The notes below the pieces were generated by a model. The model had not been told where the DNA came from. It searched no databases and was given only the letters and a program-made list of their open reading frames with translations. A DNA stretch of 64,000 nucleotides from Cryobacterium sp. Y82 (GTDB lineage Bacteria > Actinomycetota > Actinomycetes > Actinomycetales > Microbacteriaceae): contig NZ_PJJJ01000028.1 in assembly GCF_002929495.1 (NCBI RefSeq), forward strand, positions 1 to 64,000. Reading direction: 5' to 3'. Every line of letters starts with the position of its first letter. Positions within the stretch are counted from its first letter, which is position 1. A program made the position numbers and the translations under genes. Below are positions 1 through 64,000 of this stretch, piece by piece.

Positions 1-1
1 G

Positions 2-397
2 GCCACCCTCTCGGGTATCCGTGACGCGGCCGGCAACGCGATGGCGACGAGCACCTGGTCGTTCATCACCGGTCCGGCTCCGACGATCACCGCACAGAGT
101 CCCGCTGCGGGAGCGACGGCAGTTGGACGGCTGGTAAGCCCGACCGCGACCTTCAGTGAAGCCATCACTGGCTTCACCGCAACGTCGGTGACTGTCACCC
201 GTCCCGGCGCGACGATCGCTTCGACCCTGTCGTTCAACGCGACTACCCGCGTACTGACGATCAACCCGAACGCCACACTCCTGGCAAACACGACGTACAC
301 GGTGACCATCACCGGTGGTACGGGTGCCGTGCGAGACCTCGCCGGCAACCCGGTGGCCACCCGCACGTGGTCGTACACGACAGGAGCGGTGAACTAA
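2..397 (+). CDS. Ig-like (Big_5/SbsA-type) domain surface protein, C-terminal part
   Basis: The frame is open from the first bases of the window, so the gene begins upstream and only about 131 C-terminal residues are present. After the tail of one domain (ATLSGIRDAAGN...STWSF) comes a complete bacterial Ig-like module of about 100 residues. It has the typical pattern: a P-x-x-GAT-x-V opening, SPTATFSEAI, TLSFNATTRVLTI, LLANTTYTVTITGG, and a closing DLAGNPVATRTWSYTTG. Such modules occur in tandem in secreted or wall-attached actinobacterial proteins and act as spacer or adhesion domains. No sortase motif or membrane anchor follows; the protein ends 3 residues after the module. Catalytic domains, if any, lie outside the window. 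Confidence 0.8.
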   Translation, partial: ATLSGIRDAAGNAMATSTWSFITGPAPTITAQSPAAGATAVGRLVSPTATFSEAITGFTATSVTVTRPGATIASTLSFNATTRVLTINPNATLLANTTYTVTITGGTGAVRDLAGNPVATRTWSYTTGAVN

Positions 398-415
398 GAC
401 AGTCACTCGAATTTC

Positions 416-449
416 CCGGCTGGCGACTCTCCTACGAGTCGCCAGCCGG
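416..449 (+). terminator. Intrinsic hairpin terminator after the Ig-domain gene
   Basis: A perfect 14-bp stem (CCGGCTGGCGACTC pairing with GAGTCGCCAGCCGG) encloses a 6-nt loop and lies 18 nt after the stop codon. There is no U-tract, as is common for actinobacterial terminators. Confidence 0.8.
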
Positions 450-503
450 TCACCACAACATCCTAACCAAGCAGTGTGTTTCGAAAAAACAGCAGGAGAC
501 GTC

Positions 504-2192
504 ATGACATCACGCAGGGAAGTGTTACAGCTGGGAGCATTCGGTGCTCTCGGCGTCATCGGAATGAGTGGAGGAGACGACCCGGTTTCCACCACCCCAC
601 TCATAACGAAAAGCCTGCTGGCACCTGCGAACATGCCGGTGCCCTACGCTGGCGTGTTCCGTCGTCCCCCGGAATTATTGCCGTACGAGACAGGATTCGA
701 CGACGGAGACCCGTCGCGCCCCTTTGCCCGTTACGCCCTCACCCAGAAGCTCGGTCAGGCCCAGTTCGTTCCCGGACTGTCTACGACGGTCGCCGGCTAC
801 AACGGGATTTTTCCCGGCCCGACCATCCGGCTGAGCCAAGGCACCCGGAGCGAGGTGCGCATTCGCAACGCCCTGTCAACCAACGGTCTGCTGCACCCGA
901 GTGCGTTCAATACCGTCACTCACCTGCACGGCTCGGCGTCGCTGCCGCAGTACGACGGGTACGCCAACGACTTCACCGCCGTCGGCAAGGTCAAAAACTA
1001 TCAGTACCCCAACTGGCAGTCGGCGCGCACGCTGTGGTATCACGACCACAACATGCACCAGACCGCGCAGAATGTGTACGGGGGGTTGGCTGGCATCTAT
1101 GCCCTGCACGACCCCTTCGAACGGGCGCAGCTGCCCCAGGGCGAATTCGATGTGCCGCTCATGATCTCGGATGCCATGTTCAAAGCCGACGGCTCCCTCG
1201 GCTACAACGACAACGGCCACAAGGGAGTGTGGGGTGACATCATCATGGTCAACGGTGTGCCGTGGCCCACGATGAAAGTCAAGCCCCGCATTTACCGGTT
1301 TCGAGTGCTGATCGCCTCAGTCGGACGCTCCTACCGGCCGACCCTCTCAACCGGTGAGCCGATTTACATCGTCGGCACCGACGGCGGTATGACGCCCACC
1401 GTTCAAGCGGTGAGATCGTGGCGTCAGGGCACGGCCGAACGCTACGAGATTCTGATCGACTTTCGCCGGTACAAGCCGGGGCAAACAGTCGAGCTGCGAA
1501 ACCTCAGCAACAAGAACAACGTGGACTTCGTCAACACCGGCAAGATCATGAAATTCCAGGTCGTAGCCGACTCCGGTTCGAACGTCGGTTCCATCTCTGC
1601 CATCCCTACCTCCCTCGACGACGGAGGCGCGATCCATTCCGAATTGGGCGGCCTGGCCACCATGAGCCTCACCCCCGACATGGCCAAGGTGAAGCGAAAA
1701 ATGGTGGTGGCGCGCGGTAACGGCCTGTGGAAAATCAACGATACGACCTGGGCCGATGTGGAGGCGTCAAACTTCACCAAGCTGTTCGGTAATCCTCAGC
1801 CCTACGACGTAGAGCAGTGGACCATTACCAACTCCTCGGGCGGCTGGTTCCACCCGGTACACATCCACCTGGTGGACGGCAAGATCATCGGACGCAATAT
1901 CAACGGAGGCAAACCGTTTGCCTGGGAGAAGGGGCCGAAGGACGTCTTCTATGTCGGTGAGAATGAATCCGTCACGGTGCTGATGCAGTTCGATACCGGG
2001 AAGGAGGCCGGCGGCCGTTACATGATTCACTGTCACAATCTCTCGCACGAGGACCATGACATGATGATTCAGTTTGCCGTGGGCGATTACCGGGTGAACG
2101 ATCCGATCACCTCGGACGTTCCCGTGGTTGACAGCACCCCGATGGGCTCCTACCCGCCGGCTTATCGGCCGGGATTGCCGGCGGGTACCTGA
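504..2192 (+). CDS. Tat-exported multicopper oxidase (CueO/bilirubin-oxidase type)
   Basis: Copper-dependent oxidase of 562 residues, expected outside the membrane, oxidising metals or phenolic substrates with reduction of O2 to water. All four copper-ligand blocks are visible: HLHG near residue 140, WYHDHNMH near 180, HPVHIHL near 455, and HCHNLSHEDHDM near 510 (the last holding the type-1 copper Cys, His and Met). The N-terminus SRREVLQLG followed by a hydrophobic stretch is a twin-arginine signal. A GTG at 474 opens the same frame, but AGGAG at 494-498 sits 5 nt before the ATG at 504, and only that start puts the Arg pair at the N-terminus. The natural substrate cannot be read from sequence. 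A convergent two-component system follows. Confidence 0.92.
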   Translation: MTSRREVLQLGAFGALGVIGMSGGDDPVSTTPLITKSLLAPANMPVPYAGVFRRPPELLPYETGFDDGDPSRPFARYALTQKLGQAQFVPGLSTTVAGYNGIFPGPTIRLSQGTRSEVRIRNALSTNGLLHPSAFNTVTHLHGSASLPQYDGYANDFTAVGKVKNYQYPNWQSARTLWYHDHNMHQTAQNVYGGLAGIYALHDPFERAQLPQGEFDVPLMISDAMFKADGSLGYNDNGHKGVWGDIIMVNGVPWPTMKVKPRIYRFRVLIASVGRSYRPTLSTGEPIYIVGTDGGMTPTVQAVRSWRQGTAERYEILIDFRRYKPGQTVELRNLSNKNNVDFVNTGKIMKFQVVADSGSNVGSISAIPTSLDDGGAIHSELGGLATMSLTPDMAKVKRKMVVARGNGLWKINDTTWADVEASNFTKLFGNPQPYDVEQWTITNSSGGWFHPVHIHLVDGKIIGRNINGGKPFAWEKGPKDVFYVGENESVTVLMQFDTGKEAGGRYMIHCHNLSHEDHDMMIQFAVGDYRVNDPITSDVPVVDSTPMGSYPPAYRPGLPAGT

Positions 2193-2217
2193 TGTTTTAC
2201 GTGAATTGGCTGGTTTC

Positions 2218-2253
2218 GGCGGGGAGGCCGACGAAAAAGCTGACCTCCCCGCC
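2218..2253. terminator. Bidirectional hairpin between convergent oxidase and kinase genes
   Basis: A perfect 10-bp stem (GGCGGGGAGG with CCTCCCCGCC) and a 16-nt A-rich loop lie between the convergent stop codons at 2192 and 2271. The loop reads GAAAAAG on the plus strand. Confidence 0.7.
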
Positions 2254-2270
2254 CTGCGCGCTGAGCTTGG

Positions 2271-3620
2271 TTACCGTATTCGAGCGGGAGCAATCCGTTC
2301 AAGGGTCGCCATGACCGACGTACCACCGCCCCTCCAGGACCGTACCTCAAGTGTGCCGCCGGCGACCTCGATGGTATCGCGCATAATGCGTAGGCCCAGA
2401 TGATTTTCGGGGGCATCTTCGGACAAATCGAAGCCACATCCATTGTCGTGGATGAGCAGAATAGTTCGGTCCGCATCTTGCATGAGCGACAGCTCCAAAA
2501 TCCCGGCCTTGGCGTGCTTGACGGTATTGGCGAGCACCTCTCTGGCCACCCGATAAAACATGGCGGCTCGGTCTCGATCAAGTTCACAGTCGGGGGGAAT
2601 ATGCAATTTGACCGTGATGCCGTGCTCAAGCAGCGGTGCGGCCAGCCGAGTGAGGGCGGCCGGCAGCCCGAGTTCGGCCAGATCGGGCGGGTAGAGCTCG
2701 GTGGTCATGGCGCGCAGGGTGCGGACATTCTTTTGCAGGATGGCCTTAGCCTGGCCGAAGAGCGCCTGGTTCTCAGGGGGTGAGTGTCGTTCCTCGGCCT
2801 CGAGGGCATAGGACAGTCCAGCAAGATCCTGGATGACTTCGTCGTGCAGGTCGCGCGCAATGCGCTGTCGTTCCAGATCGGAAGCGTCGATCGCGTGCTG
2901 CAGCAGTCGGCGCTTGATTGATTGGTGGCCCTGAATGCGCCGGGCGAGCCGCACGGCCGGGAATAGCTGGGCCAGTTGCAATGCGCCGAGCGACAGCAGG
3001 AACGCGGGGATGAGACCGACAACGAGAGCATTCTGCTCATCATGGACCGCGTCGTCGTTGAAGTAGGCCTCGAGAATCAGCGCTTGGCCGTTGGCAGCGG
3101 TGGTGCGTACGTGCACCTCGACCAATTCGCCGGATTGGGATTCGTTCAGGTCGTCTGCGCCGTCCTGCACGCCGAGATTGGCACGCCCCTTTCCGCCAGC
3201 GAGTAGCTCTGGAGCAAAGCTGGGGAGGTCGAAGACCTCTCCGATCAGGGATGGAAAATCGGAGTAGACGATGCGACCCTCGGTGTCCCAGACCTTGACC
3301 CGCACGAGGGAGCCGTCGGAGATGCGGGGGGCGAGGCGGTCATCGAGGTACCGAGCGGCCCCGGGCGCACCGGCGATGAGGTTGTCGCTCACGAGCGGCC
3401 CGACGGAGTAGTCGGCGAGGCGCTGGGTCTGCTGGATGGCATTTTCCATGGCATTGCTCTGGGATTCAGCTCGAACCCACAGGCCGACCGGCGCGGCGAT
3501 GACAATCATTGCGAAGGCGCCGACAGCAATAAAACGACTTACAGCGGCGCGAACCTCTGAGCGTTCCTCTGACCGGGTTCGGTCGATTTTGCTCGGTCTC
3601 GCCGCCTTCGGATTAGACAT
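2271..3620 (-). CDS. NarL-family sensor histidine kinase
   Basis: Membrane sensor kinase of 449 residues. There is one transmembrane helix near residues 30-50 and a second near 200-220, enclosing an extracytoplasmic sensor region of about 150 residues. A HisKA_3 dimerisation domain follows, with the phospho-acceptor His in RIARDLHDEVIQDLAG near residue 260. The C-terminal HATPase_c has an N-box (REVLANTVKHAKA), a G1 box (IHDNGCGFDL) and a late G-rich segment (HLGLRIMRDTIE). It presumably phosphorylates the response regulator whose 3' end overlaps its start by 8 nt (3613-3620), indicating translational coupling. The signal is unknown; the neighbouring multicopper oxidase suggests metal or envelope stress, but that is inference. 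Confidence 0.92.
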   Translation of the reverse strand: MSNPKAARPSKIDRTRSEERSEVRAAVSRFIAVGAFAMIVIAAPVGLWVRAESQSNAMENAIQQTQRLADYSVGPLVSDNLIAGAPGAARYLDDRLAPRISDGSLVRVKVWDTEGRIVYSDFPSLIGEVFDLPSFAPELLAGGKGRANLGVQDGADDLNESQSGELVEVHVRTTAANGQALILEAYFNDDAVHDEQNALVVGLIPAFLLSLGALQLAQLFPAVRLARRIQGHQSIKRRLLQHAIDASDLERQRIARDLHDEVIQDLAGLSYALEAEERHSPPENQALFGQAKAILQKNVRTLRAMTTELYPPDLAELGLPAALTRLAAPLLEHGITVKLHIPPDCELDRDRAAMFYRVAREVLANTVKHAKAGILELSLMQDADRTILLIHDNGCGFDLSEDAPENHLGLRIMRDTIEVAGGTLEVRSWRGGGTSVMATLERIAPARIR

Positions 3621-4356
3621 GCTGCGCGGGAACCAAACCCAGTCGAGTGGCGATGACGACGGCCTCCAATTGTGAGTGTGCTCCGAGCTTGCCTAGGATC
3701 GCTTTGACGTAGCCTCGGCAGGTGTTCTCAGAAATTCCGAGAACTTTGGCGTTGGCCCGCACATCGGAGCCTTCGCCCATAAGGCGGAGCACAGCGAGCT
3801 CACGCTTCGTGAGATCGGGAAAGGGGATCTCTTCGCTGCGCTGCCGCCGTCGGGCGCTCAACAGGCTGACGAGGGACGGATGCACAATGAAACCGCCGAT
3901 GCGCGCGTGCCGCAGGGTATCGAGCACCGTTGCGAGCGATCCGTCCTTGGGCAGGAACGCGCACACCCCGATTGCGGCGGCCTGCTCAAGGGCCTCGAGG
4001 GCAGGGTCGCCCGTGAGGATGACAATGCGGGTATGAGGCGCGCGGGCGAGGATCGCGGTGGCCGCGACGAGGCCACTGCCGTCGGGCAAGTGGTAGTCCA
4101 TGACGACGACGTCGGGGAGCAGCTCCAAACAGGCGGCGATGCCGCTGGCCACGCTGTTAACCGAACCCACGCTGCACAGGTCGGGTTCACGATTGAGGGA
4201 ACCCATGAGCAGTTCGGCGAAGGTCGTGTGGTCATCGACGATGAGTATGCGGATTTGTCCCAGGACCGTCTGACCCACGGCGGCGGAACCAGTTAGGGAG
4301 GCGGTAGCGGTAGTCCCCTGCACGCTGGGTTCGATCGGGGACATCTGCGCGGTCAT
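3613..4356 (-). CDS. LuxR/NarL-family response regulator
   Basis: Response regulator of 247 residues with an N-terminal extension of about 35 residues. The receiver domain shows ILIVDDH (acidic pocket), the phospho-acceptor Asp in VVVMDYHLPDGSG, the conserved Thr in VILTGD and Lys in FLPKDG. The C-terminal LuxR helix-turn-helix reads LTKRELAVLRLMGEGSDVRANAKVLGISENTCRGYVKAILGKLG. It is the upstream gene of the pair with the sensor kinase (8-nt overlap). The 159-nt gap between its start and the end of the SARP gene probably holds the promoter. GAGAGG lies about 9 nt before the ATG. ATG codon 5 is an alternative start. Confidence 0.92.
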   Translation of the reverse strand: MTAQMSPIEPSVQGTTATASLTGSAAVGQTVLGQIRILIVDDHTTFAELLMGSLNREPDLCSVGSVNSVASGIAACLELLPDVVVMDYHLPDGSGLVAATAILARAPHTRIVILTGDPALEALEQAAAIGVCAFLPKDGSLATVLDTLRHARIGGFIVHPSLVSLLSARRRQRSEEIPFPDLTKRELAVLRLMGEGSDVRANAKVLGISENTCRGYVKAILGKLGAHSQLEAVVIATRLGLVPAQHV

Positions 4357-4515
4357 GTGCGGAGACCTCTCTGCCCGTTCGTGAGCCTCGATGCCGTCGG
4401 AGAACGCCGTGCTTTTCCGATTGGCGCCTCCAGTATCAATAAAAGCTCAGTTTTTGTCGAGTCCTGTCTCTTTGCCCCCCCATGTGGTATGGCGGTGGGC
4501 GCAGGTTCGTCCAGC

Positions 4516-5508
4516 TCAGACGTGCGCGACGGCGCGTCGCAGAAATGACGTGACAACATCAGTGGCCTCCCGGAGGGAATCCGCGACCAGCTCTGGTCGA
4601 GGGTGAGTAGTGGTGGCAAGGCGCGAGGTCGTGCCTCTGGCGCGTGACGCTCGGAGTTGATCGTGCAACGTGAGCAGGGCGGAGAGTACGTCGGCCAGGT
4701 CGCCGTCCCCGTCAGCTGTGGCATGCAATAATCGCAGCTGGGCGGCGCGCAAAATCGCGCCGGGAGCGCAGCCCAACTCGTTCTGCATTGCCCGGCGACA
4801 CCGGTCATAGGCCTGAAGCCCCTCGGCGTGACGCCCGCTCATCTCCAGGCTGAGGATGAGGGCCGTCCAGGCCCGCTCGTTCAACGGCTCGTCGATCAGG
4901 GCGAGATTCGCGAAATCGAGAGCATCATCAATGCGGTGCAGGGCTGCGGCGGTTTCCGAGGCGAGAATGCGGGCGCTGGTGAGGCGAGCGGCATGCAGGT
5001 CGCGGGCTTCTGATGCCCAGGCCGGAATGAGCTCGTCGCCGAGCAGTGGCGCGGCGGCGAGATCCAGAGCCCGCAGCAACAAAGGGTAAGCGAGGCCGGG
5101 AAGGGTCTTCTGCGCTCGTTGCAACAGAACGTCGAACTGGTCTAGGTCGACGTCGACTAGGTCACGGTCCAATACGTAGCCGCCAGTCGTGGTTTGCAGC
5201 GGCCCGAATTTTCCCGCGCCCGGCTGCAGATGCCGACGCAGAACACTCACGTAGCTTTCGAGAGTGGGCAGCGCCTCGACCGGAGCATTGGCGCCCCAGA
5301 GCAGTTCAATCAGTCGGTCCTTGGAAACTGGCAGCCCGAGGTTCACAAGCAGAATCTCGAAAATCTGTCGTGGTTTGGGTCCGCCCAATTGATGGGCGTG
5401 CAGTACGGTCGACCCCCGTCGAACGCTGAGGTTTCCAAAGACGTGCACGTTCAGGTGGGCCATGGTTGTCGCGGTCGGCTGTACTCGTGTGTCGAATCCG
5501 GTTGTCAT
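4516..5508 (-). CDS. SARP/BTAD-family transcriptional regulator
   Basis: Regulator of 330 residues. An OmpR-like winged-helix DNA-binding region (about residues 17-115) contains VFGNLSVRRG, LGGPKPRQIFEILL and ALPTLESYVSVLRRHLQP, followed by TTTGGYVLDRDLVDVDLDQFD. The bacterial transcriptional activation domain (BTAD) of TPR-like helices spans roughly 120-270 (ALDFANLALIDEPLNERAWTALILSLEMSGRHAEGLQAYDRCRRAM). The start at 5508 is preceded by GGAGG 5 nt upstream. The reading frame stays open 155 codons further upstream, but that stretch encodes an unrelated exported-type segment (separate entry). SARP proteins typically activate secondary-metabolite or pathway clusters; no such cluster lies here, so the target is unknown. 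Confidence 0.88.
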   Translation of the reverse strand: MTTGFDTRVQPTATTMAHLNVHVFGNLSVRRGSTVLHAHQLGGPKPRQIFEILLVNLGLPVSKDRLIELLWGANAPVEALPTLESYVSVLRRHLQPGAGKFGPLQTTTGGYVLDRDLVDVDLDQFDVLLQRAQKTLPGLAYPLLLRALDLAAAPLLGDELIPAWASEARDLHAARLTSARILASETAAALHRIDDALDFANLALIDEPLNERAWTALILSLEMSGRHAEGLQAYDRCRRAMQNELGCAPGAILRAAQLRLLHATADGDGDLADVLSALLTLHDQLRASRARGTTSRLATTTHPRPELVADSLREATDVVTSFLRRAVAHV

Positions 5509-5973
5509 GACGACCTCCATTGGTGGAATGCACTCATGGTGCCCGCTTGCCGATGGGCGGGGGTAGCCGCGTGTGAGGTAGACACTTACCCCCAATTTCG
5601 GGGAATATTTTCGCGGCGCGACGTGGTGTCCGGTTCCCAGAGATAAACGCGCCCCCTGTGGGCCGTCCAGCACGAGGGCGATGGCCTGATTCGGGATTTC
5701 GAAAACCAGGGTGGCCGGAACGGATTCGGCGTCGAAAGAGAGGCCAGCGGCATCCACTGATGTGAGCTCGAGCAGAATGCGCACGCGGTGAGCTCCGGGC
5801 TGCACCGGGCTGTCCAGACGGTCTGCTGCGCTCGGTGGCACCCAACCGTCGAATTTGAGCGGGATGACCGCGCTGATGCGGGCCAGCCCGCCCGGTATGG
5901 CGGCTGTGTCGCCGAACGCGGTGCTCGGCTTCGTGCCGGTGAGAAGCAGCACACAGGCCAACGCTGCCATCAC
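5509..5973 (-). pseudogene. Degenerate membrane-anchored protein frame fused in frame to the SARP gene
   Basis: The frame upstream of the SARP start encodes a hydrophobic helix (AWLVMAALACVLLLTG), then an extracytoplasmic-type segment with GGLARISAVIPLKFDGWVPP, GAHRVRILLELTSVD, ATLVFEIPNQAIALVLDG and GARLSLGTGHHV. It has no stop of its own and runs into the regulator. Hydrophobic coding sense also extends upstream of the first permitted start (GTG at 5973) as RRRRILIPLAV, up to an in-frame TAG at 6016-6018, and the GTG has no ribosome-binding site. The simplest reading is a small exported-protein gene that has lost its start and its stop. A membrane anchor followed by an outside domain and then a DNA-binding domain, with no second membrane segment, would be topologically odd. 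The family was not recognised. Confidence 0.55.
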
Positions 5974-6092
5974 GAGCCAGGCGACGGCCAGCGGGATCAG
6001 GATCCTGCGGCGACGCTAGAACAGGGTGCGGTGCGGCTGCGTCTACCGGGTACTTTCACCGTGCCGCACGGCGTCGTCGGGGTGAACCAGAA

Positions 6093-7858
<1,766 letters not shown>

Positions 7859-7890
7859 GTGTGTGTCTTCTGACCCCTTCACCCTAGCGG

Positions 7891-8748
7891 TCAGCGGGCG
7901 AGGGCGGCCAACTCGGCACGGGTCGAGGCGCCCACCTTGCGCAGCAGATTGGCCACGTGAAACTTCACGGTGTTCTCGCTGATGGTCAGCGCCTCGGCGA
8001 TCGCCTTATTGCGTGCGCCCGACGCCACGAGCTCGAGCACGCCACGTTCGCGTGGGCTGAGCCCCCAGGCCGCAGCGGCAGAAACGGATGCCGTGGGCGC
8101 GTCGAGTGGCAGTGACACCGCCATCTCGGACCCCCAGCCGGCGGTCGCCTCGACGCCCAGGGTGCCGCTGAGAGCGACGACGCGGGCGGCGAGTTGGCGC
8201 ACGCTGGGAACCTCCGCGTCGAGGTCGCCCGGTCCGTCGTCGCGAATGCGAATGAGCAGGTTGCTGCCGTCGCAGTCCCATTGCACGCGCACCCGGGCGA
8301 CCCCGGTCTGCTCGACCAGGGCGAGCACGGCGCCGCGCACGATGGCGCGGGCTTCATGGGCGACCTCACCGGGCAGGGCACGCCCATTCACCGGTGGCTC
8401 GATAAACTGCACGTCGAGGTCACCGAAACGCACGAGCGGGCGCAGATCGTCGCGCAGCCGTTCGAAGGCCTGAGCCACGGGTTCCTCGGTGAGGCTACGA
8501 TCCAGGTCACTCACCGCGCGCAGCGCGACCATTGCAGCGGCGGCCAGCTCGGTGGCTTTCTGGCGGGCGGCCGTGTCACTCGTGCTACCCGAGCGCAGCA
8601 CGGCGAGCAGGGTTTCCAGCGTGGTCGCGTGCGCGTCGGTCAGGTCGGCGATGAGTTTGGAGCGTTCGGCCGCCGCGCTGCGCGCGGTCTGCGCGGTGGA
8701 ACTGGCAGGGCGAGTGCCGGGCTCAGTGGGGGTTGCGAAGATCGTCAT
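7891..8748 (-). CDS. LuxR-type regulator with kinase-like ATPase module
   Basis: Protein of 285 residues with an unusual layout. Residues about 25-110 are helical and resemble a dimerisation region, but no HisKA phospho-acceptor motif is seen. Residues about 125-215 resemble a degenerate HATPase domain (EARAIVRGAVLALVEQTGVARVRVQW, LLIRIRDDGPGDLD, LAARVVALSGTLGVEATAGWGSEMAVSLPL). The C-terminus is a full LuxR helix-turn-helix (LSPRERGVLELVASGARNKAIAEALTISENTVKFHVANLLRKVG). It is transcribed divergently from hxlB-hxlA across a 113-nt gap, so it may regulate that pair; this is inference from position. There are no transmembrane segments. Confidence 0.82.
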   Translation of the reverse strand: MTIFATPTEPGTRPASSTAQTARSAAAERSKLIADLTDAHATTLETLLAVLRSGSTSDTAARQKATELAAAAMVALRAVSDLDRSLTEEPVAQAFERLRDDLRPLVRFGDLDVQFIEPPVNGRALPGEVAHEARAIVRGAVLALVEQTGVARVRVQWDCDGSNLLIRIRDDGPGDLDAEVPSVRQLAARVVALSGTLGVEATAGWGSEMAVSLPLDAPTASVSAAAAWGLSPRERGVLELVASGARNKAIAEALTISENTVKFHVANLLRKVGASTRAELAALAR

Positions 8749-8861
8749 AGGTCTATCCTACCCGGGCCATCCGCGATGCCCACTCATAGCCATCCGTTTG
8801 GGTAGTTAAACCGTTCTTTTGGCGGGCAGTACTCCCGCTCGAAGGAGTGGAGTATTGACCT
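8749..8861. promoter_or_regulatory. Divergent promoter region between the LuxR-type regulator and hxlB
   Basis: 113 nt separate the two divergent start codons. It must hold promoters for both directions. The hxlB side has a purine-rich GAAGGAGTGGAG ribosome-binding region at 8841-8852. No operator could be assigned by eye. Confidence 0.5.
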
Positions 8862-9446
8862 ATGACCGAAACGACAACCATCCCAACTGCAGCGGACGCC
8901 CTCGGGCTCATTTTCGCTGAGAACAGCCACGTCGTCGACGCGCTGCGGTCTGCATCCGCTTCATCGCTCGAGGAGGCTGTCACCGTGCTCGCTGCGGCGC
9001 CTCGAATCTTCGTGCTGGGTGCCGGCCGCTCCGGCCTGGCTTTGAAGATGACCGCTATGCGGCTGATGCATCTCGGACTCGACGTGCACGTTGTCGGCGA
9101 GGTGACCAGCCCAGCGATCGCCTCGGGCGATCTACTGTTGGTTGCGAGTGGCTCCGGAACGACGGGCGCCATTGTGCGAGCCGCCGAAACGGCTCACAGT
9201 GTGGGCGCGAACATGCTCGCGCTTACCACTGCTCCCGAGTCGCCGCTCGGGCGGCTTGCTGCGGTGACCGTGGTCATTCCGGCCGCGACCAAGCAGGACC
9301 ATGCCGGACAGATGTCGGCCCAGTATTCGGGCGGTCTGTTCGAGCAGGCCGTGCTGCTCGTTGGTGATGCCCTGTTTCACACGCTCTGGCAATTGAGCGG
9401 GGCCACGGCCGAACAGCTTTGGCCGCGTCACGCCAACCTCGAATAG
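8862..9446 (+). CDS. hxlB: 6-phospho-3-hexuloisomerase (SIS domain)
   Basis: SIS-fold sugar-phosphate isomerase of 194 residues converting D-arabino-hex-3-ulose 6-phosphate to fructose 6-phosphate, the second step of the ribulose monophosphate pathway. Visible SIS features are IFVLGAGRSGLALKMTAMRLMHLGLDVHVVGE near residues 48-80 and LLLVASGSGTTGAIVRAAETA near 95-115, then a C-terminal QYSGGLFEQAVLLVGDAL. It is followed 57 nt later by hxlA in the same direction, which secures the assignment. The pair either assimilates/detoxifies formaldehyde or, run in reverse, supplies ribulose 5-phosphate. Confidence 0.93.
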   Translation: MTETTTIPTAADALGLIFAENSHVVDALRSASASSLEEAVTVLAAAPRIFVLGAGRSGLALKMTAMRLMHLGLDVHVVGEVTSPAIASGDLLLVASGSGTTGAIVRAAETAHSVGANMLALTTAPESPLGRLAAVTVVIPAATKQDHAGQMSAQYSGGLFEQAVLLVGDALFHTLWQLSGATAEQLWPRHANLE

Positions 9447-9503
9447 GGCGCGTACCCCCACAAGAACTTTTCACTCTTCATCACTATCAGAAAGCAGAAT
9501 GCC

Positions 9504-10127
9504 ATGAAGCTCCAAGTAGCAATGGACGTATTGACCACCGAAGCCGCGCTCACGCTGGCCGCTCAGGTTGCCCCGCACGTTGACATCATCGAACTCGGCA
9601 CCCCGCTAATCAAGGCAGAGGGCCTGCGCGCCGTCACCGCGATCAAGGCCGCGCACCCCGACAAGATCGTCTTCGCCGACCTCAAGACCATGGATGCCGG
9701 CGAGCTCGAGGCCGACATCGCCTTCGCCGCCGGCGCCGACCTCGTGACCGTGCTCGGCACGGCCGGTGACAGCACCATCATCGGAGCCGTCGCTGCTGCA
9801 ACCAAGCACGGCAAGGGCATCGTTGTCGACCTTATCGGCGTTGCCGACAAGGTCACCCGCGCCCGCGAGGTCACCGCGCTCGGCGCTCAGTTCGTGGAGA
9901 TGCACGCTGGTCTTGACGAGCAGGCCGAGCCCGGCTTCTCGCTCGCAACGCTGCTCAACCAGGGCGAGACCGCCAAGGTTCCCTTCTCCCTCGCGGGCGG
10001 CGTGAACCTGTCGACCATCTCTTCGGTGCAGCGCGCCGGAGCAACGGTCGCCGTTGCCGGCGGAGCAATCTACGGCGCCGAGGACCCAGCCGCTGCCGCT
10101 GCCGCCCTGCGCGCCGCGATCATCTAG
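9504..10127 (+). CDS. hxlA: 3-hexulose-6-phosphate synthase
   Basis: Member of the orotidine-phosphate-decarboxylase superfamily, 207 residues, condensing formaldehyde with ribulose 5-phosphate. It begins MKLQVAMDVLTTEAAL. It carries IIELGTPLIKAEG, the family active-site motif D-x-K-x-x-D in FADLKTMDAGE near residue 55, and C-terminal phosphate-binding loops SLAGGVN and VAVAGGAIYGAEDP. It forms an operon with hxlB and is followed by a strong hairpin terminator. Formaldehyde source: the oxidase gene immediately downstream is a candidate (inference). Confidence 0.95.
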   Translation: MKLQVAMDVLTTEAALTLAAQVAPHVDIIELGTPLIKAEGLRAVTAIKAAHPDKIVFADLKTMDAGELEADIAFAAGADLVTVLGTAGDSTIIGAVAAATKHGKGIVVDLIGVADKVTRAREVTALGAQFVEMHAGLDEQAEPGFSLATLLNQGETAKVPFSLAGGVNLSTISSVQRAGATVAVAGGAIYGAEDPAAAAAALRAAII

Positions 10128-10144
10128 TCCCAGCGATTAATCTG

Positions 10145-10172
10145 GTGCCGTCCCGCTTCTGCGGGGCGGCAC
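10145..10172 (+). terminator. Hairpin terminator of the hxlB-hxlA operon
   Basis: A 12-bp stem (GTGCCGTCCCGC with GCGGGGCGGCAC, one T-G wobble) with a TTCT loop lies 17 nt after the hxlA stop. No U-tract follows. Confidence 0.8.
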
Positions 10173-10210
10173 TACTGCGTTAAGCGCATGCCCGGCCTCT
10201 CCCGCAAAAC

Positions 10211-10284
10211 CGGACGGGGCCCGGGCCCCGTCCATGGGCCCAGTCTATAAACTGGGCCCGAGGATCGGGCCCGGGCCCCGTCCG
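10211..10284 (+). repeat. Compound palindromic leader upstream of the FAD oxidoreductase
   Basis: Three nested GC-only elements are present: a perfect 22-bp palindrome at 10212-10233, a hairpin at 10236-10259 with a 9-bp stem (GGGCCCAGT/ACTGGGCCC) and CTATAA loop, and at 10267-10283 a 17-bp direct copy of the second part of the first palindrome. Because that core is self-complementary, 10211-10228 can also pair with 10267-10284 as an 18-bp outer stem around the central hairpin. The outer stem ends beside the GGAGGAGAGG ribosome-binding site at 10284-10292. It may form alternative RNA structures or be a protein-binding site. Confidence 0.75.
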
Positions 10285-10301
10285 GAGGAGAGGACGACAC
10301 C

Positions 10302-10322
10302 ATGGCGAGCCGCCACACATGA
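10302..10322 (+). CDS. Six-codon upstream ORF coupled to the FAD oxidoreductase
   Basis: ATG at 10302 follows GGAGAGG by 8 nt, the best ribosome-binding site in this leader. The encoded peptide is only Met-Ala-Ser-Arg-His-Thr. Its TGA stop (10320-10322) overlaps the ATG of the oxidoreductase (10319-10321) as ATGA, the usual arrangement for translational coupling. The downstream ATG itself has no Shine-Dalgarno at proper spacing. This suggests that translation of the mini-ORF delivers ribosomes to the main gene. Confidence 0.5.
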   Translation: MASRHT

Positions 10323-11749
10323 GCAGCACGATTTTCGACCGAGCCCGGCCCGCAGCATCCGTGGTGGCCGCTGCGCTCGTCGGTACCCGGCAGAGCTCCT
10401 TTTGGCTCGATGACCTCGTTCCGCGCGCGAACTATCCCCGCCTTTCGGGCAACCTCAACTGCGACCTCGCTATCGTCGGGGGCGGCTACCTGGGCTTGTG
10501 GAGCGCGGTGCTCGCGAAGCAGCAGAATCCGGCGGCGCGAGTGGTGCTGCTGGAGGCGCGCACGGTGGGCTGGGCAGCATCTGGACGCAATGGCGGTTTC
10601 TGCGAGGCGAGTCTCACCCACGGCGAAGAGAACGGGCGCCGCCGTTGGCCAGAGGAGATCGACCGGCTGACGGAGCTCGGCCAGGAAAATCTCGACGAGA
10701 TGGAGCACGCCGTGGCGAGCCTCGGCCTCGACTGCGATTTCGAGCGCACCGGAGCCATCGACCTGGCCGTCGAGGAGCACCAGGTTCAGTGGTTGCGCGA
10801 AAAAAACACCGACGACAACACCGTCTTTCTCGATGCTGCGGCACTGCAGGCCGAGGTGGCTTCGCCGACCTACCTCGCGGGGGTCTGGCACCGCCGTAGC
10901 AACGCCCTCGTGCATCCGGGCAAGCTGGCCGCCGAACTGGCGCGCGTGGCCAGCAATCTCGGGATTGAGATTTTCGAGCACTCGCTCGTGCAGGCTCTCG
11001 ACACCGCAGGGCTCACGCCGGCGCAGGGCACCCGAATCGTAACAGCGGGCGGCACCGTGACCGCCCAGAAGACAGCGCTCGCCACGAACGTTTTCCCGTC
11101 GCTGCTCAAGCGCAACAAGCTCGCGACCGTGCCGGTCTACGACTACGTGCTCATGACCGAACCGCTCGATGCGAGCAAGCTCGCCTCGATCGGCTGGCAG
11201 CACCGGCAGGGCCTCAGTGACCTGGCCAACCAGTTTCATTACTACCGGCTGAGCGCCGACAACCGCATTCTGTTCGGCGGCTACGACGCCGTTTATCACT
11301 ACGGCGGCCGGGTGCGCAGGTCCTACGAGAACCGACCTGAAAGCTTTGAAAAGCTCGCGAGACACTTCTTCACGACGTTTCCGCAACTGGCCGGCGTGCG
11401 ATTCAGCCACAAATGGGCCGGTGCCATCGACACCTCGACCCAGTTTTGCGCTTTCTTCGGCCAAGCACGCCAAGGGCGCATCAGCTACGCGGCCGGATTC
11501 ACCGGCCTCGGCGTGGGGGCCACCCACTTCGCGGCCAAGGTCATTCTGGACCAGCTGGCCGACCGCACCACAGAACGCACTGAACTGGCCATGGTGCGGG
11601 GCCGTCCACTTTCATTCCCCCCGGAACCCATGGCATCCGCTGGAATTCAGGCCACTCGGTGGGCGCTGGGCCGCGCCGACCACAACCGGGGAAAACGTAA
11701 TTCCCTGCTCAAGACCCTTGACGCGCTGGGGCTTGGCTTCGACTCCTAA
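10319..11749 (+). CDS. FAD-dependent oxidoreductase (DAO / gamma-glutamylputrescine-oxidase-like)
   Basis: Flavoprotein of 476 residues. The dinucleotide-binding fold is at about residues 45-75 (CDLAIVGGGYLGLWSAVLAKQ, with the distal acidic residue in VVLLEA), followed by the DAO-family GWAASGRNGGF motif that contacts FAD. A C-terminal GFTGLGVGATHFAAKVILDQL closes the FAD site. The family oxidises amines or amino acids, releasing H2O2 and an aldehyde or imine. Relatives include PuuB and sarcosine-type oxidases; the substrate is not determinable here. Its position after hxlA, behind a separate structured leader, allows the idea that it produces formaldehyde from an N-methyl substrate. An upstream six-codon ORF overlaps its start. 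Confidence 0.88.
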   Translation: MSSTIFDRARPAASVVAAALVGTRQSSFWLDDLVPRANYPRLSGNLNCDLAIVGGGYLGLWSAVLAKQQNPAARVVLLEARTVGWAASGRNGGFCEASLTHGEENGRRRWPEEIDRLTELGQENLDEMEHAVASLGLDCDFERTGAIDLAVEEHQVQWLREKNTDDNTVFLDAAALQAEVASPTYLAGVWHRRSNALVHPGKLAAELARVASNLGIEIFEHSLVQALDTAGLTPAQGTRIVTAGGTVTAQKTALATNVFPSLLKRNKLATVPVYDYVLMTEPLDASKLASIGWQHRQGLSDLANQFHYYRLSADNRILFGGYDAVYHYGGRVRRSYENRPESFEKLARHFFTTFPQLAGVRFSHKWAGAIDTSTQFCAFFGQARQGRISYAAGFTGLGVGATHFAAKVILDQLADRTTERTELAMVRGRPLSFPPEPMASAGIQATRWALGRADHNRGKRNSLLKTLDALGLGFDS

Positions 11750-11759
11750 ACGCCAGGTC

Positions 11760-12455
11760 TCAGCCGAGCAGCAAGCGCCCGAGCTGATCGGTCGAGTGCA
11801 CGACGGCGGTCGCTGCGGCGGCTTCGGCGGGGGAGCCGTAGCCCCACTCCACCAAAATGGCGGGAATACCGTTGACCTGGGCGCCGATGGCGTCGTAGCT
11901 GCGGTCGCCGACCATGACGGCGCCGCTGGTGTCGACGCCGGTTGCGCCGAGGCGCGCCAGGGCCTCGGCGACGATGTCGGCCTTGTGGCTGCGGGTCTCG
12001 TCAGCGGATGCACCGACCGTTGCCGTGAAGTACTTCGCGAGGTCGAAGTGCGTGAGGATGGCGATCGCACTCAGTTCCGGCTTGCTGGTGGCCAGGGCTA
12101 GAGGAATGCCCGCTGCGTGGATGCGCTCGAGCAGGCCAGCGATGCCGGGATAAACCGCGGTATCGAGAGCTGCGGCACCGTGATACTCGTTCCGGTAGAC
12201 CGCGATGGCCTCGTGAGCCTCGTCGGGGGTCATACCCGCGTATTCCTGAAAGGCGTCGAGCATGGGCGGGCCGACATAGGCGAGCAGTTCGGAGGCCGAG
12301 GGAACGGGGCGGCCGAGCAACGTGAAGGTGCGGGCCAAAGAGCTGGTGATGGCCGGGGCGGAATCGGTGATGGTTCCGTCGAGGTCGAAGAGGATGGCGC
12401 TCCAGGTGCGCGTCAGAGTGGGATTCACTCGCACCAGCCTAGGCGATCCAGACAC
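11760..12455 (-). CDS. HAD-family hydrolase (phosphoglycolate-phosphatase-like)
   Basis: HAD phosphatase of 231 residues with a C1-type helical cap. Motif I is ILFDLDGTITDS (catalytic Asp pair) near residue 21, motif II is ALATSK near 120, motif III Lys is in HKADIV near 156, and motif IV is VMVGDRSYDAIGA near 180. The start is taken as GTG at 12455 with GGGGGA about 4 nt upstream; a GTG eight codons later is possible. It is convergent with the FAD oxidoreductase, with only 10 nt between stops. The substrate is probably a small phosphorylated metabolite such as phosphoglycolate (family knowledge, not shown). Confidence 0.9.
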   Translation of the reverse strand: MSGSPRLVRVNPTLTRTWSAILFDLDGTITDSAPAITSSLARTFTLLGRPVPSASELLAYVGPPMLDAFQEYAGMTPDEAHEAIAVYRNEYHGAAALDTAVYPGIAGLLERIHAAGIPLALATSKPELSAIAILTHFDLAKYFTATVGASADETRSHKADIVAEALARLGATGVDTSGAVMVGDRSYDAIGAQVNGIPAILVEWGYGSPAEAAAATAVVHSTDQLGRLLLG

Positions 12456-12524
12456 ACTTCCCCCATTTACCCATTTTTTCTCAGCTTGTGCCCGGTTAGT
12501 GGTCGCCGGCCCGCGATAGGCGAG

Positions 12525-13220
12525 TTAGAAGAGCTTCGAGGCCGTATCGTCGAGTCCGCGCATGGCGTCGTAGTCGAGCAACAGGCAGCGGATGCCGCGA
12601 TCCTCGGCGAGCTTGCGAGCCTGCGGCTTGATCGTTTGCGCGGCGAAAACTCCGCTGACCGGCGCCAGATGCGGGTCACGGTTCATGAGTTCGAGGTAGC
12701 GCGTGAGCTGCTCAACGCCGTCGATGTCACCGTTGCGCTTCAGCTCTACCGCGACCGACCGGCCGCTCGCGTCCTGCGCGAGGATATCGACCGGCCCGAT
12801 CGCCGTCATGTACTCACGGCGTACAAAGGTGAAGCCGTCACCGAGCAGATGGATGTGCTCGGCCAGTAACTTCTGCAGGTGTGACTCGGCGCCGTCCTTG
12901 ATCAGGCCGGGGTCGATGCCGAGTTCGTGCGCGGAGTCGTGCTGCACCTCGTAGACGCTGACCACGAGCTGGTCGGCGGTCTTGGCGTGGGTGACCGTCC
13001 AGAGAGCGGTGATGCCGGCATCCGCTTGATCACTGTCGGGTTCGGAAATGGTGACGGAGCAGGGCGGGCTCATCCAGTTGAGCGGCTTGTATGAGCCGCC
13101 GTCGGAGTGCACGAGCACACTGCCGTCGGACTTGATCATCAGCAGGCGGATGGCAAGCGGCAGATGCGCACTGAGACGCCCGGCATAGTCAACGGAGCAT
13201 TTCGCAATTACAAGGCGCAC
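12525..13220 (-). CDS. nucS: Endonuclease NucS (non-canonical mismatch repair)
   Basis: DNA endonuclease of 231 residues that cuts both strands at certain mismatches, replacing MutS/MutL in many actinobacteria. It begins [21 protein letters not shown], a family signature. The C-terminal RecB-like nuclease domain shows Asp in VDILAQD and the E-x-K in VAVELKRNG (residues about 140-165), with the later Gln in [11 protein letters not shown]. The last residues (ASKLF) fit the short C-terminal beta-clamp-binding tail described for NucS. The gene lies between the HAD gene and lipoprotein genes on the same strand, with no evident functional link. Confidence 0.95.
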
Positions 13221-13229
13221 TGGTCGAGC

Positions 13230-13613
13230 TTACGGCCTCACGTCGTTCGTGGGAGTCAGGATCTCGCCGAGGTAGATGACGGAGTTACAGCTAAATCCAC
13301 CGCTGGTCAGGTCCGATTCCAGCTGCCAGTACGCTCTTCCGAAGCGCTGGCAGACCAGACCGCCCACGTCGCCCTCGACCACGGTGTAACGCAATATGCC
13401 ACTGGCATCTGTTTCAGTTGTTCCCATGGCGCCTTGGACGGGACCGGAATCAACGATCGCTTCTGGTACGGGCGTCGACGACGTCGTTGGACCAGCTTGG
13501 GGAGTGGCCGCTTCGGCCGGGCTGGGTTCAGGCGTGGACGACGGGCCGCACGCCGTCAGGGCCAGGGTCGCCGCCAGCGCAGTGACCATGAGTAAAGTGC
13601 GTGGAGGCCTCAT
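13230..13613 (-). CDS. LysM-like lipoprotein
   Basis: Protein of 127 residues. It has a lipoprotein signal peptide (MRPPRTLLMVTALAATLALTAC, lipobox LTAC with Cys22) and a Pro/Ser/Thr-rich linker to about residue 65. The final 60-residue region (LRYTVVEGDVGGLVCQRF, YWQLE, VIYLGEILT) resembles a degenerate LysM carbohydrate-binding fold and contains two cysteines. The start overlaps the stop of the preceding gene by 4 nt (ATGA at 13610-13613), so the two lipoproteins are co-translated. Probably cell-wall associated. Confidence 0.75.
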   Translation of the reverse strand: MRPPRTLLMVTALAATLALTACGPSSTPEPSPAEAATPQAGPTTSSTPVPEAIVDSGPVQGAMGTTETDASGILRYTVVEGDVGGLVCQRFGRAYWQLESDLTSGGFSCNSVIYLGEILTPTNDVRP

Positions 13614-14149
13614 TTGCTGCGCACCTCATCCAGTGAAACGTCTTTGGAACGTGGGCCCGGGAAGGTGATCGTGATGAGGTTCTCCGGGCAGGTAACCTCT
13701 TCGATCGCAGCATTCTCGGGTTGTGCCGGTGTGCCGAGCTGGCGCACGCAGAGGTACGCGATTTCGTAGTCCTGCCCGGTCCAGTCTGAGGTCGCTCCCC
13801 GCCCGGAAACCAGCACTTCCGTGTACAGCTGATCCCCGTCAGTTCCGGTGGCGTACAGAGCCACCCCGGTTCGGTCGAAGTCACTGCGCAAAACGTCGTC
13901 GCGCGTTTTGGCTGTGAGCAGGGCCGTTCGAAACTCTGTTTCGTTCGCTCGAATCGCCGCTAGAGCTTCGTCCCGGTCGGCGAAACTTGCGAGAACTTCT
14001 CCAAAGTACGATTCCGCGTAGGGAAGCATTGATTCGACCTCGGCGACCGCCAGCGAGCGGGCGCTGGCGGCAAACTGGACGCATCCCGTCAGGAGACTTG
14101 CTCCCACAATCGCCGTGGAAACACCCCCTAGTCGGCCCCAGAGAATCAT
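13610..14149 (-). CDS. Putative lipoprotein of unknown function
   Basis: Protein of 179 residues with a lipoprotein-type N-terminus (GVSTAIVGASLLTGC, lipobox LTGC near residue 23). The mature part is a mixed alpha/beta domain with two further cysteines (YLCVRQLG and EVTCPENL), which may form a disulfide. No known family was recognised. It overlaps the LysM-like lipoprotein downstream (4 nt) and the SGNH hydrolase upstream (14146-14149, 4 nt), making a three-gene translationally coupled unit of exported proteins. Confidence 0.7.
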   Translation of the reverse strand: MILWGRLGGVSTAIVGASLLTGCVQFAASARSLAVAEVESMLPYAESYFGEVLASFADRDEALAAIRANETEFRTALLTAKTRDDVLRSDFDRTGVALYATGTDGDQLYTEVLVSGRGATSDWTGQDYEIAYLCVRQLGTPAQPENAAIEEVTCPENLITITFPGPRSKDVSLDEVRSK

Positions 14150-15258
14150 GGGTACACTCCCGTCAAAGTCGATTCCATGACCCTGGCATAGAGGTCAGTT
14201 CCAAATTTGTTCGGGTGCACGGATTGCATGGAAACGCCGAGGCCGAAGTTCGGCCCAGGCACCGGAATAGTGATCATCGGCTTGTCACCCGGTGTGAGCT
14301 CGAATTGTAGTCCGTTGATCGCCGAGTTTTCCGTGCAGAGATTATGACCGGAGAATGCTGCTGTTGGATCACCGAAAACGACGGGCGCATCGACGGTTGA
14401 TTGAGCCAAGGCTGAGTCCCGCAGTGCGTCGTTGAGCTGATCCGAGATGCCATTGAGCCAAGCCATCTCCTCATCATGAATCTGAACGCAATCCGCACCG
14501 GTCTCAAAAATCTGCGGATAGCCCATGAGCAGCACAACGGCTGTCGGCGCCTTGGCCCGAATCTGCTTCAGCACTGTCTGTACCGATGCAGGGACATCAA
14601 CTGCGACCCGATTCATCGTCGCTTGCTTGATGAAAACGCCACCGTCGTACTCCAGTTCCATGGCTCCGCAGTCTCGATTGGTCCACCGGGCTGTCATGCA
14701 GGCTTTAAGTACCTCACCGAATCGGGCGTCATTCCCGCCAATCGACAGTGTGACGAGCGTCGTGTTCTCGTCAACGAAACCGCGATCCAATTGACTCACC
14801 TCACCAAACTGACCCCTTCCTTCGTTACCGGCATAATCGGTTGGCTTGGTTTCAGTGGCTGTAGAGAACGGGAGGAGATTCATGGCTTCTGCTCCCGAAC
14901 AAGCGAGCAGATGGTAGTCGAGGTCGCTTGCTCTGGAGTTAAAGTCTTCGCCGATGGATTGGCTGTTACCGGGCAGCGACGCTTTCAATGACCAAGCTTC
15001 GGCCGAACGATGACAGGCGTTTCGAAACCGCGAGTCTTCTCCATCGACAGTCTTTGTTCCATGGTGATCCGATTCCAAATAATAGTTGGATCCGTCGGGT
15101 TCAGACGCGCCTTCGCCTGAAGAGTAGGAATCCCCGAGGGCAACGACGAAATCGTTCGGCTTGCTGTCGAGCGGTTCGAAAGCCACTGCATCCCAGGCGA
15201 TATCATCGACCCCGTCGCCGTCCTGAGTGACGTTGGACAGCGAGACCGTGCACGGCAA
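14146..15258 (-). CDS. SGNH/GDSL hydrolase, 5' end disrupted
   Basis: Esterase-fold protein. Block I is VVALGDSYSSGEGA (nucleophile Ser), block III is LVTLSIGGNDARFGEV, and block V with catalytic His is QSVHPNKFGTDLYA near the C-terminus. Cysteines around AACHRSAEAW, LLACSGAEA and DCGAMELEY fit an exported fold. Conserved sequence in this frame starts at about 15234 (NVTQDGDGVDD). A membrane-anchor sequence (FMAMLLLGTIVVAVHGLAV) lies just upstream, but in another frame, ending at a TGA, so a one-base indel appears to separate anchor and enzyme. The TTG at 15258 is only a nominal start. Further upstream the DNA encodes an MFS remnant. Secretion and function are therefore doubtful. Confidence 0.6.
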   Translation of the reverse strand: MPCTVSLSNVTQDGDGVDDIAWDAVAFEPLDSKPNDFVVALGDSYSSGEGASEPDGSNYYLESDHHGTKTVDGEDSRFRNACHRSAEAWSLKASLPGNSQSIGEDFNSRASDLDYHLLACSGAEAMNLLPFSTATETKPTDYAGNEGRGQFGEVSQLDRGFVDENTTLVTLSIGGNDARFGEVLKACMTARWTNRDCGAMELEYDGGVFIKQATMNRVAVDVPASVQTVLKQIRAKAPTAVVLLMGYPQIFETGADCVQIHDEEMAWLNGISDQLNDALRDSALAQSTVDAPVVFGDPTAAFSGHNLCTENSAINGLQFELTPGDKPMITIPVPGPNFGLGVSMQSVHPNKFGTDLYARVMESTLTGVYP

Positions 15259-15299
15259 CGACGATCGTGCCCAAAAGCAGCATGGCCATGAACAAGAGG

Positions 15300-15473
15300 T
15301 GCGGAGAGTCCGAAGATGAGCAGGCCGACCCGGGCGGTATCGAGTGCGAGCCCGTCGCTCACGGCGGGAACCCGAGACATTCAGCTGGCGAAGCCGAGGC
15401 CCGACACGAAGAACGCCGCGAATACGGCATTGCGCCAACCGAGCGGGGGCGGCTCGGGGGCGGACGGCCTCAA
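15300..15473 (-). pseudogene. MFS transporter 5' remnant with premature stop
   Basis: On the minus strand a frame reads LGWRNAVFAAFFVSGLGFAS, then TGA (15381-15383), then MSRVPAVSDGLALDTARVGLLIFGLSA. This is the N-terminal helix and the cytoplasmic signature of YbjJ-like MFS transporters, where a Trp normally stands at the stop; TGG to TGA is the likely lesion. Similarity ends abruptly near 15300, where the SGNH anchor sequence begins. The nominal start is TTG at 15473. It is a junction fragment left by deletion or recombination. Confidence 0.65.
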
Positions 15474-15527
15474 CTCGAGACGCGCAGGGAGATCAAAGGT
15501 ACAACGAGTGCCACCCGAACGATTTGC

Positions 15528-16346
15528 CTAGATGCTGCGGTGGTCTCGTACCGCGGATTCCAAATCTACGAGCCCGGGGGCCATCGCGGCATCGACGGCC
15601 ATAGGGTCGGAGACGTTGAGCTCCTGCATGCCACGCCGGCCTTCGGGGGCCGTGTTGATTTCGTGGTCGCCAGCCTCCAGCCCGGCCAGAACATCGGCGA
15701 TAACGTCGTCGAGGGATCGACGCTCCCAGCCCGGCGAGGCGGCGGCGTTCTGCGATGACATCATGTCCGTATCCGTCGCGCCAGGATAAACGGTCGCGAC
15801 GTGCACTCCCAATCCGGTCAATTCGCGGCGCAGGGATTCTCCGAAACGAGCGAGGCCGGCCTTAGTGGCGGCATAGACGGAATAAAACGGCATGCCAACG
15901 AGTGCGATCCCGCTGGAAATGTTCAGGACGATGCTGTCTCGGTCGGCGCCGGCGCGAAGACGCGGCAGTACTGCCCGGGTCAGAAGCACGGGGGCAACGA
16001 GGTTGAGGTCAATCATCGATCGGATGTCGGCCTCGCTGGTCAGTTCGAGCCGCCCGGCCCGCACGTTGCCGGCATTGTTCACGAGCAGGTCCACGGTGGG
16101 CCACGACTCGATGGCCTCAGAAACTCGGTCAACACTATTAGGCAGGGTGAGATCCTGCGTCAAGACTTCGGCCGTGCCTCCGGCGGCTTCGACCAGCCGC
16201 GCTGTCGCGACGAGCGTTGACTCTTTCCGGCCCACCAAAAGCAGGTGTGCGCCGCGCGATCCGAATTCAACAGCCAGGCCCCGCCCTATTCCCTGCCCTG
16301 CGCCGGTGATGATGCCGTGTCGGTTGATTAGATCCAAAATTGTCAT
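15528..16346 (-). CDS. Short-chain dehydrogenase/reductase
   Basis: Classical SDR of about 272 residues. Seen are the nucleotide-binding GITGAGQGIGRG near residue 12, the LVNNAGN motif near 90, the catalytic Ser in NISSGIAL near 143, and the Tyr-Lys pair in YSVYAATKAGLARFGESL near 155. The frame is open 59 codons further upstream, but that sequence has no coding character. ATG at 16346 begins at the conserved N-terminus, though AGGA directly abuts it; TTG three codons later would have better spacing. It is divergent from the iron transporter. The substrate is unknown. Confidence 0.88.
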   Translation of the reverse strand: MTILDLINRHGIITGAGQGIGRGLAVEFGSRGAHLLLVGRKESTLVATARLVEAAGGTAEVLTQDLTLPNSVDRVSEAIESWPTVDLLVNNAGNVRAGRLELTSEADIRSMIDLNLVAPVLLTRAVLPRLRAGADRDSIVLNISSGIALVGMPFYSVYAATKAGLARFGESLRRELTGLGVHVATVYPGATDTDMMSSQNAAASPGWERRSLDDVIADVLAGLEAGDHEINTAPEGRRGMQELNVSDPMAVDAAMAPGLVDLESAVRDHRSI

Positions 16347-16525
16347 TCCTTCGTATCGCACGAGACAGACAGCGACTGCCTGAACCGCATCGCTTGGTGG
16401 GTTGAACGGTCTGCTGTCTCGGGCTATTCCCCCCGAGCGCTCCGCCAAAGATCGGGCGTCGCAATCGGCGACGCCATGCGGCCTGCCGCTGTCGAGTGGA
16501 TCTACGATTCGCCCCGCCGACAAAG

Positions 16526-16544
16526 TTAGCGTAGCCTTACCTTA
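16526..16544 (+). promoter_or_regulatory. DtxR/IdeR-type iron box upstream of the iron ABC transporter
   Basis: The 19-bp element TTAGCGTAGCCTTACCTTA matches the consensus TWAGGTWAGSCTWACCTWA at 17 of 19 positions and lies 30 nt before the start of the substrate-binding gene. It predicts repression by an iron-loaded DtxR-family protein, with the transporter expressed under iron limitation. Confidence 0.85.
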
Positions 16545-16573
16545 GAAATTGTTCGCCACGTCTCTGGAGTCCC

Positions 16574-17611
16574 ATGCGCATACCCTTCCCCGTCGCCGCC
16601 CTCCTGGCTGGCGCCTCTGTACTCGCCCTTGCCGGCTGCACCCAGGCCGCCGAGCCGTCAGCATCAGCGGAAACCAGCGATAACGCCTTCACCCTCTACT
16701 CGGGTCGCGACGAAGCACTCATCCAGCCGCTGATCGACCAGTTCGAAGAGCAGAGTGGCATCAGCGTCGAGGTACGCTACGGCAACACCGCCGAGCTCGG
16801 CGCGCTGCTCCTCGAAGAGGGCGAGGCCACTCCAGCCCAGGTGTTTCTCGCGCAAGATGCCGGCGCGCTCGGCGCCCTCGCCAACGCCGACCTGTTCGCG
16901 ACGCTGCCAGCAGCGACGACCGACAAGGTCCCGGCCGGATTCACCTCGACCGACGATACCTGGGTCGGCGTCACCGGCCGCGCTCGCGTGATCACCTATG
17001 ACAGCCAAGCAATGACTGCGGCCGACGTGCCTACCAGTGTTGATGCCTTCACCGACCCGGCCTGGGCCGGAAAGTTTGGCATCGCGCCGACCAACGCGAG
17101 TTTTCAGGCCTTCGTCACCGCCTATCGCGTGCTGAACGGTGAAGAAGCCGCCGACGAGTGGGTCGCCGCCGTTGCCGCCAACGACCCGGTCATCTTCGAC
17201 AACAACCGCGCCATTCTCGCCGCCGTCAACGATGGCATCATCGAGGCCGGACTCATCAATCATTACTACTGGTTTGCCATGGCAGCTGAGACCGGCGCAG
17301 AAAACATGCGCGCGCAGCTGTCCTACCCGGAGGCCGGCGACGCTGGATCCATCGTGAACGTGGCCGGCGCCGGCCTGCTCGCCGGAGCGGCCGAAGACGC
17401 CGACGCGCTCGAGTTCATCGACTATCTCGTCGGCACCGATGCCCAGCAGTATTTCGTCGACGAGACCTACGAGTACCCGCTCATCGCCGGTATTGACGCC
17501 CCGGCCGGCTTGCCCGAGCTTGACTCGCTCGTCAACCCCGACCTCGATCTGGCTGACCTCGACACCCTCGCTGACACCCAGGCCCTGCTCGGCAAGCACG
17601 GCCTGATCTAA
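16574..17611 (+). CDS. Iron(III) ABC transporter substrate-binding lipoprotein (FbpA/FutA type)
   Basis: Periplasmic-binding-type lipoprotein of 345 residues. The signal peptide ends in LALAGC (lipobox, Cys22). The mature protein has the family's opening FTLYSGRDEALIQPLIDQFEEQSGI and WVGVTGRARVITYDS, and near residue 235 the motif GLINHYYWF with the tyrosine pair that coordinates ferric iron. GGAG lies about 5 nt before the ATG. It heads a three-gene unit with the permease and ATPase and has an iron box in its promoter, both supporting ferric-iron uptake. Confidence 0.93.
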   Translation: MRIPFPVAALLAGASVLALAGCTQAAEPSASAETSDNAFTLYSGRDEALIQPLIDQFEEQSGISVEVRYGNTAELGALLLEEGEATPAQVFLAQDAGALGALANADLFATLPAATTDKVPAGFTSTDDTWVGVTGRARVITYDSQAMTAADVPTSVDAFTDPAWAGKFGIAPTNASFQAFVTAYRVLNGEEAADEWVAAVAANDPVIFDNNRAILAAVNDGIIEAGLINHYYWFAMAAETGAENMRAQLSYPEAGDAGSIVNVAGAGLLAGAAEDADALEFIDYLVGTDAQQYFVDETYEYPLIAGIDAPAGLPELDSLVNPDLDLADLDTLADTQALLGKHGLI

Positions 17612-17674
17612 CATTGCAGCAGTGAAGGCGCGGTTGCGGGCTCGGGTCGGCGGCCGAGCCCTACCCTGCGCCGG

Positions 17675-19264
17675 GTGCCTCTCGTGACCGAGTTGCTTAT
17701 TCCGCCGCCCGAAACGGATGCCCCGGCACCGTCCCGCGCGCCCGGTCGGTATCACTTCGGCGCGCCGCCCTGGCTGCTCGTGCTTGCCGCGCTCTGCGCG
17801 GCGACCGCCGCCATTCCGCTGGTCTACCTCGTTGTACGCACGACCGAGGCGGGGCTCACCGAATTGCTGGACACCCTGATGCGCCAGCGCGTGCTTCAGC
17901 TCACGGTCAATACGGTGCTGCTCGCCGCGACCGTCACCCTGTCGTGCCTCGTGCTCGGCACGGTCTGCGCGTGGGTGCTCACGCGCATCCGCCTGCCTTT
18001 TCAGCGTACGTTGCTGCTGGTTTCCGCGCTGCCGCTCGCGGTTCCAAGCTATCTGGCCGCTTACGGCTGGCTGGTCTGGTTTCCCCACCTCAATGGGTTC
18101 TGGGCCAGCTGGTTCGTCATGACCATGGTCTGCATCCCCTACGTGACGCTGCCGGTCGCTGCGGCGCTGCGCGGGGCATCCGCAGATCTGGAATCGGTGG
18201 CCCGCACCCTCGGTCGTGGCCCGTTTCGCGCGTTCGCAGCCGCGACCTGGCCGCAGATTCGCCCGGCTGCGATCGCCGGGGCACTGCTGGTGTGCCTCTA
18301 CTCGCTGAGCGATTTCGGGCTGGTCTCGATGCTGCGGTTTCAGACGCTCACCTGGGGAATCAATGCCGCCTACGGTGCGAGTTTCGACCGCAACCAGGCC
18401 GCGCTGCTCGCCCTCGTGCTCGTCGTGCTCGCCCTCGTGGTCGTGGCCGGCGAACGTCGCAGCCGCCGCCAAGTCTCCAGTGTTCCCGGTCGCAGTACCA
18501 TGCCGGTGCGCGCACCCGGTCATACCTGGCCCATCTACGTCACGCTGCTTCTCGCCGCGCCGCTCGCCGGGGTCGTGGTTCCCGTGGTCGGCTTGCTCAG
18601 TCGCCTGCTCGAGGCCGAAACCCTGCGCGCTATCGATGTGTCACGTTTGATCGAAGCGATTGGCGCGACCCTCGGGCTGGCCCTGGCGGCCGCAGTGATC
18701 GCGGTGCTCGTGGCGCTGCCGATCGCCGCGCTCGCCGCCCGGTACCGCGGAAGGCTGGTCGCCATGATCGAGGCCGTCGGCTTTCTCGGCCATGCTCTTC
18801 CCGGCATCGTCGTGGGCCTCTCCCTCGTATTCTTCGCGCTTGCCGCGGTGCCAATGTTCTACCAAACCTCGCTCGTGCTCGTCTTCGCCTACGTTGTTCT
18901 ATTTATGCCGCGCGCCATCGGCAGCGTGCGCAGCGGCATCGCGGCGGTACCGACGAGCCTCGGTGACGTTTCGCGCATGCTCGGTCTCTCACCGTTTCAG
19001 GCCTGGTGGCGGGTGACCGCACGCCTCGCCTTGCCCGGCATTGCGATCGGCGCACTGCTCGTGGCCATCTCGGCCATGAAAGAATTGCCAGCGACGCTCC
19101 TGCTGCGGCCGACGGGTATATCAACGCTCGCGACCGAGTTGTGGAGCCGCACGGCCCTGTTCGAGTTCGGCGCTGCGGCGCCATACGCGGCGGCGCTCGT
19201 GCTCGTGGCGATGGTGCCCGCGGTCCTGCTGTCCGGCATCCGCGGCACAGCAAGGGAGAACTAG
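17675..19264 (+). CDS. Iron(III) ABC transporter permease (FbpB type, fused double permease)
   Basis: Integral membrane protein of 529 residues with about 12 helices, made of two homologous binding-protein-dependent permease halves as in FbpB/AfuB. EAA-like loops are visible in each half (ESVARTLGRGPFRAFAAATWPQIRPA near residue 170, GDVSRMLGLSPFQAWWRVTARLALPG near 430). The start is GTG at 17675. It lies 63 nt after the substrate-binding gene, and its TAG stop overlaps the GTG of the ATPase gene by 1 nt. Confidence 0.92.
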   Translation: MPLVTELLIPPPETDAPAPSRAPGRYHFGAPPWLLVLAALCAATAAIPLVYLVVRTTEAGLTELLDTLMRQRVLQLTVNTVLLAATVTLSCLVLGTVCAWVLTRIRLPFQRTLLLVSALPLAVPSYLAAYGWLVWFPHLNGFWASWFVMTMVCIPYVTLPVAAALRGASADLESVARTLGRGPFRAFAAATWPQIRPAAIAGALLVCLYSLSDFGLVSMLRFQTLTWGINAAYGASFDRNQAALLALVLVVLALVVVAGERRSRRQVSSVPGRSTMPVRAPGHTWPIYVTLLLAAPLAGVVVPVVGLLSRLLEAETLRAIDVSRLIEAIGATLGLALAAAVIAVLVALPIAALAARYRGRLVAMIEAVGFLGHALPGIVVGLSLVFFALAAVPMFYQTSLVLVFAYVVLFMPRAIGSVRSGIAAVPTSLGDVSRMLGLSPFQAWWRVTARLALPGIAIGALLVAISAMKELPATLLLRPTGISTLATELWSRTALFEFGAAAPYAAALVLVAMVPAVLLSGIRGTAREN

Positions 19265-20571
19265 TGGGCTGGGTAACGATCGAGGCGCTGAGCGTCTCTT
19301 ATGGTGACACGCATGTGCTTGACGACGTCAGCCTGCGCATCCCGCGCGGCTCACTCGTGGCCGTTCTCGGTCCAAGCGGATGCGGCAAGACCACCCTCCT
19401 GCGCGCGGTCGCGGGGCTGTTGCCGGTCGCGTCCGGCACAATCAGGGTCGGTGGGCGCCTCGTCACCGGCCCCGGCGTGCAGCGCGCTCCGGAAAAGCGC
19501 GGCATGGGCTGGGTTCCCCAGGACGCCTCCCTGTTTCCGCACCTGTCGGTGGGCGAAAACATCGGCTTCGGACTGCCGCGCACGAAGCAGAACGACGACC
19601 TTTACTGCGAACCCGGCGAGGCTTCTGGCCGAGTCGGCGGACTGCTGGCCGGACTCACCCGGCGTGGTCGCGCCAACCGCGCCCGACCGGCGTCGGGGCT
19701 GGCCGGAACAGCGGCCCACGCGAGCCCCCTCGCCGCCGTACCGATCAGCCCCGACCGCGGCCGCCAGACCAGCCGCGCGGCCCGCATCATTGAGCTCGCT
19801 ACCATGGTGGGCCTGACCGAACTCGTGGATCGTGCCCCCTCGCAGCTCTCCGGCGGTCAGGCCCAGCGGGTGTCGCTGGCCCGGGCGCTCGCTCCCCGGC
19901 CCGACCTCATGCTGCTCGACGAACCGTTCGCGGCCCTCGACCCGCTGCTGCGTTCGGCCCTGCGCACCGAGGTCGCTGCCCTGCTGCGTGGGCAGCACAA
20001 CACGAGCCTGCTCGTGACCCACGATCAGGAAGAGGCGCTGTCCCTCGCCGACTTCGTGGCCGTGATGCGCGGCGGCAAGATTCTGCAATTCGGCACCCCA
20101 GCGGATGTCTATGAGCGCCCGGTCGACCCCTGGGTCGCCGGGTTCGTCGGCGACACCGTCGAACTCGACGGCCAGTGGAAGGACGGCAGGGTGGAGTGCG
20201 CCCTGGGCTCACTCGCAGCGGACTGGATGGGCGTGCCGGCCGTGCACGTGAAGCCAGAACGAGAGCGTCCGTTAGGTGGGCCGATGGGCGAGCGGGGCGC
20301 AGCGCTCACTCCCGCCGATGGAACGGGCGTGAGCGTGCTGCTTCGCCCCGAATGGCTGACCCTGGGCGCGCGAGGTTCGGCGCAACCCACAACGGATGCC
20401 GTCGTCACAGCCATCGCCTACGCCGGCCACGATGCCCTGGTCAGCCTCGCTCTCGGAGACGCTGAGAAAACGGCGGTGCGCGCGCGCATCGCAGCGCCCG
20501 ACCTGCCCCGCATCGGTGACCGCGTGACGCTCGGCATTTGCCAGAACGCCCTGGCCTACCCGCTCGGTTAA
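19264..20571 (+). CDS. Iron(III) ABC transporter ATP-binding protein with internal insert
   Basis: ATPase of 435 residues. Walker A is GPSGCGKTT near residue 36, the Q-loop is WVPQDASLFPH, the signature is LSGGQAQR near 195, Walker B is LMLLDEPFAALD, and the switch His is LLVTHDQEEAL. A TOBE-like C-terminal region covers about 280-435 (VLLRPEWLTLG, TAIAYAGHDALVSLAL). Between the Q-loop and the signature, a low-complexity Arg/Ala/Gly-rich insert of about 60 residues (after LPRTKQNDDLY) replaces the usual short linker. The GTG start at 19264 overlaps the permease stop and follows AAGGGAG by 5 nt; the frame is open further upstream, but that region is the permease gene. Confidence 0.92.
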   Translation: MGWVTIEALSVSYGDTHVLDDVSLRIPRGSLVAVLGPSGCGKTTLLRAVAGLLPVASGTIRVGGRLVTGPGVQRAPEKRGMGWVPQDASLFPHLSVGENIGFGLPRTKQNDDLYCEPGEASGRVGGLLAGLTRRGRANRARPASGLAGTAAHASPLAAVPISPDRGRQTSRAARIIELATMVGLTELVDRAPSQLSGGQAQRVSLARALAPRPDLMLLDEPFAALDPLLRSALRTEVAALLRGQHNTSLLVTHDQEEALSLADFVAVMRGGKILQFGTPADVYERPVDPWVAGFVGDTVELDGQWKDGRVECALGSLAADWMGVPAVHVKPERERPLGGPMGERGAALTPADGTGVSVLLRPEWLTLGARGSAQPTTDAVVTAIAYAGHDALVSLALGDAEKTAVRARIAAPDLPRIGDRVTLGICQNALAYPLG

Positions 20572-20805
20572 CGCCGTCCCTGTAGATCGTTGCCACGGCT
20601 GGTTGGCACGTGTCACTTTTCATGAGGCGCAGCCTTAGGGAAACAATTGAGTGTGCCGCGTACATCGCGCGCGCGTTGCATTCCGTTGCCTCTATTAATG
20701 CCGACGTAACCCCGCGTCTTCTTTGGAGACACGTTTGATTATTGTCTGATTCACCTTGATTTCTTAACGTAACTCCTATCAAGTACTGGAGGCGGGAAAT
20801 CAGAG

Positions 20806-21843
20806 ATGTCAACAGTGAGCATGATGCGTCTGCGACGCAAACGGCGACGGCTGGAGCGAATCTGGCTCCCAACATTATATTTAGCGCCGACGCTGCTGCT
20901 GTTGTGGGCTTTTGATATATACCCCATTTTTCTTTCAGCGTGGATGAGTCTGTGGCGCTGGGGCATCAAGGCGGAAGAATTCATAGGTCTAGATAACTAC
21001 AGCAGAGTTTTCGACGAGATTGGCAGTGGCCCCGGTGGTACCCCTGGCGAGGTAGGCAACAGCCTTCTCGTTACGGCCTTTTATGTGGTCGGCACCGTGC
21101 CGGTGACGATAATTATCGCCTTCGTCATTGCCAATATGCTGAATTCAAGAATTCGCTTCCTGGCAGTTCTTCGTACCGCATACTTTGTTCCGTACATTAC
21201 GTCGACCGTTGCTGCTGGCCTGGCTTTCGTTTGGCTCCTTAACCCTCAAATTGGTGTGTTGAATTCTGCCCTCGAGTCCGTTGGCTTACCAGCGCAACAG
21301 TGGTTGCTGGATCCAGAACCTGTAGGTCCCAAGGTCCTTTCCATGTTCGGTATTGGTTGGTCAGAAAACCTGCCGGGATTCTTGGAAGGACCCAGCGTTG
21401 CTTTGGTATGCGTCATTGTCTTCAGCGTGTGGAATTCGTTGGGTTTTGCTGTCGTCATCATCCTTGCTGGTTTGGTCACGATTGATCCCCAAGTGAAAGA
21501 AGCCGCCCGGATGGACGGCGTGAACTCCTGGCAGATGGCCACCCGCATCACGATGCCGTTGGTATCGCCCACGCTGTTTCTTCTGCTCATCGTTTCTACG
21601 ATTAGTTCTTTTCAAAGTTTCAACGAGGTCTACGTGTTGACCAGCGGCGGTGGCTACGGGGCAGGCGCCGGCTCTCCGCTGGATTCGACCCTGACGCTTC
21701 CCGTGCTCATTTTTCGCCACCTCTACGAGCGCCCCAGTTCGGTGGGTTTCGCAGCGGCGCTGTCCATGCTGCTGTTTGTTCTGGTGCTGGGTGTCGTTCT
21801 CCTGCAGTTTCGACTTGCGGAGCGGCGTGTGCACTATGAATAG
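20806..21843 (+). CDS. ABC transporter permease (UgpA/MalF-like)
   Basis: Membrane protein of 345 residues with about six helices and a basic N-terminus (RLRRKRRRLERIW). The EAA loop KEAARMDGVNSWQMATRITMPLVSPT near residue 235 marks it as a carbohydrate-type importer permease. It is the first gene of a unit with a second permease and a solute-binding lipoprotein, with no ATPase gene, so a shared MsiK/UgpC-type ATPase encoded elsewhere is expected. A GGAGG lies about 14 nt upstream of the ATG, longer than usual. The sequence is visibly richer in A/T than the flanking genes. 234 nt without a gene precede it. Confidence 0.9.
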   Translation: MSTVSMMRLRRKRRRLERIWLPTLYLAPTLLLLWAFDIYPIFLSAWMSLWRWGIKAEEFIGLDNYSRVFDEIGSGPGGTPGEVGNSLLVTAFYVVGTVPVTIIIAFVIANMLNSRIRFLAVLRTAYFVPYITSTVAAGLAFVWLLNPQIGVLNSALESVGLPAQQWLLDPEPVGPKVLSMFGIGWSENLPGFLEGPSVALVCVIVFSVWNSLGFAVVIILAGLVTIDPQVKEAARMDGVNSWQMATRITMPLVSPTLFLLLIVSTISSFQSFNEVYVLTSGGGYGAGAGSPLDSTLTLPVLIFRHLYERPSSVGFAAALSMLLFVLVLGVVLLQFRLAERRVHYE

Positions 21844-21899
21844 ACCCCGCCGTAATTTCGCGTCAGCATCCCATCACATTCAAAAGGCGGAACACCCCT

Positions 21900-22871
21900 G
21901 TGGCACTTCAGACGATTGAGCGAGCGCCGAGTGAGATAGCTCAGCAGTACTTAGGTGTCGACAATTCGACGAGGCCTGCGCGAAAACATTCGGCTCCGCG
22001 GTGGTATCGAGGAGTGCGCCGAGTAATCCTGTATTCCGTTCTGATCGCCGGTGCGGTGGTCATGCTGTTCCCATTCTTTTGGATGGTTTCTAGCTCATTG
22101 AAGACATTCCAAGAGGTGAATCTGTCGCCGCCAACGATGCTGCCGGCAGACCCGCAATGGTCTAATTACGCGGAAGCGTGGGGGTCGCCGCCTTCAGGCT
22201 TCGGGCGCTATTTCTTAAATAGTCTCGTGGTTGCCGTCGTTGGCACCGCAATACAACTGTTCACTGGAATTATGGCAGCTTATGCATTTGCCCGTTTGAA
22301 ATTCCGGTTCAGTAATGTGCTGTTTATGCTCGTTCTAGCAACGATGATGATACCGTTCGAAACGAGAATTGTTCCCAATTATGTGCTGATTCGCCAGATT
22401 CCTTTAATGGGTGGAAATGATATTTTCGGGGAGGGTGGTGCCGGCCTATACGACACCTATGCGGGAATGATCTTGCCCGGTGTCGCCAGTGCATTTGCCG
22501 TTTTTTTGCTGCGCCAGGCTTTTATGGCAGTTCCTCGCGATTATTGGGACGCCCTGCGCATGGATGGCGCATCTCACTGGACATTCCTTTGGCGCGTACT
22601 TATTCCTATGACCATGCCTGCGGTGCTGACCGTGGTGTTGTTTGGATTTATCGGGCGGTGGAATGAACTCTTGTGGCCGTTGATCGCCACCCAGAGCGAA
22701 TCTATTCGGCCCGTGCAACTTGGACTGATGTTATTTTCCGGCGATGAGGGGTCGCTGTACCACCTGCTAATGGCTGCGACGACGTTGGTTGCGGTGCCAG
22801 GCATTTTCTTCTTCTTATTCGTTCAACGCCGGTTCATAGAAGGGCTCACGGCCTTTGGTGTCAAAGGTTAG
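21900..22871 (+). CDS. ABC transporter permease (UgpE/MalG-like)
   Basis: Second permease of the importer, 323 residues, with a cytoplasmic N-terminus of about 40 residues and six predicted helices. The EAA loop is WDALRMDGASHWTFLWRVLIPMTMPA near residue 220, and the typical FPFFWMVSSSLKT sits at the end of the first helix. The start is GTG at 21900, preceded by AAGGCGG. It lies 56 nt after the first permease. As with its neighbour, the third-position base use is less GC-biased than in the rest of the window. Confidence 0.9.
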   Translation: MALQTIERAPSEIAQQYLGVDNSTRPARKHSAPRWYRGVRRVILYSVLIAGAVVMLFPFFWMVSSSLKTFQEVNLSPPTMLPADPQWSNYAEAWGSPPSGFGRYFLNSLVVAVVGTAIQLFTGIMAAYAFARLKFRFSNVLFMLVLATMMIPFETRIVPNYVLIRQIPLMGGNDIFGEGGAGLYDTYAGMILPGVASAFAVFLLRQAFMAVPRDYWDALRMDGASHWTFLWRVLIPMTMPAVLTVVLFGFIGRWNELLWPLIATQSESIRPVQLGLMLFSGDEGSLYHLLMAATTLVAVPGIFFFLFVQRRFIEGLTAFGVKG

Positions 22872-22949
22872 CTATTTATTATCTGGGTTCTGTCACGTCC
22901 CCAGCCTGAACACAAACGATTCCACTACGTGCATCGGAGGCACAAACCA

Positions 22950-24296
22950 ATGAATATAGCTAAAAAAACTGCTCTGACTTCATTCTTCCTCGCTGGAACC
23001 CTTCTGCTTACTTCTTGTGGCCTGGGAGCCGCTGCCAGTTCCGGTGAGGCGGCCATCAGTGCAGAAAGTGTTGATGGTACTGATCTGCCCACAGGGGTGG
23101 AGATTGATTTCTGGCACATCCAAGCGACCATCTATGGTGAGGCGATCACAGAGATGGTTCAGGAATTCAACGCCACCAACGAGTGGGGGATCGTGGTGAA
23201 CGAGTCATTCAAAGGGTCCTACCAGGAGCTGAATCAGGCCGTCCGAGCGGCTCTCGCCGGTGGGGGCGCCCCCGATGTGTCGATGGCGTATGAGAACGAT
23301 GTGCTTGAGTACGTGGCAAATGATGTCATCGTGCCGTTGGACTCGTATCTGGAGAGTGATAATTTTGGCGTCTCCGAAGACGACCTGGGAGACCTCGTCG
23401 ACGGTGTCCTGGCCCGGCAGAGAGTGGATGCCTATGACGGGCATACCTTGTCGTGGCCCCACGGAAACTCGAGCATGGGTCTGTATTACAACGCTGACTT
23501 GTTTGCTGAGGCCGGCATCGCCGAGCCGCCGGTCGACTGGGACGAATTCTTGGCTCAAGCCCGTCAGCTGAAGGAAACGACCGGCTTGGCCTACGCGGCT
23601 ATGGGGCCGGCCAAGAACGCTGTCTTTTACAACATGCTGCGATCCAAAGGCATCACGCCCTATGACACAGGCGCGGCGACGACCGAATTCACTTCGCGGG
23701 AGTCGATTGAATCGTTGGAGTTGCTGTCACAGCTCTTTACGGAGGAGCTCGTCTACACGGCAGCAGACACCGAACAGGAGTTCACTAACGAGCGCACCGC
23801 CACCGAGATTGGGACGACAGCGCGCACTTCGACGAAAATTGACCAGATTGGCGACAAGTTCGATTGGTCCGTGGCGTTGACTCCTCAAGAAACCGATGAG
23901 CCCATTACCCAGCTGTTCGGAGGCAACCACGTCATTCTGGCCTCAGCGGATCCCGAGCAGGAGCTTGCTGCCTGGCTATTCATGCGATGGTTTGCCGATA
24001 CCGACGCACAATCCATCTATGCTGCCCGAACCGGCTACTCGCCGGCCGTGAAAAGCGCTTTGGACACTCCGCTGTTGAGCACGAATTACCAGGAAAACCC
24101 GCAGAAAGCGGATGCTTTCGAGAATGTATTTGTCAACGCGCAGATCATGCCTCCCACTGCGGCTGGCAATGCAATCGACGACATGGTCACGGGAATTGTC
24201 GAAGAAGTTGTTTTGGGTTGGGTGACACCGCAGGAAGCGGCCGAGCGGATGGACGCTGAGGCGACCAGACTGCTTCAGTCCGCACCGCAGAACTGA
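22950..24296 (+). CDS. ABC transporter extracellular solute-binding lipoprotein (UgpB/MalE family 1)
   Basis: Solute-binding protein of 448 residues with a lipoprotein signal (FFLAGTLLLTSC, lipobox LTSC near Cys22). The mature region has family-1 features: DFWHIQATIYGEAITEMVQEFNATN, ALAGGGAPDVSMAYENDVLEY, LYYNADLFAEAGI and a late GGNHVILASADPEQELAAWLFMRWF. The ATG at 22950 is 9 nt after GGAGG; a GTG seven codons earlier opens the same frame but overlaps that ribosome-binding site. The UgpB-like architecture suggests a sugar, polyol or glycerophosphoester ligand. The three hydrolase genes that follow (24306-27419) argue for a phosphorylated ligand; this is inference. Confidence 0.9.
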   Translation: MNIAKKTALTSFFLAGTLLLTSCGLGAAASSGEAAISAESVDGTDLPTGVEIDFWHIQATIYGEAITEMVQEFNATNEWGIVVNESFKGSYQELNQAVRAALAGGGAPDVSMAYENDVLEYVANDVIVPLDSYLESDNFGVSEDDLGDLVDGVLARQRVDAYDGHTLSWPHGNSSMGLYYNADLFAEAGIAEPPVDWDEFLAQARQLKETTGLAYAAMGPAKNAVFYNMLRSKGITPYDTGAATTEFTSRESIESLELLSQLFTEELVYTAADTEQEFTNERTATEIGTTARTSTKIDQIGDKFDWSVALTPQETDEPITQLFGGNHVILASADPEQELAAWLFMRWFADTDAQSIYAARTGYSPAVKSALDTPLLSTNYQENPQKADAFENVFVNAQIMPPTAAGNAIDDMVTGIVEEVVLGWVTPQEAAERMDAEATRLLQSAPQN

Positions 24297-24305
24297 GTAT
24301 CGACT

Positions 24306-25226
24306 ATGTCAACGACTTCGACACAGGCAAGCCCAACGCCGATTATCCCAAGGACGACCAACCTGACGCGGCCGACCCCGCTGGACAAACTTGCTGACGT
24401 GAAAGTCGTGCTTTTCGACCTTGACGGCACGCTGCACGATGACCCTCGAGTCACCGATTATTACGCGAGGATCCTGGAAGAGGACATGCCTGGCGGCACA
24501 GGTCGCGGCCTTCGAGACGAGGTCACCGACGTTATCCAGGGGAACCATCCCGCCGCGCGGCCGGGTTGTTTTGTGGAACCGACCCTCGGAATCGCGATCA
24601 ACGCCCCGCACTGGACCGCGGAAACAGCAGTGGACTGGGTGGGCAATCCGGTGTCTTTGCCATCTGATCTACCCCCCGGTCCGATTCGCCATGATGGAGC
24701 GTTGCGTTACCTGGGCGACCACTGGCAAATAATAGGGGCACTGGCGGCGCGGCGCGGCGCGGACGCCCGCTCACTGCGTGAGGCCTTCGTGCGTGCTCGC
24801 CGTTTTGCCAATGACCCCAGCACTACGCTCATCCGTTCTGAATCTCTGGATGAAGTGCTACAGCGCCTCAGCCAGGGGCGCCGGCTCTTGCTGGCCACCA
24901 ACACCACCGAAGAGCTTGCCCGACCCTTGGTGCAACGACTGAATATGCGCCCGACCTTCGAAGTAATACGTTTCGATGCGCATAAGCCTGCGGGCTGCGC
25001 GGAATTGATCGCCCACGCCAAAGAGCAGTGGAACACTGCGCCTTCGGAAGTTTTGGTGATCGGCGACAACCTGTGGAATGACTTGCTTCCCCCAGCCGAG
25101 CAGGGCTGTCGCACAGTGCACATAGACCCGCTCGGAATGGACCTATCGAGGCGCTGGTCCAGTGCCCGCTTTGACAATTTTTCGGCCTTCGCGGCCGCAC
25201 TGAAGGAGATTCCCGATGGCATCTGA
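24306..25226 (+). CDS. HAD-family phosphatase of the transporter cassette
   Basis: HAD hydrolase of 306 residues. Motif I is VVLFDLDGTLHDDP near residue 35 (Asp nucleophile and general acid), motif II is LLATNTTEE near 198, motif III Lys is in DAHKPAG near 227, and motif IV is VLVIGDNLWNDLLPP near 250. A large cap of about 150 residues separates motifs I and II. It starts 9 nt after the binding-protein stop and overlaps the following metallo-hydrolase gene by 11 nt. It likely dephosphorylates an imported or liberated phosphomonoester. Confidence 0.87.
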   Translation: MSTTSTQASPTPIIPRTTNLTRPTPLDKLADVKVVLFDLDGTLHDDPRVTDYYARILEEDMPGGTGRGLRDEVTDVIQGNHPAARPGCFVEPTLGIAINAPHWTAETAVDWVGNPVSLPSDLPPGPIRHDGALRYLGDHWQIIGALAARRGADARSLREAFVRARRFANDPSTTLIRSESLDEVLQRLSQGRRLLLATNTTEELARPLVQRLNMRPTFEVIRFDAHKPAGCAELIAHAKEQWNTAPSEVLVIGDNLWNDLLPPAEQGCRTVHIDPLGMDLSRRWSSARFDNFSAFAAALKEIPDGI

Positions 25227-26679
25227 TACCGAACCGAACCTCACATTCTTCAACGGAACCAGCACGATCGGAGGGGTCCAGGCTTCGGTCCAAATCGGGG
25301 ATTCCGCGGTATTTTTTGACTTTGGAATAACACCGAATCCCACCGGCGCCCTGTTCTCCCGTTCCTCCCCGGCGCCCGTAGTGGGCAGTCTGGCGGCACA
25401 TTTACGGGCCGGGATGGCACCGCTCGTGGAAGGTCTCTACGACCCGGCTCAGCTCGCAGCAACCGGTGGGAGCGTTGCATCTACCGTCGAACCGATGGCC
25501 GGGCGGGGAAGGATGTTGGACCAGTCATCCGTTCTGGAGCACGCGAAAAACACGGCAATCTTCGTCAGCCACATTCACAATGACCACTGCGAGCTGCTCC
25601 CATTTGCCAGCCCCGATGTGCCCGTCCTGATGAGTGCCGACAGCGCAGCCCTGTATGCCGGGCTGACCGACGTGGGGGCGCTGCGCCCCACCCCGGCTTC
25701 GGTCCGCGGTCTGGTTGATGGCGAACACGTCTCCATTGGCGGGATGGACCTCGAACTGATCCACGTTGACCACGACATTCCCGGAGCAGCAGGTTTTATC
25801 CTTCAGGCCGGGGACCGGCGAATCGCCTGGACTGGCGATTGGCGCGCTCACGGCCACGTACCTGAACGCATGGCAGCCTTCGCCGAGCGGGCGGCGGGGG
25901 TAGACCTGTTGATCACCGAAGGCACAACGCTCCGACCTGACTCCAGCCCGGCTCAGTCTCTTTCGGAGACCGAAGTCGCCCAGAGGGCAGACCGGATCCT
26001 GACCACCACCGACGGATTAGCCTTCGTCACGCCCTATCCCCGCAACCTTCGCCGTTTAGCGAGCCTGCGTGATGCGGCCGCAGCAAACGGCCGGACTTTG
26101 GTTCTGCGACACGAAACACTCGCCGGATGGCGTGCCGCCGTCACACACGGATTATCCGCCCCGCACCCGAACGACGGTGGTGCCCCTGTCGCAGTGTTAG
26201 CCACCGGAGATGCGAACACGCACCCCACGGCCGGCCATACTCAGGTCACGATTGACGATCTCCGCCAGAACCGCAACGATTTCCTGGTAGAACTGCAGGT
26301 TCCCGACCGTTGGGTGGCACTGGCCGTCGGGGCTGGACCCGATGATGTGCTGATCCACAGCAACGGACAGCCGCTGGGCTCCTGGGACCCGGAATGGACG
26401 TCGCTCATGGCATGGGTGCAGGCCCTCGGCCTGGACTTTGTCTGGCTCGACTCCGGCGGGCATGCCGCTCCCGACGACCTTGCCTGGCTCGTTGAAACGA
26501 TACGCCCTACGTCAATAGCCGCCGTGCACAGCGCGCACCCGCAACTCTTCCCGCGCACCTCAGCGCAGCTCATCCTTCCCACCCGCGGACAGCCCTTCAC
26601 GCTCTCCGACCGCCTCCCGCGTGCGCTCGGAACGCGCGGCGCGGATGTTGAAAGGACCATGATTCCATGCGTTTTGTAG
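25216..26679 (+). CDS. Metallo-beta-lactamase-fold hydrolase (RNase J/beta-CASP-like)
   Basis: Protein of 487 residues with an MBL core. The zinc motif HIHNDHCE is near residue 117 (H-x-H-x-D-H), then IHVDHDIPGAAGF, the bridging Asp in WTGDWRAHGH near 212, and a late SGGHAAPDDLAWLVETIRP and AAVHSAHP near 430, matching the C-terminal His motifs of RNase J-like MBL proteins. The region between (about 235-400) would hold the beta-CASP-like cap. A segment of about 50 residues (NPTGALFSR to EPMAGRG) precedes the zinc motif. Overlaps of 11 nt with the HAD gene and 13 nt with the next gene show tight coupling. A phosphodiester substrate is likely, but its identity is unknown. Confidence 0.82.
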   Translation: MASDTEPNLTFFNGTSTIGGVQASVQIGDSAVFFDFGITPNPTGALFSRSSPAPVVGSLAAHLRAGMAPLVEGLYDPAQLAATGGSVASTVEPMAGRGRMLDQSSVLEHAKNTAIFVSHIHNDHCELLPFASPDVPVLMSADSAALYAGLTDVGALRPTPASVRGLVDGEHVSIGGMDLELIHVDHDIPGAAGFILQAGDRRIAWTGDWRAHGHVPERMAAFAERAAGVDLLITEGTTLRPDSSPAQSLSETEVAQRADRILTTTDGLAFVTPYPRNLRRLASLRDAAAANGRTLVLRHETLAGWRAAVTHGLSAPHPNDGGAPVAVLATGDANTHPTAGHTQVTIDDLRQNRNDFLVELQVPDRWVALAVGAGPDDVLIHSNGQPLGSWDPEWTSLMAWVQALGLDFVWLDSGGHAAPDDLAWLVETIRPTSIAAVHSAHPQLFPRTSAQLILPTRGQPFTLSDRLPRALGTRGADVERTMIPCVL

Positions 26680-27419
26680 TAATGACACACAATATTTGGG
26701 CTGACAACCGCTGGCCAGATCGCGAGCTGGCACTTCGCGCCCTGCTGACTGCGCGTCGCCCCGACATCTATGCCGTGCAGGAACTCCGGCCCGTAACGCG
26801 CGACGTGATCGACAGTGTGCTCACCGGGCACCGAAGGGTAGACGACGACGAACGCGGATGGAGCCATGAAAGCTCGATTTGGTGGAACGCCGAGCTATTC
26901 ACCGAGGTCGAGCACGGTGCGTTGGATATCGGAATCGGTGTGGATGAGACCCATCACGACCGGAAACTCTTCTGGGTTCGGCTCGCTACAGAGGATGGCA
27001 CGACAATCGTCGTCAGTACCGCGCACTTTGCTTTCCCTGGGACGGAGCGTGAGCTCACCGAACATGTCAACCCGCGGATCGCCCAATCGGAAGCAGCAGG
27101 AGTTGCCCTGGAAACACTGGGTGCGCCTGGTGAACCAGTGCTCTTCATGGGCGACCTCAACGAGTCGTGGCACGTTCTCCGAATACTGCACGCAGCAGGT
27201 CTGCACGATTCCTACTCCGCTCTGGGGGTCGTACCCGGACCCACCTGGCCCACTGTTCCTACCTGGCCGACGCCCACCGCGCCGTGGGTCATCGACTTTC
27301 AATTTCATCGGGGCAACGTTCGTGCGCTGACGACAGAGATAGTTGACTTTTTCCACGGAGATATCGCACCGTCAGACCACAAACCCGTGGTCACCACATA
27401 CGGGTTTGACATCGAGTAG
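26667..27419 (+). CDS. Endonuclease/exonuclease/phosphatase-family hydrolase
   Basis: EEP-fold metal-dependent phosphoesterase of 250 residues. Key motifs are THNIWADN (Asn near residue 9), AVQELRP (metal-binding Glu near 39), VVSTAHFAF (His near 118), FMGDLNESWH (Asp-x-Asn near 164), WVIDFQFHRG (Asp near 209) and the terminal SDHKPVVTTY (catalytic His). The family hydrolyses phosphodiesters in nucleic acids, sphingomyelin or inositol phosphates. There is no signal peptide, so it acts in the cytoplasm. It is the last gene of the 20806-27419 unit and converges on the MATE gene. Confidence 0.88.
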   Translation: MRFVVMTHNIWADNRWPDRELALRALLTARRPDIYAVQELRPVTRDVIDSVLTGHRRVDDDERGWSHESSIWWNAELFTEVEHGALDIGIGVDETHHDRKLFWVRLATEDGTTIVVSTAHFAFPGTERELTEHVNPRIAQSEAAGVALETLGAPGEPVLFMGDLNESWHVLRILHAAGLHDSYSALGVVPGPTWPTVPTWPTPTAPWVIDFQFHRGNVRALTTEIVDFFHGDIAPSDHKPVVTTYGFDIE

Positions 27420-27474
27420 CTGCGCGGGCTCAGCGTAGGGGCGTTGGCGGCTTCTGCCTATACGCGGCGCGACG

Positions 27475-28755
27475 TCAGCGCGCGCCGATGACCATCCAGG
27501 TCATCGTGCGTGCGCGCAGGCTGAGGGTCACGGCGCGGGCACCGAGGTAGCCGAGCGCGAACGTGGCCATGAGCAGCGCGAGCCCGGCCGCGCCCGCCGG
27601 CGCCCAAACCAGTACCGCTCCGGCGAGCGGTACGAAGACCGCGAGGTTGATCAGGCCGGTCAGCGCGAGATATCGGGCATCGCCGGCACCAATGAGCACG
27701 CCGTCGAGTACGAACACCACCGCGCCGAGGGGAACGGATGCCCCCAGTACGATCAGCGTCAGCGGCAGCAGCTGCGTCACAGCCGTGGCATTGGTGAACA
27801 CCTGGCCGAGTACCCCGCTCGTGCCGATCACGACGACGGCGAGCACGAGCCCGGCGAGCAGGCCCCATTCGAGGCAGCGGCGCAGGACTGCACGCACCCC
27901 CGCCACATCCGCGGCACCGAGGCCGCGGCCCACCAAAGCCTGGGCGGCGATCGCGAGGGCGTCGAGGGCAAAGGCGAGCGTTGCGAACAGGGTCATCGCG
28001 ATCTGAAAAGCGGCGAGTTCGGGGGAGCCGAGCTGGGCGGCCACGAACACGGCGAGCAGCATGGCGGCGCGCAAACTGAGCGTGCGCACAAACAGCCAGC
28101 CTCCGCTCTTAGCGCCGAGTAATAATCCGGCTCGGTGCGGGCGCAGCGGGGCGCTCTGGCGCCTGGCATGCTGGGCGACCACGACGAGGTAGACGAGGGC
28201 CATGCCCCACTGCGCCACGACGGTGCCAACGGCCGACCCCGCAATGCCCCAGCCGAGCAGGTAGATGAACACGTAGTTGAGCGCAATGTTCGCACCGAAG
28301 CCGAATCCGGCGACGTAGAGCGGGGTACGGGTGTCCTGCAGGCCGCGCAGCAGCCCGGTTGCAGCGAACACCAGCAGCATGGCGGGCAGGCCGAACATCG
28401 AGATGCTGAGATAGGTGGCGGCATCCGCTGTCACGGCCGGTTCCGCACCGAACGCGCCGACGAGTACCGGGACGGCGAGCAGACCACCGGCCGCGAGAAC
28501 GACGCCGAGGCCGACGGCGAGCCAGAGCCCATCGATGCCGACGGAGACTGCCTTGCGCGTGTCGCCGGCGCCGAGCCAGCGGGCCACGGCCGGGGTGGTG
28601 CTATAGGCGAGAAAGACCATGAGGCCGATGATGGTCTGTAGCACCGCGCTCGCCAGGCCGAGGCCGGCCAGCGGGGTGGTGCCAAGGTGTCCGACCATGG
28701 CCGAATCTGCCAGCAGAAACAGGGGTTCGGCCATGAGCGCGCCGAGCGCGGGCAC
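27475..28755 (-). CDS. MATE-family efflux transporter (DinF-like)
   Basis: Multidrug/Na+- or H+-coupled exporter with about 12 helices, 426 residues from the GTG at 28755. Family motifs are AEPLFLLADSAMVGHLGTTPLAGLGLA near the N-terminus and a second-half DALAIAAQALVGRGLGAAD. The conserved MATE N-terminus continues upstream of that GTG as NIFRAQPIDRDILRLAVPALG, to an in-frame TAG at 28816-28818, with no ATG, GTG or TTG in between. The true start is therefore either a non-canonical ATC/ATT (28804-28806 or 28798-28800) or a mutated start. The substrate is unknown. Confidence 0.88.
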   Translation of the reverse strand: MPALGALMAEPLFLLADSAMVGHLGTTPLAGLGLASAVLQTIIGLMVFLAYSTTPAVARWLGAGDTRKAVSVGIDGLWLAVGLGVVLAAGGLLAVPVLVGAFGAEPAVTADAATYLSISMFGLPAMLLVFAATGLLRGLQDTRTPLYVAGFGFGANIALNYVFIYLLGWGIAGSAVGTVVAQWGMALVYLVVVAQHARRQSAPLRPHRAGLLLGAKSGGWLFVRTLSLRAAMLLAVFVAAQLGSPELAAFQIAMTLFATLAFALDALAIAAQALVGRGLGAADVAGVRAVLRRCLEWGLLAGLVLAVVVIGTSGVLGQVFTNATAVTQLLPLTLIVLGASVPLGAVVFVLDGVLIGAGDARYLALTGLINLAVFVPLAGAVLVWAPAGAAGLALLMATFALGYLGARAVTLSLRARTMTWMVIGAR

Positions 28756-29159
28756 GGCGAGCCGCAGAATGTCGCGGTCGATGGGCTGTGCCCGAAAAAT
28801 GTTGATGCTTCGACTCTACGGTGGGGCCCGGGTTGCGGTCGCAGGGTTACCTGCGTGCCACCAGCCGGTCAGCCGCGAACCGGATTCCGATCGGGCACGA
28901 TTTAGCAATGTCGTGACTTCAATGTCGCAAATTGTTAAAAATGCCGAATATTTCACGATTGGCGCACTCAAAATGGGAGCACACCGCGCTCGATCCCGCT
29001 ATGTTCGACCCAGGAGCTGCTGCTGACCGTGGAGGCTCCGGGCACACTCTGCCGCGCCGGGGATATCCTTCCCGGCCTTGAGTGCCCCCTCCCCGCGGGG
29101 AGGTTTGCCGCCTCATCGTTGAGCGTGCCGACTTCCTCATTGCTTCGAAAGGCTCCACT
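28756..29159. promoter_or_regulatory. 404-nt divergent region between the MATE gene and pntAA
   Basis: Positions 28756-28815 continue the MATE reading frame without a standard start. The rest is noncoding. 28910-28980 is A/T-rich (TTGTTAAAAATGCCGAATAT region) and is the likely promoter zone. A perfect 16-bp palindrome (CCTCCCCGCGGGGAGG) lies at 29088-29103, followed by TTT, 57 nt before pntAA; it could be an attenuator-like hairpin. No known operator was recognised. Confidence 0.5.
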
Positions 29160-30275
29160 ATGCCTGATCCCCAGCTGTCCCCGGAGGCGCCCCGTGTTGG
29201 CGTCGTGCGTGAGAGTGGCCCGGACGAGCGGCGCGTTGCCCTCGTGCCCCGGGCCGTCGCGTCCCTCGTTGCACAGGGGTTCGTTGTTGTTGTCGAGCCC
29301 GGTGCGGGAGCCGAGGCCCTCATGGGGGATGACCTCTATCGCGCCGCCGGTGCCACCATCGGTGACGCCTGGAGTGCTGACATCGTGCTCAAGGTCGCTC
29401 CGCCCAGCGACGCTGAGATTGCCCGCCTGTCGGCGGGCGCGACCCTGATCGGGTTTCTCGCGCCGCGTAACGCGGACACCAAGATCGGCGCACTGCGGGA
29501 TGCCGGCATCGTCGGTTACGCGATGGAGGCGATTCCACGCATCTCGCGGGCCCAGGTGATGGACGCGCTCTCGTCGCAGGCCAACGTAGCCGGCTACAAG
29601 TCGGTCATCCTCGCTGCATCGCTGTCGACCCGGTTCTTCCCGATGCTCACCACGGCGGCGGGCACCGTCAAGCCGGCCAGTGTGCTCGTGCTCGGCGTCG
29701 GCGTGGCCGGGCTGCAGGCGCTCGCGACCGCCAAGCGGCTCGGCGGTCGGGCAACCGGCTACGACGTGCGTCCGGAGGTCGCCGACCAGGTGCGATCGGT
29801 GGGTGCCCAGTGGCTCGAGGTGGGGATCGACGCGGCCGGTGACGGCGGCTATGCCCGCGAACTCACCAACGACGAACGTGCCGAGCAGCAGGCCGCGCTC
29901 GAGACGGCGATCTCCACGTTCGACGTCGTCATCACGACCGCTCTTGTGCCGGGGCGTCCGGCGCCGCGACTGGTGACCGCTGCGGCCGTGCACGGCATGA
30001 AGGCGGGTAGTGTCGTCATCGACATGGCGGGCGAGACCGGTGGCAACTGCGAGCTCACCGTGCCCGGTGAGACCGTGATCGTCGATGGTGTCACCATTGC
30101 GTCGCCGTTGAATCTGCCCTCGACGATGCCCGAGCATGCCAGTGAGCTGTATTCGAAGAACCTCACCGCGCTGCTCGAGCTGCTCGTGCGGGACGGCCGA
30201 CTCGACCCCGACTATTCCGACGACGTGGTGGCGCTCTCCTGCGTCACGCGTGACTCCGTCTCGAACAGGATCTGA
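29160..30275 (+). CDS. pntAA: NAD(P) transhydrogenase subunit alpha, domain I (PntAA)
   Basis: Soluble NAD(H)-binding subunit of proton-translocating transhydrogenase, 371 residues. It starts MPDPQLSPEAPRVGVVRESGPDERRVALVP, with ALMGDDLY and the Rossmann motif VLVLGVGVAGLQALATAKRLGG near residue 170, then TTALVPGRPAPRLVT and SVVIDMAGETGGN. GAAAGG lies 8 nt before the ATG at 29160; the frame is open 26 codons upstream without coding sense. It forms an operon with pntAB and pntB. The complex uses the proton gradient to drive NADPH formation from NADH. Confidence 0.95.
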   Translation: MPDPQLSPEAPRVGVVRESGPDERRVALVPRAVASLVAQGFVVVVEPGAGAEALMGDDLYRAAGATIGDAWSADIVLKVAPPSDAEIARLSAGATLIGFLAPRNADTKIGALRDAGIVGYAMEAIPRISRAQVMDALSSQANVAGYKSVILAASLSTRFFPMLTTAAGTVKPASVLVLGVGVAGLQALATAKRLGGRATGYDVRPEVADQVRSVGAQWLEVGIDAAGDGGYARELTNDERAEQQAALETAISTFDVVITTALVPGRPAPRLVTAAAVHGMKAGSVVIDMAGETGGNCELTVPGETVIVDGVTIASPLNLPSTMPEHASELYSKNLTALLELLVRDGRLDPDYSDDVVALSCVTRDSVSNRI

Positions 30276-30276
30276 C

Positions 30277-30615
30277 ATGGACTACACCGGCTTTCTGGCG
30301 AACATCGCCATCCTCGTGCTCTCGGGCTTCATCGGCTTCGCCGTCATCTCCAAGGTGCCCAACACCCTGCACACCCCGCTCATGTCGGGCACCAATGCCA
30401 TCCACGGCATCGTCGTTCTCGGCGCCCTCGTCGTGCTCGGCACAGCCGAGAACCCGGGCCTGCCGTTGCAGATCATCTCGTTCGTAGCGATCGTGTTCGG
30501 AACCGTGAACGTCATCGGCGGGTTCGTTGTGACCGACCGGATGCTTGCGATGTTCAAGACCCGCCCCGTGCACACCAACACCACCACCACGAGCGCAACC
30601 GACGGGAAGAACTGA
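30277..30615 (+). CDS. pntAB: NAD(P) transhydrogenase subunit alpha part 2 (PntAB)
   Basis: Membrane subunit of 112 residues with three helices. Motifs include IGFAVISKVPNTLHTPLMSGTNAIHGIVVLGA, strongly conserved in the family, and NVIGGFVVTDRML. The ATG at 30277 is 1 nt after the pntAA stop, with ACAGGA as ribosome-binding site inside the end of pntAA. It supplies part of the proton channel. Confidence 0.95.
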   Translation: MDYTGFLANIAILVLSGFIGFAVISKVPNTLHTPLMSGTNAIHGIVVLGALVVLGTAENPGLPLQIISFVAIVFGTVNVIGGFVVTDRMLAMFKTRPVHTNTTTTSATDGKN

Positions 30616-30617
30616 TC

Positions 30618-32039
30618 ATGGAGATCCTCGTCTACGCCCTCTACATCGTCGCGTTCGCGATGTTCATCCTGGGTTTGTCGGGGCTGACCGCCCCGAGATC
30701 TGCCGTGCGCGGCAACAAGATCGCCGCGGCAGGCATGGCCGTCGCGTTCGTGGCGACCCTGATTCACATCCGCGAGACCAGCAGCTGGCTGATCATCATC
30801 GCCGCCCTCGTCGTGGGCGTGATCATCGGCATCCCGCCCGCCCGCAAAGTGAAGATGACGGCGGTGCCGCAGCTCGTCGCCCTGTTCAACGGCGTCGGTG
30901 GCGGAACGGTCGCCCTCATCGCCTGGGGCGAGTTCATTGAAAGCGACGGCTTCACTGGCCTGCACGTCGCCTCCGGCCCGGTGCTGCCGCTCGTGATCGC
31001 CTCGCTCTTCGCCGCGATCATCGGGTCGTTGTCGTTCTGGGGCTCGATCGTGGCGTTCATGAAACTGCAGCAGATTCTGCCCGGGCATCCGCTGTCGGTG
31101 GGCCGACTGCAACAGCCACTGAACGCGATCCTGTTCCTCGGCTCGATCATCGCCGCCGTCATTGTCGGCATCGGCTCGGTCGGTTCCGGCGCCGACCCGG
31201 TCTGGTTCGGCGTGATCCTCGTTTTGGCGGGCATCCTCGGGGTCACAACCGTGCTCCCGATCGGCGGCGCGGATATGCCCGTCGTCATCTCACTCTTGAA
31301 CGCGCTCACCGGCCTGTCGGCGGCGGCGGCCGGGCTCGCGCTCAACAACATCGCGATGATCGTCGCCGGCATGATCGTCGGGGCGTCGGGTAGCATCCTC
31401 ACCAACCTGATGGCGAAGGCCATGAACCGGTCGATCCTCTCGATCGTGGCCGGGGGGTTCGGCGGCGGCGGCAGCAAGGGCGCCTCTGCGGCGGGCAGCG
31501 GCGACCAGATCGCCAAATCCACCTCGGCAGCGGATGCCGCCATCAAGCTCGCCTACGCCAACCAGGTCATCGTCGTGCCCGGCTACGGACTCGCCGTCGC
31601 CCAGGCCCAGCACGCCGTGAAGGACATGGCCAAGGTACTCGAGGCGCGCGGGATCGAAGTCAAGTATGCGATCCACCCGGTAGCCGGGCGTATGCCCGGG
31701 CATATGAACGTGCTCCTGGCCGAGGCCGATGTCTCCTACGACGCGATGAAGGAGATGGACGACATCAACGACGAGTTCTCCCGCACCGATGTCACTCTCG
31801 TTATCGGTGCCAATGACGTCACCAATCCCGCGGCACGCACCGACCCCAACTCGCCGATCTTCGGCATGCCCGTGCTCAACGTGACCGAGTCCCGGTCGGT
31901 GATCGTGCTCAAACGCTCGATGAGTTCGGGCTTTGCCGGCGTCGAGAATCCGTTGTTCTTTGGCGAAAACACCACCATGCTCTTCGGCGACGCCAAGAAG
32001 TCCGTCGCCCAGGTGACCGAGGAACTTAAGGCGCTGTAG
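30618..32039 (+). CDS. pntB: NAD(P) transhydrogenase subunit beta (PntB)
   Basis: Subunit of 473 residues with about nine N-terminal helices and a C-terminal NADP(H)-binding domain. Seen are GNKIAAAGMAVAFVATL, RKVKMTAVPQLVALFNGVGGG, IGGADMPVVISLLNALTGLSAAAAGLAL, then VIVVPGYGLAVAQAQHAVKDM, AIHPVAGRMPGHMNVLLAEADVSYD and VIGANDVTNPAA (NADP site). It starts 2 nt after pntAB. A hairpin terminator follows at 32102-32127. Confidence 0.96.
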   Translation: MEILVYALYIVAFAMFILGLSGLTAPRSAVRGNKIAAAGMAVAFVATLIHIRETSSWLIIIAALVVGVIIGIPPARKVKMTAVPQLVALFNGVGGGTVALIAWGEFIESDGFTGLHVASGPVLPLVIASLFAAIIGSLSFWGSIVAFMKLQQILPGHPLSVGRLQQPLNAILFLGSIIAAVIVGIGSVGSGADPVWFGVILVLAGILGVTTVLPIGGADMPVVISLLNALTGLSAAAAGLALNNIAMIVAGMIVGASGSILTNLMAKAMNRSILSIVAGGFGGGGSKGASAAGSGDQIAKSTSAADAAIKLAYANQVIVVPGYGLAVAQAQHAVKDMAKVLEARGIEVKYAIHPVAGRMPGHMNVLLAEADVSYDAMKEMDDINDEFSRTDVTLVIGANDVTNPAARTDPNSPIFGMPVLNVTESRSVIVLKRSMSSGFAGVENPLFFGENTTMLFGDAKKSVAQVTEELKAL

Positions 32040-32101
32040 CTGGTCCGCCCGTTGCGGCTCTGGGTAGTACCTCGCTGCCGTCGCCGCGCCACCTGTGGGT
32101 G

Positions 32102-32127
32102 GCCGCGCCACCTGGAACTGGCGCGGC
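32102..32127 (+). terminator. Hairpin terminator of the pnt operon with duplicated arm
   Basis: A perfect 9-bp stem (GCCGCGCCA/TGGCGCGGC) with an 8-nt loop. The 13-nt arm GCCGCGCCACCTG is present twice (32083-32095 and 32102-32114), so the right arm can pair with either copy. Confidence 0.6.
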
Positions 32128-32240
32128 TGCCCGCATCTGGCGCGCCGACCCGTGCCGAGCCCCGCCACCACCGCTCATGACCCCGTCAAGTTGACCGGGG
32201 CGCGGGCATCCGTTCGGCGGAATGTGGCACACTGCTCGCC

Positions 32241-33191
32241 GTGACCCCCCAACCCGAGCGCCGCATGCTCCTCGACACCGCAGCCCTGTACTTTCGTGCG
32301 TTCTACGGCGTGCCCGACACCGTGCGCAGCCCGGGCGGAGCACCGGTGAACGCCGTGCGCGGACTGCTCGACATGATCGCCCGGCTTGCCACCGAGTTCG
32401 AGCCGACCGAGATCGTGGCCTGCTGGGACAACGACTGGCGCCCGCAGTGGCGGGTCGACCTCATCCCCACGTACAAGACTCACCGGGTCGCCGCCGAGGC
32501 TGCAACAGATGGCGATCCCGCGATCGAATCGGTGCCCGACCTGCTCACTCCCCAGGTTCCGGTCATCCGTGAGGTGCTGGGCGCGCTCGGTATCCCCATC
32601 GTCGGAGCCGCGCGGCACGAGGCCGACGACGTGATCGGCACCCTGGCCTCGCACGCATCGATCCCCGTCGACATCGTCACCGGCGACCGCGACCTGTTTC
32701 AGCTCGTTGACGACTCTCGACAGGTGCGCGTCATCTATACCGGCCGCGGTATGTCCCGGCTCGAAATATTGACGGATGCCTCCCTCACCGAAAAGACCGG
32801 CGTCAGCCCGGCGCAATACGCCGATTTTGCGGTCCTTCGCGGCGACGCCTCCGACGGGCTGCCCGGAGTCGCCGGGGTGGGGGAGAAGACGGCGGCGACG
32901 CTGCTGGCCTCCTGGGGTTCTCTGGACGGCATCGTGGTGGCCGCCGCCGACCCAGGCGCGGTTATGGGGGCATCCGTTCGTGCGAAGATCGTCGCCGCCG
33001 CCGACTACCTCACGGTTGCCCCGACCGTCGTGCGGGTGGTGCGCGACCTCAACCTGCCAGCGTTCGACGCACGCATCCGCTCGAGCACACCCGACCAGGT
33101 TGCCGCGCTCGATCGGTTGGCCACGGACTGGGGGCTCGGTGCCTCGATGACGCGCGCCCGTGAGGTGCTGCACAGACGAGTCAGCCATTAG
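32241..33191 (+). CDS. 5'-3' exonuclease domain protein (PolI N-terminal-like)
   Basis: Stand-alone flap/5'-3' exonuclease of 316 residues, related to the N-terminal domain of DNA polymerase I. Features: MLLDTAALYFRAFYGVP near residue 9 (metal Asp), VACWDNDWRPQWRVDLIPTYKTHR, ADDVIGTLAS, IVTGDRDLFQLVDD, and the helix-hairpin-helix region RGDASDGLPGVAGVGEKTAATLL near 195-215. The start is GTG at 32241. In actinobacteria this is a common second copy beside full-length PolA and probably acts in RNA primer removal or repair. It is a single gene, 67 nt upstream of the M13 peptidase. Confidence 0.92.
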   Translation: MTPQPERRMLLDTAALYFRAFYGVPDTVRSPGGAPVNAVRGLLDMIARLATEFEPTEIVACWDNDWRPQWRVDLIPTYKTHRVAAEAATDGDPAIESVPDLLTPQVPVIREVLGALGIPIVGAARHEADDVIGTLASHASIPVDIVTGDRDLFQLVDDSRQVRVIYTGRGMSRLEILTDASLTEKTGVSPAQYADFAVLRGDASDGLPGVAGVGEKTAATLLASWGSLDGIVVAAADPGAVMGASVRAKIVAAADYLTVAPTVVRVVRDLNLPAFDARIRSSTPDQVAALDRLATDWGLGASMTRAREVLHRRVSH

Positions 33192-33258
33192 TCAGTCAGT
33201 TGGCACGAGCAACCCGGCAAATAGACAACCTCTCACCGGCCCCGGATAGGCTGAACGC

Positions 33259-35223
33259 ATGACTGAGCTGGCGACTGCATCCGGAATCAACCAGAACGAA
33301 CTCGACCCGGAGGTGCGCCCGCAAGACGACCTCTTTCGGCACGTGAACGGAAAGTGGATCGCGCGCAGCGAGATTCCCGCCGACAAGGCCCGCTGGGGTT
33401 CCTTCATGATGCTCGCCGAAGACGCCGAGAAGGCCGTACGCGAGATTATCGTCGAGGCGCAGACCGCGCCGGCCGGCAGCCTCGAGCGCAAGTTCGGCGA
33501 CCTCTACACGAGCTTCCTCGACGAAGAACGCATCGAAGCACTCGGCGCGACCCCGCTGCACAATGACCTCAAAGCGGTCGACGCGGTCACCAGCATCTCC
33601 GAACTGCTCTCGACCCTGGGCCGCCTCGAGCGCGGCGGAGTGGCCGGAGCGTTCCACCTCTACGTCGACAATGACCCGGGTAACCCCGAACGCTACCTGG
33701 TCTTCATCGCGCAGGGCGGCATCGGCCTGCCAGACGAGTCCTATTACCGTGAAGAAAAGTTTGCCGAAATTCGCACCAAGTACCAGCAATTTCTTGAGAG
33801 GATGTTCACCCTCGCCGGTTTTGCCGGCGCCGCCGAACGTGCAGCGCGCGTCTTCGACCTCGAAACCGAACTCGCCTCGCACCACTGGGACAAGGTAGCC
33901 ACCCGAGACAGCGAGAAAACCTACAACCTGCGCACCTGGGGCCAGGTCTCGGCGCTCGCAGCGGGTGCCGACGTTGACCTCTGGCTCACGGGCCTCGACG
34001 CCCCCGCCGGAGCCTTTGAGGAGGTCGTCGTGCGGGAGCCCAGCTACATCTCCGGACTCGCGACCGCTCTGTCAGACGACCGGCTCGAGTCGTGGCAGGA
34101 CTGGCTGCGCTGGCAGGTCATCCGGTCGAGTGCTGCGTACCTGTCGGGCGAATTCGTCGAGGCGAACTTCGACTTCTACGGGCGCACCCTGAGCGGCACT
34201 CCACAGCTGCGCGACCGCTGGAAGCGCGGCGTCTCGCTCGTGGAGGGCGCCCTCGGCGAGGCCGTCGGGCGCATCTACGTGGAGCGTCACTTCAAGCCGA
34301 GCGCCAAGAAGAGCATGGACGTGCTCGTGGCCAACCTCGTTCAGGCCTATGAAAACAGCATCAGCACGCTCGATTGGATGACAGAGGAGACACGCACGAG
34401 AGCCCTCGAAAAGCTGCGCAAATTCACGCCGAAGATCGGCTACCCGGTAAAGTGGCGCGACTATTCCAGCCTCGAGATCGCTGCCGACGACCTGATCAGC
34501 AACGTCAAGGCCGCCGGCGAGTTCGAATTTCAGCGCGAGCTCGGCAAGATTGGTAAACCGCTCGACCGCGACGAGTGGTTCATGACGCCGCAGACAATCA
34601 ACGCCTACTACAACCCCGGATTCAACGAAATCGTCTTTCCGGCCGCCATCTTGCAGTTTCCGTTCTTCGACGACGCGCGCGACCCGGCCGCCAACTACGG
34701 CGCGATCGGCGCGGTCATCGGCCACGAGATCGGTCACGGCTTCGACGACCAGGGCTCCAAGTACGACGGCGACGGCCGGCTCACCGACTGGTGGACCGCC
34801 GAGGACAAGGCCGCGTTCGAGCTGCGCACGAGCGCGCTCATCGCGCAATTCGAAGGCCTTACGCCGCAGGCCATCCCCGGCCACACCGTCAACGGCGCTC
34901 TCACGATCGGTGAAAACATCGGCGACCTCGGCGGGCTTTCCATCGCCTGGAAGGCCTACCTGCTTTCGTTGAACGGCGAAGACAGCCCGGTCATCGACGG
35001 ACTCACCGGGCAAATGCGATTCTTTCTCTCCTGGGCCCAGGCCTGGCAGATGAAACTGCGCGACGCCGAGGCCATCCGCTTGCTGGCCATCGACCCGCAC
35101 TCCCCGAACGAGTTTCGTTGCAACCAGATCGTCAGCAACATTCCCGCATTTTACGCGGCGTTCCAGGTCGGCGAAACGGATGCCCTCTACCTCGCCCCCG
35201 AGCAGCGCGTCACCATCTGGTAG
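33259..35223 (+). CDS. M13-family metallopeptidase (PepO/neprilysin-like)
   Basis: Zinc endopeptidase of 654 residues, a normal family length. The zinc motif H-E-x-x-H is in AVIGHEIGHGFDDQGS near residue 495, the third ligand Glu is in GENIGDLGG near 555, and FNEIVFPAAILQFPFF and PHSPNEFRCNQIVSNIPAFYAAF are further M13 signatures. The N-terminus has PQDDLFRHVNGKWIARSEIPADKARWGSF, the usual opening. There is no signal peptide, so it is cytoplasmic and probably degrades oligopeptides. Confidence 0.95.
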   Translation: MTELATASGINQNELDPEVRPQDDLFRHVNGKWIARSEIPADKARWGSFMMLAEDAEKAVREIIVEAQTAPAGSLERKFGDLYTSFLDEERIEALGATPLHNDLKAVDAVTSISELLSTLGRLERGGVAGAFHLYVDNDPGNPERYLVFIAQGGIGLPDESYYREEKFAEIRTKYQQFLERMFTLAGFAGAAERAARVFDLETELASHHWDKVATRDSEKTYNLRTWGQVSALAAGADVDLWLTGLDAPAGAFEEVVVREPSYISGLATALSDDRLESWQDWLRWQVIRSSAAYLSGEFVEANFDFYGRTLSGTPQLRDRWKRGVSLVEGALGEAVGRIYVERHFKPSAKKSMDVLVANLVQAYENSISTLDWMTEETRTRALEKLRKFTPKIGYPVKWRDYSSLEIAADDLISNVKAAGEFEFQRELGKIGKPLDRDEWFMTPQTINAYYNPGFNEIVFPAAILQFPFFDDARDPAANYGAIGAVIGHEIGHGFDDQGSKYDGDGRLTDWWTAEDKAAFELRTSALIAQFEGLTPQAIPGHTVNGALTIGENIGDLGGLSIAWKAYLLSLNGEDSPVIDGLTGQMRFFLSWAQAWQMKLRDAEAIRLLAIDPHSPNEFRCNQIVSNIPAFYAAFQVGETDALYLAPEQRVTIW

Positions 35224-35322
35224 CGAGATTGTCCCCCCGTCGGGGGTTAGTGTAGGAATAAGCTCTTCTGAGCCGGGGATGAGGCGGGCGCGGGGCGTTT
35301 GTCGAGGAGAGGATCGAACCGA

Positions 35323-36270
35323 GTGGTCTTTTCCAGGCGCGACGCCGACGGCACCGGTGCTGCTTCCAGCCGAGCGGATGCCGTCCCCGGCCGTTCCCGC
35401 CACGCCGCGCTGGCCGGTGGCAAGCACCGCACGGCGGATTTGCCTGAGAATTTCACCCGCGGCTTTGCGTCCCTCGGCGACCTCGCCCTCAACGGGGTGC
35501 AGGTTTCGGCCCGGGCGACCGACCTCGCGACCGGACGGGTGCTGTTCTCGGTCGACGATCACGTGTCGATGCCAACGGCGAGCGTTGGCAAGGTGCTGCT
35601 GCTCATCGAGGTGGCCGCACGCCTGAACGACGCCGAATTCGGCCTGGCTACGATGCTCGAGCGGTTGACTGCGGATGCTGTGGGCGATTCCGGCGTCTGG
35701 CAACACCTGCAGATTTCACGGCTCGGCGTGGCCGACCTCGCCGCCCTGGTTGGCGCGACGAGCGATAACCTCGCGACAAACGTGCTCATTCGCGCCGTCG
35801 GACTGCACTCGGTTCGCACCCGCACCGAGCAACTTGGACTCAGTCGCACCGCGCTGCTGGATCTGGTGCGTTCCAAGCGCGGGCCGGATGACGCGCCACA
35901 GTTGTCGGTGGGCAGCGCCAAGGAACTCACCTGGCTATTCACAGCGCTCGCCCGCGGCGAGATCGTGGATGCTGAAACGAGCGCGCGGGTGATTGGCTGG
36001 CTGTCGCTCAACACCGACCTGTCGCTCGTGGCCAGTGCCTTCGGCCTGGATCCACTCGCGCACCGGGAGAGCGACCACGGTTTGCTTATGGTCAACAAGA
36101 CCGGAACGACTACCGGGGTGCGCAGCGAGGTGGGAGTCCTCCGTGGTCCCCGGGCCGGCGTGACGTACGCTGTGACGCTGCTGTTCGACGATGCTCAGCT
36201 CATGACCCGGCTCGCGGTTCTCGACGGCATGCGCGCGGTCGGGGCCGACCTGCTGGAGTACGTGCACTAG
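35323..36270 (+). CDS. Class A beta-lactamase-like serine hydrolase
   Basis: Protein of 315 residues with the penicillin-recognising fold. The active-site S-x-x-K is in MPTASVGKVLLLIE near residue 87, the S-D-N loop in GATSDNLATNVLI near 148, and the K-T-G triad in MVNKTGTTTGVRSEVG near 255. No convincing signal peptide precedes it; the N-terminal 40 residues are basic and low-complexity, so a role as a true resistance enzyme is uncertain. GTG at 35323 follows GAGGAGAGG by about 10 nt; an upstream TTG (35299) would place that site inside the gene. It may hydrolyse intracellular esters or amides. Confidence 0.8.
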   Translation: MVFSRRDADGTGAASSRADAVPGRSRHAALAGGKHRTADLPENFTRGFASLGDLALNGVQVSARATDLATGRVLFSVDDHVSMPTASVGKVLLLIEVAARLNDAEFGLATMLERLTADAVGDSGVWQHLQISRLGVADLAALVGATSDNLATNVLIRAVGLHSVRTRTEQLGLSRTALLDLVRSKRGPDDAPQLSVGSAKELTWLFTALARGEIVDAETSARVIGWLSLNTDLSLVASAFGLDPLAHRESDHGLLMVNKTGTTTGVRSEVGVLRGPRAGVTYAVTLLFDDAQLMTRLAVLDGMRAVGADLLEYVH

Positions 36271-36341
36271 CTGGCCCGAAGTTGTGCCATCGTGGAGTTG
36301 TCGGGCATTGAGGCCCGAAACCTACGCGAAGGAGCGATGCA

Positions 36342-37235
36342 ATGGCGGTCATCGGATGGATTGGACTTGGCCACATGGGTGGCCCCATGACGGCAAACCT
36401 GGTGAAGGCCGGGCACAGCGTACGCGGCTTCGACCTGAGCGCCCCTGCCCTTGAGGCGGCGGTGGCCGCCGGCGTCACGCGCGCGACGAGCATCAAAGAG
36501 GCCGTAGCAGGCGCCGACGTGGTCTTCACCATGCTGCCTAAGGGTGAGCATGCCCGCGCGGTGTACTTCGGCGACGAGGGGGTCTTCGCCCAGGCCGACC
36601 CGAAAACCCTGCTCGTGGAGTCGTCGACGATCGACATTGAATCGTCGCAGGCGCTGCACGATGCGGCGGCGGCGGCGGGCTTTCGCCTGGTCGACGCTCC
36701 GGTCTCTGGCGGCATCACCGGCGCGGAGAAGGGCACGCTCACCTTCATGATCGGAGGTGTTGCGGATGCCGTCGCCGACGCCACCGAGTACATAAAGCCA
36801 ATGGCCGCGAATATCATTCCGACCGGTGGCGCGACGACCGGCCAGGCCGCGAAGATCTGCAATAACCTCATGCTGTTCATCAGCCTCGCCGCGACCGCCG
36901 AGGGAGCGGTGCTGGCGGATCGCCTGGGACTTGACCCGCAGGTGTTCTGGGACATCGCATCCGTTTCGTCGGGCGACAGCTGGGCGCTGCGCACCTGGTA
37001 TCCAATTGCGGGGGTCGTGCCATCGGCGGCCGTGAACCGCGACTTCGCGCCGACTTTTACGGCCGAGCTCGCCAATAAGGACATCGGCCTCGCTGTCGCG
37101 GCCGCAGCCGCCACCGATACGCCGCTGGAGATTGGCCAGCACGTGCAGCAGCTGTTCCAACGCCTGATCGACCAGGGCCAGGGCGGCAAGGACTGCTCCA
37201 TGATCGTGAAGCTGGTCGACGGCACCCTGGCCTAG
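36342..37235 (+). CDS. mmsB: 3-hydroxyisobutyrate dehydrogenase-family oxidoreductase
   Basis: Beta-hydroxyacid dehydrogenase of 297 residues. Features: the Rossmann motif IGWIGLGHMGGPMTANLVKAGH at the N-terminus, substrate-binding VDAPVSGGITGAEKGTLTFMIGG near residue 120, and the catalytic Lys in GQAAKICNNLML near 170. AAGGAG lies 8 nt upstream of the ATG. The family includes valine-catabolic 3-hydroxyisobutyrate dehydrogenase and tartronate semialdehyde reductase; no valine pathway genes lie nearby, so the symbol is provisional. A small hairpin follows the stop. Confidence 0.87.
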   Translation: MAVIGWIGLGHMGGPMTANLVKAGHSVRGFDLSAPALEAAVAAGVTRATSIKEAVAGADVVFTMLPKGEHARAVYFGDEGVFAQADPKTLLVESSTIDIESSQALHDAAAAAGFRLVDAPVSGGITGAEKGTLTFMIGGVADAVADATEYIKPMAANIIPTGGATTGQAAKICNNLMLFISLAATAEGAVLADRLGLDPQVFWDIASVSSGDSWALRTWYPIAGVVPSAAVNRDFAPTFTAELANKDIGLAVAAAAATDTPLEIGQHVQQLFQRLIDQGQGGKDCSMIVKLVDGTLA

Positions 37236-37239
37236 ATGT

Positions 37240-37259
37240 ACGGCTGAACGCCCAGCCGT
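37240..37259 (+). terminator. Possible weak terminator after the dehydrogenase gene
   Basis: A 7-bp perfect stem (ACGGCTG/CAGCCGT) with a 6-nt loop starts 4 nt after the stop codon. It is short and lacks a U-tract, so it is only a candidate. The remaining sequence to 37498 contains no recognisable gene. Confidence 0.4.
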
Positions 37260-37498
37260 CGGCGAGGGGCCGGTGGACGCCTTCGATAAAGTGGTTGGCC
37301 TTTGACAGCTCCACTCCACAACCGGAAGTTCTCACCCATGTTCAATGACTACAGCGTGTCGTCACTTGTACTCAACCACCCTGCCTGGGCAGTACACCTA
37401 GCGCAGCGCGCCACGGAGGCGTGAGTCCCGGCCCGATTCAATTGTTTGAATGGACCGAGACTCACACCTCGCCAAGCGGATGCGCGCGCCTGGCCGGC

Positions 37499-38998
37499 TT
37501 AGTCCGGCAGGGTGTACGAGGACAGTCCCGTTGCTCCGCCAACGACGAAGGTGTTCTTGCTGGTTTCGACGCCGGCCATGCGCGCCGCGGCCGCCGAGTA
37601 GGCGGTGCTGTCGAGAGCGATCAGGTCACTCGTGCACGGTACCGCGTCGTTCCCAGCGTCGTATTCCACCACGGAATCGTTCTCGGCGCCGCTTTTCGGC
37701 GCCGAGAACGCATCGCGGATCTCATTGCAGGGGAGAATCGCGTCTTTTGGCACGTCTCTGGCGTCCCCGCGCAGCATGTCGACCAGGCGCACTGTGCCTG
37801 AAATATCGAATGGCCGAGTTGGGGAGAAGCTTCGAAAGGAGAGCGCGGCCGTTTGAGTCTCGTTGAGCCCGGCATCGCCCACCGGGTAGGTCCACCCGAT
37901 ATCGCCGGAGAGCGGGTCTACCCCGATGACGTCCATGTCATAGTCGGCGCGACTGCGGTCGATCGTGGTGCCGTCCGCACCGAATGCACCGGTTTCCGTG
38001 CCCGCATTGGTGCGACACAGCGGCACCAGGCCGTCCACCAGATCGTATTCGATCGGGGACCCGGCGCAGGTCGCGGCACCGGCGAGACGCCAGAGCACGT
38101 CACCCGTTGCCGGATTGAGCCCGACCACCGCTCGCTTCGTATAGTCGTGCACAAATTCACCGCCGTCGACTCTGTCTTGGTCGACGAAGTAGCCGCTGCC
38201 CACGATCACGTCGTCGGACTCGAAAATGCTCCAGTTCCAGCCCCCATCGCTCGTGTACCCCTCGCCAAACACGTCAGCGTACGGAACCTGCCACACAGTA
38301 ACGCCGCCCGCGCTGTATCCGAGTTGTTCGATGGCACCCTCGGACCGGTCATTGGTCGAAAAGATGTTGGTACCGATCAAGCGGGCACCATCGGGAACGG
38401 CGACGGTCGTGTCGGCGACGATGGTGCCTGAATTCGGCACGCTGCGAAACCACGCGCTGTCGCCGCCCGCAGTCTCCTTCGAGTATCCGCGAAAGCACAC
38501 TGCCTTTCCGTCGGCACAGACGCTCGGCACCGAGTTCGCCCAGATTTCGTCGTCCAAGCCCACGGTCGAGGTTGCGGTACCGATTTCCGAAATCATGAGA
38601 TCGGACCAGCCCTCCGGGTCATCCGGGTTCGTCGACGGGCTCAGGTAGGTGACGAACGACTTTCCGCCTGATTCGAGGCCGGCCAGGGTGATTGAGCTTT
38701 CCGCCGAGACCGCTCCCAATCCGGCCATGTTTCGCCATTCCTCCGTGCCGGTGGCGGCGTCCCAGACGACGACGTGCAGTGCGCCGTCCGTGGCTGCGAC
38801 ATACGAGGCGACATAGCCATCCAGGTAAATCGGATACCCGACGAGGTCGACCTCCGCTGTCCAGGACGGCTCGATGGGCGCTGTCAGGTCGAAGGGATCG
38901 GCCGCAGCAGGCGCTTCCGGTGCCGGCGCGGAGCATCCGCTGAGAGCGGCAAGGACTGCCATTGCAATCAATGAAGTGGACGTGAAATGTCGTGACAT
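37499..38998 (-). CDS. PQQ-like repeat lipoprotein of unknown function
   Basis: Exported lipoprotein of 499 residues. The signal peptide is MSRHFTSTSLIAMAVLAALSGC (lipobox LSGC), and the start at 38998 is chosen because GGGGGA lies 3 nt upstream; the frame runs 37 codons further without coding sense. The mature part shows beta-propeller-like repeats of PQQ type (VWDAATGTEEWRN, GLNPATGDVLWRLAG, GVDPLSGDIGWTYPVG), suggesting an eight-bladed scaffold. Cysteine pairs (VCADGKAVCF, ATCAGSP...PLCR, LPCNE...VPCTS) probably form disulfides outside the cell. The function is unknown. Imperfect direct repeats flank the gene (see findings). Confidence 0.78.
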   Translation of the reverse strand: MSRHFTSTSLIAMAVLAALSGCSAPAPEAPAAADPFDLTAPIEPSWTAEVDLVGYPIYLDGYVASYVAATDGALHVVVWDAATGTEEWRNMAGLGAVSAESSITLAGLESGGKSFVTYLSPSTNPDDPEGWSDLMISEIGTATSTVGLDDEIWANSVPSVCADGKAVCFRGYSKETAGGDSAWFRSVPNSGTIVADTTVAVPDGARLIGTNIFSTNDRSEGAIEQLGYSAGGVTVWQVPYADVFGEGYTSDGGWNWSIFESDDVIVGSGYFVDQDRVDGGEFVHDYTKRAVVGLNPATGDVLWRLAGAATCAGSPIEYDLVDGLVPLCRTNAGTETGAFGADGTTIDRSRADYDMDVIGVDPLSGDIGWTYPVGDAGLNETQTAALSFRSFSPTRPFDISGTVRLVDMLRGDARDVPKDAILPCNEIRDAFSAPKSGAENDSVVEYDAGNDAVPCTSDLIALDSTAYSAAAARMAGVETSKNTFVVGGATGLSSYTLPD

Positions 38999-39182
38999 GG
39001 TTCCCCCGGTGTCGATCGCCCCTACCGCCAACGTACGATCTTCGTGAATTATGCCACATTTCACCCGGGCCCAGGTTTCGTGGCGACTACAGCGAGCCGC
39101 GGGTCCCAAATCGGTTCAAACGCCTCAACGACCCGAGACCCACACTCTACCGAGCGGATGCGTGCGCGCGCCCTGAAGACGC

Positions 39183-39569
39183 GTGCAGCAGGTCCGCGAC
39201 CAGCGCCAGGCCGTCGGCAGTGTTCCGCCCGCCGGTATCCGCTTGACTGAGACCGCACGGGAGACCGACAACGCGGCCTGGCTCGAACAGTTCACTTTGG
39301 AACTGCGCCTGCTTGAAGTGCCCGGGGATGCCATCGGCGATGCCGGTCTCGGACTGCTCGGCCTCATCGGGTTCAGGTTGTCAGCGCTGCCGCTCGTGCA
39401 AGGCGCGGCGGTGCGCGTTGACCTGCCCACAATCTCCATGTTCGTCGTCGTGATCGTCGGCGCAGTGCTGATGCCCACGTTCCTGCGGTCACTCGTGAGG
39501 GTGCCTCCGCGTGCCTGGATGCTCGTGGTCGCCGCTGTGCTGGGCATCGCTCTCCCGCTCGCTGAATGA
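39183..39569 (+). CDS. Hypothetical membrane protein, possibly internally deleted
   Basis: Open frame of 128 residues. Residues about 20-50 (LTETARETDNAAWLEQFTLELRLLEVPGDAIGDA) look like the cytoplasmic N-terminal helix pair of small actinobacterial membrane proteins. Two hydrophobic helices follow (ISMFVVVIVGAVLMPTFL and AWMLVVAAVLGIALPLA). The transition at GLGLLGLIGFRL is abrupt and the soluble part is short, so a deletion is possible. The GTG at 39183 has no clear ribosome-binding site; TTG at 39243 is an alternative that starts at the better-conserved part. No family was assigned. Confidence 0.4.
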   Translation: MQQVRDQRQAVGSVPPAGIRLTETARETDNAAWLEQFTLELRLLEVPGDAIGDAGLGLLGLIGFRLSALPLVQGAAVRVDLPTISMFVVVIVGAVLMPTFLRSLVRVPPRAWMLVVAAVLGIALPLAE

Positions 39570-39651
39570 AACTGCGCCGGTAGCCGACCTCGGCGGTCGA
39601 CAATGCTGCCGGCGATTAAGCTGATCACAAATAAGTTTCAAAGGAGATGCG

Positions 39652-41061
39652 TTGGCACTGAATCGTCGCGTGGTTGTCGGAGTGGATTCTTCGACCCAAA
39701 GTTGCAAAGTAGTCAGTGTCGACGCCGACACCGGAGAGCTGTTACAACAGCGCAGCGCCCCCCACCCCGATGGCACGAGCATCAACCCCGAGCGCTGGTG
39801 GGAGGCCTTCGAGAAAGCCGGCGGTGCCGCAGCCGCGCAGGGTGAAGGCGGTGTGCTCGCCCTCGGCGTGAGCGCGCAGCAGCACGGCATGGTCGCCCTC
39901 GACTCTGTCGGTGCGCCCGTACACGACGCCCTGCTCTGGAACGACGTGCGCAGCGCCCCGCAGGCCGCCGCGCTCACCGAGAAATACGGAGCGTCGATGT
40001 GGGCTGAGGAGGTCGGCTTGGTACCGGTCGCCTCGTTCACCATTACGAAGCTGGCCTGGCTGCACGAGAACCGTCCTGAGCTCGCGACGCGCGTGGATCA
40101 GGTGATGTTGCCGCACGACTGGCTCACCTGGAACATTCTCGGGCGGCCCGCCGAGGCCACGACCGACCGCAGCGACGCCTCCGGCACCGGGTATTTCTCG
40201 GTGCACAGCAATGAGTACCGCCACGATCTGCTCGAGGCCGCCCTGGGTCATGCCGCGCGAGTGCCACGCGTGCTCGGCCCGTTCGAACAAGCCGGGGTCA
40301 CGCCGGGAGGAGTCATCATCTCCGCCGGCGCCGGCGACAACGCGGCCGCAGCCCTCGGCCTCGGCGCCGAGGAGGGCGACGTTGTCGTCTCGATCGGTAC
40401 CAGCGGCACCGTGTTCGCGAGCACCGTGGCCCGCATAGCGGATGCCTCCGGCTCGGTCGCCGGGTTCGCCGACGCAGCCGGCGGCCAGCTTCCCCTGCTC
40501 GCGACCATCAACGGTGCCCGTACCCTCGTGGCGACGGCCGGCATGCTCGGCGTCGACATCGAACGATTCGGCGCCCTCGCCCTCGCCGCCCCGATCGATG
40601 CCGACGGCTTGCTCATGCTGCCCTACCTCGACGGCGAACGCACCCCGAACCTGCCGGATGCCACCGGTTCGCTGACCGGAATGCGCCGCGCCAATATGCG
40701 CCCCGAAAACCTGGCCCAGGCATCCGTTCTGGGTCTGGTCTGCGGCCTCGCTGACGCGCTCGACTCACTGCGCAGCCAGGGTGTGCCTGTGCGGCAGGTC
40801 ATTCTCATCGGTGGCGGCTCGCAGTCGCCCGCCGTGCAGAAAATTGCTGCGGATGTTTTCGGTGTGCCGGTCGTGCTGCCAGTCCCCGGCGAATACGTGG
40901 CCCTGGGGGCTGCCCGGCAGGCTGCGTGGGCGCTCGACGGTGACTTTCCGCTGTGGAAGCGCGAGATCGCCACCGAACTGGCGCCCTCGTCCACCCGAGA
41001 CTGGGCGATCGACGTGCGCGCACGCTACGCGGAGCAGCGCGAGCTGATCTACGCGGTCTAG
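39652..41061 (+). CDS. xylB: Xylulokinase
   Basis: FGGY-family sugar kinase of 469 residues phosphorylating D-xylulose to xylulose 5-phosphate. Features: VVGVDSSTQSCKVVSVDADTG at the N-terminus (phosphate-1 motif), GVSAQQHGMVALD, LWNDVRS, LPHDWLTWNILG, the GAGDNAAAALGLG block, SIGTSGTVFA (phosphate-2 motif) and VILIGGGSQSPAVQKIAADVFGVPV (adenosine motif). The TTG start at 39652 is supported by AAAGGAG 7 nt upstream. No xylose isomerase or regulator is adjacent, so this is a solitary kinase in this window. Confidence 0.93.
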   Translation: MALNRRVVVGVDSSTQSCKVVSVDADTGELLQQRSAPHPDGTSINPERWWEAFEKAGGAAAAQGEGGVLALGVSAQQHGMVALDSVGAPVHDALLWNDVRSAPQAAALTEKYGASMWAEEVGLVPVASFTITKLAWLHENRPELATRVDQVMLPHDWLTWNILGRPAEATTDRSDASGTGYFSVHSNEYRHDLLEAALGHAARVPRVLGPFEQAGVTPGGVIISAGAGDNAAAALGLGAEEGDVVVSIGTSGTVFASTVARIADASGSVAGFADAAGGQLPLLATINGARTLVATAGMLGVDIERFGALALAAPIDADGLLMLPYLDGERTPNLPDATGSLTGMRRANMRPENLAQASVLGLVCGLADALDSLRSQGVPVRQVILIGGGSQSPAVQKIAADVFGVPVVLPVPGEYVALGAARQAAWALDGDFPLWKREIATELAPSSTRDWAIDVRARYAEQRELIYAV

Positions 41062-41071
41062 CAGGCGCGCG

Positions 41072-42268
41072 TCAGGGGTAGCCGATGAACCAGAGCAGTA
41101 CGATGGCGACCGGCTGCAACGCGATCGATCCCGCCAGCAGCCCACGGCGCAGCGGCTTCGACCGTGCGATCGCCGGGTCACCGAGCAGTGGCGCGAGCGG
41201 CAGCAGCAAACGAAACAGGCTCTGCTGCGGCAGGAACACAGCTACCAGATAGAGTCCGTAGCTTGCCGAATAAGCCACCACCTCAAGCCGAAGCGGATAA
41301 AGCGCCCGCCGCGACAACCACCACCCAAACCCTGCCGTAAGCACGAGAACAAGCACGATACCGGCCAGGCCCAGGTATGTTCCGGCCATCAAAAACCACG
41401 GCGTGAGCGGCACGAACGAAACCCGACCGACGAAGCCGGTCCACCAGGACAGCTCAGTGGCCAGGTAGGCATCGTGAACGCCCGTGACAGCGCCAGCCAC
41501 GAGCGGCCAGGCCAGCCCCGCCGCCGCGATGACGAGCCCGGCGGTCACGATGGCCCGGCGCTCGCGCCAGGGAAACCGGTCCCGCTCACTCCAGCGCAGC
41601 AGCAGCATGATCGCGAGGGCCAACGAAAGTGCGAGCACCCCCGGCCGGGTGAACGCAGCCACGACCGCAACCGGAATCATCCAGAGGTAGCTCCGGTTCA
41701 TCATCAGGCCGAGGCTTGCAAAGACGCAGAACAGAAAAAGGCTCTCGGCATAGGCCGCCTGCAAAATGAACGACAGCGGCCCGAAACAGAACAGGGCGAC
41801 CGCCCACAGCGCCGAGTGAGCTCCCACCCGAGGTGCCAACAGGCGGTACAGAGCGAGCGCGGCCAGAGCGCCGAACAGGGTGGCCACGAGCACCCCTGCG
41901 ACGTAGAAGTCGAGGCCGGTCAGGGCAGACACGCCGCGCACGAGCCAGGGGAACACCGGCAGAAAGGCCCAGGCATTCGGCTCCACGTTGCCAGCTGAGT
42001 CTGTGGGAAGCTCGGTGGGGTACCCGTGCAGTGCGATCTGCCGGTAGAACGAACTGTCCCACGATCCCGAGAAGGTAAAGAAGGTCGGGTCGCTGCGGTA
42101 GCTCGCAAAGTTCCAGTCGAGTCGGATCGCGACGGCGAACAGGGTCGCCAGCAGGGTTGTCGTGAGCAGTCGGGACGCCGCCCAGATCACCAGCACCAGG
42201 CCCCACGGTGGTAGGCGGCCGAGGAGGGAGCGGAGCGCGCTCAGTTCTACTCCGCCCCCGTTCGTCAC
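41072..42268 (-). CDS. PIG-V-like mannosyltransferase family membrane protein
   Basis: Integral membrane protein of 398 residues with about 10 helices. The first extracytoplasmic loop contains SWDSSFYRQIALHGYP near residue 75, the W-D-x-x-x-Y-x-x-I-A-x-x-G-Y pattern of PIG-V/GT-C glycosyltransferases, followed by WAFLPVFPWLVR and AAYAESLFLFCVFASL with the conserved A-E-S-L. Such proteins transfer mannose from polyprenyl-phosphate-mannose outside the membrane to glycolipids or glycans. It converges on xylB with 10 nt between stops. Confidence 0.85.
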   Translation of the reverse strand: MTNGGGVELSALRSLLGRLPPWGLVLVIWAASRLLTTTLLATLFAVAIRLDWNFASYRSDPTFFTFSGSWDSSFYRQIALHGYPTELPTDSAGNVEPNAWAFLPVFPWLVRGVSALTGLDFYVAGVLVATLFGALAALALYRLLAPRVGAHSALWAVALFCFGPLSFILQAAYAESLFLFCVFASLGLMMNRSYLWMIPVAVVAAFTRPGVLALSLALAIMLLLRWSERDRFPWRERRAIVTAGLVIAAAGLAWPLVAGAVTGVHDAYLATELSWWTGFVGRVSFVPLTPWFLMAGTYLGLAGIVLVLVLTAGFGWWLSRRALYPLRLEVVAYSASYGLYLVAVFLPQQSLFRLLLPLAPLLGDPAIARSKPLRRGLLAGSIALQPVAIVLLWFIGYP

Positions 42269-42296
42269 CGCCCCAGACTAGCCGCCGGTGACGGGG

Positions 42297-42524
42297 CTAG
42301 CAGCAGCGCCCCTGCGGGTTCTTATCCTGGCGGTCGGTCTGGTCCCGCCAGAATTCGCGCTCGGTCAACAGCGGATGCGGCGCGCGGTCGAGGCCGGCAG
42401 CATCCGTTTCGCAGGAGGCCGCGTGGTGCGCCACGTACTTCTCGTAGGCGTCCTCGCCGAGGAGGCCTTTGAGGTACCAGGCCACGCCGCGGGCGCCCGT
42501 GCGGACGCCCGCCCACAGGGTCAT
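42297..42524 (-). CDS. YbdD/YjiX-family small protein
   Basis: Protein of 75 residues: MTLWAGVRTGARGVAWYLKGLLGEDAYEKYVAHHA, then HPLLTEREFWRDQTDRQDKNPQGRCC. This matches the small partner encoded after CstA-type transporters in many bacteria. Its ATG overlaps the cstA TAA by 1 nt (TAATG at 42522-42526), so the two are translationally coupled. It is thought to assist CstA/BtsT transporter function. Confidence 0.92.
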   Translation of the reverse strand: MTLWAGVRTGARGVAWYLKGLLGEDAYEKYVAHHAASCETDAAGLDRAPHPLLTEREFWRDQTDRQDKNPQGRCC

Positions 42525-44797
42525 TAGTGGCCCTTGACCTTGATCTTCTTCTCGGCCGGCCGGGCATCCCACTCGGCCTGCAGCACCTTTTCGGGCGGGG
42601 TCATGATGAACCCGGCCGGGGCATAGGTCTGCGACTGCACGGCGTCATCCTCACTCGTGGCGTTCGAGCGCTGGCGGTACGCGCGCACGGTGGCCTGGAT
42701 TGCGGTCACAATCACGATGATTGAGAGCACGACGAAGATGATGGACAGCACACCCTGCACCATCGTGTTGCGCACGACAGCCTCCATCGCCAGAACGTTC
42801 GGCGCGGTGCCGAAGCTCGTCTCGCCGGCGGCCAGCGCGTTCGCGAACGCACGGTTTTGCGCAAAGTAGCCGATGCCGGGTGTGGTCGAGAAAATCTTCA
42901 GGAACGAGGCTGAGATCGTGACCACGGATGCGAAACCCAGCGGCAGGGCCACGACCCAGAGGTACTTGAAGAGTCCACGCTTGGCGACAATGGCCATACA
43001 CACCGCCAGTGCGATGGCCGCGAGCAGCTGGTTGGCGATTCCGAACAGCGGGAACAGCGTGTTGATGCCGCCGAGCGGATCGGTCACTCCCATCAGCAGC
43101 ACGGCACCCCACGCAGCGACCATGATGGCCGTGGCGGCCCAGGCGCCGGGGCGCCAGGAGGTGTTCTTGAACTTCGGGAAGAAGTTGCCGAGGCTGTCCT
43201 GCAGCATGAAGCGGGCAACGCGGGTGCCGGCATCCACTGCGGTGAGAATGAACAGCGCCTCGAACATGATGGCGAAGTGGTACCAGAAGCTCATCATTGA
43301 CGTCCCGCCCACGAGCTGCTGCATGATGTGCGAGAGCCCGACAGCCAGCGTGGGAGCGCCGCCGGTGCGGGAAACGATCGACTCTTCGCCGACGTTGGTG
43401 GCCATGTCGGTGAGCATGTTCGGGGTGAGGTTGACGCCGGTCAGTCCGAGGCCGTTCACGAACGCGACCGCGCCCTGCACGGTGCCGCCGGTGAGGGCGG
43501 GCGAGGCGTTCATGGCAAAGTAGATGCCACGGTCGATCGACAGCGCGGCAACGAGAGCCATGATGGCCACGAGCGACTCCATGAGCATGCCGCCGTAGCC
43601 GATGAAGCGAGTCTGGCGTTCCTTTTGAATGAGCTTGGGCGTTGTTCCAGAGGCGATGAGGGCGTGGAATCCGCTGAGGGCGCCGCAGGCGATCGTGACG
43701 AACAGGAACGGAAACAGCGTTCCGGCCACGACTGGGCCGGTACCGCTAGTGGCGAAGCCGCTGACCGCCGGCACGTTGATCTCGGGGCGGATGATGACGA
43801 TCGCCACGGCGAGCATGCCGATCGTGCCGATCTTCATGAAGGTCGAGAGGTAGTCGCGCGGTGCCAGCAGCAGCCACACCGGCAGGATTGCGGCGATGAA
43901 GCCGTAGATGATGATGCCCCAGGCGATGGTGACCTTGTCGAGCAGCAGGTAGGTCTGGCCCCATTCGGTGCCGTTGACCATGCCGCCGCCGACGATGGCG
44001 GCGATGAGCAGCACGAAGCCGATGATGGAGATCTCGGTGATCTTTCCCGGGCGGAAGAAACGCAGGTAGCAGCCCATGAACAGTGCGATCGGAATGGTCA
44101 TGCCGACCGAGAAGACGCCCCACGGGCTTTCGGCGAGGGCGTTCGTGACGACGAGGGCGAGAATGGCCACGATGATGACCATGATTACCAGGGTCGCGAT
44201 CAGGGCAGCGGTGCCACCGATCACGCCGAGTTCGTCGCGGGCCATTTGGCCGAGCGAGCGACCGCCGCGGCGCATGGAGAAGTGCAAAATGAGGTAGTCC
44301 TGCACTGCGCCGGCGAGCACGACGCCGACGATGATCCAAATGGTGCCGGGCAGGTAGCCCAGCTGGGCGGCCAATACGGGGCCGACCAGTGGCCCGGCGC
44401 CGGCAATGGCGGCGAAGTGGTGGCCGAACAAAACGCGACGGTCGGTGGAGGCAAAGTCCTTGCCGTCTGCTTTGTACTCGGCCGGGGTGGCGCGACGGTC
44501 ATCGGGACGCACGATGTGCTTCTCGATGAACTTCGAGTAGAAGCGGTAGCCGATGAGATAGGTGCAGATCGCGGCAAACACGAACCAGATGGCGTTGACG
44601 GTCTCACCGCGCACGACGGCGAGCATGACCCAACTGAGGCCACCGAGCAGTGAAATCACTGACCAAATAAGAATTTTGAGGGGAGTCCACTGACGATCGT
44701 GGGCGTCAAGCTCCTCAGGATCCAGGGCGACAGCGAGGTCGTGTGGAATCCGTTTCAGAGCGGTCGGTTCTTTGGTTGTGCTGGACGTGACGCCCAT
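42524..44797 (-). CDS. cstA: Carbon starvation protein CstA (peptide/pyruvate transporter)
   Basis: Large transporter of 757 residues with about 16-18 helices. Signatures: FGHHFAAIAGAGPLVGPVLAAQLGYLPGTIWI near residue 125, DYLILHFSMRRGGRSLGQMARDELG, TIACGALSGFHALIASGTTPKLI, and GTRVARFMLQDSLG near 530. The family imports pyruvate or peptides during carbon limitation. An N-terminal cytoplasmic tail of about 40 residues precedes the first helix. It is transcribed divergently from glyS and co-transcribed with the YbdD-like gene. No sensor pair lies nearby. Confidence 0.95.
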   Translation of the reverse strand: MGVTSSTTKEPTALKRIPHDLAVALDPEELDAHDRQWTPLKILIWSVISLLGGLSWVMLAVVRGETVNAIWFVFAAICTYLIGYRFYSKFIEKHIVRPDDRRATPAEYKADGKDFASTDRRVLFGHHFAAIAGAGPLVGPVLAAQLGYLPGTIWIIVGVVLAGAVQDYLILHFSMRRGGRSLGQMARDELGVIGGTAALIATLVIMVIIVAILALVVTNALAESPWGVFSVGMTIPIALFMGCYLRFFRPGKITEISIIGFVLLIAAIVGGGMVNGTEWGQTYLLLDKVTIAWGIIIYGFIAAILPVWLLLAPRDYLSTFMKIGTIGMLAVAIVIIRPEINVPAVSGFATSGTGPVVAGTLFPFLFVTIACGALSGFHALIASGTTPKLIQKERQTRFIGYGGMLMESLVAIMALVAALSIDRGIYFAMNASPALTGGTVQGAVAFVNGLGLTGVNLTPNMLTDMATNVGEESIVSRTGGAPTLAVGLSHIMQQLVGGTSMMSFWYHFAIMFEALFILTAVDAGTRVARFMLQDSLGNFFPKFKNTSWRPGAWAATAIMVAAWGAVLLMGVTDPLGGINTLFPLFGIANQLLAAIALAVCMAIVAKRGLFKYLWVVALPLGFASVVTISASFLKIFSTTPGIGYFAQNRAFANALAAGETSFGTAPNVLAMEAVVRNTMVQGVLSIIFVVLSIIVIVTAIQATVRAYRQRSNATSEDDAVQSQTYAPAGFIMTPPEKVLQAEWDARPAEKKIKVKGH

Positions 44798-44960
44798 TTC
44801 TCCTCCTTGAGCCAGGGCAAATCCTGTGAATCCGCCTCTTTACGTTACCTCGACGCGAGAATGACTCAGACCCAGAGCGCAAACTGGGCATCGGTCGAGC
44901 ACGTAAAATGGATAATCGGGCACTTGCCCTCATTCTGCGCCTTCGACCATTGGAGCCACC
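44798..44960. promoter_or_regulatory. Divergent promoter region between cstA and glyS
   Basis: 163 nt between divergent starts. AGGAGGAG (minus strand) lies 4 nt before the cstA ATG, an unusually complete ribosome-binding site. An A/T-rich stretch (GTAAAATGGATAATCGG, 44902-44918) may be the glyS promoter -10 region. No T-box or other leader was recognised. Confidence 0.45.
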
Positions 44961-46346
44961 GTGGCCGCACCCACCCATCTTGATGCCGTCATCGCCCTCG
45001 CTCGCCACCGCGGCTTTGTTTTTCAGGCCGGTGAGATCTACGGCGGTTCCCGCTCCGCCTGGGACTACGGACCCCTCGGAGTCGAGCTCAAGGAGAACAT
45101 CAAGAAGCAGTGGTGGCGCTCCATGGTCACGAGCCGCGACGACGTCGTCGGCCTTGATTCGAGCGTGATTCTGCCTCGCCAGGTCTGGGAAGCATCCGGT
45201 CACGTGGAGGTCTTCAGCGACCCGCTGATCGAGTGCACGAACTGCCACAAGCGTTTTCGCGCCGACCACCTCGAAGAGCAGTACGAGGAGAAGAAGGGCC
45301 GCCCGCCCGAGAACGGGCTCGATGACATCGCCTGCCCCAACTGCGGCAACCGGCACATCTGGACCGAACCGCGCGCCTTCTCCGGCCTGCTCAAGACCTA
45401 CCTCGGCCCGGTCGATGACGAGGCCGGCATGCACTACCTGCGCCCCGAAACCGCGCAGGGCATCTTCGTCAACTTCGCCAACGTGCTGCAGGCGTCGCGT
45501 TCGAAGCCTCCGTTCGGCATCGGTCAGATCGGCAAGAGCTTTCGCAACGAGATCACCCCCGGAAACTTCATCTTTCGCACCCGCGAGTTCGAGCAGATGG
45601 AGATGGAATTCTTCGTCGAGCCCGGCACCGACGAGACCTGGCACCAGTACTGGATCGACACCCGCATGAAGTGGTACACCGACCTCGGCATCAATCCGGA
45701 GAACCTGCGCCTGTTCGAACACCCGGCTGAAAAACTTTCGCACTACTCCAAGCGCACCGTCGATATCGAGTACCGCTTCGGCTTCACCGGCACCGAGTTT
45801 GGTGAGCTCGAGGGCGTCGCGAACCGCGGCGACTTCGACCTGTCAACGCACGCCAAGGCATCCGGTAAAGATCTGTCGTATTTCGACCAGACCAAGAACG
45901 AGCGCTGGACGCCCTGGGTGATCGAGCCTGCCGCCGGCCTCACCCGTTCGCTCATGGCCTTTTTGGTCGACGCCTACGTCGAGGAAGAGGTTACAAACGC
46001 CAAGGGCGGTGTCGACAAGCGCACCGTGCTCAAGCTCGATCCGCGCCTGTCGCCGGTGAAGGCCGCCATTCTGCCGCTGTCCCGCAACGAGAAGCTGTCC
46101 CCGATGGCGCGTGAGCTCGCATTGACCCTGCGTCAGCTCTGGAACGTCGACTTCGACGACGCCGGAGCCATCGGCCGTCGTTACCGTCGCCAGGACGAGA
46201 TCGGTACGCCGTTTTGCATCACGGTCGACTTCGACTCGCTCGACGACCAAGCCGTCACCGTGCGCGACCGCGACACGATGGCGCAGGAGCGCGTGCCGCT
46301 CGCCGACCTCGAGGCCTACCTGGCGGTGCGCCTCCGCGGCGCGTAA
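44961..46346 (+). CDS. glyS: Glycyl-tRNA synthetase, class II dimeric type
   Basis: Aminoacyl-tRNA synthetase of 461 residues, the single-chain alpha2 type. It opens with [34 protein letters not shown] (motif 1 region). A Cys4 zinc-type cluster is seen in CTNCHKRF...CPNCGNRH (about 88-130). Motif 2 is [26 protein letters not shown] near residue 192, and motif 3 lies in [18 protein letters not shown] near 320. The anticodon-binding domain covers the last 100 residues. The start is GTG at 44961. It is divergent from cstA and is the only tRNA synthetase in the window. Confidence 0.96.
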
Positions 46347-46390
46347 CCCTCATAGCGGATGCGCAGGCATCCGTCAGGCAGAATAAGACC

Positions 46391-47431
46391 ATGAAAGCGG
46401 TCTATTTCGAAGAGTTCGGTGTTCTCCCGGTGCTGCGAGAGCTGCCGGAGCCGCTGCTGAGCGCGGCCGGCGTGATCGTGCGGGTGGAGGCCACCGGCCT
46501 CTGCCGCAGCGACTGGCACGGCTGGCTCGGCCACGACAGCGACATCGGCCTGCCGCACGTTCCCGGGCATGAACTGGTCGGCGTGATCGATGCGATCGGG
46601 CCGCTGGTGCGCCGGTTCCGAGTGGGCCAGCGAGTGACCGTGCCGTTTGTCTGCGCCTGCGGCGACTGCCCGGAATGCGACGCCGGCAACGGGCAGGTTT
46701 GCCGCAACCAGACCCAGCCCGGGTTCACCCACTGGGGTTCCTACGCCGAACGGGTCGCGCTGCACAACGCCGACGTAAACCTCATCGCCATCCCCGATGA
46801 CCTTGACGCGGGCGCAGCGGCGTTGCTTGGCTGCCGGTTCGCCACGTCGTATCGCGGGCTCGTGCACCAGGCGGGCCTTCAGGCGCACGAAACTCTCGTG
46901 GTCGTCGGCTGTGGCGGAGTGGGCCTCAGTGCGGTGATGATCGGCCAGGCGCTCGGCGCCACCGTCATCGCCGTCGACATCAGTGCCGACGCGCTCGATG
47001 CGGCCACTCGGGTGGGCGCGGCGCACGTGGTCAACTCGGCTGGGCTCAGCGACAGCGAGGTGGTCGATCGAATTCGAGCGCTCACCGTGGACGGTGCCCA
47101 GGTGAGTCTCGAGGCGCTCGGCCGGGAGAACACGGTGGCCATCGGCATCCGCTCGCTGGCTACCCGGGGAAGGCACGTGCAGATCGGCCTACTGGCCGAC
47201 GACCCGCGGATGCCGCTCGGCACGGTAATCGCGCGCGAACTGACCGTGCTCGGCAGCCACGGTATGCCCGCCCACGATTATCCGGCCCTACTCGACCTCG
47301 TGCTGAGCGGTCGGCTGCGACCGCAAGACCTGATCAGTCAGCGAATCAGCCTCGCCGAAGCGCCTGCGGCACTGGCCGCCATGTCGACTTCCGCCGCGCC
47401 CGCCGGCGTCACCCTGATCGAGCTGGGCTAA
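46391..47431 (+). CDS. Zinc-dependent alcohol dehydrogenase
   Basis: Medium-chain dehydrogenase of 346 residues. The catalytic-zinc Cys is in [10 protein letters not shown] near residue 38, followed by [12 protein letters not shown] with the zinc His/Glu. The structural-zinc cluster [17 protein letters not shown] is at about 89-105. The Rossmann motif [27 protein letters not shown] is near 170. The start is ATG at 46391 because the protein begins there with the family [10 protein letters not shown]; the frame is open 59 codons upstream only because it overlaps glyS. The substrate is unknown. It converges on hemA, with a 4-nt overlap of the ends. Confidence 0.9.
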
Positions 47432-48801
47432 GAGGCGATCGCACCGGCGCCGGCGGCATCCGCTACACCGGCAGCTGGCAGAGTAACGTCGATCCCGAAC
47501 AGGGCGTCCAGCCCGGTGAGGTAGGCATCCTGCTCGCCAGCACGGGCCAGTTCGCGGGCGCGAACCATGGGGGCGTGCAGCAGCACACCGGACAGGTGCC
47601 GCAGGGCCGACTCGGTCGCTTCGCTCGAATCGCCGCGGCTGCGAGCCCGGGCGATTTCAGCGTCGCGCAGCTCGAACACGTAGCTGCGCAGGGCAACGAG
47701 AGCCGGGGTGAGGCTTTGCTCTTCGGCGACGGCGGAGAACTTACGGGCGGCCTTGCCCACGATCTCGCGGGCATCCGTTGTGGCGTTCAGCTCTTCGAGC
47801 GGCGCATGGATACTGATCGTCTCGAGGTCGAGCAGCTCAACACCGGGCACCAGAGTGACATCGGGTGCCACGTTGCGGGGCAGCCCGAGGTCGATGATGA
47901 GCTGCGGCGGAGCTGCGGGGCCGGCATCGGCCGGGCATAGGCGGGCCGGGGCATCGGCGGTAGCGCCGGAAATCTCGAACGGGTCCACGCCGATCTCGCT
48001 GCGCCCGCGGGTGATCAGGGCTGCATCGATGACGTGGTCATCGCGCAGGGTGCAGGTGACGACCACATCGGCGCGGGCAACCTCAGCGGCAAAATCCTCG
48101 GCGGGAACGGCTTCGATACCGTGTGACGCCGCGAATCCGACGGCGCGACCGGAGGGCGAGTAGACCCGCACGTTCTCGGCTCCGCGGTCACGCAGGGCGG
48201 CGAGGGAGGCACCGGCATAGCGGCCGGTGCCGACGAGAAGCACGCGGGCGCTCGACCAGTCGCTGACCCGGCTTTCGGCCAGTTCGAGAGCCAGACGCAC
48301 GATCGAGCGGCCAGCCGAGCCGATTCCCGTGCGGTTCTTGACACCGCGGGAGGTCTGGGAAGCCCGCTGAAAAAGGCGCTCGAGCTCGGGGCTCGTGGTG
48401 CCGTTGGCGCGCGCCTGCTCAAGCGCGCGGCGCACCTGGCCGGCGATTTCGACCTCGCCGACGACGACGGATTCGAGGCCGCTCGTCACGGCGAACAGGT
48501 GCTCAGCGACGCCATTGCCGTGCACGAGAGTGAGATTGTCGCGCAGAGTATCTGCGTCAAGGCCGCTGCTGGCGCTCACGGCCTCGATGGCGGCGTAGAC
48601 GGCGGGAAGGGGCGACACGCCGTAGGGCTCATTGAGGTCGAGGTAAGCCTCAAACCGGTTGCAGGTCGCAACAACGACGGCACCGCTGAGCGGCCCGTGT
48701 TGCTCCACCATGCGGGTGGCCGATGCGCCCCCGCCCACAGACAATTTCTCCAGCACATCGAAGGTGGAGTTTTTATGACTGGCGGACAAAAGAATTAGCA
48801 C
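47428..48801 (-). CDS. hemA: Glutamyl-tRNA reductase
   Basis: First committed enzyme of the C5 heme route, reducing glutamyl-tRNA to glutamate-1-semialdehyde; 457 residues. The N-terminus [20 protein letters not shown], the nucleophilic Cys in [13 protein letters not shown] near residue 46, [17 protein letters not shown] near 118, [15 protein letters not shown] and [31 protein letters not shown] (NADPH fold near 180) are all present. The start is GTG at 48801. It faces hemE across only 51 nt, implying shared control of the two arms of the heme locus. The C-terminal dimerisation domain is intact. Confidence 0.95.
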
Positions 48802-48852
48802 TACACAATTGTACGACTCAATGCTGTACTCTTTCGGCACGCGCCGCCTGAG
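48802..48852. promoter_or_regulatory. Compact divergent promoter between hemA and hemE
   Basis: Only 51 nt separate the starts. The segment contains the 8-bp palindrome ACAATTGT at 48804-48811 next to the hemA GTG, which could be part of an operator or of a -10 element. Nothing else was recognised. Confidence 0.4.
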
Positions 48853-49995
48853 ATGTTTGAGAGAATGGTCGAGATGATCCTCGACGCGCAGCATCCACTC
48901 TCCTCCGGCCTCACCGCCGACTCCCGCCTGATCCAGGCCTATCAGGGCGTTCGGCCCGCCGTGACGCCGGTGTGGTTCATGCGTCAGGCCGGGAGGTCGC
49001 TGCCCGAATACCGTGAGTTGCGCGTTGGAACGCGCATGCTCGACGTGTGCCTCGACCCCGAATTGGCGAGCGAAATCTCGCTGCAGCCGGTGCGTCGGCA
49101 CCAGGTCGATGCCGGAATCTTCTTTAGCGACATCGTCGTGCCGCTCAAGCTTGTCGGGGTCGACGTGTCGATCGTGGCCGGCAAGGGTCCTGTTCTCGGC
49201 AAGGCCGTGCGCACGCCAGCGGATGTCGACGATCTCACCGCCCTCGACCCTGCCCTGCTCGATGCGGCCCTCGCGCCGATCAGCGCGGCCGTGTCCCTGG
49301 CGGTCTCCCAGCTCGGATCGACCCCGCTGATCGGCTTCGCCGGTGCCCCGTTCACGCTCGCCGCGTACCTGGTCGAGGGCGGTCCGTCGAAGGATCACAT
49401 CCACGCCCGTACCCTCATGCACGCCGAACCAAAAGCCTGGGCAAAGCTCATGACCTGGACCGCTGACGTCACCGGCCGGTTCCTGCGCGCGCAGGTGCTC
49501 GCCGGGGCCAGCGCTGCCCAACTGTTCGACTCGTGGGCCGGAGCGCTCTCGCTAGCCGACTATGCGGCATCCGTCGCCCCAGCGTCGGCCGCAGCGATCG
49601 CCCACGTGCGCGACCTGACCTACGCCGTGCCGGGCGCAGGAGCCGAACCGACCGACCGCAACGTGCCCATCGTGCACTTTGGCGTGGGAACCGGCGAACT
49701 GCTCAAAGAAATGCACAACATCGGCGCCGACGTCGTGGGCGTGGACTACCGGGTGCCGCTCGACGAGGCCAACCGCCGGCTGGGCGGCGCCGTTCCGCTC
49801 CAGGGCAACGTCGACCCCGCGCTGCTCGCGGCGCCATGGCCGGTGCTCGAAGCGCACGTGCGCGACGTGCTCGAACGTGGACGCACCGCACCGTCGCACG
49901 TGCTCAACCTGGGCCACGGGGTTCCGCCCGACACCGACCCCGACGTGTTGACCCGGCTGGTCAGCCTCGTGCACGACGTGAGCGCGGCCGGGTAG
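48853..49995 (+). CDS. hemE: Uroporphyrinogen decarboxylase
   Basis: Decarboxylates uroporphyrinogen III to coproporphyrinogen III; 380 residues. Signatures: [19 protein letters not shown] near residue 38 (substrate-binding Arg pair), [33 protein letters not shown] near 158, [14 protein letters not shown], and [16 protein letters not shown] near the C-terminus. The ATG at 48853 is used here; ATG codons at 48865 and 48874 are also possible and lie closer to the usual N-terminus. It is followed by hemY after 9 nt. Confidence 0.96.
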
Positions 49996-50004
49996 GAGCA
50001 GCAC

Positions 50005-51498
50005 ATGACCACACCGATCGACGTACTCGTGATTGGCGCCGGAGTGGCCGGCCTGGTCGCCGCCCGCGAATGCGCCCAGGTGGGGCTCAGCGTCACCATT
50101 ATTGAAGCAACGGATGCCGTCGGCGGCCCGGTCGCCGGTCACGTTCTCGACGGACTCAGCCTCGACAGCGGCGCTGAAAGCTTCGCCGTGCGCGGCGGCA
50201 CCGTTGCCTCATTCATCGAGGACCTTGGCCTCACCGACCAGGTCGTCGCTCCGAACGTTGCCGGTGCCTGGTTGCACCTTCCCGCTCTCAAACCGGGTTC
50301 TACAGCGGATGCCTCGGTCAGCGTTCCGCTTCCCAAGGCCGGCGTTCTCGGAATTCCGGGCTCCCCGCTCGCCGACGACGTGCGCCGCGTCATCGGCTGG
50401 AAGGGGTCGCTGCGCGCCTACGGCGACCGGCTCATGCCCGTGCTGACGATCGGCCGAGAGCACAGCCTCGGCGACTTCGTAAAGAAGCGCATGGGGGCGC
50501 GTGTGCTCGACCGCCTCGTCGAACCCGTCGCCTCCGGCGTCTACACGACGAGCGCCGTCGACCTCGAGATTGACGTCGTCGCGCCCGGACTCAACCGCGC
50601 CCTCACCACGGCCGGCTCGCTCTCCGGGGCCGTCTCGGCCCTGCGCGCCGGCGCCCCAGCCGGCTCCAACGTTGGCGGGCTGCTCGGCGGCATGGCCTGC
50701 CTGCCCGCCGCCATCGTGGCCGCCCTCGAACACCACAACGTGACCATTCTGACCGGCACCACGGCCGAGAGCCTGGCTCATTCCGGCACCGACGACGCGC
50801 CGACCTGGGCTGTTGCTGTCACCCGCCGAGAGGATGCCGACCCCGCCGACACCCTGACCGCCCGCTACGTCATCGTCGCTACCCAGGGCGCGCAGGCCCT
50901 GCGACTGGTCAATCCGCTCGGCGCGCAGTTCGACGCGCTCGCCGAACTCGACTGGCCGGCCCCGACCGCTGTCACGCTCACCTCGCTCGTGCTCGACGCG
51001 CCCGAGCTCGACTCGCACCCGCGCGGCACCGGCGTACTCGTTTCCGTCGACGCTCCAGACGTCACCGCGAAGGCGCTCACCCACGTCACCGCGAAGTGGG
51101 CCTGGGTGGCCGAGGCAGCCGGCCCCGGCCGCCACGTCGTGCGGTTGTCGTACGGTCGAGCAGGCCAGCCCAACCCCACCGACGACCTGGGCGACGACGA
51201 GCTGCAGGCACTCGCCCTGCACGACGCATCCACCCTGCTCGGCGTGTCGTTGCCGGCCAGTTCGGTGCGCGCCTTCGCCCGCACCGAGTGGCGCGATGCT
51301 CTGTCGCCCGCCACTCTTGGAGCCCCCGAACGTGCGCATCAGGTGCGTGAGGCCGTCGCCGCAACCCCCAGGCTGGAGATCACCGGTGCCTGGTTGGCCG
51401 GAACCGGCCTCGCCTCGGTCATTCCGCATGCTCTCCAGGCCGGTGACCGCATTCGGCACGCTGCCCTCGGCCTCACCATCACCGCTGCCGACTCCTAG
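50005..51498 (+). CDS. hemY: Coproporphyrinogen III oxidase / protoporphyrinogen oxidase (HemY/CgoX)
   Basis: FAD enzyme of 497 residues oxidising a porphyrinogen with O2. FAD-binding signature DVLVIGAGVAGLVAARECAQVGLSVTIIEA at the N-terminus, GHVLDGLSLDSGAESFAVRGG, RMGARVLDRLVEPVASGVYTTSAVDLEID near residue 165, and the C-terminal GAWLAGTGLASVIPHALQAG. With hemQ and hemH in the same unit, the likely product is coproporphyrin III rather than protoporphyrin (established for actinobacterial HemY with HemQ). It lies 9 nt after hemE. Confidence 0.93.
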   Translation: MTTPIDVLVIGAGVAGLVAARECAQVGLSVTIIEATDAVGGPVAGHVLDGLSLDSGAESFAVRGGTVASFIEDLGLTDQVVAPNVAGAWLHLPALKPGSTADASVSVPLPKAGVLGIPGSPLADDVRRVIGWKGSLRAYGDRLMPVLTIGREHSLGDFVKKRMGARVLDRLVEPVASGVYTTSAVDLEIDVVAPGLNRALTTAGSLSGAVSALRAGAPAGSNVGGLLGGMACLPAAIVAALEHHNVTILTGTTAESLAHSGTDDAPTWAVAVTRREDADPADTLTARYVIVATQGAQALRLVNPLGAQFDALAELDWPAPTAVTLTSLVLDAPELDSHPRGTGVLVSVDAPDVTAKALTHVTAKWAWVAEAAGPGRHVVRLSYGRAGQPNPTDDLGDDELQALALHDASTLLGVSLPASSVRAFARTEWRDALSPATLGAPERAHQVREAVAATPRLEITGAWLAGTGLASVIPHALQAGDRIRHAALGLTITAADS

Positions 51499-51614
51499 CC
51501 GAAACTGTGCACTGCCTGTATTGGTACGAACGCACTGAGACATGCCCGAGAGCGCCCGAGACCGAAACGGCGAACCGGGTTACTCTGGGGGAACCTTACG
51601 AAAGTGGAGACTCA

Positions 51615-51995
51615 ATGCGCGGAAAGCTTCTGTTCATCACGGGCGGACTCGTCGGCTATGTGCTCGGTGCACGTGCCGGCCGCAAACGCTACGACCAGAT
51701 CGCCGCCGCTGCCAATGATTTCTGGAACGCCAAGCCCGTGCAGCGCCGGGTGACTGAGGTGCGCGACGCCGCCCTCGAACTGATCGGTGACGTTCCCGCC
51801 ACCGTGTACAAGGCCGGCAAGAAAGCGGTCTCGCAGGCCGCGGCCAAGAAGAAGCAGGCCGCCGCCAAAACGGATGCCCCCGCCGCCACCACGCCGACCG
51901 CGAAGGCCACCACCACCAGCCGCACTGCCGCAGCAAAGCCCCAGGCGACTCCCCTGAAGCCCTCCACGGCGGACGACAACTCCACGGCGCACTAG
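51615..51995 (+). CDS. Small YtxH-like membrane-associated protein
   Basis: Protein of 126 residues. The first 20 residues form a glycine-rich hydrophobic segment (LLFITGGLVGYVLGARAGRKRYDQI) of the kind seen in YtxH-like proteins. A helical region to about residue 70 and a long Ala/Lys/Thr-rich low-complexity tail (AAKKKQAAAKTDAPAATTPTAKATTT) follow. The ATG at 51615 has GGAGA 7 nt upstream; the frame is open earlier without coding sense. It lies in the heme gene row with two further envelope-type genes. The function is unknown. Confidence 0.78.
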   Translation: MRGKLLFITGGLVGYVLGARAGRKRYDQIAAAANDFWNAKPVQRRVTEVRDAALELIGDVPATVYKAGKKAVSQAAAKKKQAAAKTDAPAATTPTAKATTTSRTAAAKPQATPLKPSTADDNSTAH

Positions 51996-52061
51996 GGGCG
52001 CAACAGCTCGTAGAATTCAGACACCTGAAACACCGACACCCCAGCACAGGGAAGGCAATCC

Positions 52062-52481
52062 GTGACTAGCAGTGGATTCAACCCGAAAAGCAAGCGCCCG
52101 TTGCTTGCACTGATCGGGGAACTGCCCGGTCAGATCAGCGCCCTCGTCAAAGCCGAACTGGATGCCTTTAAAGCCGAGTTCATTGCCAAGGCCAAGAATT
52201 TCGGGGTCGGTGCCGCCCTCTTCATCGTGGCCGCTGCCATCCTCTTTTTCGCCCTCGGGGTGTTTGTCGCCCTCGCCGTGATCGCGTTGGCGCTCGTGCT
52301 GCCGCTCTGGCTGGCCACACTCATTGTGGCGGTCGCGCTGGTGCTCATCGCCGTCATCCTGCTGCTCATCGGTGTGAACCGGGTGAAGGCGGCCACGAAA
52401 CCCGATCCGGAGGGTGTGCACGCGAGCATCCGTCACGACGTTGATGCATTCAAGGGAGTTGGCGAATATGACCACAAATAA
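52062..52481 (+). CDS. Phage_holin_3_6-family membrane protein
   Basis: Protein of 139 residues with two long adjacent helices (FGVGAALFIVAAAILFFALGVFVALAVIALALVLPLW and LATLIVAVALVLIAVILLLIGV), preceded by the amphipathic helix LIGELPGQISALVKAELDAFKAEFIAKAK typical of the actinobacterial Act_Hol_3_6 family (PF07332). Despite the family name these are chromosomal envelope proteins, not lysis genes. The GTG start at 52062 follows GGAAGG. The 3' end overlaps the DUF3618 gene by 14 nt. Confidence 0.85.
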   Translation: MTSSGFNPKSKRPLLALIGELPGQISALVKAELDAFKAEFIAKAKNFGVGAALFIVAAAILFFALGVFVALAVIALALVLPLWLATLIVAVALVLIAVILLLIGVNRVKAATKPDPEGVHASIRHDVDAFKGVGEYDHK

Positions 52482-52761
52482 CCCCGAGCTCACCGAAGCT
52501 GGCAACGACAAGCGCGGCATCGATGACCTGCGCTCCGACGCGCGGCGCGCGCGCGCCGAGCTCGCTTCGACGCTCGATGCCATCGAGTACAAGTTCAATG
52601 TGCCCAAGCAGCTGCGCATCAATCGCCGTCGCCTGACCCATGCTTTGCGCCAGCTCGGCGAGGACAGCCCGTCCGCCCTCGTGGGAATTGCGCTTGGTGC
52701 GGCGACCGTTGTCGGAGTTATCGTCTGGTTTGGCGCTTCCGCGGTGGCTAAGAACCGCTAG
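52468..52761 (+). CDS. DUF3618-family protein
   Basis: Protein of 97 residues: a soluble helical part with the family's DDLRSDARRARAELASTLDAIEYKFNVPKQLR and a single C-terminal membrane helix (LVGIALGAATVVGVIVWFGA). AAGGGAG lies about 9 nt before the ATG at 52468, inside the preceding gene. Members of this family commonly follow Phage_holin_3_6 genes in actinobacteria, as here. The function is unknown; membrane association of the pair is inferred. Confidence 0.85.
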   Translation: MTTNNPELTEAGNDKRGIDDLRSDARRARAELASTLDAIEYKFNVPKQLRINRRRLTHALRQLGEDSPSALVGIALGAATVVGVIVWFGASAVAKNR

Positions 52762-52845
52762 GCCCGGTCAAACCGGAACGGGCACGTTCACAGGAATCGC
52801 AGGGTTCATTTTGGTGCCGGGCGCAATAAAGAGCACACTAGAGCC

Positions 52846-53598
52846 ATGACTCACCCGGCTGCCGGAGAGGCAGTAACCAGCGTTCAGCCCACTCCCCCCA
52901 TCGATTCCGAGGTACCCGCGGCTTCGCCGCAAGGTTTCGCCCTCTTTACCGTTCTGCGACGAGATCCGCACAACCCGGATGACCTCGACGGCCGCGATGT
53001 TCCGCACGCGGTCAATGAGCTCGACGACGTGGTAGCCCTGATCGAAGCCGAGGGCGTTACGGTTCGCGGTTTCTACGATGTCTCCGGATTCAAAGCCGAT
53101 GCCGACGTCATGATCTGGACCCACGCCGACAACGCCGAGACCCTGCAGTGGGCCAACCGCGAGCTGCGCCGCAGTCGCCTGCTCAAAAGCCTGCTGCCCA
53201 CCTGGAATGCCATGGGGGTGCACCGCGACGCCGAATTCAACAAGAGCCACGTGCCCGCTTTTCTGCGCGGTGTAGAACCCAAGTCCTGGCTCACGATCTA
53301 CCCCTTTGTGCGCAGCTACGAGTGGTACCTGCTGCCCGACGACGAGCGCAGCACGATGCTCGCCGACCACGGACGCAAGGGCGCCGCCTACCGTGGAGCC
53401 CTGGCCAACACGATCTCGGCTTTCGCCCTCGGCGACTACGAATGGCTGCTGCCGATCGAGAGTGACGAGCTCACCGAATTGGTCGACCTGATGCGCGGCC
53501 TGCGTGAGACTGAAGCGCGCCGCCACGTGCGAGAGGAGATCCCGTTCTACACCGGACGCCGAATCTCCACCGCTGAGGTCGTCGAGGTGCTGCAGTAA
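52846..53598 (+). CDS. hemQ: Coproheme decarboxylase HemQ (ChdC)
   Basis: Chlorite-dismutase-fold enzyme of 250 residues that converts coproheme to heme b using H2O2. The N-terminal 30 residues are disordered. The core has FALFTVLRRD, VRGFYDVSGFKADADVMIWTHAD, the region of the catalytic Tyr in LTIYPFVRSYEWYLL near residue 150, and the proximal heme His in MLADHGRKGAAYRG near 183. Its presence defines the coproporphyrin-dependent pathway. The stop overlaps hemH by 1 nt (TAATG). Confidence 0.95.
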   Translation: MTHPAAGEAVTSVQPTPPIDSEVPAASPQGFALFTVLRRDPHNPDDLDGRDVPHAVNELDDVVALIEAEGVTVRGFYDVSGFKADADVMIWTHADNAETLQWANRELRRSRLLKSLLPTWNAMGVHRDAEFNKSHVPAFLRGVEPKSWLTIYPFVRSYEWYLLPDDERSTMLADHGRKGAAYRGALANTISAFALGDYEWLLPIESDELTELVDLMRGLRETEARRHVREEIPFYTGRRISTAEVVEVLQ

Positions 53599-54722
53599 TG
53601 GCGCAGTATGACGCCGTTCTGTTGGCCGGTTTCGGCGGACCAGAAGGCCAGGACGATGTGATTCCCTTTCTGCGTAATGTGACCGGCGGCCGCGGTATCC
53701 CCGAGGAACGCCTCGAAGAGGTCGCTACCCACTACCGCCACTTCGGCGGCATCAGCCCGATAAACGACCAGAACCGTGTGCTGAAAGCTGCACTTCAGGT
53801 TGAACTCACCCGTCGCGGCATCGATCTGCCCGTGATCTGGGGCAACCGCAACTGGGCGCCGTACCTGAAAGATACAATCTCAAACGCCCATGACGCTGGC
53901 CAGAACCGCCTGCTTGCAATCGCGACGAGCGCCTACAGCTCCTACAGCGGATGCCGCCAGTACCGCGAAGACTTCGCCGCGGCCCTGACCGCCAATGGCC
54001 TGAACGACACGGTGCACATCGACAAAATTCGCCAGTTCTTCGACCACCCCGGCTTCGTCACCCCCTTCATCACCGGTGTGACCAAAGGCCTGCACGACGT
54101 CCAACAAGCCATCCCCGGCATTGACATGGACACCGAGGTCGAGATTCTGTTCTCGACCCACTCGATCCCTATGACGGATGCCAACAAGAGCGGCCCGGCC
54201 GAACGCGGTTTCGGCGAGGGTGGCGCCTACGAAGCGCAGCACCGCGCCGTCGCCCAGGTCATCATGGACTCCCTCGTGGAACCGTCCGATACCGAGGCGC
54301 CACTGAAGACTCAGTGGCAGCTGGTGTATCAGTCGCGCAGTGGCCCGCCCAGCATGCCATGGCTCGAACCCGACATTAACGATGCGATCGCCCTGCTGCC
54401 GGCCCGCGGCATCCGTGCCGTCGTCATCGTGCCGCTGGGTTTCGTCAGCGACCACATGGAGGTCATGTGGGACCTCGACAACGAGGCGATGGAGACGAGC
54501 GAGAAGTTCGGAATCAAGGCCGTGCGCGTGCCGACCCCCGGTGTCTCGCCCGACTTCGTGAGCGGCCTCGTCGACCTGATCGAGGAGCGGCTGAACGACA
54601 CCCCCGTCTCCGACCGTCCGGCGAAGACCACGCTCGGCCCCTGGTACGACGTGTGCCGCCCCGGCTGCTGCGAAAACGTGCGCCTCGGCTTCAAGCCGGC
54701 CGTCGCGGGAATGGCGCCATGA
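53598..54722 (+). CDS. hemH: Ferrochelatase / coproporphyrin ferrochelatase (CpfC)
   Basis: Inserts ferrous iron into coproporphyrin III; 374 residues. Signatures: AVLLAGFGGPEGQDDVIPFLRNVTGGRGIPEERL, HYRHFGGISPINDQN (metal/porphyrin region), the conserved His in EILFSTHSIPM near residue 190, and the late VVIVPLGFVSDHMEVMWDLDNEA. Cysteines CRPGCCEN near residue 355, together with Cys in YSGCRQYRED near 118, fit the 2Fe-2S cluster known in actinobacterial ferrochelatases. Its TGA overlaps the hemC ATG (ATGA, 4 nt). Confidence 0.95.
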   Translation: MAQYDAVLLAGFGGPEGQDDVIPFLRNVTGGRGIPEERLEEVATHYRHFGGISPINDQNRVLKAALQVELTRRGIDLPVIWGNRNWAPYLKDTISNAHDAGQNRLLAIATSAYSSYSGCRQYREDFAAALTANGLNDTVHIDKIRQFFDHPGFVTPFITGVTKGLHDVQQAIPGIDMDTEVEILFSTHSIPMTDANKSGPAERGFGEGGAYEAQHRAVAQVIMDSLVEPSDTEAPLKTQWQLVYQSRSGPPSMPWLEPDINDAIALLPARGIRAVVIVPLGFVSDHMEVMWDLDNEAMETSEKFGIKAVRVPTPGVSPDFVSGLVDLIEERLNDTPVSDRPAKTTLGPWYDVCRPGCCENVRLGFKPAVAGMAP

Positions 54723-55672
54723 CCGTCATCCGCGTGGGCACCCGCGCGAGCGCCCTCGCGCTCGCGCAGACCCAGACCATCGTCAACCGCATCGCGGCCT
54801 CGGCCGGTGTCGAGGTTGAAATCGTGCGGGTTACCACGCACGGCGATACCTCGACCGAATCGCTCTCGAGCCTCGGCGGCACCGGTGTGTTCGCGAGCGC
54901 CCTGCGCGAAGCCCTCCTGAACGACGAGTGTGACGTCATCGTGCACTCCTACAAGGACCTGCCGACCGCGGCGCACCCTGGCCTCGTTATCGGCGCAACG
55001 CCCAAGAGAGCGGATGCCCGGGACGTGCTGGTAGCACGCGCCGGCCTCACCCTGGACACCCTGCCCGAGGGCGCCCGAGTCGGCACCGGTTCGCCTCGCC
55101 GGGTCGCGCAACTGCTTGAGCGTCGGCCCGACCTCACGGTCGTCGACATTCGCGGCAACATCGATACCCGTGTGAGCCGCGTCACCGAGGGAGACCTCGA
55201 CGCCGTCGTGCTGGCCGCCGCCGGTCTCGGACGCCTCGGTCGACTCGACTCCCTGGCGCCCGAATTTCTCGATCTGTCGGCCTGGCCCACCGCTCCCGGC
55301 CAGGGGGCGCTCGCCATCGAGGTGCAAAGCGGCAAGCCCGAGCGCCTGCTTGGCGTCGCGCTCGCGGCCATGAACCATTCCTCGACGGAGGCGACGACCA
55401 CCGCCGAACGCACGGTACTGGCCCGCCTTGAGGCGGGCTGCGCGGCACCGATCGGTGCCACCGCTGTCGTCGATGACGGCCTGCTGTTTCTCACCGCCAC
55501 CGTGTACAGCCCGGACGGCTCTCGCAAGATCACCAGCTCACACGCGGCAACGCCCGATTCCCACTCCGCCCTCCATCTCACCCAAGCCGCGCTCGACGTG
55601 GCCGAACGAGTATCCATAGATCTTCTGGCCGGTGGCGCGGCCGAGTTCGCTCCCCTGAAAGTGACTGAGTGA
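54719..55672 (+). CDS. hemC: Hydroxymethylbilane synthase (porphobilinogen deaminase)
   Basis: Polymerises four porphobilinogens; 317 residues. It starts VIRVGTRASALALAQTQTIV, with HSYKDLPTA near residue 78, GTGSPRRVAQLLERRPDLTVVDIRGNIDTR near 120, APGQGALAIEVQ near 195 and the dipyrromethane-cofactor Cys in LEAGCAAPIGA near 240. The ATG at 54719 overlaps the hemH stop. The frame is open 84 codons upstream only because it lies in hemH. Confidence 0.95.
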   Translation: MTVIRVGTRASALALAQTQTIVNRIAASAGVEVEIVRVTTHGDTSTESLSSLGGTGVFASALREALLNDECDVIVHSYKDLPTAAHPGLVIGATPKRADARDVLVARAGLTLDTLPEGARVGTGSPRRVAQLLERRPDLTVVDIRGNIDTRVSRVTEGDLDAVVLAAAGLGRLGRLDSLAPEFLDLSAWPTAPGQGALAIEVQSGKPERLLGVALAAMNHSSTEATTTAERTVLARLEAGCAAPIGATAVVDDGLLFLTATVYSPDGSRKITSSHAATPDSHSALHLTQAALDVAERVSIDLLAGGAAEFAPLKVTE

Positions 55673-55676
55673 CCAC

Positions 55677-56465
55677 GTGATCAATCGACCGACCAAGCCC
55701 CTCGCGGGCTGGCGAGTTCTCGTTCCGCGCGGCGGACCCTGGGGTGACCAGGTGGCAGCCAACCTGCGCGCCAAGGGTGCGCATCCAATCGTCGCTCCCA
55801 TGATCAACTTCGCCGCTACCGACGACGCCCCAGCCCTCGACGCGGCGCTGACCCGTCTCGCCGCCGGCGATTTCGACTGGATGACCATCACAAGCGCCAC
55901 GACCGTGGACGTGCTGTCGTCGCACCGCGCTGTGGTGGCGCCGGGAACCCGCATCGCCGCGGTCGGTGAAACTACCGCCGCCGCGCTCGTGGCGGCCGGC
56001 TACCACGTGGACATCGTTCCCTCCGAAGACAATTCAGCCCGCGGCCTGCTGGAGGAATGGGAGACGGCGACCGCTGGCGTTATCCCGCTGCGTGTGCTCA
56101 CACTGCGCAGTGAGATCGCCAAGCCGTTGCTCAGTGAGGGACTGCGCCGCGTCGGCCACGACGTGGAGTCGGTCGTCGCCTACCGCACCATCGGCGTTCC
56201 AGTCAGCGACCAGGTCGTCGCCGACGTCAGGGCTGGCCTCGTGCACGCCGTACTCGTGACCAGCGGCAGCGTCGCGCGTCAGGTGCGTGAACAGTTTGGT
56301 GACATTCCCGAACGCACCCTGGTGGCGTGCATTGGCCCGCAGACCGCCAAGGATTCCCGGGCTCTCGGACTGCGCGTGGATGTCGTCGCCTCCGAGCGCA
56401 GCGCCGAGTCGCTCATCGAGGCGCTCGTCGATGCAGCACTGGCTGGAGCCGCACCGGCGCTCTGA
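55677..56465 (+). CDS. hemD: Uroporphyrinogen-III synthase
   Basis: Closes and inverts ring D of hydroxymethylbilane; 262 residues. The family is weakly conserved, but WRVLVPRGGPWGDQVAANLRAKGAHPIVAPMI, DWMTITSATTVDVL, RIAAVGETTAAALVAAGYHVDIVPSEDNSARGLLEEW, VLVTSGSVARQVREQFG and LVACIGPQTAKDSRALGLRVDVVASERSAESL match its bilobed fold. The start is GTG at 55677, 4 nt after the hemC stop. The position between hemC and hemB supports the call. Confidence 0.92.
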   Translation: MINRPTKPLAGWRVLVPRGGPWGDQVAANLRAKGAHPIVAPMINFAATDDAPALDAALTRLAAGDFDWMTITSATTVDVLSSHRAVVAPGTRIAAVGETTAAALVAAGYHVDIVPSEDNSARGLLEEWETATAGVIPLRVLTLRSEIAKPLLSEGLRRVGHDVESVVAYRTIGVPVSDQVVADVRAGLVHAVLVTSGSVARQVREQFGDIPERTLVACIGPQTAKDSRALGLRVDVVASERSAESLIEALVDAALAGAAPAL

Positions 56466-56522
56466 TCTTGCAGGTAACGACCGGATAACAAAACGCACAG
56501 GCGAGCGGCGTAGGGTACAGGT

Positions 56523-57506
56523 GTGACCAACCCTGTTATCCGCCCACGACGCCTGCGCACCAGCGGTGCACTCCGTCGCTTGGCCAGTGAAATTCGTGTC
56601 CACCCGGCCGAGCTCGTGCTCCCCATGTTCGTGCGCGAAGGTGATGACGCCCGCCCGATCACGTCGATGCCCGGCGTCGTGCAGCACAGCATCGACAGTG
56701 CACGCCGGGCCGTCGTGCAGGCGGCCGAAGCCGGCATCGGCGGCATCATGCTGTTCGGGGTACCCGAGGTGCGCGACGCGATCGGAACCGGCGCGACCGA
56801 CCCCAAGGGCATTCTCAACCTGGCCACTCGCGCTCTCGTCGACGAGATCGGTGACGCGCTCGTCGTGCAGACTGACCTGTGCCTCGACGAGTTCACCGAC
56901 CACGGCCACTGCGGCGTGCTCGCGGCGGATGGCCACGTCGACAACGATGCCACCCTCGAACGCTATCGCGACATGGCCCTCGCCCAGGCCACGGCCGGTT
57001 CCGCGCTGCTTGGTCTTTCGGGCATGATGGACGGCCAGGTCGCCGCCGTGCGTGAGACCCTGGACGCCAACGGTTTCGAAGACACCGCCGTGCTCGCCTA
57101 TTCGGCCAAGTACGCCTCCGCTTTCTACGGTCCGTTCCGCGAGGCCGTCGCCTCGACCCTGGTTGGCGACCGCCGCACCTACCAGCTCGACCCGGCCAAC
57201 CGGCGCGAGGGCCTGCGTGAAGCTCAGCTCGACATCGACGAGGGCGCCGACATCGTCATGGTCAAGCCGGCCGGCGGCTATCTCGACGTGCTCGCCGCCG
57301 TTGCCGCCATGAGTGATATTCCGGTTTGGGCTTACCAAGTCTCCGGCGAATACGCCATGATTGAAGCCGCCGCCGCGCAGGGCTGGATCGACCGTCGCCG
57401 GGCAATCGAAGAGTCAGTCTTGAGTATCCGCCGGGCCGGCGCCGATGCCGTCCTGACCTACTGGGCCGTTGAACTGGCCACCTGGCTCAAGGAGGAGCAA
57501 GCATGA
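56523..57506 (+). CDS. hemB: Delta-aminolevulinic acid dehydratase (porphobilinogen synthase)
   Basis: Condenses two 5-aminolevulinates; 327 residues. The metal-site segment [14 protein letters not shown] near residue 120 has Cys-Asp-Cys in place of the three-cysteine zinc site of E. coli, a form also seen in mycobacteria. Schiff-base lysines are in [17 protein letters not shown] near 200 and [12 protein letters not shown] near 252. The start is GTG at 56523. The stop overlaps the hemL start (ATGA, 57503-57506). Confidence 0.95.
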
Positions 57507-58876
57507 CCGACACAATGTCAACGTCAACGGATCACACGGCCACCCATAACGACGAGCTGTTCGATCGCGCCCGCCGCGTGATTCCCGGGGGAGTCAACTC
57601 GCCGGTGCGTGCCTTCGGATCGGTCGGCGGCACTCCGCTGTTTCTCGTCAAGGCTGCGGGTGCTTACGTCACGGACTCCGACGGCCGGGAGTATGTCGAC
57701 CTCGTCAATTCCTGGGGCCCGGCAATTCTGGGGCATGCTCATCCCGAGGTCGTCAAGGCCGTGCAGGATGCTGCCGCGCTCGGGCTCTCCTTTGGTGCCT
57801 CGACTCCCGCCGAAACCGAACTGGCTGAACTCGTTGCCGAACGGGTCGGTGCGGTCGAAAAGCTGCGCCTCGTCTCGACCGGTACCGAGGCGACTATGAC
57901 GGCCATCCGCCTGGCCCGCGGCTTCACCAATCGTGACCTGCTGATCAAGTTCGCCGGGCACTACCACGGCCACTCCGACGGCTTGCTCGCGCAGGCCGGT
58001 TCCGGGCTCGCCACGCTCGCCCTGCCCGGCTCGGCCGGAGTCACCGCAGCTACCGCAGCGCAAACCCTTGTGCTGCCCTACAACGATCTGGGAGCCGTAC
58101 GGGCCGCCTTCGAGGCTCACCCTGGCCGCATTGCCGCCATCATCACCGAGGCCGCGGCCGCCAACATGGGCGTTGTCGCCCCGGACTCCGGCTTCAACGC
58201 GGCCCTGGCCTCGATCGCGCACGCGAACGGCGCTCTGCTCATCCTCGACGAGGTGCTCACCGGTTTTCGGGTGAGCCGCGCCGGTTTCTGGGGGCTGGAA
58301 ACCCGCAGTCTGGAGTCGGCCGGCGAAGAGTTCTACATGCCCGACCTGCTCACCTTCGGCAAGATCATCGGCGGCGGGCTGCCCGTCGCCGCCCTCGGCG
58401 GCCGAGCCGACGTGATGGATTTTCTCGCCCCGACCGGCCCGGTCTACCAGGCCGGCACGCTGTCGGGTAACCCGGTCGCCGTTGCGGCGGGCATCGCGAC
58501 GCTCAACCTGCTCGACGAGGGCGTCTACGACCGTCTCAACGCCACCGCCACAATCCTCTCTGAGGCCGTTTCCGCCTCGCTCACCGCCGAGGGCGTCGCC
58601 CACCGGGTGCAACGGGCCGGCAACCTGTTCAGCTTCGTGTTCGGCGACGAGGCACAGGGGTCGGCGCCGCGCACGTACGCCGACGTGCAACGCCAGGAGG
58701 CCTTTCGCTACGCACCGTTCTTCCACGCCATGCTCGACGGTGGCGTGTCACTGCCGCCGAGCGTGTTCGAGGCCTGGTTCGTCTCCGACGCGCACGACCA
58801 GACCGCCATCGGGCGCATCTTCGAGGCTCTGCCCGCTGCGGCCAAGGCAGCCGCTGCGGCGACGCCGCGGGCCTGA
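57503..58876 (+). CDS. hemL: Glutamate-1-semialdehyde 2,1-aminomutase
   Basis: PLP enzyme of 457 residues forming 5-aminolevulinate. Signatures: [76 protein letters not shown] near residue 150, [11 protein letters not shown] near 247, and the PLP lysine in [25 protein letters not shown] near 290. It is the last heme gene here and completes the C5 route begun by hemA at the other end of the locus. Confidence 0.96.
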
Positions 58877-59006
58877 CCCCGGCGAGCGGATGAGCATGGC
58901 CGGCTGAGGGCATTTGCTGCCGTTGGAGAGAACCTGCGCTGGAACGTTACTGCTTTTGTTCGCCTCAAACAAGAGATTTGCGGCCCCGAACGGGCAGACT
59001 GGAACA

Positions 59007-59357
59007 ATGGCTTCCCTGAGCGTGCATTCTGACCGGCTCGAGATCCACTTGACGCGCGCTGAAAGAACCCTCGCGCTGCGTAGGGAGTCGATCGTGGTGC
59101 AGCGGGAGAATATCCGCTCGGTGATTATCACCCAAGATCCGTGGATCTGGCTGCGCGGAATTCGTGCTCTCGGCTCGATCATTCCACTCGTCCTGGCCGC
59201 GGGAACCTGGAAGTTTCATGGCGGCAAAGACTTCGTGTCGATCAAACGTCACCGCCCTGCCGTGGTGATCGACCTCGTCGACGAAGAATTCGCCCGCGTC
59301 ATTCTTACCAGCCAGCATGCGGCCGATCTCATCGACTCGCTCAAGTTGCCGGCCTAA
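59007..59357 (+). CDS. Small conserved protein with one hydrophobic segment
   Basis: Protein of 116 residues. The N-terminal half (LSVHSDRLEIHLTRAERTLALRRESIVVQRENIRSVIIT) and the C-terminal half (DFVSIKRHRPAVVIDLVDEEFARVILTS) read like two beta-rich PH-like halves around a hydrophobic stretch (ALGSIIPLVLAAG). The start at 59007 is chosen because coding sense begins there. No family was assigned with confidence; a membrane-proximal or PH-like domain protein is plausible. It sits between hemL and the convergent LamG protein gene. Confidence 0.68.
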   Translation: MASLSVHSDRLEIHLTRAERTLALRRESIVVQRENIRSVIITQDPWIWLRGIRALGSIIPLVLAAGTWKFHGGKDFVSIKRHRPAVVIDLVDEEFARVILTSQHAADLIDSLKLPA

Positions 59358-59377
59358 TTCGGCGGCCGACGCTACGG

Positions 59378-62300
59378 CTACGGCTCCGTCACCGCGATCG
59401 CGGAGAGATCATCAAACGTGACCGTCATCGGTGTCGTGGCTGATCCGCTGTTATACGCAGCGAGACCAATCGATCCAGCCTGCTGCAGGGCGGCTGTTGC
59501 GTCTGTCCGGCTCAGCGACCAAGTCGAAGGCTCTGTGGTGCCGGCAGCCCACACTCTGGCCCGAATCGTCGTCGGTGCCGTCCCGAAAACCTGCAACCGC
59601 ACGTGCAACTGATCGTTGGTGGCGTAGCTGAGCCCGGCGATAGTGCTCGCCTGCAAGGTGGTGCCGCCGCGCATGAGCTGCAGTTGCACGGCGCCGGTCG
59701 CGAGAACTTTGATCCGCGTCCGATAGTCGTTGGTGGCGACGCGCCGGCCGATCAGTGAAACGTAGGTACCGGCTCCGGTCGTGGCCTGTTGCAGTGACGT
59801 GGTGACCGTTAGATCGGTGCTCTCCGACGAGACACCGACCAGATAGCCGTTCGCCGTCCCTCCAGCGGCTACGCGCAGGTGAGCGGCGTCAGCGGTCACC
59901 GAGTAGTTGCTGGCAGTGCCGGTCGTTGTCCACGCGCCTCCGATATCGGCTGAGCCGAGTCCTCGGCTGATTTCGCGAGTAAAGGCATCCGTCGCGATGT
60001 CGGCTGGCACCGGCATCGGTGCTGAGACGGTGACGGATCGAGTAGTCGCGTCGGTGGCGCCGTCATTGTCGGTGACGGTCAAGCCGATCGAATAGGTTCC
60101 GGCGGCGGCATAGGTGTGCTGCCCGGTACGGCCGTCGCTGACACTACCGTCACCCCACGACCAGGCGAATCCCGTGACGGTCCCATCGGAATCTGCCGAC
60201 GGCGAAGCGTCCGCTGAGACCGCCAGCTGGTCGGAGGTGACAGTGAATGCGGCGGTCGGTGCTTCGTTCTGCGGGACGCTTGTAGCGGATCCTAGCGAGT
60301 AGTGCTGCGCGATCACGGCGCCGCTGAGCGGACGGGAATAAACGGCGACATCGTCGATTGTGCCGACGAACCACGGGCTCGACGAACTCCACGTGTTATC
60401 GCCACCAATGCGCCAGTAGCCGGAATACCCCTGGGCGCCCGTTTGCGGATTCGTACCGATGAGAGCGCCATCAACGTAGAGCGCCATTCCATCAGCTGAC
60501 TGCTGCGCGAGCACATGGTGCGCCGCTCCATCGTTATAGGTGGACTCGGTCACGATGGTGTTGGACTGCCCGGTCCAGGTGCCAAATACCAGGCGACCGT
60601 CGTCTTGCAGGTAGACGTGCCGGTCATAGTTGTCCGACAATCCGTTGGAAGCGCTGCCGAATCCGATGATCTTGCCACCCTGCGTCGTCGTTGTGCTGAA
60701 CCAGGCCTCCAGCGCATAGGTACCGGGAGCGTCAATCCGAGTGTCACTGCTGACGATTCCGCCGCCAAACGACGCGGCCGTGTTGCTCGTGCCGCTCAGA
60801 AGTCCGGCGGCGCCCAGGGTGACCGGGCCGAAGTAGGTTCCGGGTTGCTCGGAGGCCGATGAGTCGTTCGCTTTCAGACCATTGGCTTCACCCAGACGCC
60901 AGTACAAATCGGGTTCCGCACTGTAGACGGCCGCGCCGTAGGCGTCGGTAGGAGCCGAGGTGACAGGACTCGTTCGGCCGGAAGCGACAAAGTGTGCCAC
61001 GATCTGCTTCTGCGTGAGGGGCGCGGAGTAGACGGCGACCTGGGCAATGTCGGCGGCGATGAAGGCGCTCAGGGGCTGGCTGGGCCAGCCATTGATACTG
61101 TCTCCGCCAATGCGCCAGAAACCCTGGTAGTCCTGACCCGAGGTGACGCTGGCGCGCTGCGCGACCTTCTTGCCGTCGATCGACAGCGACATGCCGGAGC
61201 TGCCGAGGCTGGCCACTACGTGGTGCCATTGGCCGTCGTTGTAGGACGCGGGCGATGTGATCGCCTGCACTCCGCCGGGGTAGACACCGAACCAGACACG
61301 ACCGCCAGTGTCCATGTAAACATGCCGGTCATAGCCGGTGCTTTGGCCGGTATTGCTGTTGCCGAAACCGATAATCTTGCCGCCCTGTGTGGTGTCGGTT
61401 TTCACCCAGGTCTCGACACTGAACGAATTTGAAGGGCTCTGGGCGTCGTTGGTCGCGGCGAATCCGGTCGCCGTGCCGTCGAAACGGCTTGCCGTGATGG
61501 CAGCGTCTACGATTGCTCCGGGGACGCCGGGGCTGACCCCGGTCTTTCGGGCCAGGTCTGCGCCGCCCGTCCAGTCGAAGGCCGTGGCACCGGATGCCTC
61601 ATTTAGCGGCCAATACGATTGCGGGGAATCTCCCAAGACGCTCGCGGAATAGTCGCTGAGGGTGCCGGATGCGATGGTGACGTTGGCCGTTCCACCCGTT
61701 TTCGTATTGCCGAACGGGTCAGTGACCCGAATTCGATAGGAGTAGCTCTGCCCTGGGGTGAGTCCGGTGTCGGAGAAGGACAGGGTCGGCCGGTTCCAGT
61801 CGGAGGAGAGTCCCTGCATGCTGGTGACGGCGACGCCGTCGCGCAGCACCTCATAGGTGAGGTTCTCGTTATCACGATCGTAGGCCGATTTCCAGCTCAG
61901 ACGCGCTGCTCCACTCACAAACGAGGCGACCGATGGCACGAACGCCGATGGAGCGAACGAGGCGTTGGCAACACGCGGTCCTTCCTTATTCGGCGCTACG
62001 GAAGGCGCAGCGAATCGGGCCAGGCCCTGTTGGCGTTTGTTGTTCACGGTCGTGAACTCTCCGCCATAGAGCAGATACTGGGTATCGGCGGTCACGTGCC
62101 ACGGACCCTGGCCCTGCCCGGTGAAGCTCCCGGTGTTGATGTCGGGATAAAACGCCAGCAGGTTGGGTCGGGGGGTGCCCTTGAAGTTGTAGTAGCCGTG
62201 CTTGTCGGCAGTGATGACGCCGCCGACATCCATGCTGAAGGCAAGGGTGCGGTGGTAGGTCCATGGCTCGGTTTGTTCGAAGCCGTCAATGTTGCCGCAG

Positions 62301-63322
62301 TAGTGGGCATGCTCGGTCGTGTAGACCTTGTCGCCAGCCGGTACCGCAGAGTAGGTGTCCCCATGGCAGTCTTCGACCCAGATCAGACTGCCATCCTCCC
62401 AGCTGGCACGGAATGTTCCTTCAAGGTTGCCGCCGTTCCCAAACACGTAGCCGGTGCCGAACACGCCCTCGGCCGATCCGGTCAGGCTGAGGATGGCCGC
62501 CTGGCTGCCACCGTTTCGAATCAGGCCGTTGATCTTCCACGGCAGTGACGCGCCGGTCGTAGCATCGGTTGCGGCCATGCCGTATCCGGGGTTGGAACCG
62601 CCGTTATAGGTCGTGAAGGATCCGCCAATGATGACCTTGCTGCCGTCTGGTGAGGCGACGAGGGCGTTGATGCTGCCGCCGGCCGGCGTGCCCGACCAGG
62701 GCACTAGAGCCCCCGTGGAGCCGCTGAAGGCCGCCATCCTGGCGCGGGACTGACCGCTAGCTGACGTGAATGTGCCACCCACGTAGACGCTATTGCCCGC
62801 GTAGGTGAGCGCTTTGACGCCCGCGTTGAGAACCGGCGCCCAGCCGGGAACAAGAGCGCCACTTTGTACGTCGAAAGCGGCGACGCGATACCGGCTCACG
62901 CCACCGACGCTCGTGAAAGCGCCCCCGGCGAACAGCCGTGACCCGTCGGTCGAGACGGTCAGGGCGCGGACAGCGCCGTTGACATTGGGATTGAAGGAGG
63001 CCACGAGAACACCGGTGGTGAGGTTGTAGGCCAGCAGGTTGTTGCGCACGACCTCGTTCACGCCGGCGGCAGCGCCAGCGGGGCGCGAGCGGGTGAACTC
63101 GCCTCCGACGTAGACGGTGTCACCGACAATAAGCTGTGCCCAGACGACCCCATTGATCTGCGCGGTGGGGAGCGAGTCGGCCGATACCGTCACGGGAACG
63201 GCGGCATCCGCGGGGCGACTATCGGCGATGGCCGGTAGGGGCACTGCTAGGACGCTCGCAACGAGTGCCGCAGAAGCGACCACGGCCAAGAGCCAATTGC
63301 GGGCATAAAATATCGCGCTCAC
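59378..63322 (-). CDS. Secreted multidomain protein with propeller-like, fibronectin-like, two LamG and PKD domains
   Basis: Exported protein of 1314 residues. After a signal peptide (NWLLAVVASAALVASVLAVPLPAIA) come propeller-like repeats to about residue 450 with a recurring G-G-x-F-T motif (VYVGGEFTRS, LFAGGAFTSV, VYVGGTFTSA, VIIGGSFTTY, LLYGGEFTTV). A fibronectin-III-like module follows (about 460-560). Next are two LamG domains sharing GGKIIGFG and YDRHVY (about 570-780 and 785-1000), a PKD domain (TVTGFAWSWGDGS, HTYAAAGTYSIGLTVTDNDG, about 1010-1095) and a C-terminal beta-sandwich-like region. The start is GTG at 63322 with GAGGA 7 nt upstream. The role is probably carbohydrate or surface binding. 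No anchor or sortase motif is seen. Confidence 0.85.
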   Translation of the reverse strand: MSAIFYARNWLLAVVASAALVASVLAVPLPAIADSRPADAAVPVTVSADSLPTAQINGVVWAQLIVGDTVYVGGEFTRSRPAGAAAGVNEVVRNNLLAYNLTTGVLVASFNPNVNGAVRALTVSTDGSRLFAGGAFTSVGGVSRYRVAAFDVQSGALVPGWAPVLNAGVKALTYAGNSVYVGGTFTSASGQSRARMAAFSGSTGALVPWSGTPAGGSINALVASPDGSKVIIGGSFTTYNGGSNPGYGMAATDATTGASLPWKINGLIRNGGSQAAILSLTGSAEGVFGTGYVFGNGGNLEGTFRASWEDGSLIWVEDCHGDTYSAVPAGDKVYTTEHAHYCGNIDGFEQTEPWTYHRTLAFSMDVGGVITADKHGYYNFKGTPRPNLLAFYPDINTGSFTGQGQGPWHVTADTQYLLYGGEFTTVNNKRQQGLARFAAPSVAPNKEGPRVANASFAPSAFVPSVASFVSGAARLSWKSAYDRDNENLTYEVLRDGVAVTSMQGLSSDWNRPTLSFSDTGLTPGQSYSYRIRVTDPFGNTKTGGTANVTIASGTLSDYSASVLGDSPQSYWPLNEASGATAFDWTGGADLARKTGVSPGVPGAIVDAAITASRFDGTATGFAATNDAQSPSNSFSVETWVKTDTTQGGKIIGFGNSNTGQSTGYDRHVYMDTGGRVWFGVYPGGVQAITSPASYNDGQWHHVVASLGSSGMSLSIDGKKVAQRASVTSGQDYQGFWRIGGDSINGWPSQPLSAFIAADIAQVAVYSAPLTQKQIVAHFVASGRTSPVTSAPTDAYGAAVYSAEPDLYWRLGEANGLKANDSSASEQPGTYFGPVTLGAAGLLSGTSNTAASFGGGIVSSDTRIDAPGTYALEAWFSTTTTQGGKIIGFGSASNGLSDNYDRHVYLQDDGRLVFGTWTGQSNTIVTESTYNDGAAHHVLAQQSADGMALYVDGALIGTNPQTGAQGYSGYWRIGGDNTWSSSSPWFVGTIDDVAVYSRPLSGAVIAQHYSLGSATSVPQNEAPTAAFTVTSDQLAVSADASPSADSDGTVTGFAWSWGDGSVSDGRTGQHTYAAAGTYSIGLTVTDNDGATDATTRSVTVSAPMPVPADIATDAFTREISRGLGSADIGGAWTTTGTASNYSVTADAAHLRVAAGGTANGYLVGVSSESTDLTVTTSLQQATTGAGTYVSLIGRRVATNDYRTRIKVLATGAVQLQLMRGGTTLQASTIAGLSYATNDQLHVRLQVFGTAPTTIRARVWAAGTTEPSTWSLSRTDATAALQQAGSIGLAAYNSGSATTPMTVTFDDLSAIAVTEP

Positions 63323-63404
63323 CAGAGAGTCCTCACTTTGGCTTTCTTCGCAGCCATAGGGTAGCCACCGCACAAATCGGAGCTTAGTGAGGGATTCTCA
63401 GGAG

Positions 63405-63453
63405 CAAACTCCCCCAAACAGGGGTGGAACGATCCCCTGTTTGAGGGAGTTTG
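63405..63453. terminator. Long hairpin after the ABC-2 permease gene
   Basis: Two 20-nt arms (CAAACTCCCCCAAACAGGGG and its complement with one mismatch) are separated by 9 nt. On the minus strand it starts 2 nt after the permease stop and lies about 80 nt upstream of the LamG protein start, so it is probably the permease terminator. Confidence 0.7.
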
Positions 63454-63454
63454 G

Positions 63455-64000
63455 CTAGGTGACGTCCTTCTTCCAGCTCACGGCATAGCCGATCACGGTG
63501 GCGACCAGGGCGTAGCCGAGCAGTACCAGGCCGCCCTGCCACCAGTCCAGGGGCATTGAAGCAGACGGATTCGCGAGGTTCAGAAAGCTCGACCCGACCA
63601 GCGCATCACTTGCGGCACCGGGCAGAAAGTTTCCGATTGTCGCGGTGACCTCGAGAAAAGATGCTGCCAGCCGCAGCAGCGGTTCAACGAACTGGGTGAA
63701 GGCCAGCACGATCACGATCGAGGCGACCTGGTTTGGCACAAGCACCCCGAGGCCCACGCCGATCGCTGCCCACAGGCCCATGGCCAGCAAGGTGCGGGCG
63801 ACAAGCAGCCAGGTTTCCGAGTCGATCAGCAGCGCATCCACCCCGAACGCGCTCAGCACCCCGCCACCGAGACCAACGGATGCCGCCAGCGCGACTACCC
63901 CGAAGCCCGCGCCGACCAGGATCAGCGTCACGGTCTTCGCTCCGAGCACGAGGCCGCGGCGGGGTGTGGCCAGGAAGGTGGGGGTGAGGGTCTGGTGGCG
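63455..64000 (-). CDS. ABC-2-type transporter permease, C-terminal part
   Basis: The frame is open to the right edge of the window (RHQTLTPTFLATPRRGLVLGAKTVTLI...), so the N-terminal part is missing. The visible 181 residues contain about five hydrophobic helices (LILVGAGFGVVALAASVGLG, LLAMGLWAAIGVGLGVLV, VASIVIVLAFTQFV, GGLVLLGYALVATVIGYAV) in the pattern of ABC-2 drug/bacteriocin exporter permeases, where TFLATPRRG and LGAKT are typical of the first cytoplasmic loop. The ATPase partner would be expected upstream, outside the window. Confidence 0.8.
   Translation of the reverse strand, partial: RHQTLTPTFLATPRRGLVLGAKTVTLILVGAGFGVVALAASVGLGGGVLSAFGVDALLIDSETWLLVARTLLAMGLWAAIGVGLGVLVPNQVASIVIVLAFTQFVEPLLRLAASFLEVTATIGNFLPGAASDALVGSSFLNLANPSASMPLDWWQGGLVLLGYALVATVIGYAVSWKKDVT

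Follow-up and report, generated by a model that had tools for sequence, protein, structure and literature searches.

A mobile six-gene cassette in Cryobacterium sp. Y82 joins a CUT1-type importer to three phosphoesterase-type hydrolases and may scavenge a phosphate-ester nutrient

Introduction

The catabolism of agrocinopines in Agrobacterium depends on an importer (AccA-BCDE), a phosphodiesterase (AccF) and a phosphatase (AccG), of which AccA is Opp-like, AccF GDPD-like and AccG inositol-monophosphatase-like. The Ugp system (UgpBAEC and UgpQ) likewise has an importer, of the CUT1 type, and a diesterase, the GDPD-type UgpQ. A less familiar arrangement is found on Enterococcus-type DNA (read from a record labelled E. 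coli plasmid), where genes for an ATPase, two permeases, an EF2904-type metallo-beta-lactamase (MBL) and a binding protein are followed by one for a 5'-nucleotidase-type phosphoesterase that lacks a visible signal peptide. PMC3095777 describes EF2904 as hypothetical and assigns it MBL and beta-CASP domains. According to PMC12718374, the substrates of CUT1 importers include glycerol phosphates as well as mono-, di- and trisaccharides, a Thermus CUT1 protein binds uridylyl-3'-5'-phosphoguanosine, and the pocket of UgpB includes a Trp clamp and an Arg. Here, a locus of Cryobacterium sp. Y82 is compared with these systems, starting from an original prediction, based on the DNA letters, of an importer coupled to three phosphoesterase folds.

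Results

The window (the whole analysed stretch of 64,000 nucleotides) holds six genes between positions 20806 and 27419, encoding two CUT1 permeases, a UgpB-like lipoprotein, a HAD hydrolase, an MBL and an endonuclease/exonuclease/phosphatase-fold (EEP) enzyme (Table 1). The spacings are, in order, +56, +57, +9, −11 and −13 nt, and the predicted makeup and 11- and 13-nt overlaps were both recovered, with the same overlaps in Cryobacterium Y57 (L004). All six proteins have Pfam matches above the curated cut-offs (BPD_transp_1 twice, SBP_bac_8/SBP_bac_1, Hydrolase for the HAD, Lactamase_B_2 and Exo_endo_phos). The unit carries no ATPase gene, as expected from the prediction; when the whole genome was searched for the OB_MalK domain, a single gene with it turned up, on contig 24. 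Pfam searches found neither a kinase gene among the six nor a GDPD among their proteins, and the predicted absence of a GDPD-type UgpQ is borne out for the unit; elsewhere in the genome, other contigs carry three GDPD genes.

Table 1. Features of the cassette and of the block that contains it (positions in the window).
Feature	Length	Position	Strand	Evidence
CUT1-type ABC permease A (UgpA/MalF-like)	345 aa	20806..21843	+	Pfam BPD_transp_1; UgpA model 80.6 bits, below equivalog cut-off (335)
CUT1-type ABC permease E (UgpE-like)	323 aa	21900..22871	+	Pfam BPD_transp_1; UgpE model 139.4 bits, below equivalog cut-off (297)
UgpB-like substrate-binding lipoprotein		22950..24296	+	Pfam SBP_bac_8 1.4e-34; UgpB model 92.4 bits, below equivalog cut-off (411); best PDB match E. 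coli UgpB 6x84, 3e-25
HAD-superfamily hydrolase	306 aa	24306..25226	+	Pfam Hydrolase 1.4e-13; aligned with sister HADs
Beta-CASP metallo-beta-lactamase (MBL), EF2904 subfamily	487 aa	25216..26679	+	PDB 2az4, phmmer 2e-37
EEP-fold enzyme	250 aa	26667..27419	+	Pfam Exo_endo_phos 2.5e-17
Exchanged block		20564..27474	.	blastn of window 8001-36000 against L104; GC3 contrast

All six genes recur in the same order in four Cryobacterium/Arthrobacter loci (L004, L005, L007, L008), which places the whole cassette in another family as well; in L006 it is cut by the contig end. In one sister genome (L104) the flanking DNA is shared but encloses another block, with DNA homology (blastn) stopping at 20564 and resuming at 27474, a comparison drawn from a single genome since the right-hand marker was present in only one of five same-genus genomes at the limit used. 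Given the recurrence and the shared flanks, the six genes form one unit. The hydrolases did not prove to be unlinked from the transporter in relatives, the outcome that would have told against the original prediction, as all three accompany the importer in other genera. In two closely related Arthrobacter loci, the neighbourhood of the cassette also includes genes for PhoD, a type I phosphodiesterase and a GDPD_2-like protein. A DNA-level search of plasmid records with the whole unit gave no match.

Among NCBIfam models, the transporter proteins match UgpA, UgpE and UgpB best, yet all three scores fall far below the equivalog cut-offs (Table 1), so the predicted label 'UgpABE-like' is fair and 'Ugp' proper is not. 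The lipoprotein probably starts at ATG 22950 rather than at GTG 22929, where the reading frame opens, based on its L004 counterpart, which begins MNMIKK, and on the lipobox (by eye). In an alignment of about 25% identity, using what we take to be the E. coli residue numbering of the UgpB pocket, the two-Trp glycerol clamp and the Arg are missing from the lipoprotein, with the clamp positions gapped or non-aromatic and the Arg replaced. The pocket matches a Thermus sugar binder (7c16; presumably for alpha-glycosides, the entry reading sugar-binding protein) at six positions, whose residues are common to glycerol-phosphate binders too. The pocket therefore decides nothing about the substrate and, with 7c16 carrying the same six residues, was dropped as substrate evidence.

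Among the hydrolases, the HAD keeps the DxD, TN, K and GDNxxND motifs (by eye; presumably the HAD motifs) and has an additional insert of about 50 residues relative to the HADs of the sister loci (alignment). The EEP enzyme scores 63.8 bits with Exo_endo_phos (cut-off, 24.5) and has the catalytic Asn/Glu/His/Asp set of the EEP superfamily, with N9, E39, H120, D163/N165, D210 and D237/H238 invariant in 12 aligned sequences. Its nearest PDB entry by profile is a weak match to the mannosyl-6-phosphatase 4c1r (1.6e-4), and an AlphaFold model from five close sequences had a mean pLDDT of 43.3. The predicted MBL fold was confirmed and can be sharpened: the protein is of the beta-CASP type, with EF2904 and RNase J as close kin. 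By sequence, the MBL groups with E. faecalis EF2904 (PDB 2az4), which its profile, one that included EF2904 itself, matched at 1e-138 compared to about 1e-24 to 1e-20 for RNase J chains, while the RNase J family model TIGR00649 gave 38.8 bits, about a tenth of the cut-off of 400. HxHxDH, H186, D208, SGGHA and H438 are present, and a profile alignment to 2az4 and DR2417 recovers the whole beta-CASP motif set (SHIHNDH, TEGT, SGGHA and H438), where the names A, B (SGHA) and C (His) are our presumed assignments. Full-length similarity to 2az4 and transporter linkage place the protein in the EF2904 subfamily.

Outside the window clade, an importer gene adjoins the MBL in 18 of the 24 more distant relatives read, a count that leaves out RNase J-type partial matches (e.g. 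L017-L038, spanning only about profile positions 103-303). All three importer genes were found by search in 13 of the 18 and, with the binding protein recognised by eye, in a fourteenth (L051), while the remaining four have part of the set on contigs of 4.6-8.9 kb. The six relatives without an importer nearby (L052, L053, L092-L095) look like other MBL lines. Ten plasmid records have an MBL match, and of the four that were read (L050-L053), importer genes occur in L050 and L051 and in neither Rhizobium L052 nor Ochrobactrum L053 (68-70% query coverage); a scan of viral contigs with the L050 protein found no relative.

Phosphatase partners of three folds occur among the 18 importer-linked MBL loci: a HAD in eight, an inositol-monophosphatase in two and a 5'-nucleotidase-type protein in one, the EF2904 cluster. 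The HAD stays while its position varies: its gene can precede the permease, sit immediately ahead of the MBL or follow the MBL. No phosphatase lies near the MBL in L061-L064, and none was identified in L046, L048 and L051; the MBLs of L046 and L048 also lack several of the metal ligands (alignment), so that the MBL is unlikely to be the diesterase in those two loci. From these neighbourhoods, the recurring smaller set is the importer and MBL, joined by a HAD in eight of the 18 divergent loci. The cluster HADs matched those eight loci (240 kb across the 18, leaving aside same-locus matches), whereas 318 kb made up of other loci and the remainder of the window gave no match, a control unmatched for CUT1 importers. 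Together with the presence of the cassette in another family, this shows that the linkage goes beyond chance. A sugar importer and unrelated house-cleaning hydrolases brought together at random on a mobile segment could travel along, as the block is exchangeable as a whole, yet the importer linkage, the HAD distribution and the overlaps kept in L004 make such an origin highly improbable, and the linkage data have already largely refuted it.

An alpha-glucosidase-like (GH13-like) gene stands beside the MBL in L039 and L040 (by eye), and L041 has an RpiR-type regulator. Each of these could be read as a sign that a neutral oligosaccharide is imported, with the hydrolases acting on phosphorylated intermediates made in the cell or with the MBL as a lactonase or other non-phosphate hydrolase, a reading that would also fit the saccharides carried by CUT1 importers and the six positions shared with 7c16. 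Yet the six genes include no kinase, the importers are accompanied by up to three phosphoesterase-type folds (plus PhoD and phosphodiesterase genes in the two Arthrobacter loci), and RpiR regulators often sense sugar phosphates; import of a neutral sugar is considered unlikely.

The EEP relatives, including eight of the nine non-own matches of one search (G487 was left out), keep different company. A histidine phosphatase is adjacent in seven of 11 loci; five of these seven have an Opp-type importer (L080, L082, L083, L085, L086) and two a CUT1 importer. Three of the 11 loci (L079, L100, L102) have no importer, and two EEP loci have a PhoD gene at a distance of about 4-6 kb. The three hydrolases thus stand as a unit with the importer across genera, as predicted, but the EEP enzyme was found with this MBL in the window clade only and elsewhere belongs to a set with its own importer and histidine phosphatase. 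These partners bear on whether the cassette scavenges nucleic-acid fragments, in which case oligo- or dinucleotides would be taken up, the RNase J-like MBL and the EEP enzyme would cut them, and the HAD would act as a nucleotidase to dephosphorylate the products. The nearest characterised kin of the MBL are ribonucleases that share its SGHA and motif C His pattern, the EF2904 cluster has a gene annotated as 2',3'-cyclic-nucleotide 2'-phosphodiesterase with 5'-nucleotidase domains, and the Thermus protein cited above binds a dinucleotide of this kind. Against this, sugar or polyol phosphates would better suit partners such as an inositol-monophosphatase or a histidine phosphatase, reading the clusters by eye brought up no genes of nucleoside or base catabolism, and the MBL scores far under the RNase J cut-off, so that such scavenging seems quite improbable.

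Discussion

The cassette is reasonably likely to be a horizontally exchanged system for scavenging a phosphate ester as a nutrient, with a phosphodiester that contains a sugar or polyol as the likeliest candidate. Weighing against this are the six MBL and three EEP relatives that have no importer nearby, the importer-linked loci in which no phosphatase was seen, the MBLs of L046 and L048, the UgpB residues missing from the binding protein and the alpha-glucosidase-like neighbours in L039 and L040. The observed gene content, intact active-site motifs in the window proteins, recurrence of the unit, importer linkage and replacement of the phosphatase fold are the background against which we infer the chemistry, the order of steps, the substrate and the sharing of an ATPase. 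The nutrient would be captured by the lipoprotein and imported by the two permeases, with the energy coming from a MalK/MsiK-type ATPase that is encoded elsewhere and shared with other importers. Once it is in the cytoplasm, a diesterase, likeliest the beta-CASP MBL, would open the ester; the EEP enzyme may be a second diesterase or a sugar phosphatase, acting on the other half or on a related substrate; and the HAD would then strip the phosphate from the monoester product, yielding carbon and phosphate for the cell. Sequential hydrolysis of an imported phosphoester predicts a phosphatase-type partner of changing fold, and a HAD, inositol-monophosphatase, 5'-nucleotidase or histidine phosphatase was found in that place; an importer that stays constant as the fold changes supports phosphoester import followed by putative diesterase and phosphatase steps. 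The predicted sequential breakdown of a phosphodiester is therefore supported as far as the phosphoester, the diester itself being presumed.

A bolder reading is tentative and may well be wrong: that EF2904-type beta-CASP proteins are an RNase J-like branch turned from nucleic acids to a small-molecule phosphodiesterase of nutrient uptake, paired with a CUT1 importer and a phosphatase of any of several unrelated folds, and that the window clade merged this set with a second, independently widespread EEP set. The product would be a mobile cassette with three hydrolases, serving a sugar or polyol phosphodiester that is not yet known to feed bacteria. Sites resembling the pho-box consensus (GTTCACC-N4-GTTCACC, up to three mismatches) are at chance level and so add to the points against phosphate scavenging, numbering five in the window against 5.95 expected, with none between 20571 and 20806, and an upstream alignment and repeat search gave no convincing shared operator. 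Among the literature matches listed, the titles and opening lines of abstracts do not describe this gene set, and the matches listed report no tested activity for enzymes of these exact subfamilies. If the reading is true, it would assign a function in the cell to EF2904, whose structure is solved but which PMC3095777 still calls hypothetical, and to an uncharacterised EEP family, reveal an organophosphate uptake route missed by GDPD-based searches, and provide an example of unrelated phosphatase folds replacing one another beside a constant importer.

Among the known systems, RNase J and other beta-CASP nucleases share with the window MBL the domain layout, HxHxDH, SGHA and the motif C His; the window MBL differs in its low family score and in its place in transporter clusters, a setting that the distant MBLs L092-L095 do not have. 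The EF2904 cluster differs from the window in having its own ATPase and neither a HAD nor an EEP gene. Ugp has in common with the window its CUT1 importer and the type of binding protein, for which E. coli UgpB is the best PDB match, and is set apart by the scores under the equivalog cut-offs, the unit without UgpQ/GDPD and the binding protein without the Trp clamp and Arg. The likeness to agrocinopine catabolism is one of layout alone, an importer, a diesterase and a phosphatase acting on a sugar phosphodiester, and is echoed by the five EEP relatives with an Opp-type importer and a phosphatase; by its description, the Acc system stands apart from the window, which uses a CUT1 importer and MBL, EEP and HAD enzymes. 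By analogy, the cassette may be likened to the systems for agrocinopines and to Ugp/UgpQ, although its enzymes are different ones.

Gene content and probable exchange of the cassette

The predicted row of genes was borne out as six ORFs at 20806–27419, all on the forward strand, with successive spacings of +56, +57, +9, −11, and −13 nt. These encode two CUT1 permeases (BPD_transp_1), a UgpB-like binding lipoprotein (SBP_bac_8), a HAD-superfamily hydrolase (HAD), a beta-CASP metallo-beta-lactamase (MBL; Lactamase_B_2), and an endonuclease/exonuclease/phosphatase-fold protein (EEP; Exo_endo_phos). The binding-protein ORF opens at GTG 22929, but ATG 22950 is the likelier start, as it matches that of the counterpart in Cryobacterium sp. 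Y57 and the sequence from there looks, by eye, like a typical lipoprotein signal. The importer likely shares an ATPase, as a search for the OB_MalK domain identified one such ATPase gene in the genome, on contig 24; three GDPD genes also occur outside the cassette. The ABC importer just upstream (Table) is not part of the cassette, as it is also present in the sister species.

A scan of named genomes recovered the MBL at 70–83% identity in five loci. Cryobacterium sp. Y57 (L004) and three Arthrobacter loci (L005, L007, L008) carry all six genes in the window order, while L006 keeps HAD-MBL-EEP, the rest being lost to the contig end. There was no MBL match in any of the five other same-genus genomes sampled. 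Comparison of the site rests on one genome (G078; locus L104), as the right-hand marker was present in one of five; its left iron-type transporter and right MATE/pnt genes are collinear with the window (84–87% DNA identity). The slot between holds a different block (~10.1 kb), in which genes resembling IclR, P450, and PEP synthase were recognised by eye, suggesting an exchange site for catabolic cassettes. DNA homology to L104 is lost at 20564 and returns at 27474, tight around the six genes. GC3 is 0.58–0.70 for the six genes compared to 0.80–0.89 for the four flanking genes measured. A TraG/T4SS coupling-protein gene adjoins L004 and transposase-like genes occur near L005, L006, and L008 (by eye). 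The six genes are one inherited block.

Identity of the MBL and its link to importers

The nearest solved relative of the window MBL is EF2904 of E. faecalis (PDB 2az4; 2e-37 by sequence), which PMC3095777 includes in a set of MBL/beta-CASP structures and labels hypothetical. A 19-member MBL profile, itself including EF2904, matched 2az4 at 1e-138, followed by RNase J chains (about 1e-24 to 1e-20, best nine). Identity as RNase J was rejected by score (38.8 bits, 400-bit cut-off). In the alignment, the window MBL retains SHIHNDH, H186, D208, TEGT, SGGHA, and H438.

Full-length relatives were rare, occurring in 3 of 299 genomes at family level, 8 of 396 at order level (partial RNase J-type matches removed), 6 of 245 from the family around Arthrobacter H5, and 5 of 386 at phylum level, with the centre genome counted each time. 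Outside the window clade, 24 relatives were examined: 16 from the family, order, and Arthrobacter H5-family scans (L039–L049, L060–L064), four from the phylum scan (L092–L095), and four in plasmid records (L050–L053). At least one CUT1 importer gene adjoins the MBL in 18 (L039–L051, L060–L064); the three importer genes were complete by search in 13 of these, the binding protein of L051 was recognised by eye, and L046–L049, on contigs of 4.6–8.9 kb, have a partial set. No importer was found near the MBL in the other six (L092–L095, L052, L053). As the two of these in the tree (L092, L095) branch off (support 99/99) and two matches (L052, L053) cover 68–70% of the query, importer linkage marks one MBL subfamily rather than MBLs generally, though the border was set after the neighbours were seen.

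The L050 protein matches EF2904 across all 429 residues (2.4e-291), though its record, probably a mislabelled contig, is labelled E. coli plasmid (Table). Its gene order is ATPase, permease, permease, MBL, binding protein, and a 5'-nucleotidase-type phosphoesterase (N-terminus MQIKILATSDMHG; no signal peptide seen by eye). The MBLs of L046 and L048 have degenerate metal-binding motifs yet still adjoin CUT1 permeases; these two may be non-catalytic.

Phosphatase partners and the EEP gene set

HAD adjoins in 8 of the 18 importer-linked loci (L041–L045, L047, L049, L060), variously ahead of the permease, directly ahead of the MBL, or after it. HAD queries from MBL clusters (same-locus matches ignored) gave zero matches at 1e-4 in a 318-kb control, not matched for importers, made up of 18 other loci and the remaining window sequence. 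An inositol-monophosphatase gene takes the place of HAD in L039 and L040, and the phosphatase partner in L050 is the 5'-nucleotidase-type gene. No phosphatase was seen by eye in L061–L064 or identified in L046, L048, and L051. Support in the MBL tree is weak at several deep forks, and EF2904 sits on a long branch. On this tree, the window, main, and f20 clades are separate, each with HAD-linked members, and the HAD label requires four changes; we infer that HAD is the ancestral partner of the MBL.

EEP relatives (37–46% identity) occurred in 8 of 248 genomes at order level and 4 of 386 at phylum level (own genome counted each time). Among 11 neighbourhoods (L079–L086, L100–L102), a histidine phosphatase adjoins EEP in seven (Pfam in L081, L082, L083, L084, and L086; similarity in L080 and L085), with Opp-type (n = 5) or CUT1 (n = 2) importers. 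CUT1-type permeases adjoin EEP in L101, and no importer was seen in L079, L100, or L102 (a 4-kb contig). The divergent MBL loci yielded no EEP relative. Judged by neighbourhood, EEP, phosphatase, and importer form a separate second set, and the window clade joins the EEP to the MBL/HAD genes. By profile, the closest PDB chains were 4c1r (named mannosyl-6-phosphatase) and Tdp2, both weak matches. FAD-dependent oxidoreductases adjoin three EEP relatives (PF12831 in two, a DAO/GCV_T protein in one).

Features in and around the cassette and related loci
Locus	Coordinates	Feature
Window	16574–20571	Separate iron/2-aminoethylphosphonate-type ABC importer: SBP, fused permease, ATPase (by eye)
L005	26–3018; 12301–13158	PhoD/type I phosphodiesterase/GDPD_2-like flanking genes
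L008	10508–14998	PhoD/type I phosphodiesterase/GDPD_2-like flanking genes
L006	2955–3128	Truncated second copy of EEP 3' end after intact gene, near transposase-like gene
L039	675–2252	Amidohydrolase, between inositol-monophosphatase gene and importer
L039	3478–3960	RidA-like gene (by eye), same interval
L046	2930–4411	MBL relative, degenerate motifs (STLYLDH, TGN in L046/L048)
L048	5229–6650	MBL relative, degenerate motifs (as L046)
L050	OL539428.1 29867–47153	Titled E. coli plasmid pCTX-M-55; enterococcal-looking chromosomal DNA, full-length EF2904 and LiaFSR genes
L062	9575–12181	FGGY-family kinase and NAD-dependent glycerol-3-phosphate dehydrogenase-like gene, ~1.2 kb past MBL, opposite strand
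L079	8455–10971	FAD-dependent oxidoreductase by EEP
L081	5981–7372	FAD-dependent oxidoreductase by EEP
L101	6031–7596	FAD-dependent oxidoreductase by EEP

Substrate and proposed pathway

The best PDB match of the window binding protein is E. coli UgpB. According to PMC12718374, phosphate contacts common to G3P, GPC, and dinucleotide binders are two Tyr and two Ser, and glycerol contacts are two Trp, Glu, Gly, and Arg. The aligned positions of the window protein are occupied by Tyr, Ser, Thr, Tyr, Glu, and Gly, and it lacks both the Trp clamp and the Arg. All six residues recur in a Thermus sugar binder (7c16), and the pocket therefore cannot separate phosphoester from sugar.

PhoD, type I phosphodiesterase, and GDPD_2-like genes surround the cassette in L005 and L008 (signal peptides by eye), close kin that count as one observation, and none occurred in the DNA examined around L004, L006, and L007. 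PhoD also lies ~4–6 kb from EEP in L084 and L081. These genes fit an ester freed extracellularly and then imported.

The original prediction, an importer feeding sequential phosphodiester breakdown, was partly supported and sharpened. Most likely, as read from gene content, an organophosphate would be brought in by the cassette importer, the diester opened by MBL with or without EEP, and phosphate stripped by HAD, with carbon and phosphate then used by the cell. The main argument is the constant importer with a changing phosphatase fold; against it stand the metal ligands lost in L046 and L048, the absence of a phosphatase from some loci, and the ambiguity of the pocket. The cassette is not a member of the Ugp glycerol-3-phosphate system, as it falls below the Ugp score cut-offs and has neither UgpQ nor the Ugp pocket. 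By way of working, its best analogue is the agrocinopine system (PMC4526662).
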